Positions 1 to 64,000 of a DNA stretch of 64,000 bases are shown one piece after another. A model generated the notes under the pieces. It made no database searches and was not told the origin of the DNA. It saw only the letters and a list, made by a program, of their open reading frames with translations. The translations under genes were made by a program, and so were the position numbers. The DNA comes from Dietzia alimentaria 72 (lineage in GTDB: Bacteria; Actinomycetota; Actinomycetes; Mycobacteriales; Mycobacteriaceae): NCBI RefSeq assembly GCF_000226215.1, contig NZ_AGFF01000014.1:1-64000 (forward strand). The letters are read 5' to 3'. Numbering within the stretch: the stretch's first letter is position 1; every line of letters starts with the position of its first letter.

Positions 1-66
1 CCACCGACGATGAACTCGCGCGTGTCCCGCGGTACGTGCGCGAGTTCATCGTCGGTGGCAGATTTT
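1..66. repeat. Palindromic dispersed repeat, copy 1
   Basis: Positions 1-21 and 38-58 are perfect inverted copies of each other (21-bp arms, 16-nt spacer), so the segment can fold into a long hairpin. Positions 12-63 recur with the same spacing at 6602-6653: the outer blocks gaactcgcgcgtg and gagttcatcg are identical while the central loop has diverged. The element may continue to the left of the window. It lies beyond the 3' end of the acyl-CoA dehydrogenase gene. Whether it is a REP-like or miniature mobile element cannot be decided from two copies. Confidence 0.6.
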
Positions 67-110
67 GGGCGGGGCGCTGGGTGGGCGGGGCGCTGGGTGG
101 GCGGGGCGCT
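67..110. repeat. 16-bp tandem repeat, about 2.75 copies
   Basis: The unit gggcggggcgctgggt is repeated head to tail at 67-82, 83-98 and, truncated, 99-110. It lies between the palindromic element and the hairpin downstream of the acyl-CoA dehydrogenase. No function is evident. Confidence 0.75.
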
Positions 111-135
111 AGCGAGCGGCGGGGAGTCCTGAAAT

Positions 136-178
136 GCAGCGAATCCGCCACCCATTGAACGGGTGGCGGATTCGCTGC
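136..178 (-). terminator. Hairpin terminator of the acyl-CoA dehydrogenase gene
   Basis: An 18-bp perfect stem (136-153 with 161-178) encloses a 7-nt loop 42 nt beyond the stop codon of the minus-strand gene. It has no clear U tract, which is common for actinobacterial terminators. Confidence 0.6.
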
Positions 179-219
179 GGGTGCCGCGAGGCAGATGCGG
201 TGTCAGATCCCGGGGAGGA

Positions 220-2058
220 TCAGAACGCCGCTTCGTCCAGCTCCATCAGATCGTTGCCGAGGCCGGCGACGATACCGCGGGTGGCGGTGATCAGCGGCAG
301 TTCGTTCTTCGCGAACCAGCTGGCAGCCGCGATCTTGCCCTCGTAGAAGGCCTTGTCGTCGTCGGATGCACCGTCGAGCGCACCGATCGCGACCTCGGCG
401 CCGACCAGCAGGCGCCAGCCCATGACCAGGTCGCCGAACGCCATCAGTAGGCGGACCGACGCCAGGCCGATGGTGTACAGACGCTTGGGATCCTCCTGCG
501 CGGCCATCAGGTGCTCGAAGCAGAGCCCGATGATGGCCTCGACGTCGCCCATCGCGGTGGCCAAGTGCTCGCGCTCGGTGGCCAGCCGGCCGTTCGAGGC
601 GTCGTTCTCGAGGAACTGCTTGATCTGCGCCGACAGGTGGCCCACGGCGGTGCCGCGGTCGCGGGCGATCTTCCGGAAGAAGAAGTCCTGCGCCTGGATG
701 GCAGTGGTGCCCTCGTAGAGCGAGTCGATCTTCGCATCGCGGATGTACTGCTCGATGGGGTAGTCCTGCAGGAAGCCCGAGCCACCGAAGGTCTGCAGCG
801 ACTCGGTGAGCAACTCGTAGGCGCGCTCGGAGCCGACGCCCTTGACGATCGGCAGGAGCAGGTCGTTCACGCGGTGCGCGAGCTCGGCGTCGGCGCCGGA
901 GACACGCTTGGCGACTTCCTCGTTCTGGTGGGCTGCGGTGTACATGTACACCGAGCGCAGACCTTCGGCGAACGCCTTCTGCCGGATAAGCGCGCGGCGC
1001 ACGTCCGGGTGATGGGTGATCGAGACGCGCGGGGCGTTCTTGTCCGCCATCTCGGCCATGTCGCCGCCCTGGATGCGCTCCTTGGCGAACTCCAGCGCGT
1101 TGAGGTAGCCGGTGGAAAGTGTGGAAATGGCCTTGGTGCCCACCATCATGCGGGCGTGCTCGATCACGTCGAACATCTGACGGATGCCCTGATTGAGCTC
1201 ATTGCCGCCGACCATCCAGCCCTTGGCGGGGACGCCGTGACCACCGAAGGTGACCTCACACGTGGTGGAGACCTTGAGTCCCATCTTGTGCTCGACGCCG
1301 GTGACGAACACGCCGTTGCGCTCGCCCATCTCATTGGTTTCGAAGTCGAAGTGGAACTTCGGTACGAAGAACAGGGACAGGCCCTTGGTGCCCGGCCCGG
1401 CGCCCTCGGGGCGGGCCAGAACCAGGTGGAAGATGTTCTCGAACATGTCGTCCGAGTCAGCCGAGGTGATGAACCGCTTGACGCCCTCGATGTGCCAGGT
1501 GCCGTCTTCCTGCTCGACGGCCTTGGTGCGGCCGGCGCCGACGTCCGAACCGGCGTCGGGCTCGGTGAGGACCATGGTGGAACCCCAGCCGCGCTCGACG
1601 CAGGTGGCGGCCCACTTCTTCTGCTCCTCGGTGCCGTTCTCGTACAGCACGCCGGCGAACGCCGGGCCGGCACCGTACATGAAGGCGGCAGGGTTGGCAC
1701 CGAGCATCATCTCGCTGACGGCCCACACAAGGGTGTTCGGGGCGGGCATGCCGCCGAGGTCCTCAGGCAGGCCCATCGACCAGTAGCCGGCGTCGAACCA
1801 CGCGCGGAACGACTTCTTGAAATCCTCGGGGATCGAGACCGAGTGGGTCTCCGGGTCGAAGACCGGCGGGTTACGGTCTGCGGAGGCGAAGGACTCGGCG
1901 ACCGGTCCCTCGGTGAGCGTGGCAACTTCCGCGAGGATGCCCTTGGCCGTGTCGGTGTCGAGGTCGCCGAACTCGCCGGCGTCGAGTGCCTCGTTGATGC
2001 CGAGAACCTCGAACAGGTTGAACTCGAGATCGCGGACGTTGCTCTTGTAGTGACCCAT
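220..2058 (-). CDS. fadE5: Acyl-CoA dehydrogenase, FadE5 type
   Basis: This FAD-dependent enzyme catalyses the first, alpha-beta dehydrogenation step of fatty acyl-CoA beta-oxidation in the cytosol. The 612-residue length matches the large FadE5 subfamily (611 residues in M. tuberculosis as remembered) rather than the usual 380-400. An N-terminal helical extension precedes the dehydrogenase core; the flavin/substrate loop TEPDAGSDV is at residues 165-173, and the segment [11 protein letters not shown] followed by LYEGTT near residues 446-452 carries the probable catalytic Glu449. An extra C-terminal domain follows. The start is the ATG giving MGHYKSNV. The gene stands alone, divergent from the coiled-coil gene at 2279 across a 220-nt gap that must hold both promoters. 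Family assignment is firm; the chain-length preference is not visible. Confidence 0.93.
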
Positions 2059-2278
2059 GACGGTCTTCTCCGATCGGAGTGAGGTGTCGTTGCTGTGTGA
2101 TTGTCGACGAGAAGGACTCGGTATCAGTGGACACCGAACCTACTCGCCGGTAACAAGACAGATGTTAGTGCGTCGTCAGCGAACAGTCCAAGGTGAGGAA
2201 GGCTTCTGATTTGCGGACGTGGGAACTCGGACGATCGGAACGTCCCTCCGGTCCCACGACGTGGGGCATCATCTGAGT

Positions 2279-3463
2279 ATGTCTGATCTTCAGCCGCGGT
2301 TCCCCGGGCCGTCATCCTTCATGGACGCCGCGACCCGATTCATCGAGTGGGAACTACGGGTCTCGCGGTACATGCTGTCGATCCCGGCCCGCATCGCGCT
2401 CCTGTTGGAAGACGCCGAGCTGATCATTCTCCGGATGAACGCGATCATCGAGAACGTCGAGCGTGCGCTCCTGGCGGTCGACCAGATCATCCTGGCTGCG
2501 GCGAAGTCGTTGGACGAGGTCGACGACTCCCTCGCCCGTGTCGGCGGAGTGCTCAGCCGCGCGGATGTCGCGGTGAGTTCGGCCGAGGTGATCGTCGCCC
2601 GCGTCGAGACGGCGGTGGATACGGTCGAGCCGGTGATCGACCGGGTGGAGCCCCTCGTCGGTCGTGTGGAGGCCGTCGCGGGCACCGCCGAGGGGCTGGT
2701 CGTGCGCGTGGATGCGGCTGTCGGTGACGTAGAGCAGTTGGTCGGACGGCTGGGGGTGGCTGTAGGCGACGCGGAGGGGCTCGTCGTGCGGGTCGATTCG
2801 GCGGTGGGCGACGCCGAGGGGCTCGTGCTTCGCGTCGGGTCCGCCGTGGGCGACGCGGAAGAGTTGGTGCTCCGCGTGGGTTCAACTGTCGGAGACGCCC
2901 AGGAACTCGTGCGACTGGTCCAGACAACGGTCGGAGATGCTGAGGAACTGGTCCTCCGCGTGGACTCCGCCGTTGATGACGCGGAAGGTTTGATCCTGCG
3001 CGTCGACTCGACTGTCGGGGAGGCAGAGGGGCTCGTCACGAGGGTGGCGCCTGTCGTGGAGTTCGTGGAATCGACCATCGCGCAGGTCCAACCGGTCCTG
3101 GAGGCCCTGCTGCTCGAGGAGGGTGTCCGGACCGAGCAGGCGAAGGTCATCGCTTCCCGGGTCACCGAACTACTGGTGGTGGCGGACGACGTAGCCACCA
3201 AGCTCATGACGATCGTGGGCCGAGTTGCCGACACGGTGGCCGCGGATGATCTCGAGGCGGTCCTCGAAGTGATCGACCATCTGCCGGCAATCGTCCAGGC
3301 AGTGGAACGGGATGTGCTGCCGATAGTCAGGTCGCTCGACTCCGTGGGGCCCGAGGTGTCCGAGATTCTGGTGGTGGCCAACAACTGCCTCGAGGCCCTG
3401 AACGGCATCCCGGGTTTCCAGATGCTCCGGCGGCGTGGAGGGGATAACGGCAAGCTGAGCTAA
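2279..3463 (+). CDS. Coiled-coil protein of 14-residue tandem repeats, unknown function
   Basis: The 394-residue protein has no signal peptide and no membrane segment that I can defend. Its centre, residues about 144-255, is eight uninterrupted 14-residue repeats of the type V-D-S-A-V-G-D-A-E-G-L-V-L-R, encoded by 42-bp units at 2708-3043. More degenerate repeats of the same spacing flank them on both sides. Fourteen residues are two heptads, with Val/Leu at hydrophobic positions and Asp/Glu/Arg elsewhere, so a long amphipathic helix or helical bundle is expected, similar in principle to apolipoprotein-like or filament proteins. I prefer the ATG at 2279 (MSDLQPRFPG) over an in-frame upstream start at 2219 because the latter lacks a ribosome site and adds an atypical leader; no strong Shine-Dalgarno is visible for either. 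A hairpin terminator at 3488 closes the unit. Function is unknown. Confidence 0.8.
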   Translation: MSDLQPRFPGPSSFMDAATRFIEWELRVSRYMLSIPARIALLLEDAELIILRMNAIIENVERALLAVDQIILAAAKSLDEVDDSLARVGGVLSRADVAVSSAEVIVARVETAVDTVEPVIDRVEPLVGRVEAVAGTAEGLVVRVDAAVGDVEQLVGRLGVAVGDAEGLVVRVDSAVGDAEGLVLRVGSAVGDAEELVLRVGSTVGDAQELVRLVQTTVGDAEELVLRVDSAVDDAEGLILRVDSTVGEAEGLVTRVAPVVEFVESTIAQVQPVLEALLLEEGVRTEQAKVIASRVTELLVVADDVATKLMTIVGRVADTVAADDLEAVLEVIDHLPAIVQAVERDVLPIVRSLDSVGPEVSEILVVANNCLEALNGIPGFQMLRRRGGDNGKLS

Positions 3464-3487
3464 CTTGCCGGCCGCAAGTCGAGAAAA

Positions 3488-3530
3488 GCGAAGTCCCTGC
3501 TCGCCGCGGTGCGGTGGGCAGGGACTTCGC
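3488..3530. terminator. Bidirectional hairpin terminator
   Basis: A 13-bp perfect stem (3488-3500 with 3518-3530) lies 24 nt after the stop of the coiled-coil gene and 5 nt beyond the 3' end of the oppositely oriented tRNA-Gly, so it can end transcripts from both sides. Confidence 0.75.
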
Positions 3531-3535
3531 ATCTG

Positions 3536-3606
3536 AGCCGATGACGGGAATCGAACCCGCGCTGTCTGCTTGGGAAGCAGAAGTTCTACCATTGAACTAC
3601 ATCGGC
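3536..3606 (-). tRNA. tRNA-Gly (anticodon CCC)
   Basis: Read on the minus strand, the 7-bp acceptor stem GCCGATG pairs with CATCGGC. The D arm contains AGTTCAATGGTAGAAC, the anticodon stem TCTGC/GCAGA encloses the loop TTCCCAA with anticodon CCC, and the T arm reads GCGGGTTCGATTCCCGT. The discriminator base is U, as expected for glycine. The CCA end is not encoded. The hairpin terminator follows directly. Confidence 0.96.
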
Positions 3607-3688
3607 AGTGCCTGCTGGAGGCCGGTTCAGATTAGCACGCGGCGTATCCGGCGAGGCGGCGGCGGGGCCTTCTATGGGCGCGCCGGAG

Positions 3689-3943
3689 TCACTTGCCGGA
3701 GCTCTTGCGTTTGGCGCTGGTGGTCATCGGCCGCTTGCGCTGGTTGAGCGAAGCGCGGGGCACGAAGCCGAATCCGACGCCGCCGATCACCGCCACCGCG
3801 ATGGCCCCGATGATCCACGGCGTGGGTGCGCCGCCGCCGGTGATTCCCATGACCACGATGAGTACGGCCAGTCCGACGCACACCCATGACCACTGGGTCC
3901 AGCGCCAGATGTACTTCGAGGGCTCTTCCCTGAACTCGTCCAT
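3689..3943 (-). CDS. Small two-TM membrane protein, unknown function
   Basis: The predicted 84-residue protein starts MDEFREEPSKYIWRW, has two hydrophobic segments (about residues 15-32 and 38-56) separated by a short Gly/Pro-rich turn, and ends in a strongly basic tail (KRPMTTSAKRKSSGK). Both termini should lie in the cytoplasm. In-frame upstream ATGs at 3979 and 4069 are possible; the 3979 start has a GGAAG sequence upstream, so 12 extra residues cannot be excluded. The gene is divergent from the DUF2470 gene at 4125. I do not recognise the family; it looks like a conserved small actinobacterial membrane protein. Confidence 0.65.
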   Translation of the reverse strand: MDEFREEPSKYIWRWTQWSWVCVGLAVLIVVMGITGGGAPTPWIIGAIAVAVIGGVGFGFVPRASLNQRKRPMTTSAKRKSSGK

Positions 3944-4124
3944 GTGCCCATTTGACCACGTCAGCCGGGTGTGGCGCATATCCGTGGCCACTTCCGGGGC
4001 CCCACCGGCTCCTCGCGGAACGTTGATGTGTCCAGTTTCACGCACCCGGATGTTACTGGCGGGTAGCAATTCGGTCGTCGCGGGGGCTTAATGAAGAGGA
4101 CAGTCCGTTTTGTGGAGGTGCGTG

Positions 4125-4940
4125 ATGGACAACGTGATGGATTCCGTGGTCGAGCGACCGGTCGCCGAGCGTGTGCGCACTGTGCTGGCGCGCGGTGCAG
4201 CCGGATCCATGGAGACGGGGATGCTCAGGCGTCCGCTCAGGTCGGCGCGGGTCCGTGACGACGGCACGGTCGTCCTGGTTGTGGATGTGAGCGGCATGTC
4301 CCGCGAGGCCGGTGACGCCGCCCGGGTCGCGTCCGTCGGAGCCGCGGCCGCCATCGAGATCGTGGACTCTGTCTGCACCGGACGATGCCGCGGGTCGGCA
4401 CCGCGCCCGTCGTTCGCCCTGGACGGGCGCCGGCCGGGAGGTGCCGGACAGTGCGACGACGAGTGCGTCGTGGCCCGCGGGATCGTCACCCTCTCCGGGA
4501 TCGTGACCGCGTCGTCCGAGGCGCGCCCGCGCAGGCTGGTCGCCGCAGACGGTGTCGGGGCAGGCCGGGAAGGGGAGGGGCCCTCTCTGCGGTTGAGCGA
4601 GCTGCAGCCGCTCGAGATCACCTACGTCTCCGCTGACGGGGTGCACATGATCCCCCGTGCCGAACTGGCCGCCGCAGGGGTCGATCTGATCGGGGTGGAC
4701 GAGCAGGCGTGGCTCCGGCGCCTGGCCTCCGATCCGGGCCTCGCGAGCCGTCTGGCACTGCGTGCAGGCCAGCAGATCGCGGGTACCGATCCGTGGGTCG
4801 TGGGCCTGGACCGGTGCGGTGTGGATCTGGCGATCGATTTCGTGGGAGGGGGTTTCCGCGAAACCGTTCGACTGCCGTTCTCGCAGGCCTGTCGCGATTC
4901 CGAGGATGTCACGCGCGAGCTCGCCGCCCTGTCTGGGTAG
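4125..4940 (+). CDS. DUF2470-type protein, first of a pair
   Basis: The 271-residue cytoplasmic protein ends in a DUF2470-like module (about residues 175-270), a domain found at the C terminus of HugZ/PPOX-like haem-handling proteins. The C-terminal half resembles the protein encoded at 5154: both have the pattern W-L-x8-RLALR, then V-G-x-D-R-x-GVDL and RLPF-x-x-AC. The N-terminal half here is distinctive in having four cysteines as two CxxxC pairs (C84, C88, C110, C114) that could bind metal; the paralogue lacks this arrangement. The ATG at 4125 is chosen because GGAGG lies about 8 nt upstream. No iron box precedes this copy; the one at 5034 is downstream. The link to iron or haem is an inference from the family and the neighbouring operator. 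Confidence 0.75.
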   Translation: MDNVMDSVVERPVAERVRTVLARGAAGSMETGMLRRPLRSARVRDDGTVVLVVDVSGMSREAGDAARVASVGAAAAIEIVDSVCTGRCRGSAPRPSFALDGRRPGGAGQCDDECVVARGIVTLSGIVTASSEARPRRLVAADGVGAGREGEGPSLRLSELQPLEITYVSADGVHMIPRAELAAAGVDLIGVDEQAWLRRLASDPGLASRLALRAGQQIAGTDPWVVGLDRCGVDLAIDFVGGGFRETVRLPFSQACRDSEDVTRELAALSG

Positions 4941-5033
4941 GCCGTCGGCGAAGGTTGGCAGGGGCCGTCACTGAGTCTCGTTCCCTGACTACCGGGATGC
5001 GCCGCGGAAAATATTCCCGAAATCACTTGCGCT

Positions 5034-5052
5034 TGAGGTAAGCCTTACCTAA
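5034..5052 (+). promoter_or_regulatory. IdeR/DtxR-type iron box before the second DUF2470 gene
   Basis: The sequence TGAGGTAAGCCTTACCTAA is nearly palindromic (8 of 9 half-site positions) and matches about 15 of 19 positions of the remembered consensus TTAGGTTAGGCTAACCTAA. It lies 101 nt before the GTG/ATG region of the gene at 5154. Iron-loaded IdeR/DtxR would be expected to repress from here. Confidence 0.8.
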
Positions 5053-5153
5053 GTTTATCGGCGCGGGTAGTCACGTCCCCGCCCCCGGACCGTTCCGGCG
5101 CCAATCCCTGAGGCGCCGGAACGGGTCGGGTACGACGACGAGGGAGAAGGCGA

Positions 5154-5984
5154 ATGCGAGCACTAGTGGGGCCCGTCCCCGAACCGGCCGAGCGGGCGAG
5201 TTCAGCCCTCCGCCGCTGCCCCACCGGCACGGTCGAACTCGATGGCAGGCCCGCGTTCCATTCCGCTGGAGACAATCCAGCCGTCGCGAATCCTGCTTTC
5301 GGCCATCCCGCGATCACAACCTCGGTGCAGTTGGTGCACCAGGTCCCAGACACCGCCGACCTCTGGATGGCGCTCCCGATCGCGGACGCTGCCACGATTC
5401 CGTTCGGCGGCACGCGGGCCCGACTCGAGGTGCTCGACGAGATCACCGGGGGAGCGGCACAGGGCCAGTGTCGTCGTGTCGTCGTCGTCGACGGTCTTCT
5501 CGAGGCTCCCGGAGTGCGCGCACAGCGTCGAGCCGCCGCCGACATCGCCGCTGATCTCCCCGATTCCGTCCTGCTCGGGGTGGGCACCGACATCGCCCTG
5601 GGCCGCCTTCGCGCCGACCGCATCCGCCTCGCCGACCATCACGGCGTGACCGATATCGCTCCGGACGACCTCGCCACCTCCGGCCCCGACCCCTTCACTG
5701 ACCTCGAAGGACACTGGCTCGAGCACCTCAACGACCCGCGCTGCGATGTGGTCCCGCGGATCGCCCTGCGCGTCTGCCGCTGCCTGCCCGCCGAACGGCC
5801 CCTGCTGGTGGGGATCGACCGCGCCGGCGTGGACCTCGAGATCGTTGACCGCGAGGACCGGGTCCACCGCAAGCGGCTGCCGTTCGCCGAAGCGTGCGCC
5901 GACGTGCGCGGACTGGGCACCCAGCTCAGGCTCCTCGCTGGCGACGCACGGTACCCTCTGGATCGTGCTGCTCTCCGACCGTGA
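5154..5984 (+). CDS. DUF2470-type protein, iron-box controlled
   Basis: The 276-residue protein has an N-terminal half with a flavin-reductase/PPOX-like flavour ([20 protein letters not shown]) and a C-terminal DUF2470 module (about residues 180-265). It is a paralogue of the protein at 4125. The ATG at 5154 has GAGAAGG just upstream. Its promoter region holds a strong iron box at 5034-5052, so expression should rise when iron is scarce. Known family members act in haem or iron handling; direct haem degradation is only a suggestion here because the HugZ N-terminal split-barrel is not clearly intact. Its last 20 nt overlap the start of dcd, which implies co-transcription and translational coupling of an otherwise housekeeping gene. 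Confidence 0.75.
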
Positions 5985-6528
5985 CCTCCGTACCGAGCTC
6001 GCCGACGGGCGGCTCATCATCGACCCGCTCGACCCGACGCTCATCCAGCCATCGAGTATCGATGTCCGCCTCGACCGGGTGTTCCGCGTCTTCAACAACT
6101 CGCGCTACACCCACATCGACCCCGCGCAGCAGCAGGACGAGCTGACTGAACTGGTCGAGGTGGCAGATGGCGATCCCTTCGTGCTGCACCCCGGGGAGTT
6201 CGTGCTGGGCGCCACCCTTGAAAGGCTGGGCCTGCCCGACGACCTCGCCGGTCGTCTCGAGGGCAAGTCCTCCCTCGGACGACTCGGCCTGCTCACACAC
6301 TCGACCGCCGGATTCATCGATCCCGGTTTCGACGGCCACATCACGCTCGAGCTGTCGAACGTGGCGAACCTGCCCATCACCCTGTGGCCCGGGATGAAGA
6401 TCGGTCAGCTGTGCCTGTTCCGGCTCTCCAGCCCCGCCGAGAACCCGTACGGCAGCGCATCGATGGGCTCCAAGTATCAGGGACAGCGCGGACCCACGGC
6501 GTCCAAGGCATACCTCAACTTCCAGTGA
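5965..6528 (+). CDS. dcd: dCTP deaminase (probably dUMP-forming)
   Basis: The enzyme deaminates dCTP and, in the bifunctional mycobacterial type, also hydrolyses the product to dUMP, feeding thymidylate synthesis. The 187-residue length fits the family (190 in M. tuberculosis). The signature [11 protein letters not shown] begins at residue 100, followed by [11 protein letters not shown] and HITLEL, which carries the catalytic Glu, and the C-terminal [11 protein letters not shown] closes over the nucleotide. The sequence is nearly identical to the mycobacterial enzyme in these blocks, which supports the bifunctional form. The start is a GTG ([12 protein letters not shown]) inside the end of the DUF2470 gene; this overlap would place dcd under the iron box at 5034 unless it has its own promoter. 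The aminotransferase gene converges on it. Confidence 0.95.
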
Positions 6529-6601
6529 GCTGAACTCCCGGCGGGCATCCGCACCCGCAGATGCACTCCCGCCCCCGTGTCGGACAGCCGCCCGTGAGCA
6601 A

Positions 6602-6653
6602 GAACTCGCGCGTGCGCGCCGGCGGTGGCGGGAGTTCATCGATGGTGGCGGAT
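6602..6653. repeat. Dispersed repeat, copy 2
   Basis: This 52-bp segment matches positions 12-63 with identical spacing: gaactcgcgcgtg at its left, gagttcatcg and ggtggcrgat at its right, with a diverged middle. Only a short inverted pair (gaactc/gagttc) remains of the hairpin. It lies between the convergent 3' ends of dcd and alaA. Confidence 0.55.
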
Positions 6654-6663
6654 CTGGCCACCG

Positions 6664-7917
6664 CTACTGCCGGTACGAGCTGAGGAAGTTGCCGATCCGC
6701 TCGATCGCCATGCCCAGATCCCGGCCGGCGGGAAGGGTGACCACCCGGAAGTGGTCGGGATTCGGCCAGTTGAAGCCCGTGCCCTGGGTGACCAGGATCC
6801 GCTCACGCTCCAGCAGGTCGAGGGCGAACTGGCGGTCATCGTGGATCTCGTGGACGTTCGGGTCCAGTTTCGGGAACACGTACAGCGCACCCATGGGCCG
6901 TATACAGCTCACGCCGTGGATCGAGTTGAGCTTTTCCCACGCGATGCCGCGCTGCTCGTGAAGTCGGCCGCCCGGCTCGATGAGCTCGTTGATCGACTGG
7001 TAGCCGCCCAGGGCGACCTGGATCGCGTGCTGCGCCGGAACATTGGGACACAGTCGCGTGGATGCCAGGAGTTCGAGCCCCTCGAGGAACCCCGCCGCGT
7101 GGGCCTTGGGGCCCGTGATCGCGAGCCAGCCCGCCCGGTAGCCGGCCACCCGGTAGGTCTTGGAGAGGCCGTTGAAGGTCAGTACCAGCAGGTCAGGCGC
7201 CAGCGTCGCGATGGAGATGTGCTGCGCCTCGTCATAGACGATCCGGTCGTAGATCTCGTCCGCCAGGATCAGCAGACTGTGCTCGCGGGCCAGGTCCACG
7301 ATCCCCTGCAGCACCTCGCGGGAGTAGACCGCCCCCGTCGGGTTGTTGGGATTGATCACCACGATTGCCTTGGTGCGCGGGGTGATCTTGGACGCGATGT
7401 CCTCCAGCGACGGGTTCCAGTCGTCCTCCTCGTCGCAGAGGTAGTGCACAGGCTTACCGCCGGCGAGCGATGTCATCGCGGTCCAGAGCGGATAGTCCGG
7501 GGCTGGTATCAGGACCTCGTCGCCGTCGTCGAGCAGCGCCTGCATGGTCATGGTGATGAGTTCCGAGACGCCGTTGCCCAGATAGATGTCGTCCACACTG
7601 AGTCGAGGGAAGCCGGGCACCAGTTCGTAACGTGTGAAGATCGCGCGGCGGGCCGACAGTATGCCCTTGGATTCGGAGTAACCCTGCGCGTGCGGGAGCG
7701 CGGCGATCATGTCCCGCATGATCACGTCCGGCGCGTCGAACCCGAACGGAGCCGGGTTGCCAATGTTGAGCTTGAGGATCCGGTGCCCCTCGGACTCGAG
7801 CTGATTGGCTCGAGCCAACACAGGGCCGCGGATCTCGTAGAGGACGTCCTTGAGCTTGGAGGACTGGTCGAGCGTGCGCGGCTGGCGGAGCGAGCGTCCC
7901 GGATTCTCAGGCGTCAT
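6664..7917 (-). CDS. alaA: Alanine-type aminotransferase (PLP, class I)
   Basis: This PLP enzyme is expected to interconvert pyruvate/glutamate and alanine/2-oxoglutarate. The sequence follows E. coli AlaA closely in blocks such as KLNIGNPAPFGFDAPD, GNGVSELI, VPAPDYPLWT-like APDYPLWTAM and INPNNPTGAVYS. The PLP lysine is in FNGLSKTYRVAGYRAGW, near residue 252. M. tuberculosis Rv0337c (annotated aspC) is the positional counterpart, next to the Fe-S reductase Rv0338c as here. I chose the ATG at 7917 (MTPENPGRSL), giving 417 residues; the longer frame adds a basic, low-quality leader. A 17-bp hairpin at 8034 separates it from the upstream reductase gene, so it probably has its own promoter in 7918-8033. 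Confidence 0.92.
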   Translation of the reverse strand: MTPENPGRSLRQPRTLDQSSKLKDVLYEIRGPVLARANQLESEGHRILKLNIGNPAPFGFDAPDVIMRDMIAALPHAQGYSESKGILSARRAIFTRYELVPGFPRLSVDDIYLGNGVSELITMTMQALLDDGDEVLIPAPDYPLWTAMTSLAGGKPVHYLCDEEDDWNPSLEDIASKITPRTKAIVVINPNNPTGAVYSREVLQGIVDLAREHSLLILADEIYDRIVYDEAQHISIATLAPDLLVLTFNGLSKTYRVAGYRAGWLAITGPKAHAAGFLEGLELLASTRLCPNVPAQHAIQVALGGYQSINELIEPGGRLHEQRGIAWEKLNSIHGVSCIRPMGALYVFPKLDPNVHEIHDDRQFALDLLERERILVTQGTGFNWPNPDHFRVVTLPAGRDLGMAIERIGNFLSSYRQ

Positions 7918-8033
7918 ACCTGCCGATTGTGCCACCTCGGGCGCAGTGTCCGGGGTCACCCGTACTTTGCGGCGCGATCGCGAGACCGGCCAGTTGGTCA
8001 CGCCACGCTGGCAGGGATCCTCCGGCGAAATGA

Positions 8034-8073
8034 CCGCGGCCCGTGATCAGAACCTCCTGATCACGGGCCGCGG
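8034..8073 (-). terminator. Hairpin terminator of the Fe-S reductase gene
   Basis: A perfect 17-bp stem (8034-8050 with 8057-8073) with a 6-nt loop begins 16 nt past the stop codon at 8089. No U tract follows. Confidence 0.75.
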
Positions 8074-8088
8074 GCGTGGTGCGTCAAC

Positions 8089-11000
8089 TCAGCCGAGCGA
8101 CAGTCCGTATCCGCCGGACTTCTTCGACCGGGGGATCGCCCCGCCCGCTGCGGGCTTGGCCGTTGCGTCGGCATCCGAGGTCTCCGCAGCAGCGTCAGTG
8201 GCTGTATCGGTGGCCGTTCCGGCGGCAGCCTCCGCCTGTGCCGACCCTTCTGCCTTGACGTGCTCCGCCTTGACATCCTCCGCGTCGGCGTCCGGGGTCT
8301 CCTTCGGCTTCTCGGTTGCCGGAGCAGCCGCAGCCTTCGGGGCGCCCGGGGCCTTGGGGGCACCGGGAGCCTTGCCCGATCCCTTGAGACCCAGCCCGAC
8401 GGTCGGCTTGGCCGGTGCCGCAGTCTTGGACTTCGTCTCCGCCGCCTCGCTGGCGTCCGACTGGGTCTCGGGTGCGGGAGCAGCAGACTCGGGTTCGACG
8501 GGTGCCTTGGCACCGGCCGGAGCCTTCGGAGCACCCGGGGCCTTTGGAGCACCTGGAGCCTTCGGGCCGCCGGGGGCCTTGGCTCCGCCACCGAGTGAGA
8601 GTCCACCCGACTTGGGTGCACCCTTTGTCACGCCGGTCGTGGCCGGAGCCGAGCCCTCGGCGGCTTCCCGCGTCTCCTCGGTGCGCTCGGCGTCCTTGAC
8701 CGCGGACTGGGCCTCGGTGCCGGACGCCTTGCTCGCGCCCGGGGCCTTGGGGCCGCCCGGGGCCTTGCCTCCGCCGCCGAGCGAGAGGCCGCCGGACTTG
8801 GGGGCACCCTTGGAGTCGGCCACTGCTGCGCCGGTCGCGGCGGCACTGGCAGCACCGGCGGTTCCGGCTGCCGAGACCTCGGCGCCCTCGCCCTTGTCGA
8901 CGACCTCATTGTCCGCTGCGTCCTCGGTGGGGGCAGTGGGAGCGGCGGACTTGGCGGCGGCGTCGCTCTCGGCCTGTTCGGCCTCCTTCTCGGCCGTGGT
9001 CTTCTCGCGCTTGGGCTTCTCGAGCCACTCCGCTTCACGCGGCTCGGGCAGGCTGCCGTCGCGGGAGACGGACTCCAGCAGAAGCTGTGCAACGTCCACG
9101 ACCTCGACCTGGCCCTCGAGCTCGGTGTCGGCGGTCTGGGCGGTGGCGCCGTCGGAGAGCATCACGCGGCAGAACGGGCAGCCCGTGGCGATCTTCTTCG
9201 GCTTGACCGAGAGTGCCTCGTCGACGCGGTCGATGTTGATGCGCTTGCCGACCGTCTCCTCCATCCACATACGCGCGCCACCGGCGCCACAGCACATCGA
9301 GCGCTGTCCGTGACGGGGCATCTCCTTGAGGGTGACACCCGACCCGTCCATGAGCTCACGCGGCGCCTCGTACACCTGGTTGTGGCGGCCGAGGTAGCAG
9401 GGGTCGTGGTAGGTGACGTCGCCGTCGATCGGCGCCACCGGCACGAGCCGCTTGTCCCGCACGAGGCGGTTGAGCAGCTGCGTGTGGTGAACCACCTGGT
9501 AGTCGCCGCCCAGCTCGCCGTACTCGTTCTTGAGTGCGTTGAGGCAGTGGGCGCAGGTCACGACGACTTTGCGCTGGGCGGTGGGTACGCCGTCAAAGGC
9601 GTTGTTCATGGTCTCGATGTTCTGCTCCGCGAGCATCTGGAACAGGAACTCGTTGCCCGCGCGGCGCGCGGAGTCACCGGTACAGGTCTCTCCCTGGCCC
9701 AGCACCGCGAACTTCACACCGGCGGTGTGCAGCAGAGTGGCCACGGACTGGGTGGTCTTCTTGGCACGGTCCTCGAAAGCGCCGGCACAACCGACCCAGA
9801 ACAGGTACTCGGTGTCGGAGAAGTCCTCGATGTCCGACCCGATGACCGGGATGTCGAAGTCGAGCGCCTTCATCCAGTCGTCGCGGCCGGAGTTGTTCTG
9901 GCCCCAGGGGTTGCCCTTGTTCTCGAGATTCTTGAACAGGCCAGCCAGCTCGGTCGGAAACTCGGACTCGATGAGCACCTGGTAGCGACGCATGTCCACA
10001 AAGTGGTCGACGTGCTCGATGTCGACGGGGCACTGCTCAACGCAGGCACCGCACATGGTGCAGGACCACAGGGCCTCGGGGTCGATGATGCCGGCGGCGG
10101 TCGGGTCGTCGTTCACATCGGCGGTGGTGGGGCCCACCAGCGGACGCTGAGCCTCGAGGCGGGCGGCCTCGGGGATCTTGGCCAGCTTCTTCTCGTCCGG
10201 GTTGCCATCGGCGTCGACAAGCCCGACCTCCTCGCCCATGACGGTCTTTCCACCGGCAAGCAAGTACGGAGCCTTGGCGGCGCCGTGATCGCGCAGCGAC
10301 ATCATCATGAGCTTGGGGCTCAGCGGCTTGCCCGTGTTCCAGGCTGGGCACTGCTCTTGGCAGCGGCCACACTCGGTACACGTGGAGAAGTCCAGCCAGC
10401 CCTTCCACGAGAAGTCTTCGATCGCGCCGGCGCCCAGCTTCGGCTCGAAGTCCTCGTCCTCTTCAGTGAGCTCTTCGACCTTCTCCATGGTCAGCGCGAC
10501 GCCGTCCATGGTCATGGGCTTGAGGGCGCCCAGCGCGGTGCGGCCGTCGGCCTCGCGCTTGAAGTAGATGTTGAAGAACGCGGAGAAGCGGTGCCAGGCG
10601 ACGCCCCAGGTGATGTTGCGACCCACGACGTACAGCCAGATCATGCCGGTGAGCAGCTTGATCAGTGCGAAGATCGAGACCATCAGTTCGTTGGCCGGGA
10701 GGATCGTCGACAGTGGTCCGGTGACCCAGTCGGTGGCCCAGTGGAAGTCGTTGCCGTCGGCGGCCTGCAGCGAGAGCTTGCCGGCCTTGACGAAGATCAT
10801 GCCCAGGCCCTCGAGGAGCACGACGGCTTCGACGAAGTAGGCGGCCTTACGGTCGGAACCGACGAAGCGGTTGAGTCCGCGCCGATGGTTGACCTGGCGG
10901 ATGATGATCAGCACGACGATGCCGATGACGGTGCCCAGGCCCAGGAACTCGTCGATGGCGTGGTACCAGGTCTGGTCCGACAGCCACGGCCAGCCGCCGC

Positions 11001-11298
11001 GTGGGTTGAACGTCTGGATGTAGGCCTCAAACCAGACGATGAAGCCCAAAAGGAAGCCCACCATGACAAACCAGTGGAAGAACCCGACCGAGCGTTTGCG
11101 AGCCATCCGGGTGTGGATACCCACTTCGACGACGACGTTCTTGAGCCGGGAGAACACCGGCCCGAATCGATTGAAGCCGTCCTTCTGGCCGAGCATGATG
11201 CTCCGCACCATCCGGGAGACTCCGCCTATGAAGGAGGCCCAGCAGAAGAGGCTGAGCAGGACGCCTATCGTCCCGAGGGTGATGGTCACGCCTGACAT
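8089..11298 (-). CDS. Membrane-bound Fe-S oxidoreductase with HdrD/GlpC-like core and repetitive tail
   Basis: This 1069-residue protein is the counterpart of the essential M. tuberculosis Rv0338c. Residues 1-240 hold about five to six membrane segments of NarI/DUF3390-like type. Two 4Fe-4S motifs follow, CTECGRCQEQCP at 307-318 and CTMCGACVEQCP at 413-424. Two cysteine-rich CCG-type domains contain CAHC near 582, HDPCYLGRHN at 631-640, CCGAGG at 669-674 and CPFC near 707. The protein should pass electrons between a membrane quinone or haem pool and an unidentified soluble partner. From about residue 750 the remaining 315 residues are disordered: an acidic Ala/Glu stretch, then repeated blocks of GAPKSGGLSLGGG and KAPGxPKAPG, ending in GGYGLSLG. 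The tail makes it longer than Rv0338c (882 residues as remembered). The start has AAAGG upstream of ATG. The partner and substrate are unknown. Confidence 0.88.
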   Translation of the reverse strand: MSGVTITLGTIGVLLSLFCWASFIGGVSRMVRSIMLGQKDGFNRFGPVFSRLKNVVVEVGIHTRMARKRSVGFFHWFVMVGFLLGFIVWFEAYIQTFNPRGGWPWLSDQTWYHAIDEFLGLGTVIGIVVLIIIRQVNHRRGLNRFVGSDRKAAYFVEAVVLLEGLGMIFVKAGKLSLQAADGNDFHWATDWVTGPLSTILPANELMVSIFALIKLLTGMIWLYVVGRNITWGVAWHRFSAFFNIYFKREADGRTALGALKPMTMDGVALTMEKVEELTEEDEDFEPKLGAGAIEDFSWKGWLDFSTCTECGRCQEQCPAWNTGKPLSPKLMMMSLRDHGAAKAPYLLAGGKTVMGEEVGLVDADGNPDEKKLAKIPEAARLEAQRPLVGPTTADVNDDPTAAGIIDPEALWSCTMCGACVEQCPVDIEHVDHFVDMRRYQVLIESEFPTELAGLFKNLENKGNPWGQNNSGRDDWMKALDFDIPVIGSDIEDFSDTEYLFWVGCAGAFEDRAKKTTQSVATLLHTAGVKFAVLGQGETCTGDSARRAGNEFLFQMLAEQNIETMNNAFDGVPTAQRKVVVTCAHCLNALKNEYGELGGDYQVVHHTQLLNRLVRDKRLVPVAPIDGDVTYHDPCYLGRHNQVYEAPRELMDGSGVTLKEMPRHGQRSMCCGAGGARMWMEETVGKRINIDRVDEALSVKPKKIATGCPFCRVMLSDGATAQTADTELEGQVEVVDVAQLLLESVSRDGSLPEPREAEWLEKPKREKTTAEKEAEQAESDAAAKSAAPTAPTEDAADNEVVDKGEGAEVSAAGTAGAASAAATGAAVADSKGAPKSGGLSLGGGGKAPGGPKAPGASKASGTEAQSAVKDAERTEETREAAEGSAPATTGVTKGAPKSGGLSLGGGAKAPGGPKAPGAPKAPGAPKAPAGAKAPVEPESAAPAPETQSDASEAAETKSKTAAPAKPTVGLGLKGSGKAPGAPKAPGAPKAAAAPATEKPKETPDADAEDVKAEHVKAEGSAQAEAAAGTATDTATDAAAETSDADATAKPAAGGAIPRSKKSGGYGLSLG

Positions 11299-11392
11299 GG
11301 TTCGCGGCCTTTCGTCGCACTTATCGACGCACGGGCGCTACTGGACCAGCGTGGCGCCCGTCGACTGTGTCGAGGTCAAAGGTATGTCACGA

Positions 11393-11454
11393 AGGCCCCG
11401 TCGGACGAGTTGAGGCTGCCCTTACTGGAGCGGACTCGACTCGCCGGCGGGGCC
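11393..11454 (-). terminator. Imperfect hairpin terminator after the first protease gene
   Basis: About 20 bp of imperfect stem pairs 11393-11414 with 11431-11454, starting 18 nt past the minus-strand protease stop. It also separates that gene from the Fe-S reductase promoter region at 11299-11390. Confidence 0.55.
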
Positions 11455-11471
11455 TGCGTGTCATGAGGGTT

Positions 11472-13055
11472 TCAGTTGTCGCGCAGTGACAGGCCGGGGT
11501 GGGCGGCCAACACGTCGGAGATCGGGACCGCCGACAGGCGCGGGGTGATGCCGGCTGCGCGGGAGACGGTGTCGGCATTGGCGCAGGTCCCGGTGTCGGC
11601 GACGTTGGATGCGCTCGAAATTCCGAGCGCGCGATCGCCGGAGAACACGACGCCGCCGCTGTCGCCCGGGAGCGCGCACAGGTCGACGGTGAAGGCGTTG
11701 TCGATCACCCGCGAGCCCGACACGTCGATGGATGTGCCGACCTGCGAGATCGTGCCGCAGGAGAAGCCGGTGCGGAAGCCGGTCTTGCAGGCCTTCTGTC
11801 CCACGACCGGGTCGGCGGTGCCGATGATCTCCTGGGTGTTGCCCTCGCTGCTGCCCACGAGGTTGGTCTGGAAGCGGTCGGCGAACTCGGTGTCGACCGC
11901 GATGAGGGAGGTGTCGATACCTTCGCGCTTGGTGTCGCTCATGGTCCCGAACTCCTGGCCGTCGGCGAACGCCGCGCGCGTCCCGTCCTCCCCGGCGCAA
12001 TGGGCGGCGGTGATGACGACGGGCTTGCCGTCGAGCTCACCGTTGAACCCGGTGGAGCATTCGAGGATCCCTCCGGGGACGGCGACCTGGTAGGCGGTGC
12101 CTCCCACAACCGGGCCGGAGGGCGCGGTCTCGGCCGCCTTGACCTGGCCGGCGGGGGTCGGGGTGATCGGGTTGGGCATGGCCTGGCTCATGCCGTCGAT
12201 GATCGATCCGGTGCCGGGGGTGAGGCCCGACAGGAGATCGACGACCGTGCGCAGCGGTCCCTCGGGGATCACGCCGGCGTCGTTGAGCAGGCTCAGGCTG
12301 CCCAGTGATCCGGGGTCGCCGGCGGTCTCCGGCACTTCACGGGCGGTGGCGGGTTCGAGCCCGTCCATGGTCGGTCCGCCGTCGGATCCGGTCGCGCCTC
12401 CCTCGCTGCCGAAGGGCGCGGTGTCGGTGGCGGGGTCGGGAGCCTCGATCATGTCGATCTCGGCGAGGTCGCGCAGGCGGGCATCGAGGTTGCCCAACTT
12501 TGCTGCTTCGCCGCCCCGGGTGGTCACCACGACCGCGTTGCGGGTGGGATCGACGCGGACGTCGGTGACGAGTTTTTGCAGGTCTTCGGGGAAGCCCTCG
12601 ACGACCTTGACGACCTGGCGCTCTCGAGCGTTCAGCTCACTCGTTGTCATGGCGACGTCTCGGACGGTGAACCCGGCCCGGGTTGCTTCCTCGCGCAGTC
12701 CCTCTCCGTTCGGCCCGTTGACCACGCCGACGAGGCCGGTTCCCGCCTCGTCGAGCCAGACCCCGCCGAACGCCTCGCGGAACTGCTGCTCCCACTTGGG
12801 GCGGGCCTCGGAAAGCCGCTCGCCGACACCTGCCTGGTCGAGGAACTGCTCCGGCGTGAGCCCGAGGTCGCGCTTGAGCGCATCGACCAGGCTCGTGAGT
12901 TGGGGGCCGAACGCGTCGGTGAGTGCCGGAAGCGTCTGTTCGGCGGCGGGGACCGGGGCGGGGGTCGTGTGAGAGGGGATCGCGCCCGCTGGTGCTGCGG
13001 AGACGACCAGCGCCGCGGCAGCGGCGAGGGCGACGAGTGTGGGTGAGGTGCGCAT
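11472..13055 (-). CDS. Secreted streptogrisin-like serine protease (S1E-type)
   Basis: The 527-residue preproprotein is predicted to be exported and cleave peptides outside the cell or at the wall. A signal peptide (MRTSPTLVALAAAAALV, cleavage after about AGA) is followed by a propeptide of about 170 residues resembling the alpha-lytic/streptogrisin pro-region. A Gly/Ser/Pro linker with GSLGSLSLL comes next, then the trypsin-fold domain. The catalytic triad is readable: H352 in ITAAHC, D381 in IDTSLIAV and S466 in LPGDSGG; paired cysteines flank the His and Ser loops. The start at 13055 is supported by GGAAGG 7 nt upstream; the longer frame has no such site. It is a paralogue of the neighbour at 13180 on the same strand, 124 nt away, so each probably has its own promoter. 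Confidence 0.88.
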   Translation of the reverse strand: MRTSPTLVALAAAAALVVSAAPAGAIPSHTTPAPVPAAEQTLPALTDAFGPQLTSLVDALKRDLGLTPEQFLDQAGVGERLSEARPKWEQQFREAFGGVWLDEAGTGLVGVVNGPNGEGLREEATRAGFTVRDVAMTTSELNARERQVVKVVEGFPEDLQKLVTDVRVDPTRNAVVVTTRGGEAAKLGNLDARLRDLAEIDMIEAPDPATDTAPFGSEGGATGSDGGPTMDGLEPATAREVPETAGDPGSLGSLSLLNDAGVIPEGPLRTVVDLLSGLTPGTGSIIDGMSQAMPNPITPTPAGQVKAAETAPSGPVVGGTAYQVAVPGGILECSTGFNGELDGKPVVITAAHCAGEDGTRAAFADGQEFGTMSDTKREGIDTSLIAVDTEFADRFQTNLVGSSEGNTQEIIGTADPVVGQKACKTGFRTGFSCGTISQVGTSIDVSGSRVIDNAFTVDLCALPGDSGGVVFSGDRALGISSASNVADTGTCANADTVSRAAGITPRLSAVPISDVLAAHPGLSLRDN

Positions 13056-13179
13056 GTTGGCCTTCCGTGATGCACGGGTGGACGACGGCAAGTCGACCAG
13101 TTGCGGCCCAGATTACGGAGATGTGATTAACGAGTCCAGTGTGACACGTGTGATTAATGTGATTGTTGGGGTTTCTCGG

Positions 13180-14559
13180 TCATAGCGCACCGATCTGTAA
13201 CCCCGGGAAACGCGACTCGATCGACTTGACGGTCACACCGACCATCATGGGGACCGTGCCGTGGTGGAGTCTGAGGTCGCGGTCGGCCTCGTCGCAGCTG
13301 CTGTAGGGCGCTCCGGCGGCGTTGAAGGCATTGGACAGGCTCGTGACCGCCACGGCGCCGGTAGCGGAGAACACCACCCCGCCACTGTCTCCCGCGATCA
13401 CACACAAATTGATCTCCACTCCTCGGTGGTCAGATGTCGAGGCGGAGCCGACGCCGGTGACCTTCCCGCAGGTGTAGCCGGTGGTCTGACCGAACTTGCA
13501 CAGGGTCTGCCCCTTGACGGGCGACTGGCTGTCCGAGAGTGCGAGAGGTTGAGCGCCCCGTGAGCGTACGTGTGAGTTACGGAAGCGCGACTGGTCCTCG
13601 GAGTCGATGGTGACGAGGGCGGCGTCGAGGATCGTGTCGGCTTCCTCGTTGGTGAAACTGCCGAGCTGAGTCCGGTCGAGAGTCTGTTCTGAGATCGTGC
13701 CGGGGGAGAAAACGGATTTGGATGTCGCGGGATCGGCGAAGGTGCTGCAGTGGGCCACGGTGATGTTGACCACCTTGTTGTTCCGGATCCCATTGAAGCC
13801 GAGGGAGCAGATGTTGGACGCGTCGCCGGAGGGGGACGTGACGTAGATGGGGGATCCACCGACCATGGAATCCGGCGGCAGCGTGGACGGGAGCGGGTCG
13901 ACGGGATTCCCGGTGCCGGGCGAGGCATCCGGCGGGGCTGTCGAGGATCCGACGGAGCCCTGTGCCGGGCGGAACCCGCCGGGACGCACGCTGACCCCGA
14001 GTTCGGCAGGCGGAGGAGGAGCGGATCCGGATTCGCCGGTGACCATCGTGACCTCACCGGTGGACGGATCCACATCAATCGTCGCGATCCGGTCCCGTTG
14101 TGCCGGGGGTAGGGAGTCCGCCCAATTCTGGAGTCGATCCGCGGTCTCGTCGAGCTCACGCGCCGGTGCTGGGGCGTAGGAGACGGTGAAACCTCGTGCG
14201 AGGGCGTCGTTGATCAGCAGGTCCGAGCCGTCTGCACCGTGCACCACCGCGATCTGCCCGGAGTCCCCGACGATCTGAACGCCGGCGAAGGACGACGGGA
14301 AACTGGCGGTGTACTCGGCCGAGGCGGCGGCAAGTAAGTCCGCCAGCGAGGACTCCGAACTGAACTCTGCACGGGTGGTCCCGACCTCCGCGAGGGCATC
14401 CTCGAGTGAATGGTGTTCGATGGCGCTCGTCGCGCTGGTGCCGGCGCCAGCCCGGGTGCCGTCGTCGGGTTGGGCCTGGGCGGCGACGGGCACCGTGACA
14501 ACGGCCACAGCGAGTAGGGCGCCGATACTCCACTGGCGAGGTCGCGGGAGAGGTCGCAT
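13180..14559 (-). CDS. Secreted streptogrisin-like serine protease, second copy
   Basis: The 459-residue preproprotein has a signal peptide (about residues 1-29, ending AAQAQ), a shorter propeptide with ATIDVDPSTGEV-type strand pattern, a Pro-rich linker and a trypsin-fold domain. Triad residues are H270 in ITVAHC, D312 in LDAALVTID and S392 in IAGDSGG. CSLGFN before the His block and CKFGQTTGYTCG before the Ser block are the usual disulfide positions. It shares layout with the protease at 11472 but has diverged strongly, so the duplication is old. It is divergent from gdhA over 234 nt. The substrate is unknown. Confidence 0.87.
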   Translation of the reverse strand: MRPLPRPRQWSIGALLAVAVVTVPVAAQAQPDDGTRAGAGTSATSAIEHHSLEDALAEVGTTRAEFSSESSLADLLAAASAEYTASFPSSFAGVQIVGDSGQIAVVHGADGSDLLINDALARGFTVSYAPAPARELDETADRLQNWADSLPPAQRDRIATIDVDPSTGEVTMVTGESGSAPPPPAELGVSVRPGGFRPAQGSVGSSTAPPDASPGTGNPVDPLPSTLPPDSMVGGSPIYVTSPSGDASNICSLGFNGIRNNKVVNITVAHCSTFADPATSKSVFSPGTISEQTLDRTQLGSFTNEEADTILDAALVTIDSEDQSRFRNSHVRSRGAQPLALSDSQSPVKGQTLCKFGQTTGYTCGKVTGVGSASTSDHRGVEINLCVIAGDSGGVVFSATGAVAVTSLSNAFNAAGAPYSSCDEADRDLRLHHGTVPMMVGVTVKSIESRFPGLQIGAL

Positions 14560-14709
14560 GAAGTTTTCCTATTCGCTCATTAGTGCCGTTCAGCCGAGTC
14601 AGCCACGTGTGATCCTAAGGTGCGCTCCACATCTATGAACAGTTTCTTCCGTGTTTTTCAGTCTCGCCGGTCACGGGCTGAGTCGGAGATTCGGCACCAA
14701 TACCGCTAG

Positions 14710-16140
<1,431 letters not shown>

Positions 16141-16168
16141 GTTGGTCCCGCGGCGCCGCCGCATCGAT

Positions 16169-16222
16169 AAAGAGCGTTCCGCACACTCCGTCTTCGGGCG
16201 ATGTGTGCGGGACGCTCTTTTT
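16169..16222 (+). terminator. Intrinsic terminator of gdhA
   Basis: A 17-18 bp stem with one mismatch (16169-16186 with 16203-16220) is followed by a run of T, 29 nt past the gdhA stop. It has the classical Rho-independent form. Confidence 0.85.
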
Positions 16223-16309
16223 GTTGAGCTGGGCCTGCTCAAGTTTCAGTGTGAGTCCGGTCACCCCCGGAATGGATTCCGCCACCACGCGGTTGTAGGG
16301 AGTGTCAGA

Positions 16310-16330
16310 CTTCAGTGGATCAGACTCAAG
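16310..16330 (+). promoter_or_regulatory. HAIR box (HspR operator) before dnaK
   Basis: The sequence reads CTTCAGT, a 7-nt spacer, then ACTCAAG, matching the HspR operator CTTGAGT-N7-ACTCAAG with one difference. It lies 110 nt before the dnaK start. The repressor HspR is the last gene of the same operon, so feedback control is expected. Confidence 0.85.
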
Positions 16331-16439
16331 TAGGGTTGACCCGGCAACCTCCACGGAGGCATCCTAGGGTCTCAATCCGGTCCTTGAGCCGGGCCCGCTA
16401 AACACGAGTCAGAATTTGTCGAAAGAGAAGGAGATCACC

Positions 16440-18295
<1,856 letters not shown>

Positions 18296-18299
<4 letters not shown>

Positions 18300-18490
18300 C
18301 CCGGCCCGAAGGCACGCCCGATCCCGGCGCCCCCGAGGCCACCGATGAGGAGTCCGTGGACGAGAAGTTCGTCCAGGACACCCCGGTGGCCCCCGAGGCC
18401 GAGATCGTGGCCGAAGGCGAGTCCGACGTCTCGACCAGTGAGATCGAGAGTGCGGCTGATGATGAGACACTTCGAGGTGAGTTCGAGTGA
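18296..18490 (+). CDS. Small acidic ORF between dnaK and grpE
   Basis: The 64-residue ORF starts with a GTG overlapping the dnaK stop and ends in TGA that overlaps the GTG start of grpE (GTGA), so it is stitched into the operon at both ends. Its composition is strongly acidic and disordered (about one third Asp/Glu), like the N-terminal arm normally found on GrpE. It is in a different reading frame from grpE. Either it is a real small protein translated by coupling, or the GrpE arm has been split off by a frameshift, natural or from sequencing. I cannot name a function. Confidence 0.55.
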
Positions 18491-19080
18491 CCACACCACA
18501 TGCGGACGGGCCCGAGGCGGACAAGGCCGCCTGGGCAGGCGGTGACGCCGAGGACGTGGCCGCGGCTCAGGTCGCGGACGAGCAGGCCGAGGTCGAGGGC
18601 GAGCTCGTCGAGGACCCCGACGCCGATGCCGACGCGTCGACGGACGAGGGGCGGGGCGCCGATGCGACCGCCGGGCTGCAGGCCCAGCTCGATGAGCGCA
18701 CCGCGGACCTGCAGCGGGTATCGGCGGAGTTCGCCAACTACCGCCGTCGTGTCGAGCGCGACCGACAAGCGATGATCGACTCGGCCAAGGGCTCGGTCCT
18801 GTCCGAGCTGATCCCGCTGGTCGACGACCTCGAGCGGGCACGAGAGCACGGGGACCTTGAGGATGGGCCGCTGAAGGTCTTCTCCGACAAGGTCCGCGCG
18901 CTCCTCGCCTCGCAGAAGGTCGATGCCTTCGGCGAGGAGGGAGACCCGTTCGACCCATCCCTCCACGAGGCCGTGCAGGACGAGTCTGAGGGGTCCGAAC
19001 CGGTCCTGGGCACGGTCCTGCGTAAGGGCTACCGCCACGGCGACCGGATCCTGCGAACGGCCATGGTCGTCGTTCGCTGA
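18487..19080 (+). CDS. grpE: Nucleotide exchange factor GrpE
   Basis: GrpE releases ADP from DnaK. The 197-residue protein has an acidic, disordered N-terminal arm of about 60 residues, then the coiled-coil [21 protein letters not shown] and the beta domain ending in [18 protein letters not shown]. The start is a GTG in the sequence GTGA overlapping the previous ORF. The C terminus stops directly after RTAMVVVR, without the extra tail of M. tuberculosis GrpE. A 13-bp hairpin follows the stop and may reduce read-through into dnaJ. Confidence 0.95.
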
Positions 19081-19090
19081 GTCCCCACCG

Positions 19091-19134
19091 GTGTGCAGGT
19101 GCGTCCCGTCTTCCGCCGGAGCGCACCTGCACAC
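19091..19134 (+). terminator. Hairpin between grpE and dnaJ
   Basis: A perfect 13-bp stem (19091-19103 with 19122-19134) with an 18-nt loop lies 10 nt after grpE. Because dnaJ and hspR follow on the same strand, it may act as a partial terminator or a processing/stability element inside the operon. Confidence 0.55.
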
Positions 19135-19170
19135 TGCTCTAGACCTGAATGGCGCGTGCGAGAGAAACGC

Positions 19171-19211
19171 GTAGAGAAGTAACCCGTAGAGAAGAAGAAT
19201 CCAGTAGAGAA
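19171..19211 (+). repeat. Three gtagagaa repeats in the dnaJ leader
   Basis: The octamer gtagagaa occurs at 19171, 19186 and 19204, spaced 15 and 18 nt, in an unusually purine-rich leader just before the dnaJ ribosome site. It could be an RNA element or a remnant of short duplication. Confidence 0.4.
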
Positions 19212-19232
19212 CCTCAGGAAAGGAGGCGTCTG

Positions 19233-20435
19233 GTGAGTCAGCGCGAATGGGTCGAGAAGGACTACTACGCCGAACTGGGCGTCTCCAAGTCCGCAACGCA
19301 GGACGAAATCCGCAAGGCGTACCGCAAGCTCGCCCGCGAGAACCACCCGGACTCCAATCCGGGAAATACCGCCGCCGAGGAGAAGTTCAAGCGGATCAGC
19401 GAGGCCAACGACGTCGTGGGCGACCAAGCCAAACGCAAAGAATACGATGCGTTCCGGGCGCAGGTCTCCTCCGGCGGCTTCGGTGGCTTCAGTCCGGGCG
19501 GTGGCGGCGGCGGTGGCTACACAAGCACCGGCGGCGACTTCGACCTCGGCGACCTCTTCAACGGCGGCCCCGGCGGTGCTGGTGGTGCCGGCGGTGCCGG
19601 AGGGTTCTCCGACCTGTTCGGTGGACTGTTCAACCAGAGCCGCGGCGGCGCCGGTGCAGGTGCGGGCCGCGGGCGGGCCCAGCGGACGCGTGGCGGACAG
19701 GACGTCGAGACCGCACTGACACTGTCGTTCCGCGAGGCCGCCCTGGGCGAAACCGTTCAGATCAAGCTCTCTTCGGCCTCGCCGTGCCTGACCTGTCACG
19801 GCAGTGGCGCCAGGCCCGGCACCAGTCCGAAGGTGTGCGGCACCTGTCACGGTGCCGGCGTCACGCAACGCAACCAGGGCGCGTTCGGGTTCGCCGAACC
19901 GTGCGCTGACTGTGGCGGCACCGGATCGAAGATCGACGACCCGTGTGTCGATTGTGCAGGCAGTGGCGTCACCGACCGCACCCGCACCATCAACGTCAAG
20001 GTCCCCGCGGGAGTTCAGAACGGTCAGCGAATTCGTCTGTCCGGCCAGGGCGAGGCGGGGTTCCGGGGCGCGCCTTCGGGCGACCTGTACGTGACGGTCA
20101 CCGTTCAGAAGGACGCGGTGTTCGACCGCGACGGGGCGGACCTGCTCGTCGACCTGCCGGTGTCCTATCCCGAACTCGTGCGGGGTGCCCAGGTGTCGGT
20201 GCCCACGCTGTCCGGCCGGGTCACCGTCAAGATCCCGTCCGGGTCGCGGGACGGTCAGATCCTCCGCGTCCGTGGTCGCGGCATCGCCCGCAAGTCCGGG
20301 ACCGGCGATCTCAAGGTCACGCTCCGGGTGGCTACTCCCCCTGCCGGGACCGCGGAGGCGGAACTAGCCGCCTACGACGCCGCGCTCCGCGCCGCGGGCT
20401 TCGATCCACGGTCGGGTTGGGCCGGGTCGGCATGA
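19233..20435 (+). CDS. dnaJ: Co-chaperone DnaJ
   Basis: DnaJ delivers substrates to DnaK and stimulates its ATPase. The 400-residue protein has an N-terminal J domain (YYAELGVSKSATQDEIRKAY; here the HPD motif is in ENHPDSNPG), a Gly-rich linker rich in GGAGGAGG, and four zinc repeats (CLTCHGSG, CGTCHGAG, CADCGGTG, CVDCAGSG), then the C-terminal peptide-binding domains. The GTG start at 19233 is chosen because AGGAGG sits 7 nt upstream; the longer in-frame extension is Arg/Glu-rich leader sequence. This is the DnaJ1 type that pairs with HspR; its stop overlaps the hspR start as ATGA. Confidence 0.96.
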   Translation: MSQREWVEKDYYAELGVSKSATQDEIRKAYRKLARENHPDSNPGNTAAEEKFKRISEANDVVGDQAKRKEYDAFRAQVSSGGFGGFSPGGGGGGGYTSTGGDFDLGDLFNGGPGGAGGAGGAGGFSDLFGGLFNQSRGGAGAGAGRGRAQRTRGGQDVETALTLSFREAALGETVQIKLSSASPCLTCHGSGARPGTSPKVCGTCHGAGVTQRNQGAFGFAEPCADCGGTGSKIDDPCVDCAGSGVTDRTRTINVKVPAGVQNGQRIRLSGQGEAGFRGAPSGDLYVTVTVQKDAVFDRDGADLLVDLPVSYPELVRGAQVSVPTLSGRVTVKIPSGSRDGQILRVRGRGIARKSGTGDLKVTLRVATPPAGTAEAELAAYDAALRAAGFDPRSGWAGSA

Positions 20436-20860
20436 GCCCCCGGCGGGACGTCGGGGAGCTGGGGCCGGACGACAGCGTCCTGGTGATCTCCGTCGCCGCG
20501 GAATTGTCCGGCCTGCACGCGCAAACCCTACGTACCTACGATCGACTGGGGATCGTCATCCCCGAACGCACCAGCGGTGGCGGCCGACGCTACTCACTGC
20601 GCGATGTCGCACTGTTGCGGGAGGTTCAGCGCCTGAGCCAGGAAGAGGGCGTCAACCTCGCCGGGATCAAGCGGATCATCGAGTTGACCAACCAGGTCGA
20701 TGCACTTCGCAGTCGCGTGTCCGAACTGGTCGACGAGGTGGCCGCGCTCCGCCGCCGTACCGGAACGGCGGGTCGGGCCGGTGAGTTGGTCCACGTACCG
20801 CGCTCCACGTCGGTCGTGGTGTGGCGGCCTCGTCACGAACGTGAGCGCCGCGAAGACTGA
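20432..20860 (+). CDS. hspR: Heat-shock repressor HspR (MerR family)
   Basis: HspR represses the dnaK operon and clpB by binding HAIR boxes, with DnaK acting as co-repressor in studied actinobacteria. The 142-residue protein has the MerR helix-turn-helix (ISVAAELSGLHAQTLRTYDR, then GGGRRYSLRDVALL) and a C-terminal coiled coil (VDALRSRVSELVDEVAAL). The ATG overlaps the dnaJ stop. Matching operators are visible at 16310 and 36676. Its stop codon lies inside the iron box of the next operon. Confidence 0.95.
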   Translation: MSPRRDVGELGPDDSVLVISVAAELSGLHAQTLRTYDRLGIVIPERTSGGGRRYSLRDVALLREVQRLSQEEGVNLAGIKRIIELTNQVDALRSRVSELVDEVAALRRRTGTAGRAGELVHVPRSTSVVVWRPRHERERRED

Positions 20861-20876
20861 GGTAAGGCTTGCCAAT
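20858..20876 (+). promoter_or_regulatory. Iron box before the iron ABC transporter
   Basis: TGAGGTAAGGCTTGCCAAT resembles the IdeR/DtxR operator, with a good left half and a weaker right half. It starts on the hspR stop codon and lies 45 nt before the GTG of the binding-protein gene. Confidence 0.65.
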
Positions 20877-20921
20877 GGTAGATTTCGGGTGTTCCCGATA
20901 AGGCAATCATCGGAGTCTGTA

Positions 20922-21944
20922 GTGACCCATCGAACTCGCGGCCTCGCCGTCGCTCTCACCGCCGTCCTGGCGGCCTCGCTGACTGCATGCGGGCTGTCCG
21001 GAGGTAGCAGCGACGCGTTGGTCGTCTACAACGCCCAGCACGAATCCCTGACCCGCGAATGGGCCGAAGAGTTCACCGCGGAGACCGGGATCGATGTGGA
21101 ATTGCGCAACGGTAGCGACTTTGACCTGGGCAACCAGCTCGTCGCGGAGGGAGATGCCTCCGGGGCGGACCTCTACCTGACGGAGAACTCCCCGGCTATC
21201 TCCATGGTGGCCCGTGAGGGACTCCTGGCGCCCGTGTCCGAGGAGACGCTGACGCAGGTGCCTGAGGAGTACCGGCCGTCCAGCGGCGACTGGGTCGGCA
21301 TCGCTGCCCGCTCCACGGTTTTCGTCTACAACCAGGACGCGGTCGCCGAGGACGAACTCCCGAGGTCCTTCGCCGACCTGGCGAGTCCGCGGTGGAAGGG
21401 CAAGTGGGGTGCCGCGCCGGCAGGGGCGGACTTCCAGGCCATCGTCTCCGCCTCACTCGATCTCGCGGGCGAGGATGCCACCCGGACCTGGCTCGAGTCG
21501 CTGAGAGGTCCCGACGGTAAAACCGCCACCTACAAGGGCAACAAGCCGATCCTCGCCGCCGTCAACTCGGGTGAACTCGACGGTGGGGTGATCTACCACT
21601 ACTACTACTTTGGTGACCAAGCCGGGACCGGGGAGTCCTCGCAGAACGTGGTCCAGCACTACTTCCGCAACGGCGGGCCGGAGTCGTTTGTCTCTCTCTC
21701 GGGCGGGGGCGTCCTCGCCGACGCCCCGCACGCCGAGGACGCGCAGCGCTTCTTGGCCTTCATCACCTCGAAGAAGGGCCAGGAGATCCTGCGGGACTCA
21801 TCCTTCGAGTACCCCGTCGCATCCGGTGTGGAGGCGAACCCAGAGCTGGTCCCACTCGCGGAGCTCAACGCCCCGGCCGTCGACCCGTCGGGCCTGAACG
21901 GCCCGGAGGTGACCGACCTGATGATCTCGCTCGGACTGGCCTGA
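20922..21944 (+). CDS. fbpA: Iron(III) ABC transporter substrate-binding lipoprotein
   Basis: This lipoprotein captures ferric iron outside the membrane and hands it to the permease. The 340 residues begin with a signal peptide ending in the lipobox LTAC (lipid-anchored Cys near residue 22), followed by SDALVVYNAQHESLTREW, the typical start of the FbpA/AfuA class. Paired tyrosines expected to bind Fe3+ are in VIYHYYYFGDQ. The start is the GTG at 20922 with GGAG upstream. The operon continues with permease and ATPase at 4-nt spacing or overlap. The iron box supports iron rather than phosphate, thiamine or spermidine as the cargo. Confidence 0.88.
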   Translation: MTHRTRGLAVALTAVLAASLTACGLSGGSSDALVVYNAQHESLTREWAEEFTAETGIDVELRNGSDFDLGNQLVAEGDASGADLYLTENSPAISMVAREGLLAPVSEETLTQVPEEYRPSSGDWVGIAARSTVFVYNQDAVAEDELPRSFADLASPRWKGKWGAAPAGADFQAIVSASLDLAGEDATRTWLESLRGPDGKTATYKGNKPILAAVNSGELDGGVIYHYYYFGDQAGTGESSQNVVQHYFRNGGPESFVSLSGGGVLADAPHAEDAQRFLAFITSKKGQEILRDSSFEYPVASGVEANPELVPLAELNAPAVDPSGLNGPEVTDLMISLGLA

Positions 21945-21948
21945 GCTG

Positions 21949-23565
21949 ATGGCGATCGTCGCGCCACCACGGCCCACCGCACCGCCCGGCCCTGACCTGC
22001 AGGCCGGGCCATCAGAGCGGACTGTGCGCCCCGTGACGCGAGATCAGGTACGCCGCCCCCCGATCGCGCTGTCGGTGATCGTCGCGGCGCTCACGGTCCT
22101 GTTTCTGGTGCCGGTGGGCTACATCGTCTGGCTCGCCGCGGACATCGGACCGGCACAGGCCGCCGAACTGGTGCTGCGTGAGCGCGTCTTGCGGCTGCTC
22201 GGTTCCACACTCGCCCTAGTGGCGGTGACCGTCCCGCTCACCGTGGTGCTGGGCGTGGCCGCGGCCTGGCTGGTTGAAAGGACCACGCTGCCCGGCCGCC
22301 GGATCTGGGGAGTGCTCTTCGCGGCGCCGCTCGCGGTGCCGGCGTTCGTCATCAGTTACGCCTGGCTGGGAATCGATCCGTCGATCGGCGGACTGTCCGG
22401 TGGCGTGCTCATCGCCGTGTCGGCGTATTTCCCACTCGTCTATCTGCCGGCGGCGGCGACGCTGCGGTGGATCGACCCCGCCGAGGAGGAGGTGGCCCGG
22501 TCCCTCGGTCTGTCGGGGGCGTCGATCGTGTTCAGGGTGCTGGTCCCGCAACTGCGGCTCGCCGTTCTGGGCGGGGCGCTGCTCGTGGCGTTGCACCTGC
22601 TGGCCGAGTACGGCGCGTTCTCCATGATCCGCTTCGACACGTTCACCACGGCGATCGTGGACCAGTATCAGTCGTCCTTCGCCTCCGCATCGGGTGGCGT
22701 GCTCGCCGGGGTCCTGGTACTGGTGTGCCTTGTTCTGCTGGTGATGGAGGCCGGGGCCCGCGGGCGTGCCCGGTATGCCCGACTCGGTTCGGGCACCGCG
22801 CGTCGCACCACTCCGGTGCGTCTTGGGCGATGGACGCCGGTCGCGCTGCTCGGCGCGCTCGCGGTTGTGGTGATCTCCCTGGGCGTGCCCGTGTTTGTGG
22901 TGAGCAGGTGGCTCGTCGTGGGCGGGGTCGAGGTGTGGGCGAATCCGGACCTGGCGGAGGCGTTCGGACAGTCGGTGGGCTACGGGTTCTACGGCGCCGC
23001 CGGCGCCGTGCTGCTGGCGCTGCCGGTGGCGTGGCTGACCATCCGCTACCCCGGGCCCACTGCCAGGCTGGCCGAGGCCGGCAACTATGTGGCCAGCTCG
23101 GTCCCGGGCATCGTTGTGGCGCTGGCCCTGACCACGGTGTCTGTGCGGATGCTGCCGCAGATCTACCAGACCGTGGTGCTGGTCCTGGCCGCGTACGTCC
23201 TGCTATTCCTCCCGCGCGCCGTGGTGACCCTGCGCGCCGGCCTGGCTCAGGCTCCGGAGAGCCTCGAAGAGGCGGCCCGATCGCTCGGCTGCCCGCCGTG
23301 GCGCGCGGTCCTCACGGTGACTGTACGACGCATGGCGCCGTCGATGCTCGTCTCGTTTGCGCTGGTATTCCTGGCGGTGATCAACGAACTCACCGCTACG
23401 CTGCTGCTCTCACCGGCCGGCACCAGCACCCTCGCGACCCGATTCTGGGCTCTGGGACTGGACCTGGATTATGCGGCCGCAGCGCCCTTCGCGATGATCT
23501 TGATCGTGATGTCCGCACCCATGACCTATCTGTTGCTGCGCCAGACCACGGTGGGTGGGCGGTGA
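21949..23565 (+). CDS. fbpB: Iron(III) ABC transporter permease, fused two-domain type
   Basis: The 538-residue membrane protein has about 12 segments arranged as two homologous halves, each with a BPD-transport EAA loop (EEEVARSLGLSGASIVFRV in the first, LEEAARSLGCPPWRAVLTV in the second). This is the FbpB/CysW-like fused form used by ferric-iron importers. The gene begins 4 nt after the binding-protein stop and overlaps the ATPase start (GTGA), so the three proteins are made together. Confidence 0.9.
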   Translation: MAIVAPPRPTAPPGPDLQAGPSERTVRPVTRDQVRRPPIALSVIVAALTVLFLVPVGYIVWLAADIGPAQAAELVLRERVLRLLGSTLALVAVTVPLTVVLGVAAAWLVERTTLPGRRIWGVLFAAPLAVPAFVISYAWLGIDPSIGGLSGGVLIAVSAYFPLVYLPAAATLRWIDPAEEEVARSLGLSGASIVFRVLVPQLRLAVLGGALLVALHLLAEYGAFSMIRFDTFTTAIVDQYQSSFASASGGVLAGVLVLVCLVLLVMEAGARGRARYARLGSGTARRTTPVRLGRWTPVALLGALAVVVISLGVPVFVVSRWLVVGGVEVWANPDLAEAFGQSVGYGFYGAAGAVLLALPVAWLTIRYPGPTARLAEAGNYVASSVPGIVVALALTTVSVRMLPQIYQTVVLVLAAYVLLFLPRAVVTLRAGLAQAPESLEEAARSLGCPPWRAVLTVTVRRMAPSMLVSFALVFLAVINELTATLLLSPAGTSTLATRFWALGLDLDYAAAAPFAMILIVMSAPMTYLLLRQTTVGGR

Positions 23566-24608
23566 ATGCGCGCCGAGACGAAGTCGGGCAGGGGCACCTC
23601 GCCGTACGCGACCTGACCAAGTCGTTTGGCGGGCGCGAGGTCCTGAGCGGGATCGACCTGGACGTCCCCTCGGGTGGCTCGGTGGCGGTGGTGGGCCCGT
23701 CCGGCTGCGGTAAGACGACGCTGCTCAGGGTGATCGCAGGCTTTGAACAGCCCGACTCGGGCTCCGTCAGCCTGGGAGGTCGTGAGCTCACCGGGCCACG
23801 CGGGGTTCCGGCGCACCGGCGGCGGATCGGGTACGTCCCGCAGGACGGCGCGCTGTTCCCGCACCTGAGCGTGGGTGCGAACGTCGGCTTCGGGTTGGCG
23901 CGGCGGGATCGGACCCGGGACAGGATCGCCAGCCTGCTCGAGCGGGTCGCCCTCGACCCCGATATGGCGCGGCGCCGCCCCGACCAGCTCTCCGGCGGGC
24001 AGCAGCAGCGGGTGGCGGTGGCGCGGTCCTTGGCCCAGTCGCCGCATGTCGTGCTGCTGGATGAGGCGTTCTCCGCACTCGACGCCGGGCTGCGTTCCGA
24101 GATTCGCTCGGCGGTGGCCGATATCCTGCGCACGGGCGGGGTGACGGCCCTGCTGGTGACCCACGACCAGGAGGAGGCGCTCTCGTTCGCCGATCGCGTG
24201 GCGGTGATGCGGGAGGGAGCCTTCGTGCAGGTGGGCCGACCGCGGGACGTGTACCTGCACCCCGCCGACGACACCACCGCCGAGTTCTTCGGGGAGGTGG
24301 TGAACCTGTCCGGGCAGGTGCGCGACGGTGTGGCCGAGACCGTGCTGGGGCCGGTCAGGGTCGATGCGGGGGATGGGCCCGTGGCGCTCACCCTCCGTAC
24401 CGAACAGTTGGAGCTGAGCGCGCCGGAAGACGGCGCCGCCCGCGGGGTTGTCCGTGACACCCGGTTCTTCGGCCCGGCCGTGCGATGCGAGATCGACGTC
24501 TACGGCGCGGGGATGATGGTGGCCCGATGCCGACCGCAGAACGCGCCGGAGGTCGACGACGAGGTGGGCATATCCCTGGTCGGCGACGCCCGGCTGCGCG
24601 GTCGCTGA
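23562..24608 (+). CDS. fbpC: Iron(III) ABC transporter ATPase
   Basis: The 348-residue ATPase powers iron import. Walker A is GPSGCGKTT, the Q loop YVPQDGALFPHLSV, the signature LSGGQQQRVAVARSLA and Walker B VLLDEAFSALD, with H in VTHDQEEAL. The C-terminal TOBE-like region is present (VALTLRTEQLEL). The start is a GTG overlapping the permease stop. The gene ends 59 nt before the acyl-activating fusion gene, which has its own iron box, so both may be induced together under iron starvation. Confidence 0.92.
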   Translation: MNARRDEVGQGHLAVRDLTKSFGGREVLSGIDLDVPSGGSVAVVGPSGCGKTTLLRVIAGFEQPDSGSVSLGGRELTGPRGVPAHRRRIGYVPQDGALFPHLSVGANVGFGLARRDRTRDRIASLLERVALDPDMARRRPDQLSGGQQQRVAVARSLAQSPHVVLLDEAFSALDAGLRSEIRSAVADILRTGGVTALLVTHDQEEALSFADRVAVMREGAFVQVGRPRDVYLHPADDTTAEFFGEVVNLSGQVRDGVAETVLGPVRVDAGDGPVALTLRTEQLELSAPEDGAARGVVRDTRFFGPAVRCEIDVYGAGMMVARCRPQNAPEVDDEVGISLVGDARLRGR

Positions 24609-24636
24609 CAGCACATTGATTCCTCTTCGATTTCTC

Positions 24637-24655
24637 TAAGGGTAGGATTGCCTAA
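24637..24655 (+). promoter_or_regulatory. Iron box before the adenylation-carrier-acyltransferase gene
   Basis: TAAGGGTAGGATTGCCTAA agrees with about 14 of 19 positions of the IdeR/DtxR consensus and ends only 12 nt before the GTG start at 24668. Such a short distance suggests a leaderless or near-leaderless transcript whose core promoter is covered by the repressor. Confidence 0.7.
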
Positions 24656-24667
24656 TACAGTGTCCGT

Positions 24668-27316
24668 GTGACGGCCACATATTCGCATCAGGCACTGGGG
24701 TCCCGGGCACCGATGTCGCTCGGCCTGGCCTCCGCGTTCACCGATCGCGGCAGCGCGGTGGCCGTGGTGACGGATGACGCGGAGTACTCGTACGCCGATC
24801 TCGCGGACATGGTCGACGTTCGCAGTCGCGACTACCCGAGCACGGTCACCGGACGTCGGATGGTCGGCATGCTCGCCCACAACACGATCGACTTCCTGGT
24901 GGACTACCTGGCCGCCCACGAGGCCGGCCACGCCGTCCTGCTGCTGCCCCCGGACAGTCCGGCCACCGATGCGCTGGTCAGCGCGTGGACCCCCGATGTG
25001 ATCGCAGGCGACGGTCGCGCGATCCCGGATGCGGCCCACCACGCGGCGCCACGGCACGACCTGCACCGGGACCTCTCGCTACTACTGAGCACCTCCGGCT
25101 CCACCGGCGCCCCCAAACTCGTCCGACAGTCCCGTGAGGCGGTGCTGGCCAACGCCCGCTCGATCGCCGAGTACCTGCGCATCCGCGACCGGGACCGCGC
25201 CATCACCACGCTCCCGCCGCACTACTGCTACGGGCTGTCGGTGATCCACAGCCATCTGCTCCGGGGCGCATCCCTCGTGCTCAACACCGATTCGGTCTCC
25301 ACGCCGGAATTCTGGGACCGGGCGGCCCGCCACGAGGTCACCACCTTCGCGGCCGTCCCGCACACCGTCGAACTCATCGAACGCGCGGGCCTGCACGTGC
25401 TCGACCGGCTCACCCGCCTGCGGTACCTCACCCAGGCAGGTGGCCGGCTCGCCCCGGACTCGGTCCGTCGGGTGGCTCATCACCTGGAATCGCGGGGTGC
25501 CGAACTCGTGGTGATGTACGGCCAGACCGAGGCCACGGCCCGCATGGGCTATCTGCCGCCGCACCTGGCGCGCAGCCGTGCCGAGGCGATCGGCATCGCG
25601 ATCCCCGGCGGCTCGTTTCGCGTGGACACTCCCGCCGGAGCCGCACCGGGGGAGCCCGGCGAGCTGGTCTACGCCGGCCCCAACGTCATGATGGGGTACG
25701 CCCGAACCTCGGCCGACCTCGCACGAGGCTCCGAGCTGGCGGAACTGCGGACCGGCGACCTCGCCCGTATCGCCGATGACGGACTCGTGGAGATCGTGGG
25801 CCGCATGGGTCGCGAGGCCAAGATCTTCGGCCACCGGATCGACCTCGGCCGGGTGGAATCCGTTTTGGCGGACGGCGGGTTCGACGCCTGGTGCGTCGGG
25901 GAGCCGGCCCGGCTCGTGGTGGTGGCGCGGGCGCAGTCGCCGGAGTTGGTGGCCGCTGCCGCGTCTGCCTCGGGACTGCCGACGTCGGCGGTGGAGGTCC
26001 TCGTCGTCGTCGAACCCCCACGCACCTCCGCCGGCAAGATCGACCAGGCCGCGCTCCGCACACTCGTCGCGGATCGCGACCGCACCCACGGCCCCGGAAC
26101 CGGACCAGGGGACGGCGCCCCCAGCGCGCTCGTCGCCCGCGAGCTCGGCTTGGACTCGTGCCCGCCGGAAGCCACATTCGTCGACCTCGGCGGCGACTCC
26201 CTGACCTACGTCGTGCTCTCCACCCGCCTCGAGGAACGCGTCCCTGACCTGCCGCGCGACTGGCACCTCCGCCCGATCGGCGAGCTGGACGCGCTGGCTG
26301 CCGGGCCGCCGCCCGCCCCGGTCTCGCGCTGGACGCCGTGGCGCGCGTGGACCCGCATCGACACCTCGGTGGTGCTGCGCGCGGTGTTCATCCTCACCAT
26401 CGTCGGCGGTCACACCCGCGCCTTCGCGGTCTACGGTGGTGCCCACGTGCTGGTCGCGCTCACCGGATACTCCCTGGCCCGGTTCCGTCTCCACTCGCAC
26501 TACACCCGGGAGCGGGCGCGCGGCGTCCTGGTCACCGCGAGCCGGATCGCCCTGCCGGCGATCGTGTGGTTGCTGCTGGTTACACCGCTGACCAGCCGAT
26601 ATCACTGGTACTCGCCGCTGCTGGCCACACACTTTTTCGGCCCGCACTCGTGGTCGGACGACCGCTGGTGGAACCCGTGGCAGATGTGGTTCATCGAGGC
26701 GGTGGTCTACCTCTTGCTGGGCGTGGCCGCGCTCATGGCGATCCCGGCGGTGACCCGGCTGGACCGGCGCTGGCCGTTCGCCCTGCCCGCCCTACTGGTG
26801 GCGGCGGGCCTGGTCGTGCGGTTCGGCGTGATCGACCTCGGCGGCGGGCCGCTGGTCTGGTACTCGGCGCCCGCCGTGTTGTGGCTGTTCGGCCTGGGTT
26901 GGGCGATCGCGCGCGCGGAACAGACGGGCACCGGTACGGAGGGCATCAGCCGTCGTCTCGGCCTGTGGCCCCGACTGGCCTGCACCGCCGTCGCCCTGGC
27001 GTGCGTGCCCGGGATGTTTGGGCACCCGTCGCGAGAGCTGCTGATCGTGGCGGGCATCGTGGCGCTGATCTGGGTTCCGGCGGTCCGGCTGCCGAGGCCG
27101 GTGGTCCGGCTGGTCACCCCGCTCGCAGCGGCGTCCCTGTTCATCTACCTGACGCATTTCCTGGTCTACCCGCCAATCCGCGATGCAGGCTACGAGTGGC
27201 TCTCGCTGGCCGCCTCGCTGGCCGTGGGGGTGGCTGCGTGGCTGCTGTGGGAGCGCGGGACCCGGGTGGTGCGGCGGCTCGTCGGCGCGTCTGTCGGCTC
27301 CCGCACGGACGGGTAA
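24668..27316 (+). CDS. Adenylation - carrier protein - membrane acyltransferase fusion
   Basis: The 882-residue protein joins three activities. Residues 1-470 are an AMP-forming acyl/aryl-acid ligase: STSGSTGAPK at 141-150, GQTE at 285-288, RTGD at 361-364, GHRIDLGRVE near 388-397 and catalytic Lys457 in TSAGK. Residues 485-545 are an acyl-carrier domain with Ser511 in GGDSL for phosphopantetheine. Residues 565-875 are a polytopic acyltransferase-3-like domain with about ten membrane segments, a His in GGH (582) and WQMWFIEAVVYLL. Together it could activate an acid, load it onto its own carrier and pass it to a membrane or periplasmic acceptor, comparable in logic to DltA-DltC-DltB. The iron box directly upstream and the iron importer next door suggest a siderophore or iron-linked envelope role. 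Substrate and acceptor are unknown. The start is the GTG at 24668. Confidence 0.85.
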   Translation: MTATYSHQALGSRAPMSLGLASAFTDRGSAVAVVTDDAEYSYADLADMVDVRSRDYPSTVTGRRMVGMLAHNTIDFLVDYLAAHEAGHAVLLLPPDSPATDALVSAWTPDVIAGDGRAIPDAAHHAAPRHDLHRDLSLLLSTSGSTGAPKLVRQSREAVLANARSIAEYLRIRDRDRAITTLPPHYCYGLSVIHSHLLRGASLVLNTDSVSTPEFWDRAARHEVTTFAAVPHTVELIERAGLHVLDRLTRLRYLTQAGGRLAPDSVRRVAHHLESRGAELVVMYGQTEATARMGYLPPHLARSRAEAIGIAIPGGSFRVDTPAGAAPGEPGELVYAGPNVMMGYARTSADLARGSELAELRTGDLARIADDGLVEIVGRMGREAKIFGHRIDLGRVESVLADGGFDAWCVGEPARLVVVARAQSPELVAAAASASGLPTSAVEVLVVVEPPRTSAGKIDQAALRTLVADRDRTHGPGTGPGDGAPSALVARELGLDSCPPEATFVDLGGDSLTYVVLSTRLEERVPDLPRDWHLRPIGELDALAAGPPPAPVSRWTPWRAWTRIDTSVVLRAVFILTIVGGHTRAFAVYGGAHVLVALTGYSLARFRLHSHYTRERARGVLVTASRIALPAIVWLLLVTPLTSRYHWYSPLLATHFFGPHSWSDDRWWNPWQMWFIEAVVYLLLGVAALMAIPAVTRLDRRWPFALPALLVAAGLVVRFGVIDLGGGPLVWYSAPAVLWLFGLGWAIARAEQTGTGTEGISRRLGLWPRLACTAVALACVPGMFGHPSRELLIVAGIVALIWVPAVRLPRPVVRLVTPLAAASLFIYLTHFLVYPPIRDAGYEWLSLAASLAVGVAAWLLWERGTRVVRRLVGASVGSRTDG

Positions 27317-27356
27317 CGTCGAACGCAGCCCGAGCACGCCGACGAGGAGGTCCTCC

Positions 27357-28211
27357 GTGCGCATCGCCGCCGCCCAGATCCTTACCGGACGCGACCCGCA
27401 GGACAACCTGCGTTTGGTTCGCGAATCGGTGACCGAGGCCGCCGCGCGGGGCGCCCGGATGGTGGTGCTGCCCGAGGCCACCATGCGCGCGTTCGGTGCC
27501 GGACGCCTGGACGAGATCGCCGAGCCGCTGGACGGCCCGTGGGCGAGCGCCGTCGCCGAGATCGCCCGGGAGCAGGGGATCGTGGTGGTGGTGGGGATGT
27601 TCACGCCCGGTGAGGGCGGCCGCGTCCGAAACACGCTTCTGGTCACGGGGCCGGCAGGCCGCGCCGATGGTGGCGCCGGCGAGGACCTGCACCTGGGTTA
27701 CGACAAGATTCACCTGTTCGACGCGTTCGGGTACGCCGAGTCCGACAACGTCGAGCCCGGAGACGTCACCCGCGTGGTGACCGTCGACGGAGTGGGGATC
27801 GGGCTGAGCGTCTGCTACGACATCCGCTTCCCCGGCCAGTTCCGGCAGCTCGCCGCCGACGGTGCACGCATCACGCTGTGCAGCGCGGCCTGGGGGCAGG
27901 GGCCGGGCAAAGTCGACCAGTGGCGCCTGCTCGCCAGGGCCCGAGCCCTCGACGCCACCACGTTCCTGCTCGCCGTGGGGCAGGCAGACCCCGAGGTGAT
28001 GGGGGTGGAGGTCAAGCCCGGCGCCCCCACCGGGGTGGGCCATTCGCTCCTCGCGGGCCCCGACGGGACCGTGCGGGCTGAAGCCGGCGCGGGCGCGGAA
28101 CTTCTGGTGGTGGATATCGACGACGACGAGGTCGCCAGCATCCGTAAGGTGATCCCGGTGCTGGCCAACGGAAGGGTCACGGAGAACTCTGGCGCCGGGG
28201 TCGGTCGATGA
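27357..28211 (+). CDS. Carbon-nitrogen hydrolase (nitrilase family)
   Basis: The 284-residue cytosolic enzyme hydrolyses a C-N amide bond. The triad is readable as E40 (VVLPEAT), K117 (YDKIHLFDAFGYAES) and C153 (LSVCYDIRFP). The HLFD block resembles omega-amidase/deaminated-glutathione amidase (NIT1/NIT2-type) members, so a repair amidase is more likely than a true nitrilase. The GTG start at 27357 has GAGGAGG 6 nt upstream. It overlaps the next gene by ATGA. Confidence 0.88.
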   Translation: MRIAAAQILTGRDPQDNLRLVRESVTEAAARGARMVVLPEATMRAFGAGRLDEIAEPLDGPWASAVAEIAREQGIVVVVGMFTPGEGGRVRNTLLVTGPAGRADGGAGEDLHLGYDKIHLFDAFGYAESDNVEPGDVTRVVTVDGVGIGLSVCYDIRFPGQFRQLAADGARITLCSAAWGQGPGKVDQWRLLARARALDATTFLLAVGQADPEVMGVEVKPGAPTGVGHSLLAGPDGTVRAEAGAGAELLVVDIDDDEVASIRKVIPVLANGRVTENSGAGVGR

Positions 28212-29131
28212 CCGGGCCCGACGGTACGCGCCCTGGCGACGACGCGCCCACGGAGAAGTTCCCGCCCACCGGCCCGGGCGATTCCGACGCGGACCCGCCC
28301 ACGCAGCAGCTTCCCCCCACCGAGCAGGCCCCGCCGACCGCACACATCCCGCCCGTCCCCGGTGGAACGCCGAGCACGGCGTGGTCCGAATACCCGGATG
28401 ACCCCACCGTGCCCATCCCGACCGGTGACGTGCCTCCACCGCCCGACGTGCCACCACCGGGAGATATGCCCCCGCCCGGTGGCGGAGGGTGGGACGACGA
28501 CGGCTGGGACGACAACGGCGGCGGGGGCTCGACGCCCTGGATGATCGCCGCAATCGTGCTCGCGGTGGCACTGGTCGCGGGGCTGCTGATCTGGTTGGTC
28601 AACGTCACCGGCGATGACTCCGAGTCGACCGCTACGTCCACCTCGACCGCGCCCTCGACGGTCACCCGGACCTCCAGCTCCACACGGCCGACCTCGCCCA
28701 CCGCCACCACGACCCGGCCGCCGAGTGCGGCCGAGCGATGCACGCCGGGGTTCGTGACCGACCGACTGGGCGAGGGCACCACCGTGCGTGAGTGTGACAG
28801 GGAGTTCCTGCTGGTCAGTGGCAAAGACGGCGAGACCGGCCTGTACACGTGGCGCGACGACAGCTGGGCGTTCCTTGCTGATCCGGGCTCTGACGTGTGC
28901 CGCGAACAGCTGGAAGAACTGGGCGTCCCGGACCGCTTCCGCCGGGTGTTCCAGCCCTGCGAGGCACCCATCCCCAGCCCCACGCGGAGCAGCACCGCCA
29001 GCTCGGAAGCCGCCCCGCCTCCCCGGGACACGGCCACCACCGACCGGACCACCACCTCGACATCGACCGACACCTCGACAAGCGAGGTCGACGAGGAGGA
29101 CTCGGACGAGGTCAGGGGCGATCGAAACTGA
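28208..29131 (+). CDS. Single-TM Pro/Thr-rich surface protein, unknown function
   Basis: The 307-residue protein has a long cytoplasmic Pro/Gly/Asp-rich arm (residues 1-107), one membrane segment (about 110-130, WMIAAIVLAVALVAGLLIWL), an external Ser/Thr-rich stalk, a small domain with four cysteines (C178, C194 region, then C-R-E-Q and FQPCEAP) and a Thr/Ser-rich end. Translation is coupled to the nitrilase by ATGA. Its last 20 nt overlap the end of the convergent globin-reductase gene. The layout is that of a wall-spanning anchored protein, not a recognised family. Confidence 0.75.
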   Translation: MTGPDGTRPGDDAPTEKFPPTGPGDSDADPPTQQLPPTEQAPPTAHIPPVPGGTPSTAWSEYPDDPTVPIPTGDVPPPPDVPPPGDMPPPGGGGWDDDGWDDNGGGGSTPWMIAAIVLAVALVAGLLIWLVNVTGDDSESTATSTSTAPSTVTRTSSSTRPTSPTATTTRPPSAAERCTPGFVTDRLGEGTTVRECDREFLLVSGKDGETGLYTWRDDSWAFLADPGSDVCREQLEELGVPDRFRRVFQPCEAPIPSPTRSSTASSEAAPPPRDTATTDRTTTSTSTDTSTSEVDEEDSDEVRGDRN

Positions 29132-30425
29132 TGTGCTCGCGCGGGGTGCCGGCAGCGACCATCCCGCGGACAGTGGCCCGCAGCATGTCAGGCGACCCGG
29201 CAACGAGCACCTGCCGGTCGGCCCACGATCCCCAGCGGGTGACCGCGTCGACGAGCGTGCCCGTCTGTCGGCGGTGCAGGGTGCGGGGCAGCTCTTGGCG
29301 GGCACCCGCCCACCAGGGGTCCTCGTCCTCCTCGGAGACGGGCTGGATGGTCAGCCAGGGTGCTGTGGAGGCGAGCTCGACGAGAGTCGGCAGGTCGTAG
29401 AGATCGCCGGGGTAGCGGGCTCCGTAGAACAGGTGGACGCGTGGATTGGCGCCGTGGCGCATCATGTCCAGAAGCAGGCAGCGCAGCGGAGCGATCCCGG
29501 TGCCACCGCCGATCATCAGCACGTCGCGGAACGGCTCGGAGCGATCGACTTCGAGCAGACCGAGTGGCCGGGCGAGCACCCAGCGGTCGCCCACCCCGAC
29601 TCCCCGCACCAGTGAGCCGCTCAGCGTTCCGCCGGGTACCTCACGCACGTGGAATTCGATCTGGCCGGCCGGGTTCGACGGCATCGACGGGCTCAGCCGA
29701 CGCCAGACTCCGGGCGCATACGGCGTCAGCGCGCTGAGGTACTGGCCCGGGTGATAGTCGAGCGTCGAATCGCAGATGAGACGCACCACCACCACGTCGC
29801 GGGTGGGCCGCAGGACATCGACGACGGTGGCGCCCACCCGGGACGGGCCGACGTCGGAGTCCGCGCCTTCCTGCAGCGCTGTGGAGAGCACCCGGTACAC
29901 GGTTGTCAGGGTGGTGGCGAGCGTGTCGTCCCAGCCCCGGCCACCGAGGTGGCGCAACGTGTCCGCCAAGGCGTCGCCGAAGTGCAGGTAATGGTGGGGC
30001 GACAGCTCGAGCTTGCGGTGGTCCGCGCCGAGGTGCCGTGCGAACTCGACCACCTCGTCGGTTCGAGCCCTGTCCCCGTGGGACGCCTCGGCGGTCTCCA
30101 GCGCCCACGTCATGGCGCGGACGAACTTCGTCAATACCGGCGTCGCGTCGCGGGGGAACAGTTCGCGGAAATCCGGGTGTGCGGCGCGGAGTGCGCGCGC
30201 GAACAGGCCGGGGAATCGTTCGTCCACGATCAGATCCCGCAGCGTGAGCAGGGGCGGCGACTGGTCGTTCACCTCGACAGGCCTGTCGAGCGGTTCGGTC
30301 AGTGGGGCGACGGGCTGCCCGAGAAAGGGGTCCAGGTCTATCCCCGACACCAGGCGTTCGACGTCGGATGCACGGAACGCATCGTCCGATTGGTCAGTTT
30401 TCGGGCTGTTGCCCACGTGGTGCAC
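29112..30425 (-). CDS. Globin-FAD/NAD(P)H reductase (flavohaemoglobin-like)
   Basis: The 437-residue protein joins a globin-like domain (about residues 55-195) to a ferredoxin-NADP reductase-type module. The probable proximal His is in LGADHRKLELSPHHY. The FAD segment is RRLSPSMPSN, and the NAD(P)H site GGGTGIAPLRC. It is related to the second type of actinobacterial flavohaemoglobin (Rv0385-like), whose role is less clear than nitric-oxide dioxygenase. The N-terminal 50 residues are an extra, disordered arm. It is divergent from no gene closely; the surface protein at 30494 lies upstream on the same strand. Nitric oxide detoxification or D-lactate-linked electron transfer are alternatives. 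Confidence 0.8.
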   Translation of the reverse strand: MHHVGNSPKTDQSDDAFRASDVERLVSGIDLDPFLGQPVAPLTEPLDRPVEVNDQSPPLLTLRDLIVDERFPGLFARALRAAHPDFRELFPRDATPVLTKFVRAMTWALETAEASHGDRARTDEVVEFARHLGADHRKLELSPHHYLHFGDALADTLRHLGGRGWDDTLATTLTTVYRVLSTALQEGADSDVGPSRVGATVVDVLRPTRDVVVVRLICDSTLDYHPGQYLSALTPYAPGVWRRLSPSMPSNPAGQIEFHVREVPGGTLSGSLVRGVGVGDRWVLARPLGLLEVDRSEPFRDVLMIGGGTGIAPLRCLLLDMMRHGANPRVHLFYGARYPGDLYDLPTLVELASTAPWLTIQPVSEEDEDPWWAGARQELPRTLHRRQTGTLVDAVTRWGSWADRQVLVAGSPDMLRATVRGMVAAGTPREHISFDRP

Positions 30426-30493
30426 CTCCCGTCTCGTCGTGGTGCTGGCGGTGTTTTTCTTGAGTCGATGCTCACATTAGCCGCGGCGTCAGA

Positions 30494-31186
30494 CTACTTG
30501 CCGAGCGTGATCTCGACTCCCGCCCGGAGTTCAGCCTCGGTGTAGCCGAGTTGGCCGCGGCCGGGTAGTTCGATCATGTAGATCGAGCTGCCGGGGGCGA
30601 CGTCGGGGAACCGGAAGGTGAACGTGCAGGAGGCGAGGTCGCCGCCGTCGTAGACGAGTTCATCGCTGGTGACCTGGGAGGTGTCCGCCTCGTAGAGCGA
30701 GATGACGGTGCCCTCGCTGATGTCGGCGAGGGAGCCCGGCATGTCGCAGCCGGTGAGATCGCCCGAGACCGGTTCCCCGGGGGACGAGACCACGGTGAAG
30801 GTCCCCTGTACATCGAGGGGACCAGACTCACGCCCGGGGGCCGGGCCGGCCTGCGGGTACGGCCCGAGCAGGTCGGACGAGTCCCTGTCGGGCCCGGATT
30901 GACTTAAAAAGGCCAATCCGAGGACAGCGACACCGGGGATTGCCAGCCCCGCCACGATCGCCGCCGCCACGATTGTGCCGCGCGAGCGGGGTTGTTCGCG
31001 CGGCGGCTCAGGCGGTGGGCCGGAGGACTGGCCGGGGGCGAGAGCGGGAACGGGAGCGCCATCCGGACCCGGCGCAGGGTGGGGACCGGGCGTCGTGTCT
31101 GGACCTGGGACAGGGGAGGGCAGGGGACGAGGGGGGTCGCCGTAGCGGTAGGTGCCGTCGGAGAGCGGTGGATAGTGCATGGGCAT
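30494..31186 (-). CDS. Single-TM protein with Pro-rich cytoplasmic arm, unknown function
   Basis: The 230-residue protein has a Pro-rich N terminus (residues 1-68), one membrane segment (about 70-93) and an external domain of about 135 residues with two cysteines (GCDMPG and SCTFTF) that may form a disulfide. The pattern is like mycobacterial DUF4333/ANC-like anchored proteins but I cannot assign it. The ATG at 31186 has GGAGA 8 nt upstream. It is divergent from the PopT-type gene at 31349. Confidence 0.75.
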   Translation of the reverse strand: MPMHYPPLSDGTYRYGDPPRPLPSPVPGPDTTPGPHPAPGPDGAPVPALAPGQSSGPPPEPPREQPRSRGTIVAAAIVAGLAIPGVAVLGLAFLSQSGPDRDSSDLLGPYPQAGPAPGRESGPLDVQGTFTVVSSPGEPVSGDLTGCDMPGSLADISEGTVISLYEADTSQVTSDELVYDGGDLASCTFTFRFPDVAPGSSIYMIELPGRGQLGYTEAELRAGVEITLGK

Positions 31187-31348
31187 GTCGCTCTCTCCTT
31201 TCCTGCCGGCCGCGACGTGAGGCGGGTCGCCTCGCGTGACGCTGCTGGTTGATTCTAGTCACCGGACGGGCGCCGGGTCGGGCGTCGTTCTGGCGCGGGT
31301 GCGGTCCACGAATGGCCGGTTGGGTGGTTCGTCGGGGAAGGTGGAGTC

Positions 31349-32359
31349 ATGTCTGCCGAGCCCTCCCGCCCCGACTCCACCTCTCACGAGCGGGCGTATC
31401 ACGATCCCGTCGATGATTCCGACCTGGATCCCCGCTCGCCCGTTCCGCAGCGACCGGGACCGGTCGGGGCTGTTGCCAACGTGGTGCGAGGAGCCCTCAT
31501 CGGCATGGCAGAACTCGTGCCGGGGGTCTCGGGAGGCACCGTCGCGTTGGTAACCGGCGTCTACCCCAGGTTGCTGGACTCGGGGGCGCACGTCGTCGAT
31601 GGCCTCCGCTCGGCCGCCCTCGGCCCCCAGCGGCGGGCCCGGACCCGTGCGGCGTTCCGTCACGTCGACTGGTGGCTGCTGCTGCCGATCGCGCTGGGCA
31701 TGCTTGTGATGGTCTTCACGTTGGCCGGGGTGCTCAAGGGCTTCGTCGAAGGTAGTCCCGAGATCGCGCGCGGGCTGTTCCTGGGCATGGTCGCGGCCAG
31801 CATCGCCGTTCCGCTGGGGATGGCGCGGGCCACGCCGGGTGGGCGCGGCTGGGTGTCAGGATTGGTTTTTGTCCTCGCGGCCGTGTTGGCCTTCGTGCTC
31901 TCCGGCCTGCCGAGTGGATCGATCGACGAACCCTCCTACCTGCTGGTGTTCGTCGCGGCCGCGGTGGCGATCTGCGCCCTCGTGCTGCCCGGCGTCTCCG
32001 GTTCATACCTGCTGTTGGCGATGGGGCTCTACGCGCCAACCCTCGGTGCGGTGGACGACCGGAACCTCGCCTACCTCGGAGTGTTCGCGCTCGGTGCGCT
32101 GGTGGGGATCTCGCTGTTCGTCAAGGTGCTCGACAGACTGCTCGAGAGCTTTCGCAAGCCGACTCTGATCGCGATGGCCGGGCTCATGTTGGGGTCGCTG
32201 CGCGCGCTGTGGCCGTGGCAGACCGACGAGGCCGACGTCCTTGCTCCCGGTTCGGACTGGCCGGTCGTCGTGGCGGCTGTGGTGGGCGGTGCGCTCGTCG
32301 TCGGCATTGTGGTGATCGCGGAGCGGACGCTGTCTCGGCGAACGGCTGCGCGGTCGTAG
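31349..32359 (+). CDS. DUF368 membrane protein (PopT-type polyprenyl-phosphate transporter)
   Basis: DUF368 proteins were recently shown to flip undecaprenyl phosphate back to the inner leaflet, which recycles the lipid carrier for wall synthesis. The 336-residue protein has a charged N-terminal arm of about 45 residues, then the family block GALIGMAELVPGVSGGTVAL and the second repeat VLPGVSGSYLLLAMGLY, with about eight to ten membrane segments. Both re-entrant PGVSG motifs are intact. It is monocistronic or co-transcribed with the SNF2 gene 77 nt downstream. A DedA protein with a related role is at 48765. Confidence 0.88.
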   Translation: MSAEPSRPDSTSHERAYHDPVDDSDLDPRSPVPQRPGPVGAVANVVRGALIGMAELVPGVSGGTVALVTGVYPRLLDSGAHVVDGLRSAALGPQRRARTRAAFRHVDWWLLLPIALGMLVMVFTLAGVLKGFVEGSPEIARGLFLGMVAASIAVPLGMARATPGGRGWVSGLVFVLAAVLAFVLSGLPSGSIDEPSYLLVFVAAAVAICALVLPGVSGSYLLLAMGLYAPTLGAVDDRNLAYLGVFALGALVGISLFVKVLDRLLESFRKPTLIAMAGLMLGSLRALWPWQTDEADVLAPGSDWPVVVAAVVGGALVVGIVVIAERTLSRRTAARS

Positions 32360-32436
32360 GCCTTCTCGACTCCTCGGAGACGGGCGGGCAACGTGCGTGG
32401 AGACTCGTTGTCGTCGTCGTCATCTAACCTGGCGCC

Positions 32437-35400
32437 GTGCTCCAGTCAGACGTGTGGGTCCCCGAATCCGAGATCGAGTCCTCTGTGGGCTCGGCGGCTC
32501 TGGGACGAGCCCGCGGTTACGCGAACGCGGAGAAGATCCGGCGCGTCACCTACCGCGCGAGCGACCATCGCCTCCACGCCGAGGTCAAGGGCAGCGGCGT
32601 CCGGTGGTACTCCACGGCCGTCACCCTCACCCCTCCGCAGGCGGACGGTTCGGTGCGACCGACACGGGCCCTCTGCTCGTGTCCGGTCGCGCTGAACTGT
32701 AAGCACGCGGCGGCGCTCCTGCTGTTCGTGAGCGCCCGGGCGAACCCGGACGAGGCGCTCCCGGAGTGGCGGAGGAAGGCAGAGGAGTCTCTGCGCTCCC
32801 TCGACGCGCACCGCCCGCGGTTTGAGGAGGCTCCCGCGATCGGGTTGCAGTTGTCGTTGGTGGCCGACGACGCCGACGGTGACGGCGCCCCGAGCGCCAT
32901 CCAGCCGGGCCTGGGCAACCGCCTCAAGGCGCGGATCGTGGTGCCGGGTAAGGGTGGGCGCTGGAAATCCGCGGGCGTGGAGTGGGACCGGTTGCGTTAC
33001 GGCTGGGACGGCGGGATGTCCCACGCGCAATCCGGGTGGTTCCGGGCCGTCGACGCCCTCGCGCGCAGTCACCGTCAGGCGCGGGTGTGGCTGGATCTGT
33101 GCGACGCCGAGGTCCCCGCCCTGTGGCCCCTGTTCGCCACGGCGGCGGAGGCGGAGGTCGAGATCATCCCCGGCGACGGGTTGCTCGACGTCCAACCCGG
33201 GCCGCCGCGACGAGTGGGCCTGACCACCTGGAGCCCCGACGGATCGACCCTGGTGGTGACCGCTGCGGCCGAGGTGGCGCCGGATGCCGACGGTGGCCGC
33301 CAGTTCTTTGACGACGACGACGAGCTCAGCCTGCCCCTGCCCGGCGCACTCGTGGGTGATCGCGGAGACATGGTCGCGGTGATCAACGGCCGTGTGCTTG
33401 AGCTCTGCCCGGTAGGGCGGCTGGACCCCGGAGTGGCCGGGCGACTGCGCAGATGGAACGCACTGAGCATCCCCGACGAGGCGGTGGCGGAGTTCTGTGC
33501 GGAGTTCCTCCCCGACCTGGTCGAACGATTCCCGGTGATCGATCGCGTGGGCCGCCTCGAACTGCCCGAATTCGACCGGGTGGAGCTGGAGCTGACGATC
33601 CGCCCCTCGGTAGGAGGCGACGCGAGGCCCGGTCAGGGGTTGGACCTGGTCCTGATGTGGCAGCGCGTGGAGGTACTGCGGATGGCCGACGGGACCGAAG
33701 CCGGACGGCGGCATCCGCTGACCGACGATGACCTGGGCGAGGGTGGGCCCCTGGACGGCGATCCGGAGACGCTCGCGCTCACGCATTCGATCGCGGACGC
33801 CGGATGGGGCTGGCTGGTCTCGGCGGGATCGTTCCGCGTCTTCGGGCAGGACGCAGGGTCGCTCCTGGCCGAGGGTGTGGACGCACTGAACGCGCTGGAC
33901 GGCGTCAGCGTGTCCGTGGCCGAGGAGGTGCCCGAGATCCGGCGGGCCACCGAGGGGCTTCGGGTCTCCGTGGCCACCGAGGATGACGGCTCGGGGATCG
34001 ACTGGTTGGGACTGTCGGTCTCGGTGAGCGTCGAGGGACGCCCGGTACCGTTTGCCGCTGTTTTCCAGGCGGTCGTCCGGGGGCAGGACGAGTTCGTCAC
34101 CGCCGACGGGGTCCTGGTGCCGGTGGATCTCGAGCGGTTCGGGGAGTTGCGGGTGCTGCTCGAAGAGGCGATGGCAGCGTCGGCCGATCGGGCTGGTCGT
34201 CAACCGGACGGCACCGGGATGCGTTTGGGACTGGGGCAGGCCGGACTGTTGGCGGATCTGGCAGACCTGGCTGACGACCTGGCGCCGCCCACCGGTCGCG
34301 CCAAGACTCTGCTGGACCTGGCCTCGGACACTCCAGACCCGGTTCCCGTCCCCGTCGCACTGAAGGCCGAACTCCGGCCGTACCAGCAGCAGGGTCTCGA
34401 CTGGTTGGCCATGCTGTGGCGGCACCGGATCGGCGGGATCCTGGCCGACGACATGGGGCTGGGCAAGACCATCCAGTCGCTGGCGCTCATCGCCCACGCG
34501 CACGAGAGTGCGGAGGCATCCGGTGAGCCCGTGCCGGGGCCGTTCCTGGTGGTGGCGCCCTCGTCGGTCGTGCCGAACTGGGAGGCTGAATCGCGCAGGT
34601 TCGTGCCCTCGCTCCGCGTGACCCGGCGGTCGTCGACGGAGGCCAAATCCCCCACCACCGTCGCGGACGATGCGGCGGCGCACGACATCGTGGTGACCAC
34701 CGCGACCGTCCTACGCCTCGACGCGGCGGCCTACGCGGGCGTCGGGTGGGCGGGCGTGATTCTCGACGAGGCACAGCAGGCCAAGAACCCCTCGTCCAAG
34801 CTTTTCGCTGCCCTGGCGGGGTTGCGGGCGGACTTCCTGTTGGCCGTCACCGGCACCCCGATGGAGAACAACCTCACCGAACTCTGGGCGGTGGCGGCGC
34901 TGTCCTGCCGGGGCGTGTTGCCCGACGCCAAGGAGTTCCGGGCGCTCTACCGGACACCCATTGAGAAGAACGGTGACGCCGAGGCGTTGCAGCGCCTGCG
35001 CCGCAGACTGCGCCCGTTCCTGCTGCGCCGCCGCAAGGAACTCGTGGCCGCCGACCTGCCGCCGCGATCCGACGCGGTGATGGAGGTGGAACTGTCGGCC
35101 GCGCACCGCCGGATCTACGAGCGCGAACTCACGCGTCAGCGGGCATCGCTGCTGGCGTTGCTCGATGACTTCGATTCGAACCGCATCTCGATCCTGGCCG
35201 GCCTCACCGTTCTGCGGCGGCTGTGCCTGGACGCGTCGCTGGTCGATCCCGACCACGCTCACATCGCTTCCGCCAAGACCGAGGAGCTCATCACCGCACT
35301 GGGCGAGGTGGTGGCGGAGGGCCATCGTGCGTTGGTGTTCAGCCAGTTCACCACCTACCTCGACACGGTGGTCGAGAGGCTGCGGAGCGAGGGCATCTCG

Positions 35401-35772
35401 GTGGCGCACCTCGACGGCAAGACCACCGACCGCGCCGGAGCCGTGGACGAGTTCACCCGTGGTGGGGCGCAGGTGTTCTGTCTCAGCCTCAAGGCGGGGG
35501 GCGTGGGCCTGAACCTGGTGGGGGCCGACTACGTGTTCCTGCTGGACCCGTGGTGGAACCCGGCGACCGAAGCCCAGGCCGTGGACCGGGCCCATCGCAT
35601 CGGGCAGACCCGGCCGGTGCTCGTGTACCGGATGGTCGCGCGGGACACCATCGAGGAGCGCGTGGTCGAGCTGCAGAAACGCAAGGCCGAACTGTTCGCG
35701 TCCGTGCTCGACAGCGGAGAGCACTTCTCCGCGGCTCTCACCGCCGACGATCTACGGGGGCTGTTGGAGTAG
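32437..35772 (+). CDS. SWIM zinc-finger SNF2-family helicase/translocase
   Basis: The 1111-residue protein couples a SWIM zinc finger, CSCPVALNCKH at residues 80-90, to a long middle region and a C-terminal SNF2 motor. Motif I ADDMGLGKT is near residue 670, motif II DEAQ near 776, TGTPMENN near 805, and motif VI EAQAVDRAHRIGQ near 1045. It should move along double-stranded DNA in an ATP-dependent way; bacterial homologues (HepA/RapA-like) act on transcription or repair, and the exact role is unknown. The GTG start at 32437 is the first codon of a well-conserved SWIM N terminus. The ROK-like gene converges at 35783 with a 10-nt gap. Confidence 0.9.
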   Translation: MLQSDVWVPESEIESSVGSAALGRARGYANAEKIRRVTYRASDHRLHAEVKGSGVRWYSTAVTLTPPQADGSVRPTRALCSCPVALNCKHAAALLLFVSARANPDEALPEWRRKAEESLRSLDAHRPRFEEAPAIGLQLSLVADDADGDGAPSAIQPGLGNRLKARIVVPGKGGRWKSAGVEWDRLRYGWDGGMSHAQSGWFRAVDALARSHRQARVWLDLCDAEVPALWPLFATAAEAEVEIIPGDGLLDVQPGPPRRVGLTTWSPDGSTLVVTAAAEVAPDADGGRQFFDDDDELSLPLPGALVGDRGDMVAVINGRVLELCPVGRLDPGVAGRLRRWNALSIPDEAVAEFCAEFLPDLVERFPVIDRVGRLELPEFDRVELELTIRPSVGGDARPGQGLDLVLMWQRVEVLRMADGTEAGRRHPLTDDDLGEGGPLDGDPETLALTHSIADAGWGWLVSAGSFRVFGQDAGSLLAEGVDALNALDGVSVSVAEEVPEIRRATEGLRVSVATEDDGSGIDWLGLSVSVSVEGRPVPFAAVFQAVVRGQDEFVTADGVLVPVDLERFGELRVLLEEAMAASADRAGRQPDGTGMRLGLGQAGLLADLADLADDLAPPTGRAKTLLDLASDTPDPVPVPVALKAELRPYQQQGLDWLAMLWRHRIGGILADDMGLGKTIQSLALIAHAHESAEASGEPVPGPFLVVAPSSVVPNWEAESRRFVPSLRVTRRSSTEAKSPTTVADDAAAHDIVVTTATVLRLDAAAYAGVGWAGVILDEAQQAKNPSSKLFAALAGLRADFLLAVTGTPMENNLTELWAVAALSCRGVLPDAKEFRALYRTPIEKNGDAEALQRLRRRLRPFLLRRRKELVAADLPPRSDAVMEVELSAAHRRIYERELTRQRASLLALLDDFDSNRISILAGLTVLRRLCLDASLVDPDHAHIASAKTEELITALGEVVAEGHRALVFSQFTTYLDTVVERLRSEGISVAHLDGKTTDRAGAVDEFTRGGAQVFCLSLKAGGVGLNLVGADYVFLLDPWWNPATEAQAVDRAHRIGQTRPVLVYRMVARDTIEERVVELQKRKAELFASVLDSGEHFSAALTADDLRGLLE

Positions 35773-35782
35773 AGGCCCTCGG

Positions 35783-36574
35783 TCACCGCGTCTCGGGCAG
35801 TGCGAGTCCGGCGGCCACGGCGGCGCCGAATAGTGCGGTGTCGCGTGAGGGGGAGTAGACGACCCGCGGAGTGGTCACGGACAGTGGCAGGCCCCCGAGC
35901 TGTTCCGCGACGGGGCCGTGCAGTGCCTCACCCAGACCCACCACGATCCCTCCGGTGAGCAACACGGTCCGCGGGCGGAACAGTTGTACGGCGTCCACGA
36001 GGAACGAGCCGAGTCGGTAGGCGTAGATCTCGGGGGCGCCGTCGCCGTGCTCGCGCTCGAGGTCGTACAGGCCGTGCCCACCGAGCGCCCACCACACCTC
36101 GGTGTTGGTTCCGTCGCCCGTCAGTCGCCAGTGCCCCAGATCCCATCCGGTGTGACCGCAGGGATGGATGAGTGCCCCGTGGTGGTTGAGCGCACCGAAG
36201 GACAAGGAGGCGCCGAGGGAGATCGCGATGCCGCCGTGCGTGACATCGGGTAGCCGGGTGAGCGCCAGCGCGTGAGCATCACCGTCACCGATCACGGAGA
36301 CGGGAGCGTCGATCAGAGATACGAGTTCGGAGCGCAACCCGCCCTCGGCCCACGCGGCTGCCCGTGAAGCGAGAACCTGTCCCTTGTCGGCATCGACACG
36401 ACCGTTGATGGATACGCCGACACCGGCGGGGGAACTGTCGACCGCCAGGATCGCGGCGGCCAGATCCTCGGCGGTGGACACCTGGGCGCTGTGAACGCCC
36501 ACGACATTGCCGTTCACCACCGCGCCGATCCGCGTGCCACTGCCGCCCATGTCCACGACGACGCCGTTTCTCAT
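35783..36574 (-). CDS. ROK-like sugar kinase / N-acetylglucosamine kinase-type protein
   Basis: The 263-residue protein begins with the ATP-binding block VVVDMGGSGTRIGAVV, typical of the ROK/ASKHA fold, and has SLGASLSFGAL and VLLTGGIVVGLG as further phosphate-binding segments. The conventional ROK zinc cluster (CxCGxxGC) is not visible; instead PCGHTGWDLGHW occupies the place. Kinase activity is therefore probable, the substrate unknown. The ATG at 36574 is chosen with AGGAGG upstream; a GTG one codon earlier is equivalent. It is divergent from clpB, whose HAIR box lies in the gap. Confidence 0.7.
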   Translation of the reverse strand: MRNGVVVDMGGSGTRIGAVVNGNVVGVHSAQVSTAEDLAAAILAVDSSPAGVGVSINGRVDADKGQVLASRAAAWAEGGLRSELVSLIDAPVSVIGDGDAHALALTRLPDVTHGGIAISLGASLSFGALNHHGALIHPCGHTGWDLGHWRLTGDGTNTEVWWALGGHGLYDLEREHGDGAPEIYAYRLGSFLVDAVQLFRPRTVLLTGGIVVGLGEALHGPVAEQLGGLPLSVTTPRVVYSPSRDTALFGAAVAAGLALPETR

Positions 36575-36675
36575 CACCGACCTCCTGATCTCAGGCCCTA
36601 TTCTTCAGCATCTGTCGGTGTAGTGCAGCCAGCGTTCTGTGGTCCGCGAGCATAGTCCATAGGCCGCGGAATTAC

Positions 36676-36696
36676 ATTGAGCGGAATAGACTCAAG
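36676..36696 (+). promoter_or_regulatory. HAIR-like box (HspR operator) before clpB
   Basis: ATTGAGC, a 7-nt spacer, then ACTCAAG fits the HspR operator in all right-half and five of seven left-half positions. It lies 90 nt before the clpB start. The same right half occurs in the dnaK site. Confidence 0.78.
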
Positions 36697-36786
36697 TCGG
36701 GTGGCGTTACACGTACTGTCCGGCCCGAAGAGGTGCCGGTATTGACCCAGGTACGCTCCACAATACGTCGAAGAAAGGACCGGTCG

Positions 36787-39339
36787 ATGAGCCAGTTCAA
36801 CCCCACGACCAAGACCCAGGCGGCTCTGTCGGCCGCCGTCCAAGCCGCTTCCGCGGCGGGTAACCCGGACGTCCGGCCCGGCCACCTGCTCGTGGCACTG
36901 CTCGAGCAACAGGACGGGATCGCCAAACCACTGCTCCAGGCCTGCGGGATCGATCCGCAGCTCGCCCTCACCCAGGCGAAGGACCTCGTCGGCAGCTACC
37001 CGAAGGCATCAGGTTCGGGACTCGCCGCCCCCAACTTCAATCGCGACGCTATCGCCGTGATCAACCATTCCCAGACCCTCGCTGCTGAGATGGGTGACGA
37101 TTACGTCTCCACGGAGCACGTCCTCGTGGGCATCGCTGCCGGGCACACCGGTGGCGACGCCGCCAAGCTTCTCAGTGAGTTGGGCGCCACCGAGGCCGCC
37201 CTCAAGCAGGCTTTTGCTGCCGTCCGCGGGAACACGCGGGTGACCACCGAGAACCCCGAAGACCAGTACCAGGCACTCGAGAAGTACGCCACGGACCTCA
37301 CGGCTCGCGCTCGCGAGGGGAAGATCGACCCCGTCATCGGACGTGACTCCGAGATTCGGCGTGTGGTCCAGGTTCTCTCGCGTCGTACCAAGAACAACCC
37401 GGTGCTCATCGGCGAGCCCGGTGTCGGCAAGACCGCCATCGTCGAGGGCTTGGCCCGACGCATCGTGGCCGGTGACGTCCCGGAGTCCCTCAAGGGTAAA
37501 TCTCTACTCTCGCTGGACCTGGGCTCGATGGTCGCCGGCGCAAAGTACCGCGGTGAGTTCGAGGAGCGGCTCAAGGCCGTGCTCGACGAGATCACCGCAG
37601 CCGAGGGCCAGGTCATCACGTTCATCGACGAGATCCACACGATTGTCGGCGCGGGCGCCACGGGTGAGGGCTCGATGGACGCCGGCAACATGATCAAGCC
37701 GATGCTCGCCCGAGGTGAGCTGCGGCTGGTCGGTGCCACCACGCTTGACGAATACCGCAAGTACATCGAGAAGGACGCGGCGCTGGAGCGCCGATTCCAG
37801 CAGGTGTACGTGGGTGAACCGAGCGTGGAGGACACCGTCGGCATCCTGCGCGGGCTCAAGGAACGGTACGAGGTGCACCACGGCGTGCGCATCACCGACT
37901 CGGCACTCGTCTCGGCTGCCACGCTCTCTGATCGCTACATCACCCAGCGGTTCCTGCCGGACAAGGCGATTGACCTCGTCGACGAGGCGGCCAGCCGCCT
38001 GAAGATGGAGATCGACTCCCGACCGGAGGAGATCGACGCCGTCGAACGCATCGTTCGGCGCCTCGAGATCGAGGAGATGGCGCTTCAGAAGGAAACGGAC
38101 GCCGCCTCCAAGGACCGGTTGATCGCGCTGCAGGGCGAGCTCGCCGATTCCAAGGAGAAGCTCGCCGAGCTCACCGCGCGTTGGCAGAACGAGAAGCACG
38201 CCATCGAGGGTGTGCAGAAGGTCAAGGAAGAGCTCGACGCGCTGCGCACCGAGTCCGAGAAGGCCGAGCGCGACGGCGACTACGCCCGGGTGGCCGAGAT
38301 CCGCTATGGCCGGCTGCCCGAGCTGGAGAAGCAGCTCGCGGACGCCGAGGAGTCCGAGGCGGCTTCGGGCGCCATGCTCAAGGAGGAGGTCGGTCCGGAG
38401 GACGTGGCGGAGGTCGTCTCCACCTGGACCGGCATCCCCGTGGGCAAGATGCTCGAGGGCGAGACCGAGAAATTGCTCCGTATGGAGGACGAGCTCGGCA
38501 AGCGGGTCGTAGGCCAGAGCGAGGCCGTGCAAGCGGTCTCCGACGCCGTCCGTCGTGCCCGCGCTGGCGTGGCCGATCCCAACCGGCCGACGGGGTCGTT
38601 CCTCTTCCTCGGGCCGACCGGCGTGGGTAAGACCGAGCTGGCCAAGACCCTCGCGCAGTTCCTGTTCGACGACGATCGGGCGATGGTCCGGATCGACATG
38701 AGCGAGTACTCCGAGAAGCACTCCGTCTCGCGTCTGGTCGGTGCACCTCCGGGCTACGTCGGCTATGAAGCCGGTGGGCAGCTCACTGAAGCGGTTCGGC
38801 GCAGGCCGTACACGATCGTTCTGCTCGATGAGGTGGAGAAGGCGCACCCGGACGTCTTCGACATCCTGCTGCAGGTTCTCGATGACGGTCGACTCACCGA
38901 CGGGCAGGGCCGCACGGTCGACTTCCGCAACACGATCCTCGTGCTCACCTCGAACCTGGGGGCAGGCGGGTCGCGGGAGCAGATGTTGGACGCGGTCAAG
39001 CGGGCGTTCAAGCCGGAGTTCATCAACCGGCTCGACGACGTGGTGATCTTCGACGCGCTCAGCGAGGAGCAGCTCGAGCATATTGTCGACATTCAGATCG
39101 ACGAGCTCGCGCAGCGACTCAAGAGCCGGCGCCTGGTCCTGCAGGTCGATGACGCTTCCAAGGGCTGGCTCGCACGGAGGGGTTACGATCCCGCCTACGG
39201 CGCCCGTCCGCTGCGCAGGCTGGTCCAGCAGTCGATCGGCGACAAGCTCGCCCGTGCACTGCTCGGGGGCGAGATCCGCGACGGCGACACCGTGAGGGTC
39301 TCGCTGGCTGAGGACGGGGAGTCTCTCAACCTCAACTGA
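36787..39339 (+). CDS. clpB: Protein disaggregase ClpB
   Basis: ClpB, together with DnaK/DnaJ/GrpE, extracts proteins from aggregates as an ATP-driven hexamer. The 850 residues comprise the N domain, AAA-1 with GEPGVGKT near residue 208, the middle coiled coil (about 400-525) and AAA-2 with GPTGVGKT near 608, followed by [23 protein letters not shown]. The ATG at 36787 has GAAAGGA upstream and gives [10 protein letters not shown]; an 18-residue longer reading has no ribosome site. The HAIR box puts it under HspR. A strong hairpin follows the stop. It is Rv0384c-like in position. Confidence 0.97.
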
Positions 39340-39360
39340 TCCACAATTGACGCACTCGGC

Positions 39361-39404
39361 GAGACGGGCCCGACCACGCAAGGGATGGTGGTCGGGCCCG
39401 TCTC
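39361..39404 (+). terminator. Hairpin terminator of clpB
   Basis: A perfect 17-bp stem (39361-39377 with 39388-39404) with a 10-nt loop, 21 nt past the clpB stop and just before the sulfurtransferase gene. Confidence 0.8.
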
Positions 39405-39427
39405 GTCGGAGGGCCTATCCTTGACAC

Positions 39428-40306
39428 GTGACCACTGACCTTGCCCCCGACCTCCAGGACAGCCCCCTTCTCGTCTCGGCGCGTGAGCTGATAAGCGACG
39501 TCGCCAGCTTGCCGACTCCGGTGATCCTCGACGTGCGCTGGCAGCTCGGCGATCCGCACGGCCGAACGCACTACTACTCCGGCCACATCCCGGGCGCCCA
39601 GTACATGAACCTCCAGGCGGACCTGGCGGGTCAGCGCAGTGCTCGCGAAGGCCGACACCCGTTGCCGAAGCGTGGCGAGTTCGAGGAAGCGATGCGCCGC
39701 ATTGGTATCAACGACGACAGCCGCGTGGTGGTCTACGACGACTTCGGCAACACCTCAGCGGCGCGCGCCTGGTGGCTCCTGCGCTGGGCCGGCAAGAAAG
39801 ATGTGTACCTCCTCGACGGTGGGCTCAAGGCCTGGATGGCGGAGGGCGAGGACCTGGCCGTGGGGCCCGGCAACCCGGTCGAGCGCGGCGACTTCACTCT
39901 CGGTCAACAGGATATGCGCACGGTCAACGCCGACGAGACCGCCGAGTGGCCCGACCGGGGAGTGCTCATCGACGTCCGCGCCCACGAGCGTTACGCCGGT
40001 CGCACGGAACCCATGGATTCCCGCGCCGGACACATCCCGGGCGCGGTGAACCTCCCCACGACGTCGTTCCTGGATGCCAAGGGTCACTTCCTTCCGGCGG
40101 AACGGATCCGCGAAATGTTCGCTGATATCGGTGTGACCAGTGGAAACGAGGCGGTGGTCTACTGCGGCTCCGGTATCCACGCCACTCACGCGCTGGCGGC
40201 GATGGAGGTCGCGGGCCTGGAGCCGGGCCGGTTGTACCCGGGATCGTGGTCGCAGTGGTCGGCCAATCGGCAGCGGCCGATCGCGGTGGGCGACAACCCC
40301 GGCTGA
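39428..40306 (+). CDS. Thiosulfate / 3-mercaptopyruvate sulfurtransferase (two rhodanese domains)
   Basis: The 292-residue protein has two rhodanese domains; the N-terminal one (about 15-145) lacks the catalytic Cys and the C-terminal one holds Cys246 in YCGSGIHATHAL. CGSGI resembles mercaptopyruvate sulfurtransferase more than classical rhodanese (CRKG), so MST activity is likelier. The blocks YYSGHIPGAQYMN and RAGHIPGAVNLP are the family's CH2A-like segments. The start is a GTG at 39428 right after the terminator hairpin. It belongs to no visible operon, though the TtfA-like gene follows 91 nt on. Confidence 0.9.
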   Translation: MTTDLAPDLQDSPLLVSARELISDVASLPTPVILDVRWQLGDPHGRTHYYSGHIPGAQYMNLQADLAGQRSAREGRHPLPKRGEFEEAMRRIGINDDSRVVVYDDFGNTSAARAWWLLRWAGKKDVYLLDGGLKAWMAEGEDLAVGPGNPVERGDFTLGQQDMRTVNADETAEWPDRGVLIDVRAHERYAGRTEPMDSRAGHIPGAVNLPTTSFLDAKGHFLPAERIREMFADIGVTSGNEAVVYCGSGIHATHALAAMEVAGLEPGRLYPGSWSQWSANRQRPIAVGDNPG

Positions 40307-40397
40307 CCTGGCGCCCCACGTCAGGTGGCGCACGGGGTTGGGGCTTCCCGCGCCCGCCTCACCGGCGACGGCGTAGAGGCTGACTACCCTCTGGGTC

Positions 40398-42347
40398 ATG
40401 GTTGTGTTCTGGTTCCTCCTCGCGCTGGTGCTCCTCGTGCTGGCGATCGTCCTGTTGCGACTGGACGCGAAGCAACGCGGCGGGGGCGCAGGCCGCTCAC
40501 GCCAGGCGGTGCCCGAAGCCGATCGGGCGGAAGAACAACCCGACGACGACGACGAGGCCCGGCCCGTCGCCGCGCCGGCGGACGACGTCGATCAGACGTC
40601 GGAGAACGCCGACGAGTCCGGAGTCGCCGAAGAACCCGGAGTCGCGGAGGAGAACGTCGAGTCCGACGAACCACCGACCGTGCCGGCCCCGCTGGAGCCG
40701 GCCGAGCCGACGCCGCTGGAGCCGGCCGAGCCGACGGTGGAGTCGTCGCCGCGACTACTGGATAAAGTCCGGGCCCTCCTGCCCGCGCGACGCCAGAACG
40801 GCCGCACTGTGGAACCTCCCGAGCAGGCGCCGGACAATCCGCTGGCGGACTCTCCGGTCGTACGTTGGCTGGAGGAGCGGGCCTTCGAGCCCACTCCGAC
40901 GCCGGCACCCGAGTTCCGGCACGGCGACTTTGCTCTCGGCTTGAGCGCACTGGGCACGGTGTCGCACGGGATGTTCCGTGGTCGCCGCGCGATCATGGGC
41001 GTGACCGGTGGCCGCACGGTCCTGGCGATGCGACGCGACACGGCCTCTGATGTCGTTCTGGATCTGAGTCGCCCGGATGTGGACGTCGAGCCCGGGTTCC
41101 ACGACGCGGGCGAGGTCGGTGTACTCGAGGCCCGGACCTCGGACTACGGCCGCCTCGATCTGGTCGACTGGGATCGCCTCGTCGACGCACTCAGTGAGGT
41201 CCCCGCCGACGTGCGCCGGATCTGGGCGGAGGCCGAGTGGGTGGCGGCGACGATCGACAGCGACGAGGACCCCTCCACGTGGGACGACGTGGTCGCGGCG
41301 TTGCACTCGGTTGCCGACGTGCTGGCTCCGTTCCCTCCGATCGGCGGGCGTGCTCGGGCGCTTCCCGCGGAGATCGACCCCGGCGCTCCCGGTGCCGCAT
41401 CCGGTCCGGACGCTGATCCCACAGTGGGCATGGATGGCGAGGTCGGTACAGGAACGCAGTCGGCCCAGGCGCCCGCTGAGCAGGCCGCGGGCGAGCACGA
41501 CGCGGACCCGATCGACTCCGCACCGAAGCCCGACGCGCCGACCGGCACCGAAACTACTGACGGCCCGGCCGACACTCCAAACGACGGCCCGGATGACAGC
41601 CCGGATGAGAGCCACGACTCGTCCCTGGCGCCGCAGCCGGAGCCGAGACGGACCGGGCACCTCCGATTGGTGCCTGACCGCTCGGGCGCCCGGGACCTCA
41701 CCGGGCAGCCGGTGGTTGCGGACCGCGGTGACACCGATATCCAGGCCGAGACCGAGGACCAGGCGGAGCGGGACGATCACGCGGAGCATGGTGACTCGGC
41801 AGAGCCGACGCCGATCGAACCCGACCCGTTTGCCGAGATCATGGAGCCGTCGTCCCCTGTTCCCGCGCGTGGAGACGTGGCATCGGATCATCTCGCCCCG
41901 CGTCCGCCGCTGTCGCGCCCGACCAGGGGGACCGGCCAGGCCTACCCAGAGGACGCCTCAGTGCCTCCGCTCGCGGCCGGCGCGGCCACCGGCAGTGCTG
42001 GTATCAAGCCGCTTGGTTCTGACGATCCCGAGGACGAGGACGAGATCCGCGGCGAGGTCGAGCGGTTCGACGCCGCGCGCATTGACGGCGGGTCGGACCT
42101 CGACGCCGCAACCACCGGCCGCCACGGGGCGGTGGACGACGAGAGCAACCCGGGCGGACAGGCAGGTCGCCTGACGGTCGCCGATCTCGCTGCCCGGGCC
42201 GGCGTGACCCCGTCCAGCGGTGGGCGCCGGCGGCGTGCGGAGCCGGAGGACGACGATGCGCCGCCCGCCGGCCGCGAGCGTCCGGGCATAGAGCCGGACG
42301 TTGAGCAGACCGCCACCCTGCGCCTCCCGCCCGACATCCGGGACTGA
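40398..42347 (+). CDS. Single-TM protein, probable TtfA-like trehalose monomycolate transport factor with long tail
   Basis: The 649-residue protein starts with one membrane segment (residues 2-22), followed by an acidic disordered linker and a compact domain at about residues 155-310 (HGDFALGLSALGTVSHGMFRGRR). The rest is an extended acidic and Pro-rich disordered tail with a basic cluster near the end (GGRRRRAE). Position argues for TtfA (Rv0383c), which helps MmpL3 move trehalose monomycolate: in M. tuberculosis it lies between clpB and pyrE, as here apart from the sulfurtransferase and the secreted cluster. TtfA there is under 300 residues as remembered, so the tail more than doubles it. 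The assignment is synteny-based and could be wrong; confirm by profile search. Confidence 0.6.
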   Translation: MVVFWFLLALVLLVLAIVLLRLDAKQRGGGAGRSRQAVPEADRAEEQPDDDDEARPVAAPADDVDQTSENADESGVAEEPGVAEENVESDEPPTVPAPLEPAEPTPLEPAEPTVESSPRLLDKVRALLPARRQNGRTVEPPEQAPDNPLADSPVVRWLEERAFEPTPTPAPEFRHGDFALGLSALGTVSHGMFRGRRAIMGVTGGRTVLAMRRDTASDVVLDLSRPDVDVEPGFHDAGEVGVLEARTSDYGRLDLVDWDRLVDALSEVPADVRRIWAEAEWVAATIDSDEDPSTWDDVVAALHSVADVLAPFPPIGGRARALPAEIDPGAPGAASGPDADPTVGMDGEVGTGTQSAQAPAEQAAGEHDADPIDSAPKPDAPTGTETTDGPADTPNDGPDDSPDESHDSSLAPQPEPRRTGHLRLVPDRSGARDLTGQPVVADRGDTDIQAETEDQAERDDHAEHGDSAEPTPIEPDPFAEIMEPSSPVPARGDVASDHLAPRPPLSRPTRGTGQAYPEDASVPPLAAGAATGSAGIKPLGSDDPEDEDEIRGEVERFDAARIDGGSDLDAATTGRHGAVDDESNPGGQAGRLTVADLAARAGVTPSSGGRRRRAEPEDDDAPPAGRERPGIEPDVEQTATLRLPPDIRD

Positions 42348-42359
42348 CCTTTCACGCCG

Positions 42360-42398
42360 GAAGAGCCCGCCCACGCACTCAGCGCGGGCGGGCTCTTC
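42360..42398. terminator. Hairpin terminator between convergent genes
   Basis: A perfect 13-bp stem (42360-42372 with 42386-42398) lies 13 nt after the plus-strand stop and 19 nt after the end of the minus-strand gene at 42417, and can serve both. Confidence 0.8.
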
Positions 42399-42416
42399 TG
42401 CGGTTCGCGAGCTAAC

Positions 42417-43607
42417 TCAGCTGGCCGAACTCAGCATGCCGGTGACCGTTGGGCTCGAGAGGGGCGCGAGGTCGTAACCGGCGGAACCGGACAAGCTGGA
42501 GGTGAGTGATCCGGCGATCGCGGAATCGATCGGATCAACCAGAGAGCCGATCCCGATGGAGCCGAAGTCCAGCGACCCACTTCCTTCGGGTGCCTCGCCG
42601 GTGCCGGTCACGATGACGGGGGCTTCGGCTGTACTCGCGCCGGACCAACTGTCTCCGGACTCGTCCGTGGTCTCGACGATCTCAGCGGTGTAGCGGTGCA
42701 CCTTATTTTTTGGTGCGCGCGTCAACTCATCCGCAAGAGTCACGGAGGTGCCGGTTTCCGGGATAGCGACGTCACCAATCGCTTCCCCGTCGCGGAAGAC
42801 CCGGATCATCGTTCCTTCGGGGAGGTCTTTCGCAGGCCGAGCGAACGTGGTGACCACGTCCACCGGAAGGGTCGTCTCCCCGAGCGTTCCGACCTTGGCT
42901 CGGACGGTCAGATCGGTTTCCCACTCGAACGGGACCCAGGGGGCGTCACTGACGGTGGTGGAGGTGAGTGCGTCCATTCCGTCCGGGTTGGTTGGCGTAC
43001 ACGTGACGGCGGTGCCCGAGTTGCTCGTCCCGCGGGTGTAAAGGAACTGGCCGAGGTCGAAGTTGATCTCCGTGCCTGACGTACTCGGGGCGCGCATACT
43101 GAAGGAGACCTCCGGCAGCTGGAACGGGGTGGAGCTGGACGTCTTCGCCAACCCCGAGTTCGTCGAGGTGCCATTCTGGGGCGAAGTGCCGCCCCATATC
43201 CGGACCGTGGTGGCATCTGGGGCGGTCAGTTGCGCCGTACCGTTATTGAAACCGGTCGCGCTGCCCGTTATCCCGTATGACAGATAATCCACATTGTTTG
43301 GCACACGGATGTCGTAGGTGACCCGGCCAGTCCTTGTTTGATTCGGCTGCATGGACCCTGGGTGGATCGACACGGAAAAGAACTCACCGGGCGCGACGGT
43401 CTCGGGGTAGACGACCTCGACCTCGTTGACCCAGGCGCCCTGCCCGCCGACATTCTGCGTGGCATCGGGGGTGCAGGTGTAGGAGACGGCCACCGGCGAC
43501 GGGTCGGCCGGAGTTTCCTGCGCGGTCGCCGTGGGGGAGAGAGCAACAGTGGCGGCCAGTGGCATAGCCGCACTTGCCACGATCGCCGCAGCGCGTTTCA
43601 ACAACAT
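42417..43607 (-). CDS. Secreted beta-sandwich-like protein, unknown function
   Basis: The 396-residue protein has a Sec signal peptide (MLLKRAAAIV..., cleavage near TAQE). The mature part opens with VSYTCTPDATQN and contains a repeat-like VTCTPTNPDGM about 170 residues later, so two related beta domains with a Cys each are likely. The C terminus is rich in Gly/Ser and Leu/Ile (GSGSLDFGSIGIGSL), resembling the tail of the three proteins encoded at 44084-46525. The start at 43607 follows AAAGGA at 7 nt. It is divergent from the tandem cluster. No enzyme motif is visible; a structural or adhesive surface role is only inferred. Confidence 0.75.
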   Translation of the reverse strand: MLLKRAAAIVASAAMPLAATVALSPTATAQETPADPSPVAVSYTCTPDATQNVGGQGAWVNEVEVVYPETVAPGEFFSVSIHPGSMQPNQTRTGRVTYDIRVPNNVDYLSYGITGSATGFNNGTAQLTAPDATTVRIWGGTSPQNGTSTNSGLAKTSSSTPFQLPEVSFSMRAPSTSGTEINFDLGQFLYTRGTSNSGTAVTCTPTNPDGMDALTSTTVSDAPWVPFEWETDLTVRAKVGTLGETTLPVDVVTTFARPAKDLPEGTMIRVFRDGEAIGDVAIPETGTSVTLADELTRAPKNKVHRYTAEIVETTDESGDSWSGASTAEAPVIVTGTGEAPEGSGSLDFGSIGIGSLVDPIDSAIAGSLTSSLSGSAGYDLAPLSSPTVTGMLSSAS

Positions 43608-43829
43608 TGGACGTCCTTTTTCTCGAGAGGGCTCGCCCGAACCAGTCCATGAACAAAAGGTGAAGTAAAGCAGGGCCCGGGCGGAAGGCGTGCGGGTCTG
43701 GTGGTCCCATGTGCCTCTAGCGTTCGAATTGTGACACAGATTACTAAGCCGCATCACGAATTCGTCGGCCCGACTTGGACAGGTTGTGTTTTCGATCCAC
43801 CCGGTGGTGGGCGCATCCTCCGAAGATGT

Positions 43830-43853
43830 TCCCTGTTTAGAGGGACTTTTTTT
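43830..43853 (+). terminator. Orphan intrinsic terminator or attenuator
   Basis: A short stem (tccct with aggga, 43830-43834 and 43841-43845) followed by seven T residues (43847-43853). No plus-strand gene ends upstream, so it may end a small RNA or attenuate the downstream secreted operon. Confidence 0.4.
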
Positions 43854-43864
43854 GCCAAGTCTCC

Positions 43865-43900
43865 GGGGGGTGCCAGCGGGACGGGGGGTGCCAGCGGGAC
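43865..43900. repeat. 18-bp perfect tandem duplication
   Basis: ggggggtgccagcgggac occurs twice in direct succession (43865-43882 and 43883-43900) between the orphan terminator and the AT-rich promoter stretch. Confidence 0.85.
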
Positions 43901-44083
43901 GGGAGGGAAATTTGATTACAAAGTTTTATAAAGTTATGAGAATGAGATGCCAACAAACGCACTATTGCTGTGTGGCGTGTCACAGTCTTGGGGACTATCG
44001 ATGTGGGCCGAAGGCCGGGCCCCTGATGGCGGCCTGGAATCCCACCTCGACCAAAGTTAAGCTGACTCTAAGGAGAATGATCC

Positions 44084-44809
44084 ATGGCACGCACGTGGCA
44101 CCCTTCCGCCAGGTTTGCGGCGCTCGGAATGGCCGCGGCGTTCGTCGCTGCTGCAGCGCCGACCGTCAACGCTCAGATTCCAGGCAATAACCCGCGCACC
44201 ACCGTGTACCCGGTCGACAGCACTCAGATCCAGCTCGACATCGAACCCGTAGATCTCGCAGCGGGGACCGTCCGGGTTGTGGTGCAGAACAACACTGATA
44301 CGAACCTCAACTGCACCGGAATCGACGGCGGTCCGGCGGCCACGGTCACGACTGCCGAGGTCGTTGCCCGGTCGATCGACTACTTCACTCAGTACCCCCT
44401 ATCCGAGCTCGCGGATCTCACCCTCAACCTCCCGTCCCAGGCGGGCGGTGCTCAGCAGATCAGCCTCGGCTCCGCGCAGGTACAGGCAGGCAGCGCCGCC
44501 GAATTCCTCAACCCGGAGTGGGATGCACTGAACCAGAACGATGCAGCCCTCGAGCAGGCGCGGCTCGCCGGCCACTACGGCGTGGTGGGAACGAATATTT
44601 CCATCCAGGCCAACCAGGCGTTCGAAAGGACTGTGAGGCTCGACCACCCGTCCTCGGGGCAGCGCGCCGACTTCCAGACCGGCGTGTTCATGACCTGCAC
44701 TGTCGATGGCCAGCGCTACGCGTTCCATGCCTACGAGGGTGGGGTAAAGCCGAACTACGGAACGAATGACTCCACAGGCAGCCTCGGCAGCGCAGGCCTA
44801 GGCAGCTGA
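44084..44809 (+). CDS. Secreted protein with GSLGS C terminus, paralogue 1
   Basis: The 241-residue protein has a signal peptide (cleavage near NAQI), an N-terminal part with TDTNLNCTGIDGG, a central helix-rich part, and FMTCTVDGQRYAFHAYEGG towards the end; the two cysteines probably pair. It ends in TGSLGSAGLGS. The next two genes encode proteins of the same layout (Cys about 70-80, Cys about 200, aromatic-rich strand, GSLGS end), though sequence identity is low, so they are old tandem duplicates. The ATG has AAGGAG 8 nt upstream. Function unknown; export to the mycomembrane or cell surface is an inference. Confidence 0.8.
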   Translation: MARTWHPSARFAALGMAAAFVAAAAPTVNAQIPGNNPRTTVYPVDSTQIQLDIEPVDLAAGTVRVVVQNNTDTNLNCTGIDGGPAATVTTAEVVARSIDYFTQYPLSELADLTLNLPSQAGGAQQISLGSAQVQAGSAAEFLNPEWDALNQNDAALEQARLAGHYGVVGTNISIQANQAFERTVRLDHPSSGQRADFQTGVFMTCTVDGQRYAFHAYEGGVKPNYGTNDSTGSLGSAGLGS

Positions 44810-44898
44810 CGACCATGGCGGCAGCTTCACTGCACGCAGACAGATTCGACAGGAACCCGGTCCCGCCACGTGGATCGGTACGACAGGAGCACTCAAGC

Positions 44899-45642
44899 AT
44901 GATCTCATCCACCTCTACAGCAGTACGAGGGGCTGTTGCCGCGGCTGCCGTTTTCGGACTTGTCGCCGGCGCTGCCCCGGCGCTAGCTCAGGTGCCCGGC
45001 GGTAACCCGGGCGGCTACGTCGTCAAGGTCGACGACCCCTCGCTCATCGTCACGGTCGCCGACAAGGGTGAGGCTCCCAGCCAGATCACCGGGACCATCG
45101 AGAACACGACGGATGCGAACTTCCGTTGCGAGGTCCCCCAGTTCGATATCGGTGGCGTGAACACCACGCTGGGGTACGGCCAGGTGAGCACCGCAGCAGT
45201 GGCGGTGGAAGTCGAAGAGTTCTATCGGACGCGGGTGTTCACCGGGCCCGCTGACACCAACGGTGGTGGCGACCTCATCTCGTTCGGATCAGCCATGGAT
45301 GCCTTCCCCGCGGGGAGCGCGATTGGTTCGGCGGAGACGGCTACGCGCCAGGCCCACAACGAGGCGCGGGTTGCCGGTCGCACTGGTGACCCACGAGTGG
45401 GTGGCGCACTTCAGTTCACGGTGAACGCCAATACGACGGTGGACTACAGCGCCACCCTCGGCGTCCCGTCCACCGCAACTGGTGAGCGTGGCGAGTGGCG
45501 GGCGGCTGCCATCTTCATGTGCCGGAACACGGAGACCAACGACTGGTACCTCTTCACCGGTCTTGAGGACATCGAGGACCCGAATTTGGTCCCCGTGCCC
45601 GAAAAATCGGGCAGCCTCAGCGCGGGCTCCCTCGGCTCATAA
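44899..45642 (+). CDS. Secreted protein with GSLGS C terminus, paralogue 2
   Basis: The 247-residue protein has a signal peptide ending in APALAQ. Cysteines are in ANFRCEVPQ (about residue 77) and IFMCRNTET (about 212), with WYLFTGLED following, as in the neighbour. It ends SGSLSAGSLGS. The pair of short motifs NTTDANFRC and NNTDTNLNC shows homology with paralogue 1. The ATG at 44899 has AGGAG upstream and is preferred to an in-frame codon at 44815. It is 89 nt downstream of paralogue 1. Confidence 0.8.
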   Translation: MISSTSTAVRGAVAAAAVFGLVAGAAPALAQVPGGNPGGYVVKVDDPSLIVTVADKGEAPSQITGTIENTTDANFRCEVPQFDIGGVNTTLGYGQVSTAAVAVEVEEFYRTRVFTGPADTNGGGDLISFGSAMDAFPAGSAIGSAETATRQAHNEARVAGRTGDPRVGGALQFTVNANTTVDYSATLGVPSTATGERGEWRAAAIFMCRNTETNDWYLFTGLEDIEDPNLVPVPEKSGSLSAGSLGS

Positions 45643-45673
45643 CCCCCTCAAGACCGAAACTTCAAGGAGTCTC

Positions 45674-46525
45674 ATGTCCACCTCCAGTACCCTCAAGGGT
45701 TTCACAGCGGCCACCGCGAGCGCCCTCCTCGTCATGGGTGGCGCCGGGATCGCAAACGCACAGAACACCGTCACAGTCGTCCCCGGTGACAACGGCGATG
45801 GCCGCACCGTCGTCGTCAACAATGCAGGAATGGACGTTGATGTCGTCAGCGTCGACCGGACCGCTGGCACAGTCGATGTGACAATGACCAACAACCTCGG
45901 CTTCACCGTCTATTGCGAGGCACCGAACGCGGACACGGCGCCCGGCGCCCGGCCTGGTGGAACAGTGTCCACGGCACCGGTCGCTGAGATGTCGGCCGAA
46001 TACTACGAGCGCTTTCAGAACGTGAAGGCTGAGGAACTCAGCATCCAGAACGGGTCGGTCACCATGAACTTCTGGCCGCTCGGTCAGCTGCTTCCGCAGG
46101 GCAGTCTCGCTAACCTGGCGAGTGAGTCTGTCCAGCTACGTTCACAGATCACTGAAGCCAACACGAAGGCGAAAGTTGACGGGTTGTACGGAACGACCGG
46201 CGCCTTCCAGTTGACGGACGGCGCTACCGTGTCGCGGACGATCACGCTCGGGCCGCCGGCGACGAACCCTCGGGGTGCGGACAAGGTCGGCTACTTCACG
46301 ATGTGCGCGCAGGGCACCAACTCTGCGGCTGCGCAGGGCACAGGTCAGCTCTACGCCTGGTCGGCATTCGAGGAGGGCTGGCCCCCTGCCGACGAGGGCA
46401 ACGGGAACTCTGGATCGCTCGGGTCCGGGTCGCTCGGCTCGCTCGGCAGCAGCGGCCCTGCCGACGATAGCGGGGCAGGCGACGGCAACGGCGACGGCGG
46501 TGACGGCGGCGGCGGCGAGGGCTGA
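45674..46525 (+). CDS. Secreted protein with GSLGS repeats, paralogue 3
   Basis: The 283-residue protein has a signal peptide ending in IANAQ. FTVYCEAPN and YFTMCAQGT hold the two cysteines, followed by QLYAWSAFEEGW, matching the other two paralogues. Here the GSLGS motif is expanded (SGSLGSGSLGSLGSSG) and followed by an Asp/Gly-rich tail of about 20 residues, so the motif is not at the extreme end. AAGGAG precedes the ATG at 45674. It starts 31 nt after paralogue 2, which supports one operon ending at the hairpin at 46562. Confidence 0.8.
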   Translation: MSTSSTLKGFTAATASALLVMGGAGIANAQNTVTVVPGDNGDGRTVVVNNAGMDVDVVSVDRTAGTVDVTMTNNLGFTVYCEAPNADTAPGARPGGTVSTAPVAEMSAEYYERFQNVKAEELSIQNGSVTMNFWPLGQLLPQGSLANLASESVQLRSQITEANTKAKVDGLYGTTGAFQLTDGATVSRTITLGPPATNPRGADKVGYFTMCAQGTNSAAAQGTGQLYAWSAFEEGWPPADEGNGNSGSLGSGSLGSLGSSGPADDSGAGDGNGDGGDGGGGEG

Positions 46526-46561
46526 CGTCCAACCCGCAGATAGCACCGACTGATCAGTTGA

Positions 46562-46596
46562 GGACGGGCCGGCCGCGTGAGGCGGCCGGCCCGTCC
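46562..46596 (+). terminator. Hairpin terminator of the secreted-protein operon
   Basis: A perfect 15-bp stem (46562-46576 with 46582-46596) with a 5-nt loop, 36 nt past the last stop and before pyrE. Confidence 0.8.
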
Positions 46597-46673
46597 ACGT
46601 CCGTCCGGGGGCCGTCTAGAGTCGGCAACGACGAGATGGCGTTCCCGCCGTTGACACCGATCGAAGGAGCCCG

Positions 46674-47231
46674 ATGCCCGCCGCCCCCGATGTCGATCCC
46701 GACGCGCGCCGCAGGCTCGCCGAGCTGGTGGCCGACCTCGCCGTTGTCCACGGCCGCGTCACCCTCTCGTCCGGCCGCGAGGCGGATTACTACGTGGACC
46801 TGCGCCGCGCGACCCTCCATCACGAGGCGTCCCCGCTGATAGGCCGCCTCCTGCGCGAGCTCACCGCTGACTGGGGCTTCGACTCGGTGGGCGGGCTGAC
46901 CCTGGGCGCGGACCCGGTGGCCACGGCGATCATGCACGCGCCCGGCAGGCCGATCGACGCGTGCGTGGTGCGCAAGGAGGCCAAGAAGCATGGCATGCAG
47001 CGTCGCGTCGAAGGCCCCGACATTGTGGGCCGCCGCGTGCTGGTGGTCGAGGACACCACCACCACCGGTAACTCGCCGCTCACGGCAGTGAAAGCGTTGC
47101 GGGAGGCGGGCGCCGAGGTGGTGGGCGTGGCCACCGTGGTGGACCGCGCAACCGGCGCCGACGACGTGATCCGGGCCGAGGGCGTGGAGTACCGCTCGCT
47201 GCTGGGACTGTCCGACCTGGGACTGAAGTGA
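46674..47231 (+). CDS. pyrE: Orotate phosphoribosyltransferase
   Basis: The enzyme joins orotate to PRPP to give OMP in pyrimidine synthesis. The 185-residue protein has the PRPP loop VVEDTTTTGNSP and the catalytic lysines around VVRKEAKKHGMQ. RVTLSSGREADYYVDLRR is the N-terminal orotate block. The ATG at 46674 is chosen after GGAG. The next gene overlaps its stop (GTGA), making a pyrE-yhhN-methyltransferase run. Confidence 0.95.
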   Translation: MPAAPDVDPDARRRLAELVADLAVVHGRVTLSSGREADYYVDLRRATLHHEASPLIGRLLRELTADWGFDSVGGLTLGADPVATAIMHAPGRPIDACVVRKEAKKHGMQRRVEGPDIVGRRVLVVEDTTTTGNSPLTAVKALREAGAEVVGVATVVDRATGADDVIRAEGVEYRSLLGLSDLGLK

Positions 47232-47998
47232 GCGATATGAGCGCGACGACGACAAAGTCCTTCGCAACGACCCTCGGGCGGGCACTCCGGGCACGAGTCG
47301 AGGCACTGATGAACACCGCCCGCCTGGAGGGGCCCGCGTTCCTCGCGGCTGTCGGCGGGACGGAGATCGCCAAGGCCACCGGGGTCGGTGCGCTGGAGAA
47401 GCTGTGTAAGCCCCTGATCGTGCCGGCGGCGCTGACGCTCGCGCTGCGGGACGGTCGGCTCTCTGCTGGGGATGCGGCGCTGCTGTCGGCCACGGCGGCG
47501 GGCTACACCACGGGCGATGTGATCCTCATGCTCGGCGGTGGGCACGCAAGCCGGTCCAAGGGGCGACTTGTTGCCGGAGCTGCCGCGTTCGGCGTGGGTC
47601 ACCTGGCACTCGGAACACTCATGCTGCGGTCGGGGTTGAGGTTCAAGCCGGCACAGTCAGTCGCGCACGGGACCATCGCGGCAGGTGCGGGCGCGGTGCT
47701 GCTGTCCGAAGGTAAGGAGAACGCGCCGCTGGCGGCCTACGGAGGACTGCTGGCCGCGCTGTCGGCACTGGCCACCTCCGTCGACCGCTCGCACGGCCCG
47801 GCGGCGTCGGTGCTGGCGGTCGCCGGCCCGGCATTCCTGCTCAGCGACGGCCTGATCCTGGTGCGTCGCAAGGCGAAGGCCGGGTCGCTGGCCGCGCGCG
47901 CACTCGACGTCGCAGTGATCGACACCTACGCGACCGCCGCGCTGCTGCTGCTCACCGGCACCGCCGCCGCGGCACGGTCGGCCGGCAGCGCGACGTGA
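47228..47998 (+). CDS. YhhN-family membrane protein (lysoplasmalogenase-like)
   Basis: The 256-residue protein has about eight membrane segments with the YhhN blocks KLCKPLIVPAAL, TTGDVILML and FLLSDGLILV. Characterised members cleave the vinyl-ether bond of lysoplasmalogens; whether that applies here is uncertain because actinobacteria rarely make plasmalogens. The start is GTG overlapping the pyrE stop; an ATG nine nucleotides in is an alternative. Its end lies 4 nt before the methyltransferase start. Confidence 0.75.
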   Translation: MSDMSATTTKSFATTLGRALRARVEALMNTARLEGPAFLAAVGGTEIAKATGVGALEKLCKPLIVPAALTLALRDGRLSAGDAALLSATAAGYTTGDVILMLGGGHASRSKGRLVAGAAAFGVGHLALGTLMLRSGLRFKPAQSVAHGTIAAGAGAVLLSEGKENAPLAAYGGLLAALSALATSVDRSHGPAASVLAVAGPAFLLSDGLILVRRKAKAGSLAARALDVAVIDTYATAALLLLTGTAAAARSAGSAT

Positions 47999-48002
47999 CC
48001 TC

Positions 48003-48719
48003 GTGAGTGGTGCCGACGACATGAGCGGTGCGCACGACGTGAGTGGTGCCGACGATTCCGCGGCCGGACCCACCGAATGGGGCGAGGGCCAGGTCGGCGT
48101 GGGCCCCTGGGAGTTTCAGCATCCGGGCGAGCCGCGGCCCACCGGCCACCAGTGGGATCCCGAACTGCTGGACTCCGGCGACCGCCGCAACGTGGTGGAC
48201 CGCTACCGCTACTGGCGTCGCGAGGCGATCGTCGCGGACCTGGACACCCGTAGGCACTCGTTCCACGTGGCGATCGAGAACTTCGGCCACGACGCCAACA
48301 TCGGGACCGTGGTGCGGACCGCCAATGCCTTCCTGGCTGCCGAGGTGCACATCGTGGGCCGTCGCCGCTGGAACCGCCGCGGCGCCATGGTGACCGACCG
48401 TTACCAGCACCTGCGGCACCACGAGGACATCAGCGCACTCATGGACTGGGCCGAGGCCGAGGGGTTGCCGGTCGTCGCCGTCGACAATCTCCCCGGCGCC
48501 GACCCGCTCGAAACGGTGAGCCTGCCACCCGCGTGCGTCCTGTTGTTCGGCCAGGAGGGGCCCGGGGTCAGTGGCGACGCTCGCTTGCGGGCCGTGCGGA
48601 CCGTGTCCATCGCGCAGTTCGGCTCGACGCGCTCGATCAACGCGGGAGTGGCCGCGGGCATCGCGATGCACGCCTGGATCCGCGAGCACGCCGCCCGGTC
48701 GTCACTGGCCCGGCCCTGA
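48003..48719 (+). CDS. SpoU/TrmH-family RNA 2'-O-methyltransferase
   Basis: The 238-residue enzyme should transfer a methyl group from SAM to a ribose 2'-OH in tRNA or rRNA. The three SPOUT motifs are present: NIGTVVRTANAF, LLFGQEGPGVS and SIAQFGSTRSINAGVAAGIAMHAW, which together form the trefoil-knot SAM site. It is the counterpart of Rv0380c. The first 45 residues are an extra acidic arm with near-repeats (GADDMSGAHDVSGADD). It is the last gene of the pyrE unit; DedA follows on the other strand. Confidence 0.9.
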   Translation: MSGADDMSGAHDVSGADDSAAGPTEWGEGQVGVGPWEFQHPGEPRPTGHQWDPELLDSGDRRNVVDRYRYWRREAIVADLDTRRHSFHVAIENFGHDANIGTVVRTANAFLAAEVHIVGRRRWNRRGAMVTDRYQHLRHHEDISALMDWAEAEGLPVVAVDNLPGADPLETVSLPPACVLLFGQEGPGVSGDARLRAVRTVSIAQFGSTRSINAGVAAGIAMHAWIREHAARSSLARP

Positions 48720-48764
48720 CTAGCCCGAGCCTGACCGGCCCGGCCCCGAGCGGCCCGGCGATTC

Positions 48765-49460
48765 TCAAACGGCCGGGGTCGCGGGGCCGTTGCGGATGCG
48801 AGTGATGAGCTTCGGCCCGGCCGTGATGAGCATCGGCAGTACGGAGACCAGCACGATCCCGATGAGGATCAGGTCGATGTGCTCCTTGATGAAGGTGAAC
48901 TGGCCCAGCCACGCGCCCAGTGCGGTCACGCCCGCGGCCCACAGGACAGCTCCCACCACGTTGAACGTGACGAACACCCGGTAGCGCATCCCTGCCATGC
49001 CTGCGACCAGTGGCGCATACGTGCGCACGATGGGGATGAAACGGCACAGGATGATCGTGGCCGGGCCCCACTTGTCGAAGAAGTCATGGGCTTCTTTGAT
49101 GTAGGCCTGCTTGAAGACCCGACCGTCGGGACGCTCGCGGAGGTGATGCCCCCAGCGGTTACCGATGAAGTAGCCCACCTGATCGCCGAGGAACGCCGCG
49201 ATCGGGGCGGTCACCAGAACCACCCACAGTGGCGCGAACGGATCGTTCTGTTGGGTGAGCAGGCCCGCAGTGAACAGGAGTGAGTCGCCCGGCAGGAAAG
49301 GGAAGAGCAACCCGGATTCGATGAAGACCACCGTGAGCAGCGCCGGCAGGATCGCCTTGCCGAACGGGCCGTTGCCCGAAAGCCAGAACTCCGGGTCCAT
49401 GAAACCCGGGCCCAGGGCGAGGACCTGATGGGCCTGTTCGGCCAGAAGATGCGTATTCAC
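48765..49460 (-). CDS. DedA/SNARE-associated family membrane protein
   Basis: The 231-residue protein has about five membrane segments and the DedA blocks FIESGLLFPFLPGDSLLFTAG, GDQVGYFIGNRWG and RFIPIVRTYAPLVAGMAGM. DedA proteins (UptA type) return undecaprenyl phosphate across the membrane, a function shared with DUF368 at 31349. The order fba-DedA matches Rv0363c-Rv0364. The ATG gives MNTHLLAEQ. It is divergent from the luciferase-like gene over 77 nt. Confidence 0.92.
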   Translation of the reverse strand: MNTHLLAEQAHQVLALGPGFMDPEFWLSGNGPFGKAILPALLTVVFIESGLLFPFLPGDSLLFTAGLLTQQNDPFAPLWVVLVTAPIAAFLGDQVGYFIGNRWGHHLRERPDGRVFKQAYIKEAHDFFDKWGPATIILCRFIPIVRTYAPLVAGMAGMRYRVFVTFNVVGAVLWAAGVTALGAWLGQFTFIKEHIDLILIGIVLVSVLPMLITAGPKLITRIRNGPATPAV

Positions 49461-49537
49461 CGGAGAAGCATAAGCCCAGCTGACTCAGATATGGCGGGAG
49501 GCGGTACCCGAGTCGCCCGGGCCGCTACGGTGGGCTC

Positions 49538-50530
49538 GTGGCCACCACCGATCTGCCGGAGACCCTCCGGATCAGTCTCCTGGACAGGTCACGCACCCGA
49601 CACGGCGAACCGCATGCCGCTGCGCTCGAGGCCACGCTGCGCCGTGCCGAGCGCGCGGATGTACGCCGATTCCATCGGTTCTGGACTGCCGAACACCACG
49701 CCGTGCCGGGCATCGCGAGCGGGAGTCCGCCCCTGCTGATCGCCGCCGCCGCGGCACGGACCCGCCGGATCCGTCTGGGGTCCGGGGGAGTGATGCTGCC
49801 CAATCACCGGCCGCTGGTCATCGCCGAGCAGTTCGCGATGCTGGAAGCCATGTTCCCGGGCAGGATCGACCTCGGGGTGGGCCGTTCCCTGGGTTTCACC
49901 GCGCCCGTCCGCGAGGCGCTCGGCGTGAGCGAATACGACACCGACGCGTTTGCCCGGGACCTCGCGGCCGTGCAGGACTTCTTGCATGCCCGTGGGCCGG
50001 TCACCGCACTGCCCGTGGTGGAGAATCCGCCGCCGATGTTCGTCCTGGCCACCGGTCGGGGCCTGGAAGTCGCCGCTGGGGCGGGACTGCCCGTCGTGGT
50101 GGGCGGCCCGCGATTGCTCTCCGACCCGTCTCCGCTCGACCGCTACCGCAGGCATTTCCGGGCGGGGGCTACGTCGGAACCGTATGTGGTGGTGAGCCTC
50201 GAGGTGATGGTCGCGGAGTCGACCGACGCCGCCCGCGAACTGCTGCTGCCGGAGGCGTGGTCCATGGCCCGATCGCGAGAAAATGGGGTGTTTGAACCAC
50301 TGCGCTCCCGCGAGGAGATCATGGACCGCAGATTTCGGCCCCAGCAGCTCCGGCGCATCGAGCAGTGGATGGCCGGAACCGTCCACGGTGACGAGGACAA
50401 GGTCACCGCCGAGCTCGCCTCGTTGGTGGAGCGCACGGGGGCCGACGAGATCATGGCGTCCACCTCGACGTATGACCGCGATGCCCTCGACAGGGCCGAC
50501 TCGGCGCTGGCGGAATTGATCCCCGGATAG
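49538..50530 (+). CDS. Luciferase-like flavin monooxygenase (LLM)
   Basis: The 330-residue protein has the bacterial-luciferase TIM-barrel pattern: DLPETLRISLLDRS, FWTAEHHAVPG, LGSGGVMLPNHRPLVIAEQFAMLE and RIDLGVGRSLGF. These fit the FMN/F420-dependent oxidoreductase superfamily of the MsnO8 type. Whether it uses F420 or FMN cannot be read. The GTG start at 49538 follows a short leader. It is 130 nt upstream of fba and probably separate. Confidence 0.82.
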   Translation: MATTDLPETLRISLLDRSRTRHGEPHAAALEATLRRAERADVRRFHRFWTAEHHAVPGIASGSPPLLIAAAAARTRRIRLGSGGVMLPNHRPLVIAEQFAMLEAMFPGRIDLGVGRSLGFTAPVREALGVSEYDTDAFARDLAAVQDFLHARGPVTALPVVENPPPMFVLATGRGLEVAAGAGLPVVVGGPRLLSDPSPLDRYRRHFRAGATSEPYVVVSLEVMVAESTDAARELLLPEAWSMARSRENGVFEPLRSREEIMDRRFRPQQLRRIEQWMAGTVHGDEDKVTAELASLVERTGADEIMASTSTYDRDALDRADSALAELIPG

Positions 50531-50659
50531 CCCCCGGCGCGCGGCTGGCAGGTGCCGCGCGTCACGCTGGCCTAGGCTGGAGGGTGTGCGACCGCCGCTA
50601 CTGCGGTGTGTCGCCCCGAGATCCGCACGTCGCACAGTCGAGAACCCCTGGAGGACCAG

Positions 50660-51703
50660 ATGCCAATCGCAACTCCCGAACAGTACAAGGACATGCTCGA
50701 TCGGGCCCGCAAGGAGGGCTTCGCCTACCCGGCGATCAACTGCACCTCCTCGGAGACCATCAACGCGGCCATCAAGGGCTTCGCTGACGCCGGCTCCGAC
50801 GGCATCATCCAGTTCTCCACCGGCGGCTCCGAGTTCGGTTCCGGCCTGGCCGTCAAGGACATGGTGACCGGCGCGGTCGCGCTCGCCGAGTTCGCCCACG
50901 TCGTGGCGGCGAAGTACGACGTCCTGGTAGCGCTGCACACCGACCACTGCCCCGAGGACAAGCTGGACACCTTCGTGCGGCCGCTCATCGAGATCTCCCA
51001 GGAGCGCGTGGACCGCGGAGAGAACCCGCTGTTCCAGTCGCACATGTGGGACGGCTCGGCCACCCCGCTCGACCGGAACCTCGAGATCGCCAAGGAACTG
51101 CTGGAGAAGACCGCCAACGCCAAGCAGATCCTCGAGATCGAGATCGGCGTCGTAGGCGGCGAGGAGGACGGTGTCGAGAACGAGATCAACGAGAAGCTCT
51201 ACACCACGCGCGAGGACTTCGAGGCCACCATCGACGCCCTGGGCGCCGGCAACACCGGACAGCGGTACCTGCTGGCCGCGACCTTCGGCAACGTCCACGG
51301 GGTATACAAGCCGGGCAACGTCAAGCTCAAGCCCGAGATCCTCAAGATGGGCCAGGACGTCGCCGTCTCCAAGCTCGGACTGAACGAGGGCGATCTGCCG
51401 TTCGACTTCGTCTTCCACGGCGGCTCAGGCTCGGCCAAGAGCGAGATCGAGGAGGCGCTGTCCTACGGCGTCATCAAGATGAACGTCGACACCGACACCC
51501 AGTACGCGTTCACCAGGCCCATCGTCACGCACATGTTCTCCAACTACGACGGCGTGCTCAAGGTCGACGGCGACGTGGGCAACAAGAAGTTCTACGACCC
51601 GCGCTCGTACCTCAAGAAGGCCGAGCAGTCTATGTCCGAGCGCGTGGTGGAGGCGTGCAACGACCTGAAGTCGGCCGGCAAGTCCCAGGGCGCCAAGGCC
51701 TGA
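50660..51703 (+). CDS. fba: Fructose-1,6-bisphosphate aldolase, class II
   Basis: This zinc aldolase splits fructose 1,6-bisphosphate in glycolysis and makes it in gluconeogenesis. The 347-residue protein has the metal site HTDHCPEDKLD, GGEEDGVENE, FGNVHGVYKPGNVKL and VFHGGSGS, all of class IIA as in M. tuberculosis Fba (344 residues). The ATG at 50660 follows GGAGG; an 18-residue longer reading lacks it. A TAGGCT -10-like element lies at about 50573. The terminator at 51752 follows. Confidence 0.97.
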   Translation: MPIATPEQYKDMLDRARKEGFAYPAINCTSSETINAAIKGFADAGSDGIIQFSTGGSEFGSGLAVKDMVTGAVALAEFAHVVAAKYDVLVALHTDHCPEDKLDTFVRPLIEISQERVDRGENPLFQSHMWDGSATPLDRNLEIAKELLEKTANAKQILEIEIGVVGGEEDGVENEINEKLYTTREDFEATIDALGAGNTGQRYLLAATFGNVHGVYKPGNVKLKPEILKMGQDVAVSKLGLNEGDLPFDFVFHGGSGSAKSEIEEALSYGVIKMNVDTDTQYAFTRPIVTHMFSNYDGVLKVDGDVGNKKFYDPRSYLKKAEQSMSERVVEACNDLKSAGKSQGAKA

Positions 51704-51751
51704 GACCGAGCACGGCGCGACACCGCTGCGGCCTGACACCCGCCACGGCTA

Positions 51752-51789
51752 CGAACCCCGCGTTCCCCTCTTCGGGAGCGCGGGGTTCG
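51752..51789. terminator. Hairpin terminator between fba and the converging gene
   Basis: A 15-bp stem (51752-51767 with 51775-51789) around the loop ctcttcg, 49 nt past fba and 6 nt past the end of the minus-strand gene. Confidence 0.8.
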
Positions 51790-51794
51790 TCAGC

Positions 51795-52376
51795 TCAGCC
51801 CGGCTGCTCGGTCTGCGGCACCGCACCCATGCCGACGCCCGGCTCGCACAATTTCCAGGAACCGTCCTCGTCCCGCATCCGCACCTGCTCCTCACCAGTG
51901 CCCTCGGAATCCGACTCGACGTTGGCAGTGGCCCCGACGCCGTCATCGTCTACCTCGACGCTGGTTACCCGCAGGTCGTCCGGGAGGGTGCCCGCGATGG
52001 ACTCGCGCAGCATCGCGTCCAGATCGGTGCCGGTCTGCTCCCCCGAGGCGGTGATGTTGTTGACCAGATCCTGCGGCACCCGGTTCTCGGCGCAGAGGTA
52101 ACTGTTGAACTCGGAGAACGTCTCGGCGGACGTCATATCGCGGATCGCCTGCTCCACGTCACGCTCCGCCCGCGCCGACGACGACATCGGGCCGGCGACG
52201 AAGAACCACACCACCGCCGCGATCAACACCGCGGTCACCACGCCCACCGCCACGAGAACCCCGCCGAGACCGCCACGTCGGCCACCGGCCGGACGTGCCC
52301 CACCCACCGGACCGCTGCCGGAGTGATCCCCGGGCTCGGGATTCCCTGCGGGCTGTTGCTGGCTCGTCGTCGTCAT
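51795..52376 (-). CDS. Single-TM anchored protein, DUF4878/Rv0361-like
   Basis: The 193-residue protein has a Gly/Pro-rich cytoplasmic arm (1-38), a membrane segment (about 39-63) and an extracytoplasmic domain of about 120 residues resembling the DUF4878 NTF2-like fold: AIRDMTSAETFSEFNSYLC, an Ala/Gly-rich turn, and a last strand with WKLCEPG. Two cysteines (YLC and LCEPG) may pair. In M. tuberculosis a comparable protein (Rv0361) lies in the same fba neighbourhood. It is downstream of phoD by 85 nt on the same strand. Confidence 0.7.
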   Translation of the reverse strand: MTTTSQQQPAGNPEPGDHSGSGPVGGARPAGGRRGGLGGVLVAVGVVTAVLIAAVVWFFVAGPMSSSARAERDVEQAIRDMTSAETFSEFNSYLCAENRVPQDLVNNITASGEQTGTDLDAMLRESIAGTLPDDLRVTSVEVDDDGVGATANVESDSEGTGEEQVRMRDEDGSWKLCEPGVGMGAVPQTEQPG

Positions 52377-52461
52377 CCATTACTCCCGGTACCTACGTCG
52401 CGGGCCCGGCCGGGCCGCATCGACCCGCCACCGTAGCGGACCGGCCTGTGAGAACGGGAAG

Positions 52462-54192
52462 TCAGGGCAGCAGGCCCGCGGGCTCCAGATGGTTGGAGCC
52501 GTGCGGTGTGCGCCAGCTGGCCATCGGGTAGGCGCCGCTGTTCGGATCCTCACGAGACACCACGGCCCAGTAGTCGGTGTGGGCGTAGTCGGTGGTGAAC
52601 TCCAGGACCGAGAATCCGTGCCGATCCAGATCCACCCACCGGACGTGCTGGTTGGCCGCGGTCAGAGCGCCCTGCGCCGCGAGGGAGAGTCCGTTGCCCT
52701 CGGGTAGCCCCACCATGTCGTCGATGTTGTTGCTGGTGACCGAGGGCGTCACGAACTCCACCGCGGCCGTGTCGGCGCCCGGGTAGTCTGCCGCGGCGTA
52801 GGGGACGTCGTTGGCCCAGGACGTGTGGATGTCGCCGGTGAGGAAGACGTGGTTGCGGTTTCCCGTGGAACGGATCACCTCGAGCAGTCTGCGACGCTCC
52901 CCGGCGTAGCCGTCCCACTGGTCCGAGTTGTACGTGATGCCCTCACGCGGCACGCCCAGCAATTCGGTGAGCGCCCCGGTCGTGCGCGGGTCGAGCGGCG
53001 GGATCAGAACGGGGCTCAGCATCACGGAGTTGCCGATGACGTTCCACCGGGCGGTCGACGAGCTCAGTCCTCGCGCGAGCCAGTCGAACTGCTCCGCGCC
53101 CGTCATGGTGTTGGTGTGGTCGATCGCGTGGCCGTCGAACCGGTCTGGGCCCTCCGACCGGTACGAGCGCAGGTCCAGCATGCTCAGCTCCGCGAGCGAG
53201 CCCCACCGCAGTCGTCGGTACAGGTGTCCGCCATCGCGCAACGACTCCGGACGCACGGGCATCCACTCGAAGTAGGCGCGGGCGCTGGCGGCCTTGCGGT
53301 CTGCGTAGGGGCCCTCGTGCGGCTGATGGTTCTCGGCGCCGTGCGCCCACGAGTCGTTGGCCACCTCGTGGTCGTCCCAGGTGCAGATCCAGGGCAGGTG
53401 CGCGTGCAGCGATTGCAGATCCGGGTCGGTGCGGTGCGTGGCCAGGCGGATGCGGTAGTCGGCGAGTGTGACGATCTCGTGCGGCGGCTCATGAGGGCGG
53501 ACCGCGCCGTTCTTACCCGCGTACTCGCCGCGCTGGTACTCGTAGATGTAGTCGCCCAGTTCGATGATCGCGTCGAGGTCACCACGCGCCTCGAGGTGCC
53601 GGTAGCTGGAGAAGAAGCCGGCCTCCCAGTTGGAGCAGGACACCACGCCCACGCGCCAGCGGCCGGTGGCCGGCATCGCGCCGTCCGCCGGAGCAGTGCG
53701 GGTCCGGCCGACCGCCGAAGTCTGTCCGAGTGCGCGGAAGCGGTAGTGGTACCAGCGGTCCGGGGCCAGGCCGGTGCAGTCGAGCTTGACCGTGTGGTCG
53801 CGGCCGGCGTCGGTCACCAGCGACCCGGATCGGACGATCGTCGCGAAAAGCGGGTCGGGGGACACCTCCCATCCGACGACGACGGGGGCGCCCAGCCCCG
53901 AACCCGGTGCGACTTCGGGGGAGGGCGTGACACGCGTCCAGAGGATGATGCGATCCGCCATGGGATCGCCGGAAGCGACGCCGTGGCGGAAAACGCCTTC
54001 TTGCGCTCCCGCGACCGCCGCCCGCCCCGCCACGGCGGTCGTCGCTACGGCGGCCCCGGCCAGCGCGCCCGCCCGGAGCACAGCCCGGCGAGCGATTCCG
54101 GCTACGCCCGCACCGGCCGCGCCCTCGGGGGAGGCACTGCCCGCGGTGGACACGTTCTCAGGGGACGACTCGGAGGATGAAGGCCTACGCAT
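52462..54192 (-). CDS. phoD: PhoD-type alkaline phosphatase/phosphodiesterase, Tat-exported
   Basis: The 576-residue protein carries a twin-arginine signal (RR at 35-36 in IARRAVLRAG) and an N-terminal Ig-like PhoD_N domain (GVASGDPMADRIILWTRV). The metallophosphatase core contains VVSCSNWEAGFFSSYRHL, IELGDYIYEY, WDDHEVANDSW and HVFLTGDIHTSW, the iron/calcium ligands of PhoD. It releases phosphate from monoesters and diesters outside the membrane. The FMO gene lies 63 nt upstream on the same strand. No Pho box is evident. Confidence 0.92.
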   Translation of the reverse strand: MRRPSSSESSPENVSTAGSASPEGAAGAGVAGIARRAVLRAGALAGAAVATTAVAGRAAVAGAQEGVFRHGVASGDPMADRIILWTRVTPSPEVAPGSGLGAPVVVGWEVSPDPLFATIVRSGSLVTDAGRDHTVKLDCTGLAPDRWYHYRFRALGQTSAVGRTRTAPADGAMPATGRWRVGVVSCSNWEAGFFSSYRHLEARGDLDAIIELGDYIYEYQRGEYAGKNGAVRPHEPPHEIVTLADYRIRLATHRTDPDLQSLHAHLPWICTWDDHEVANDSWAHGAENHQPHEGPYADRKAASARAYFEWMPVRPESLRDGGHLYRRLRWGSLAELSMLDLRSYRSEGPDRFDGHAIDHTNTMTGAEQFDWLARGLSSSTARWNVIGNSVMLSPVLIPPLDPRTTGALTELLGVPREGITYNSDQWDGYAGERRRLLEVIRSTGNRNHVFLTGDIHTSWANDVPYAAADYPGADTAAVEFVTPSVTSNNIDDMVGLPEGNGLSLAAQGALTAANQHVRWVDLDRHGFSVLEFTTDYAHTDYWAVVSREDPNSGAYPMASWRTPHGSNHLEPAGLLP

Positions 54193-54255
54193 TGCTCCAG
54201 TCTGGCTTACGCCGGTGGCGTCCGGAGCAGACTCCGCCGAGTCGTCCCCGATTGT

Positions 54256-55743
54256 TCACGCCGTGCTGGCCGGCACGTCCTTTGCCGGCGCCACGACTCC
54301 GTTTGAGGAGGGTTCCGCTCCGGCCAACGCGGCCTCGGCGGTGGGCTCGGCAGTGGCCTTGGCGGTGGGCTTGGCCGGAGTGGTCGGGCCGGAATCCCCG
54401 GGCGTCGAGAGGTAGCGGTCGAGGGAGTCGTCCAGCTCCTTCAACCACGGCGTGTGGTGCGTCGCGGCCATGGTGCCGGTGATGACGGAGCGGTGGTTCT
54501 TGTCCCGGTAGGTGAGGATGTTTTTGGCCTTGTCCTTCTTCCAGTCCAGGAAGATCCGCACCACCTCGTCGATGTCGAACATCGGATAGTCGGTGGCGTC
54601 GATGAGGTCCCTGATGTAGTCGCCCTGGAAGCGCACCTCATCGGCGTCGCCGTCCAGCGACTGGAAGCGGTCACGCCACGCCCGCATGTGGTTTGCGCGC
54701 TGCTCGGCGGCGGGCAGCTTGGCCCGGCCGAGGATGAGGTCGCGGACGTACCAGGCCTGTGCATCGAACATGTTGAACGTGAACCACTGGTCCTGTGCGC
54801 CGAGGTAGTACATCTTCGGGTTCTTCTGCCACACCACGCCCCGGTAGAGACCGGCGGGGTAGATGTTGTTCGGCGACTGCAGGGAGAGTTCCGCCGGCAG
54901 GAACGGGTACTTGTGCAGGTACCCGGTGCACAGGATCACCGCGTCGAACTCGCGTGTCTCGCCGTTCGAGAAGTGGACGGTCGAGCCCTCGAACCGGTCG
55001 ATGAGCGGCAGCTCCTCCATGCCTTCGGGCCAGTCGTAGCCCATGGGGCGGGTCCGGTAGGACATCGTCACCGAGCTCGCCCCCATCTTGTGGGCCTGCA
55101 CGCCGATGTCTTCGGCAGAGTACGAGGCGCCGATCAGTAGCACCCGCTTGCCGGCGAGCGTCTCCGCACCGCGGAAGTCATGGGCGTGCCGAATCGACCC
55201 CGGGAACGTGGCGATCCCCTCGAAGCCCGGAACGTGCGGGAAGCTGAAGTGCCCGGTTGCCACGATCACCCGGTCGAACTCGGAGCTCGTGGTCTTGCCT
55301 GAGCGAAGATTCTCCACCGTGACGGTGAACGTGTCCTGGTCGCGGTCGTAGTCCACCCAGCGAACCGCTGTCGAGAACTGCACCTTGCTCTTGACTTTGG
55401 ACCGGCGGACCCGGCCGTCGATGTAATTCCACAGCACTTCGCGCGGCGGGTAGGACGAGATGGGCCGGCCGAAGTGCTGATCAAAGGTGTACTCAGCGAA
55501 CTCGAGGGCCTCCTTGGGGCCGTTCGACCACAGGTTGCGGTACATCGAGGAGTGCACGGGCTCGCCGTACTTGTCAGTGCCGGAGCGCCAATCGTAATTC
55601 CACTGGCCGCCCCAGTCGTCCTGCTTCTCATAAGCAACGATCTGCGGGATCTTCGTCCCGGCCCGCTGGGCCGATTCGAACGCGCGAAGGGCCGCGATTC
55701 CGCTCGGTCCTGCTCCGATGATGGCGATTCTCTGGTTGGACAC
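54256..55743 (-). CDS. Flavin-containing monooxygenase, trimethylamine monooxygenase-like
   Basis: The 495-residue enzyme should oxygenate a soft nucleophile such as trimethylamine using FAD and NADPH. The FAD site is GAGPSG at 10-15, the FMO signature FPGSIRHAHDF, and the NADPH site LIGASYSAEDIG. MYRNLWSNGPKEALEFAEYT and SSYPPREVLWNYI closely follow bacterial Tmm. The last 50 residues are a Pro/Ala/Thr-rich tail not seen in Tmm. The GTG at 55743 has GGAAGG upstream; the longer frame into 55983 has no start signal and Arg-rich content. With phoD directly downstream it may form an operon for methylamine and phosphate use. Confidence 0.82.
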   Translation of the reverse strand: MSNQRIAIIGAGPSGIAALRAFESAQRAGTKIPQIVAYEKQDDWGGQWNYDWRSGTDKYGEPVHSSMYRNLWSNGPKEALEFAEYTFDQHFGRPISSYPPREVLWNYIDGRVRRSKVKSKVQFSTAVRWVDYDRDQDTFTVTVENLRSGKTTSSEFDRVIVATGHFSFPHVPGFEGIATFPGSIRHAHDFRGAETLAGKRVLLIGASYSAEDIGVQAHKMGASSVTMSYRTRPMGYDWPEGMEELPLIDRFEGSTVHFSNGETREFDAVILCTGYLHKYPFLPAELSLQSPNNIYPAGLYRGVVWQKNPKMYYLGAQDQWFTFNMFDAQAWYVRDLILGRAKLPAAEQRANHMRAWRDRFQSLDGDADEVRFQGDYIRDLIDATDYPMFDIDEVVRIFLDWKKDKAKNILTYRDKNHRSVITGTMAATHHTPWLKELDDSLDRYLSTPGDSGPTTPAKPTAKATAEPTAEAALAGAEPSSNGVVAPAKDVPASTA

Positions 55744-55991
55744 AGGTTTCCTTCCGGCCGACGTGGCCTCTAGTCCGCTCTGCGGAGGTGAGCCTGTGGA
55801 GGCGCGTGCTTCGCGGGCCGTCAGTCCGCGTTCACGCCTCGACACAGGGTCCGAGAGTCCCCTCGTGAGACGGCGGTCAATGGACCCGCACCGGCGAGGG
55901 GGCGGCGCGCCATTTCGGGCACCGCATACCCTCCACCGTACCAAATGTCCGCTTGGTGGGGGCCGGGCGCAAATAGTGGACAATGGGCCGC

Positions 55992-56408
55992 ATGACCCAG
56001 TTCGGAGATCTCCTCGGCCCCCCGCCCACCCGTCTTCCCGGTGATCCGGAGGCGGAGGACGCGCTTGATGCAGGCGACGATCCGCGCACCGTCGCGGCCG
56101 GCCACCCCACCGCTTCGGTGGCGTGGGCGGAGCTGGCGGAGCGTGCGCTTGAGGCCGATGACGTGATCTCGGCCTACGCCTTCGCCCGCACCGGCTACCA
56201 CCGCGGCCTCGACCAGCTGCGTCGCAACGGGTGGAAGGGCTTCGGGCCCGTCCCGTACGACCACGAGCCGAACCGTGGCTTCCTGCGCAGCGTGGCCGTG
56301 CTGGCCCGGGCCGCGAAGTCCATCGGAGAAGAGGACGAGTACATCCGTTGTCTGGACCTGATCAATGAGTCAGACCCGCACGCCGCCGCGTCTCTCGGCC
56401 TGGCGTGA
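55992..56408 (+). CDS. DUF3151 family protein
   Basis: The 138-residue soluble protein starts MTQFGDLLGPPPTRLPGDP, the conserved opening of the DUF3151 family (Rv0358 in M. tuberculosis, beside purA and fba). Residues about 45-130 are helical, with WAELAERALEADDVISAYAFARTGYHRGLD and a TPR-like pattern. No function is known. An ATG at 55983 adds three residues and is equally possible. The transporter gene starts inside its last 44 nt in another frame. Confidence 0.8.
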   Translation: MTQFGDLLGPPPTRLPGDPEAEDALDAGDDPRTVAAGHPTASVAWAELAERALEADDVISAYAFARTGYHRGLDQLRRNGWKGFGPVPYDHEPNRGFLRSVAVLARAAKSIGEEDEYIRCLDLINESDPHAAASLGLA

Positions 56409-57654
56409 TCGCCTAGACGCCCGCGCGCTGGGCGTCTACGCCGCGCTGCCGGTTCCGCTGCGGACGCGGACCCGGCGGCTGGCGTACGCCTTCCTGCCGA
56501 TCCTGCAGTGCGGCGTGGCGGCGGGTCTGGCGTGGTTTATCGCGCACGACCTGCTGGGGCATGAGCGACCGTTCTTCGCGCCCGTCGCTGCCGCCATCGC
56601 GCTGGGCGTGGGGATGGGCAGACGACTGCGCCGGGGGATCGAATTGGTACTCGGGGTGATCGTGGGCGTCGGATTGGGCGACCTGCTCATCGCCCAGATC
56701 GGATCCGGACCGTGGCAGATCACGGCCGTGGTGGTGCTGGCGATGTCGGCGGCGGTGTTCCTCGACAGGGGTGCGCTGGTCGGCACGCAGGCGGCGTCAT
56801 CGGGGATCCTCGTGGCCACACTCCTGCCGCCGGGCAGCGCGGGCGGGTACGAGCGGATGCTCGACGCGGCGGTCGGTGGTGCGGTAGCGCTGCTGCTCAT
56901 GTCGCTCATGCCGGTCCACCCGCTCAAGCGGGCCCGACGGGAGGCCGCATCTCTCCTGGGCGTGGCGTCGTCGGTGCTCGCGGAGGTATCGGAGGGGCTC
57001 GATCACCGCGATTCCGAGACGATTCGCGCAGCGCTGCAGGACGCCAGGGACACACAGCCGGCGATCGACGCTATTGACGAGCAGCTCGCCGGTGCGCGAG
57101 AACTGGTACGGATCTCCCCGTTCTATCGGCATCGGCGTCCGGAGGAGATCATGCTCACCGGGCTGCTCAACCCCTTGGACAACGGCATTCGCAACATTCG
57201 GGTGCTGGCCCGCCGGGCGATCGTGGCGGTCGACGACCAGGTGGACGTGGCGCCGGCACTGAGCGCGCTGATCGGTGAGCTCGGCAACGCTCTCGTCCTG
57301 CTCGCCCGACGGGTCGCCGGGCACTCGGACGCACTGAGCGACGCCGAGATCCACCGTGAGTTGCGGGCGGTCGCCTCACGTGCGCGACGTGAACTCGTCT
57401 ACGACTCGGGGATGACGGAGACCGTCATGCTGGCCCAGCTCCGCTCGATTCTCGTGGACATGATGCAGGTGGCAGGACTCAGTAAGGTCTCTGCGCTGGC
57501 CACGTTGCCGCCGACCGTGTCGACCCCCGCGGTGGAGCCGGAGCTCACCGAGGAGTGGCCGGACTCGCCGGACCGACCCACGACGGTCATGCCTCCACTC
57601 AGGGCGACACGAGCCTCCATGGCTCGGTATGACGGTAGAAAGAAGTCCTCTTGA
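56365..57654 (+). CDS. FUSC-family inner-membrane transporter-like protein
   Basis: The 429-residue protein has about six membrane segments in residues 40-195 (QCGVAAGLAWFIAHDLLGHERPFFAPVA opening, GVGMGRRLRRGIELVLGVIVGVGLGDLL), then a soluble helical region of about 200 residues. This is the FUSC/aromatic-acid-exporter layout. The first 44 nt overlap the DUF3151 gene, and its end overlaps 56 nt of the convergent gene at 57599. The substrate is unknown. Confidence 0.78.
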   Translation: MSQTRTPPRLSAWRDRLDARALGVYAALPVPLRTRTRRLAYAFLPILQCGVAAGLAWFIAHDLLGHERPFFAPVAAAIALGVGMGRRLRRGIELVLGVIVGVGLGDLLIAQIGSGPWQITAVVVLAMSAAVFLDRGALVGTQAASSGILVATLLPPGSAGGYERMLDAAVGGAVALLLMSLMPVHPLKRARREAASLLGVASSVLAEVSEGLDHRDSETIRAALQDARDTQPAIDAIDEQLAGARELVRISPFYRHRRPEEIMLTGLLNPLDNGIRNIRVLARRAIVAVDDQVDVAPALSALIGELGNALVLLARRVAGHSDALSDAEIHRELRAVASRARRELVYDSGMTETVMLAQLRSILVDMMQVAGLSKVSALATLPPTVSTPAVEPELTEEWPDSPDRPTTVMPPLRATRASMARYDGRKKSS

Positions 57655-58255
57655 CGGCTCGTCGCCCGGTGATCCCGTCCCGGGTGATGATCCCGGCCGG
57701 GGTGCCCAGTTGCACCGCGCGTGCCGCCTGCCAGGCCCGCCGTATCACCCTGCGCGGCCGGGCGGCGGTGGCGCGCACGCCCGGCATCTCGCGGGTGGGC
57801 CGGACCGTGAAGGCGGGAATCTCGCCGGAGAAGACCCGGCTGTCGTCGGCGTAGGCCTCACCCACCAACGGCGCGTCATCGGGGCCGGTCACGATCGCCT
57901 CGCCCACCAGGACCGTGCCGGTCTCGTCGCGAATCAGTGGCATGTCGTGGGCCTCGCCCCGAACACCCAGCTTGGCCGCCTCCGAGCCGGTCGGCAGGCC
58001 GTAGGCTCGGGTCGCCGGGGTGGGCTCGTCGGCGATGTAAGCGACCTCCATGTCCAGGTTGTCGCTGCGCATCAGTCGCGTGAGTAGTGCGGCCAGTCCG
58101 GCGTCGGTACCGCAGATCAGGAGCCGGCGCCGGGGGCCGACCTCGAACAGGGCCTGATTGACCTCGTCCTTGGTGGGCACCTCGCCGACCTCCAGCCGGG
58201 GATGCTCGCCGAGGACCGTCGGTACCGGCGCTGAGCCGCAGCGGATGACGATCAT
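57599..58255 (-). CDS. Conserved actinobacterial hypothetical protein
   Basis: The 218-residue protein has no signal peptide or membrane segment. The region RRLLICGTDAGLAALLTRLMR looks like the start of a nucleotide-binding or kinase-like Rossmann strand, and TPATRAYGLPTG lies further on. The C terminus is basic (RRVIRRAWQAARAV). By position near purA it may match Rv0356c. Its 3' end overlaps the FUSC gene on the other strand, an unusual antisense overlap of 56 nt. I do not assign a function. Confidence 0.65.
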   Translation of the reverse strand: MIVIRCGSAPVPTVLGEHPRLEVGEVPTKDEVNQALFEVGPRRRLLICGTDAGLAALLTRLMRSDNLDMEVAYIADEPTPATRAYGLPTGSEAAKLGVRGEAHDMPLIRDETGTVLVGEAIVTGPDDAPLVGEAYADDSRVFSGEIPAFTVRPTREMPGVRATAARPRRVIRRAWQAARAVQLGTPAGIITRDGITGRRAVKRTSFYRHTEPWRLVSP

Positions 58256-58310
58256 GCCTCCATCATGGACTCATCCTGCCCAGGGGTCGAACCTGGGGCA
58301 GGATGGAAGG

Positions 58311-59156
58311 GTGCGACGAATCGATCTCAACTGCGACCTCGGGGAGGCCCGGCGGGGGACTCCGCGGTGGCCCGCGTCGCTCGCGGCGGGTGCGGGTCCG
58401 GATCCTGTGGACGCGGCGTTGCTGGACGTGGTCACCTCCGCCAATGTCGCGTGCGGTTTCCACGCAGGCAATCGCCCCACCATGAACGCGACCGCCGTGG
58501 CCGCTGCCGAGCGGAACGTGGCGCTGGGCGCTCACCCCTCGTACCGGGACGGCGCGAACTTCGGACGTGTGGAGCACAATCTCAGTCGCGACGAGGTGGC
58601 CCGCATCGTGCAGTTCCAGCTGGTCGAGCTCGATATGGCGGCACGACGTCACGGCACGATGGTGCGGTATCTCAAGCCGCACGGGGCGCTCTACAACCGT
58701 ATTGTCCGCGACGTAGAGCAGGCGGCCGGCGTGATCGACGCGGTGCTGGCGTATGCCGAACTCGCCGGCGAGGACCCGCTACCCGTGCTGGGACTGCCTG
58801 GGTCCGCGGTGCATGACCGGGCGCGCGCGGCCGGGGTGCCGACCGTGTCGGAGGCCTTCGCGGACCGTGGGTACCGCCCTGACGGCATGCTCGTGTCCCG
58901 CTCCGAGCCGGGTGCCGTACTCACCGACCCGGACGAGGTGGCCGCTCGCGTGGTGGCCATGGCAACGGGGCGGGAGATCACCGCGACGGACGGTTCACTT
59001 GTCGTGGTGGAGGCGGCCTCGGTGTGTATCCACGGCGACACCCCGGGTGCGATCGATCTGGCCCGACGCGTGCGCGGTGAGCTGGAGGCCGCCGGCGTCG
59101 AGGTGGCGCCGTTCGTGTCTCCGGGCACGTCGGTGGGGCGGTCGGGTACGGGATGA
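58311..59156 (+). CDS. pxpA: 5-oxoprolinase subunit A (LamB/YcsF family)
   Basis: PxpA, with PxpB and PxpC, forms the prokaryotic ATP-dependent 5-oxoprolinase that converts pyroglutamate to glutamate. The 281-residue protein has the family blocks RRIDLNCDLGE, NVACGFHAGN, LGAHPSYRDGANFGR and VRYLKPHGALYN. The start is a GTG at 58311 at the first conserved residue; the spacing to the GGAAGG upstream is short. The stop overlaps pxpB as ATGA. Confidence 0.92.
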   Translation: MRRIDLNCDLGEARRGTPRWPASLAAGAGPDPVDAALLDVVTSANVACGFHAGNRPTMNATAVAAAERNVALGAHPSYRDGANFGRVEHNLSRDEVARIVQFQLVELDMAARRHGTMVRYLKPHGALYNRIVRDVEQAAGVIDAVLAYAELAGEDPLPVLGLPGSAVHDRARAAGVPTVSEAFADRGYRPDGMLVSRSEPGAVLTDPDEVAARVVAMATGREITATDGSLVVVEAASVCIHGDTPGAIDLARRVRGELEAAGVEVAPFVSPGTSVGRSGTG

Positions 59157-60007
59157 CGACGACGAGGATCCGCCCCTGCGGAGAAGCCGCGCTGTTGCTC
59201 GAGTGCGCTGATCTGGCGGAGGCGGTGGCTCTGGCCGGGATCCTGGAGAGGTTGCGACCGGATGCCGTGGACGTGGTGGCGGCGGCCCGCACGGTGCTGG
59301 TGACCGCGCCGGATTCCGCGACGCTTCCCAGGCTGCGGCGGCGCATGAATGCGCTCCTCGCGGGAGCCCTTCCCGACTCGGGCGGGCAGCCTCAGTCGCC
59401 GCCGGCGGCCTCGGAGTCGACGGGGTCCGGCGGGGCACTGGCAACGGGGTCCGGCGGCGCACTGGCGGCGGGGTCCGGCGGGGCACGGGAGGTGACGATC
59501 GACGTGCGCTACGACGGACCCGATCTGGCCGACGTCGCCCAGTTGGCCGGCATGTCGACCACGGCGTTCGTGCGGCTGCACACCTCCATCACCTGGCGGG
59601 CCGCATTCGGCGGATTCGCGCCGGGCTTCTTCTACCTTGTCGACGCCCGCGACCTCGACGCCCGCGAACGCGGCGACGACGGCTCCGGTTCTATCCAACG
59701 CGGCGCAGCCTCGAACGAACGCGGCGCAGCCTCGAATCGCCTTCCGAGCATTCCCAGGCTGGGCTCGCCCAGAACGCGGATCCCGGCCGGATCCGTGGCG
59801 GTGGCGGACCGCTTCTGCGCGGTCTATCCCGGCGCCTCGCCCGGGGGCTGGCGACTACTGGGCACCACCGACGCGCAGCTCTGGGATCTCGACCGCCCCG
59901 AACCCGCCCTGCTGGCACCCGGGACCAGCGTGCGCTTTCGGAACGTCGACGCGGAACCAGGCGGCGCCGCCGGGCTGCGCGTAGCCGAGCCGGACGGGGC
60001 CGGATGA
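59153..60007 (+). CDS. pxpB: 5-oxoprolinase subunit B (KipI family), with inserted repeats
   Basis: The 284-residue protein has KipI/allophanate-hydrolase subunit 1 blocks: TTTRIRPCGEAALLLEC at the N terminus, VTIDVRYDGPDLADVA, FGGFAPGFFYL and the C-terminal GGWRLLGTT with ALLAPG. Two low-complexity insertions are unusual: three GSGGALA-type units around residues 92-112 and RGAASNE/RGAASN near 183-195. They sit in loops and probably do not destroy function. It is translationally coupled to both neighbours by ATGA overlaps. Confidence 0.88.
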   Translation: MTTTRIRPCGEAALLLECADLAEAVALAGILERLRPDAVDVVAAARTVLVTAPDSATLPRLRRRMNALLAGALPDSGGQPQSPPAASESTGSGGALATGSGGALAAGSGGAREVTIDVRYDGPDLADVAQLAGMSTTAFVRLHTSITWRAAFGGFAPGFFYLVDARDLDARERGDDGSGSIQRGAASNERGAASNRLPSIPRLGSPRTRIPAGSVAVADRFCAVYPGASPGGWRLLGTTDAQLWDLDRPEPALLAPGTSVRFRNVDAEPGGAAGLRVAEPDGAG

Positions 60008-60891
60008 GCCTCTTGATCCTGCGGGCCGGCCCGTCGACGCTGGTCCAGGACCTCGGCCGACCCGGTCACGCAGCCCTCGGGGTGACCGCGTCCGGGGTCG
60101 CCGACCGCGCCGCCGCAGCCACCGCACTGCGGGCCACCGGCACCGACCCCGCCGCCGCCGTGCTCGAGGTACTGCTGGGTGGGCTCGTGGCCATGACGGA
60201 CACGCCCGCCATCGCGGTGGTGACGGGGGCTCGCGGTGTCGTCGTCGTCACCGATTCCGACGGTTCCCGCCGCACCGCAGCCACCGGCGAGGTTCTCCGG
60301 CTGGCTGCCGGCGCCACGCTCGAGATCCGCCAACCCACCAGCGGGATACGCAGCTACCTGGCGATACGCGGGGGCATCGACGCGTCGATCGTGCTGGGCA
60401 GCAGATCCCGGGACACGCTCGCCGGACTCGGCCCGGCGCCGTTGGTGGCCGGCGACGTGCTGGGAGTGGGCGACCGCGTGGTGGGGCCCTGGGCTGACGG
60501 ATGGCATGCGGCCGTCGGCGGGCTGGTCGCACAGGGGAGTGCGCCCGTCGCGTTGGACCTGATCCCCGGCCCCCGCGACGATCTGTTCCCGCCTGAAGCC
60601 TGGGACGTGCTGGCCGCGACCGGCCACGTGAGCGGGCACGCCGACAGGGTGGGCGTACGCATCGACCCCGCGCGGCCGGTGCCGCGTTTGCGGACGGACG
60701 AGATCCCCAGCGAGGGGATGGTCCGCGGCGCCGTCCAGATCCCCGCCGACGGCGCGCCCGTGGTGTTTGGCCCCGACCACCCGGTCACCGGCGGCTACCC
60801 CGTGATCGGGGTGCTGACCTCCCGATCCTGCGACGCGATCTCGCAGCTCCTCCCCGGAACGCCGGTCACATTCCGCAGGCTGCACAGGTGA
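60004..60891 (+). CDS. pxpC: 5-oxoprolinase subunit C (KipA/biotin-dependent carboxyltransferase family)
   Basis: The 295-residue protein has the allophanate-hydrolase subunit 2 blocks LVQDLGRPGHAALGVTASGVADRAA, GGIDASIVLGSRSRDTLAG and ITVFGPDHPVTGGYPVIGV-like VFGPDHPVTGGYPVIG. It completes the PxpABC oxoprolinase. It ends 117 nt before purA, a separate unit. Confidence 0.92.
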   Translation: MSLLILRAGPSTLVQDLGRPGHAALGVTASGVADRAAAATALRATGTDPAAAVLEVLLGGLVAMTDTPAIAVVTGARGVVVVTDSDGSRRTAATGEVLRLAAGATLEIRQPTSGIRSYLAIRGGIDASIVLGSRSRDTLAGLGPAPLVAGDVLGVGDRVVGPWADGWHAAVGGLVAQGSAPVALDLIPGPRDDLFPPEAWDVLAATGHVSGHADRVGVRIDPARPVPRLRTDEIPSEGMVRGAVQIPADGAPVVFGPDHPVTGGYPVIGVLTSRSCDAISQLLPGTPVTFRRLHR

Positions 60892-61008
60892 CCGACTAGG
60901 GTGGACCCGGCTGAACAGGCTATTCTGGGGCGTTGGTGTGCGCGGAATCACCTCGAGTACTTCCGTCCCTCACCGTGCAGACGACTCATTCAGAGGTGAA
61001 AGCGAACC

Positions 61009-62295
<1,287 letters not shown>

Positions 62296-62311
62296 GCGGG
62301 GTCTGGATCGA

Positions 62312-62341
62312 GCTGGCGCCGGCACTCACGGAGGCGCCAGC
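62312..62341. terminator. Hairpin terminator of purA
   Basis: A 9-bp stem (62312-62320 with 62333-62341) lies 17 nt past the purA stop and before the convergent small gene. Confidence 0.6.
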
Positions 62342-62385
62342 ATCGACACAGTCGCTGCGGAGATCTCAGAGGGGCTGGGTTTCGA

Positions 62386-62685
62386 TCAGAACGGCAGGCC
62401 CGGGATCTGCGGCAGTTCGATGCCGCCGGCGGTCACGCCTGCGCTGACCGCGAGAGCGGCCGAGACGGCGACGCCTGCGAAGAGGAGCAATCCGGCCTGG
62501 ACGAACTGGTTCTCGAGCGAACCACTGTCCGCGGACCCGGAGGCTTGCGCGACGTACCGCACGGCGGCGGGGACGGCTGCTGTCTCTGCCTGGGCGGGTG
62601 CTGCGTGCGCGGGTGCAACGGCCACAGTGGTGGCGGCAGTGAGTGCGAGGGCGGCTGCGAAAGTTCTGGTGCGAGTCTTGGTCAT
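62386..62685 (-). CDS. Small secreted/membrane protein, unknown function
   Basis: The 99-residue protein has a signal peptide (basic KTRTRT then hydrophobic, cleavage near AHAAPA), a Ser/Gly spacer and a second hydrophobic segment (about 66-87, AGLLLFAGVAVSAALAVSAG), and ends in ELPQIPGLPF. It may stay anchored. No family is recognised. The RBS is weak. Confidence 0.65.
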   Translation of the reverse strand: MTKTRTRTFAAALALTAATTVAVAPAHAAPAQAETAAVPAAVRYVAQASGSADSGSLENQFVQAGLLLFAGVAVSAALAVSAGVTAGGIELPQIPGLPF

Positions 62686-62774
62686 GGACTGACTATCGCG
62701 TTCGACGCAGCCGGCATTACGCCGGGTGAGAAAACGCGGCTTCAGCCCCTCGAGCCCCGCGGCATCGAGCTTTG

Positions 62775-62822
62775 GGAGCAGGAGCAGGAGCAGGAGCAGG
62801 GGCAGGGGCAGGAGCAGGGGCA
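62775..62822. repeat. Hexanucleotide tandem repeat, eight units
   Basis: Eight consecutive ggagca/ggggca units. Copy number is likely to vary among strains. Confidence 0.85.
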
Positions 62823-62900
62823 GGTGCCTGCGCCAACGCCCCGATCGGTCGCGTTTCTGGATGTATCCGACGAGAGGGACCCGCCAGAAACCCGACCGAT

Positions 62901-62940
62901 TCTCACGAATTGCGACTTGATCTCACGAGATGCGACGTGA
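62901..62940. repeat. Imperfect 20-bp direct repeat, possible operator pair
   Basis: tctcacgaattgcgacttga and tctcacgagatgcgacgtga are adjacent and agree at 17 of 20 positions. They lie 198 nt before the partial gene at 63138. Confidence 0.6.
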
Positions 62941-63137
62941 CTCCCGGGAGGCGGCGGATCCGGACCCCCGGGCACCCCTCCTCGGTGCGACGGCGTGAAA
63001 TTGGATTGCCCCATTTCGGAATTCGGCGTCTTTTAACCGCATTCGTGCAGGTCAATGGCTGTGGATAACCGGCGAATCATTCACATGTCGGCTCCACGTG
63101 CGGCTATCGCGGCTATCCCACGTCGGACTATATGTGA

Positions 63138-64000
63138 GTGACCACCGAGAACCAGGCGACCCATGAGCACCGGCTGACCGCCGCACGATTCGTCGATGCT
63201 GTTTTTGGCGGCGACCCGTTCCTGGCTCGGACCGCGCTCAGCGCCGGCATCATCAGCCGGCAGGATCTGCGCACGCGATTCCGGCAGGTGCACCCGAAGG
63301 TCTACGCGTGGAAATCGTCCGAGTTAAGCACTTATCAAAAGATTCGAGCCGCTTGGTTGTGGGCGGGCCCGGAGTCGGTTCTGTGCGGTGGCGCAGCGGC
63401 GTACCTGTTGGGTGAGCAGTATTTCGGCGCTGAGATCGTCGACGACGAAGTTCAGCTCTGGCGGCCGGGATGGCGCACGCCACCGGACGGGATCGTGGCT
63501 CGCCGATGGCGCTCAGCACCGGAGCACATCCGGCGCTCGGGTATGCGAATGACGACGCCGGCAAGGACCGCGATTGACCTTGCTCGACAGGTCACGCCGG
63601 ATGTCAGGGCGATCGCCGTGATGGATTCCATGTGCCGAACCGGACACGCGGATCCGGACGCCATAGCGGAGACCGCGTTTGCCATGGCCGGCAAGCCGGG
63701 CGTGCGCCGCGTTCTGGAACTTCTGCCGCAGGTTGATCCGAAGGCGGAGTCGCCAAAAGAGACTGAATTGCGTCTGCAGATGAAAGGGGCGGGACTCCCA
63801 CGGTTCGAGTCGCAAGTCGAGGTGTTCGACGAGTTCGGCACTCTCGTTTCGCGCCTCGATCTGGGGAATCGGCAGTGGAAGGTGGGGCTTCAATACGACG
63901 GCGACGGGCATTTGAAGAGGGATCGTCGCGATCATGATTCGTTGACGATGATGCGCCTGGCCTCACTGGGGTGGGAGGTGAAGCGGGTGACGCAGGGCAT
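63138..64000 (+). CDS. DUF559/AbiEi-like protein, partial at the window end
   Basis: The open frame of 287 codons has no stop before the end of the window. Residues 1-65 form a winged-helix AbiEi-like N terminus (LTAARFVDAVFGGDPFLARTA). Further on, LCGGAAAYLLGE and TPARTAIDLARQ fit the type IV antitoxin/DUF559 family of actinobacteria. From about residue 210 a Vsr-like nuclease fold is suggested by ETELRLQMKGAGLPRFESQ and RLDLGNRQWKVGLQYDGDGH; here the usual Glu before YDG is Gln, which may reduce or abolish catalysis. The GTG at 63138 is chosen as the first start before the conserved region. A TTA codon and the AT-rich run near 63327 are atypical of this genome and suggest acquisition by transfer. 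Confidence 0.7.
   Translation, partial: MTTENQATHEHRLTAARFVDAVFGGDPFLARTALSAGIISRQDLRTRFRQVHPKVYAWKSSELSTYQKIRAAWLWAGPESVLCGGAAAYLLGEQYFGAEIVDDEVQLWRPGWRTPPDGIVARRWRSAPEHIRRSGMRMTTPARTAIDLARQVTPDVRAIAVMDSMCRTGHADPDAIAETAFAMAGKPGVRRVLELLPQVDPKAESPKETELRLQMKGAGLPRFESQVEVFDEFGTLVSRLDLGNRQWKVGLQYDGDGHLKRDRRDHDSLTMMRLASLGWEVKRVTQG

Follow-up and report, generated by a model that had tools for sequence, protein, structure and literature searches.

A candidate self-loading transmembrane acyltransferase behind an iron box and a ferric importer in Dietzia alimentaria

In Dietzia alimentaria 72, a stretch of 64 kb (the window, i.e., all of the DNA analyzed here) encodes a single chain in which an adenylation domain, a carrier domain and a membrane acyltransferase domain follow one another, and the gene lies behind an iron box and downstream of a ferric importer (Table 1). 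This locus raises the question of which acid such a protein would activate, to which acceptor it would pass that acid, and how this activity could be connected to iron.

Table 1. Features of the acyltransferase locus, in window coordinates
Feature	Position	Strand	Basis or remark
Weaker iron-box-like site, TGAGGTAAGGCTTGCCAAT	20858..20876	+	45 nt before the likely binding-protein start; 6 mismatches to the strict consensus
Fe3+-binding lipoprotein, SfuA/YfuA type	20922..21944	+	phmmer; signal peptide with lipobox
Fused double permease, SfuB-like	21949..23565	+	BPD_transp_1, two stretches
ABC ATPase, SfuC-like	23562..24608	+	ABC_tran and TOBE_2 on the longer ORF; NCBIfam
Iron box, TAAGGGTAGGATTGCCTAA, 19 bp	24637..24655	+	12 nt before the GTG of the acyltransferase gene
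TACAGT, possible -10 element	24656..24661	+	directly 3' of the box, 6 nt before the GTG
Adenylation-carrier-transmembrane acyltransferase, 882 aa, GTG start	24668..27316	+	intact ORF; Pfam; model
Adenylation (ANL) domain, residues 13-474	24704..26089	+	Pfam, family alignment, structure comparison
Arg292 of the ANL domain, A5 region	25541-25543	+	invariant in family
Catalytic Lys457 of the ANL domain	26036-26038	+	invariant in family
Carrier domain, residues 485-545	26120..26302	+	PF00550; bounds are model helices; Ser511 codon 26198-26200
AT3/TmAT membrane domain, residues 556-882	26333..27313	+	invariant Arg571 (26378-26380) and His582 (26411-26413)

Domain architecture and known relatives

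The 882-residue ORF scored above the Pfam cut-offs for AMP-binding (132 bits; cut-off 29.9), PP-binding (PF00550, 26.4 bits; cut-off 20.8) and Acyl_transf_3 (PF01757, 45.7 bits; gathering score 31), and the three-domain architecture, which the initial annotation had read from the sequence, and the fold are almost certainly correct. The N-terminal domain shows the ANL fold, the TSGSTG, YGxTE and RTGD motifs and the C-terminal Lys, and the carrier domain combines the PF00550 match with an invariant Ser511; Lys457, GQTE, RTGD and Ser511 were all found where they had been annotated, with K457 and S511 unchanged in 69/69 members of the family alignment. The proposal that the C-terminal region is an acyltransferase-3 domain also stood up to a profile check, since this part of the Dietzia protein, scored alone, reached 49.7 bits to PF01757, and the match was found at E<=0.01 in the isolated C-terminal parts of all 69 members, the Dietzia protein included. 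Among full-chain members at E<=0.01, PF01757 was found in 45/49 and PF00550 in 48/49; the nearest named relative, from D. aurantiaca, shows 79-80% identity. Folded alone, the C-terminal 327 residues are predicted to adopt the 10-helix core of the TmAT fold. A sequence profile search found no solved structure for this part, and comparison of the whole-chain structure gave only adenylation-domain matches among those listed.

In the DltA-DltC-DltB system, a substrate is activated, loaded onto a carrier and handed to a membrane acyltransferase, and the Dietzia protein appears to follow the same logic. That it would do so with different parts, as had been proposed, is borne out: unlike the Dlt proteins, it is one chain, it has a PF01757 match and a predicted TmAT fold where DltB has an MBOAT, it has no amino-acid-binding Asp, and it is iron-linked. 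DltB is structurally distinct from TmAT proteins, as described in part of PMC12423673. D-alanylation was dropped as a candidate activity, since both the amino-acid Asp and the MBOAT are absent.

The nearest architecture found in print is that of the epsilon-poly-lysine synthetase (epsilon-PLs) family, at least as presented in excerpts of PMC10522769. Like the Dietzia protein, epsilon-PLs and PosA join adenylation, carrier and membrane domains in one NRPS-like chain; unlike it, they have another membrane domain and another substrate class, as the epsilon-PLs enzymes activate diamino acids and their membrane C-terminal domain has about 730 residues, six helices and three soluble parts, compared to a 327-residue TmAT domain here (PMC10522769, in part). 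The same comparison separates the Dietzia protein from the CHPA type. The AT3/TmAT enzymes OafB, OafA, HGSNAT and GWT1 are described, in the available parts of PMC12423673 and PMC9833829, as using acyl-CoA as donor, whereas in the Dietzia protein adenylation and carrier domains are fused in front of the TmAT domain. In a review of AT3 proteins (PMC9558356), the terms adenylation, AMP-binding, acyl carrier, phosphopantetheine and iron do not appear. The system had been annotated as undescribed, and among the matches listed from the open-licence PubMed Central papers searched (bioRxiv lying outside this set) no description was found of the architecture or of an iron-regulated form. What seems to be new is therefore a carrier-fed TmAT acyltransferase that, judged from its upstream sites, would be widely iron-controlled in Actinomycetota.

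The iron box upstream of the acyltransferase gene

The 19-bp iron box that had been reported 12 nt before the GTG was located and recurs in relatives. Against a strict IdeR/DtxR consensus it has 5/19 mismatches, and 4 against a looser variant. Sites with at most 5 mismatches to the strict consensus number two in the 64-kb window, with 0.05 expected (at least one in 10/200 first-order shuffles), and those with at most 6 mismatches number three, with 0.6 expected (at least one in 91/200 shuffles). On their own, these window statistics lend the candidate box modest support; its recurrence in relatives makes it a solid prediction. The site at 20858-20876, taken alone, is a weak candidate; in many of the linked loci the importer has a box in front of it. 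The strongest box of the window, at 5034-5052 (one mismatch to the looser consensus), precedes a gene at 5154-5984 whose product barely exceeds the DUF2470 cut-off, and a second DUF2470-type protein is encoded at 4110-4940.

When the whole genome was scanned (3.35 Mb in 39 contigs), three sites had at most 3 mismatches to the looser consensus, while a reversed control pattern gave 0. Because these three best sites adjoin genes for a heme oxygenase, a Peripla_BP_2 binding protein and a DUF2470 protein (barely over the cut-off), the box pattern appears plausible for the Dietzia genome. The 3.75 kb around the IucA/IucC gene of this genome contained no box (best, 8 mismatches), which speaks against it.

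For relatives, 99 loci were scanned, i.e., the window, 80 loci representing the best 80 of 302 confirmed, with near-identical loci kept, and 18 more; two without a full ORF (L012 and L057) were left out, giving 97. A box with at most 5 mismatches to the looser consensus was found within -300 to +200 of the gene start in 48/97 loci, and at either the gene start or the importer start in 67/97. For the importer box, the search covered -450 to +250 relative to the start of the binding protein, and -2200 to +250 relative to the permease at loci without a binding-protein call. Away from the acyltransferase and importer starts in the same loci, only 2/2356 windows of 500 nt, unmatched for promoter composition, contained a box. 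Fifteen of the 21 arrangements in which the gene lies downstream of the importer on the same strand have a gene without its own box behind a boxed importer. On a quick tree, in which plasmid rows are unlabelled and from which none of these counts is drawn, the presence of a box (53/79 rows) required 17 changes, a number as low as which was obtained in 5/500 shuffles.

Among five aligned Dietzia sequences, the box and the bases following it are the better conserved part of the upstream region, with a weak box in one (L010, 6 mismatches), and TACAGT-like bases follow the box similarly in all five. We infer that TACAGT, if used as a -10 element, would make the mRNA nearly leaderless. Such a -10 after the box is not general, as TANNNT was found at offset 0 in only 6/48 boxed gene starts. 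With a 19-bp box at the promoter that is conserved among relatives, as in IdeR/DtxR regulons, the acyltransferase gene is very probably under iron control.

Association with ferric importers

The initial annotation placed a ferric importer directly upstream, and the binding protein indeed matches YfuA (1xvx, phmmer E 6e-111) and SfuA (1xvy, E 6e-109), followed by permease and ATPase domains; a binding protein of the Fe3+ type, a fused permease and an ATPase are, by sequence, the parts of an SfuABC/YfuABC importer. The ORF called for the binding protein (20700-21944) is probably over-extended, with a start near 20922. The signal peptide begins there, and the iron-box-like site at 20858-20876 would therefore lie upstream of the binding-protein gene. 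SfuABC, YfuABC and FbpABC are known as binding-protein ABC importers with no acyltransferase partner described, at least in the portions of PMC3534580 and PMC4531530 available; these Frankia and Arthrobacter genome papers describe FbpABC/SfuABC importers, and the word acyltransferase is absent from the main text of both.

An importer was scored near the gene in at least 55/97 loci, where it lay upstream on the same strand (21), downstream on the same strand (16), downstream and convergent (9) or upstream and divergent (9). The GC-frame heuristic used for the gene calls frequently overlooked ATPase genes and reported shadow ORFs in their place. The other 42 loci were scored without an importer, 19 with and 23 without a box; three of these (L018, L051 and L059) nevertheless show permease or strong ATPase pieces by tblastn. 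Twelve of the 23 loci with neither importer nor box are from Nocardia, where a PAC2-family gene often adjoins.

The three-domain architecture had also been proposed for a search across the order, and among 397 genomes the full gene was found in 51, the permease (E<=1e-40) in 126, both in 47, and both within 8 kb in 25. The gene was matched at E<=1e-60 in 84 genomes, of which 33 were dropped, mostly for having the adenylation domain only; three with a split gene (G149, G212 and G327) were kept as full, and three genomes with the permease that were dropped as partial (G058, G065 and G161) may carry the gene as well. A chance linkage of gene and importer was rejected by the locus counts and by the co-occurrence of gene and permease in these 397 genomes (Fisher p 3e-22, phylogeny ignored). 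Of the 126 genomes with the permease, 79 lack the full gene, and of 396 genomes drawn from the phylum, 15 match the gene at E<=1e-100. Within five genes of 20 importers unlinked to the gene, some of them in genomes that carry it elsewhere, no AT3 or carrier match was found; the one AMP-ligase match in these regions, in L158, is distant (E 1e-11). At one locus (L129, in G335), a single importer lies between two copies of the acyltransferase gene.

Gene and importer are found together in 5/6 actinobacterial plasmid regions, namely those of Rhodococcus opacus pROB01, R. fascians, Rhodococcus sp. WAY2, Mycolicibacterium chubuense and M. crocinum, and in the R. fascians and M. crocinum cassettes the coding ends overlap. 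The sixth, an Arthrobacter plasmid, has the gene and no importer. On the M. chubuense and R. fascians plasmids (L175 and L182), importer and gene adjoin cadmium-resistance and P-type ATPase genes. Overall, many but not all copies of the gene in Actinomycetota are linked to iron, and a functional link between gene and importer in this phylum is highly likely.

Nine regions from proteobacteria were opened as well (two from Leisingera, and one each from Rhodobacter, Rhizobium etli p42e, Rhizobium sp., a record labelled Roseateles, Sinorhizobium, Paracoccus and Phyllobacterium), and tblastn found no permease or binding protein of the Dietzia type in 8/9. The nearby binding proteins compared in two of these eight resemble binders of pyrimidine precursors (Rhodobacter) and of sugars (Phyllobacterium). 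On Paracoccus plasmid pNSM5b, a permease piece is convergent to the acyltransferase gene, with an annotated Fe(3+) ABC binding protein and an ATPase gene across the record start; this binding protein matches iron-binding structures of another FbpA subfamily (1y9u, E 1e-132). Since most of the proteobacterial copies opened have no adjoining iron importer, the chemistry of the enzyme need not be tied to iron, and we seem to be dealing with a general device that is often iron-tied in actinobacteria and at least once elsewhere. The Paracoccus gene and importer (L185:6941-9535 and L193:1011-5582) are followed by phospholipid-synthesis genes, and a CDP-alcohol phosphatidyltransferase gene lies near the Rhodobacter copy (L173), which could possibly hint at a lipid acceptor. 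On the Leisingera plasmids (L172 and L180), the gene and an aminotransferase gene are convergent, and zinc-uptake genes lie a few kb away.

Loaded acid, acyl donor and acceptor

In GrsA, Asp235 holds the amino group of alpha-amino acids. A comparison of adenylation specificity residues, which the initial annotation had proposed, showed Gly189 in place of this NRPS Asp in 69/69 members (in GrsA numbering, with the position placed through an alignment with LgrA), together with an invariant Arg292; given the replacement of the Asp, the substrate is probably a carboxylic acid that lacks a free alpha-amino group. The stand-alone adenylate-forming ligases L136, L181 and also L135 show 38-40% identity (38-39% for L136 and L181) over the adenylation domain and share its pocket motifs (YGLSV, TQAGG and MYGQTEA..R), and unlike the 882-residue protein they have no fused carrier or acyltransferase. 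As these ligases have Arg292 too, this residue marks the subfamily rather than a particular acid, and a diacid held by Arg292 was dropped. An aryl-acid siderophore starter was likewise dropped, as the N235-type aryl-acid codes are absent.

For the membrane domain, the invariant R571 and H582 have the same spacing, 11, as R14 and H25 of OafB, a likeness read from invariance and spacing. In simulations of OafB, basic residues including R14 surround the 3'-phosphate of acetyl-CoA (PMC9833829, in part); a phosphopantetheine arm bound to a carrier, unlike this donor, has no 3'-phosphate of CoA. The fusion of the carrier to the TmAT domain suggests that, where the TmAT pore opens to the cytosol, the acyl donor may be this arm instead of CoA.

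Taken together, these observations lead us to favor, with modest confidence, a self-loading transmembrane acyltransferase that assists ferric uptake, its product left unfixed. When iron is scarce, an IdeR/DtxR-type repressor would leave the box at 24637-24655 and the gene would be expressed, as the conserved boxes suggest. Judged from its domain and residues, the N-terminal part would then adenylate a small carboxylic acid, probably one other than an alpha-amino acid, and load it onto the phosphopantetheine arm at Ser511. At the mouth of the TmAT domain that faces the cytosol, the loaded arm would take the place of acyl-CoA, and a center formed by Arg571 and His582 would pass the acyl group to an acceptor; transfer to an acceptor at the outer face is fairly probable. 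Since no cluster of neighbors, beyond the importer genes and overlying shadow ORFs, exceeded 13/101 clustered loci, both acid and acceptor are likely to be common metabolites or envelope parts. More speculatively, the product and the SfuABC-type importer would act together; the product would then most likely be a weak ferric ligand, either secreted or kept at the surface, from which the binding lipoprotein receives Fe3+. That the product is a ferric ligand is put forward only tentatively, and the complete sequence, in which a carrier-fed TmAT joins an acid to an acceptor that is exported or located at the surface and the resulting ligand gathers Fe3+ for the partner importer, is somewhat more doubtful still. 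One IucA/IucC siderophore-synthetase match was found in the Dietzia genome, and the acyltransferase therefore need not be the only route to chelated iron.

If this proposal is true, both the mode in which the donor is supplied for transmembrane acyl transfer and this type of iron-acquisition cassette, also plasmid-borne, would be new, and it suggests an unrecognized step in the iron acquisition of actinobacteria. A conserved, iron-controlled enzyme partner, present in many families of actinobacteria and on plasmids, would provide a lead on how Fe3+ is delivered to Sfu-type importers in Gram-positive bacteria. Moreover, the natural fusion makes the acyl-donor step testable within one polypeptide, and a tethered-carrier donor could widen the range of acids moved across membranes.

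The main rival to the ferric-ligand reading, possible although on the unlikely side, is a Dlt-like tailoring of the envelope, in which a wall or membrane glycan or lipid would be acylated under iron scarcity, altering charge or permeability; no iron ligand would be made and the importer would merely be a fellow member of the iron regulon. AT3 proteins decorate sugar-containing surface structures (PMC9558356, in part), and the adenylation pocket matches that of ligases L136 and L181, which adjoin ACP and sugar genes and thus point to a glycan acceptor. The proteobacterial copies, most of them without an adjoining iron importer, are in line with this as well. However, gene and importer stay paired on plasmids, across distant families and in different arrangements, a pairing for which shared regulation alone gives no need, and the host bacteria do not have one common type of envelope. 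Macrolide acyltransferases of the AT3 family tailor small molecules on the cytosolic side, and the Dietzia enzyme could similarly modify a siderophore or another small molecule, such as the product of the IucA/IucC enzyme. Both the IucA/IucC match and the iron control of the gene would fit; this is nevertheless improbable, given that no non-importer neighbor cluster exceeded 13/101 loci, the larger of these clusters representing Nocardia synteny, and that, with part of the neighbors put through Pfam, no shared siderophore-synthesis gene was seen. A polymer-making synthetase like epsilon-PLs, which has the same order of functions and a membrane-bound C-terminal domain, is highly improbable, as Gly189 stands here in place of the Asp that would hold an amino acid, and the membrane domain is far from the size of its counterpart (PMC10522769, in part).

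Two further observations concern other loci. The cluster at L136:3892-9228, read by eye, combines the stand-alone ligase relative with a small ACP-like protein, an SDR and a DegT-like aminotransferase, and hints at the ancestry of the ligase domain. In the window itself, positions 29112-30425 of the minus strand encode a flavohemoglobin-like protein of 437 residues with globin, FAD-binding and NAD-binding domains.
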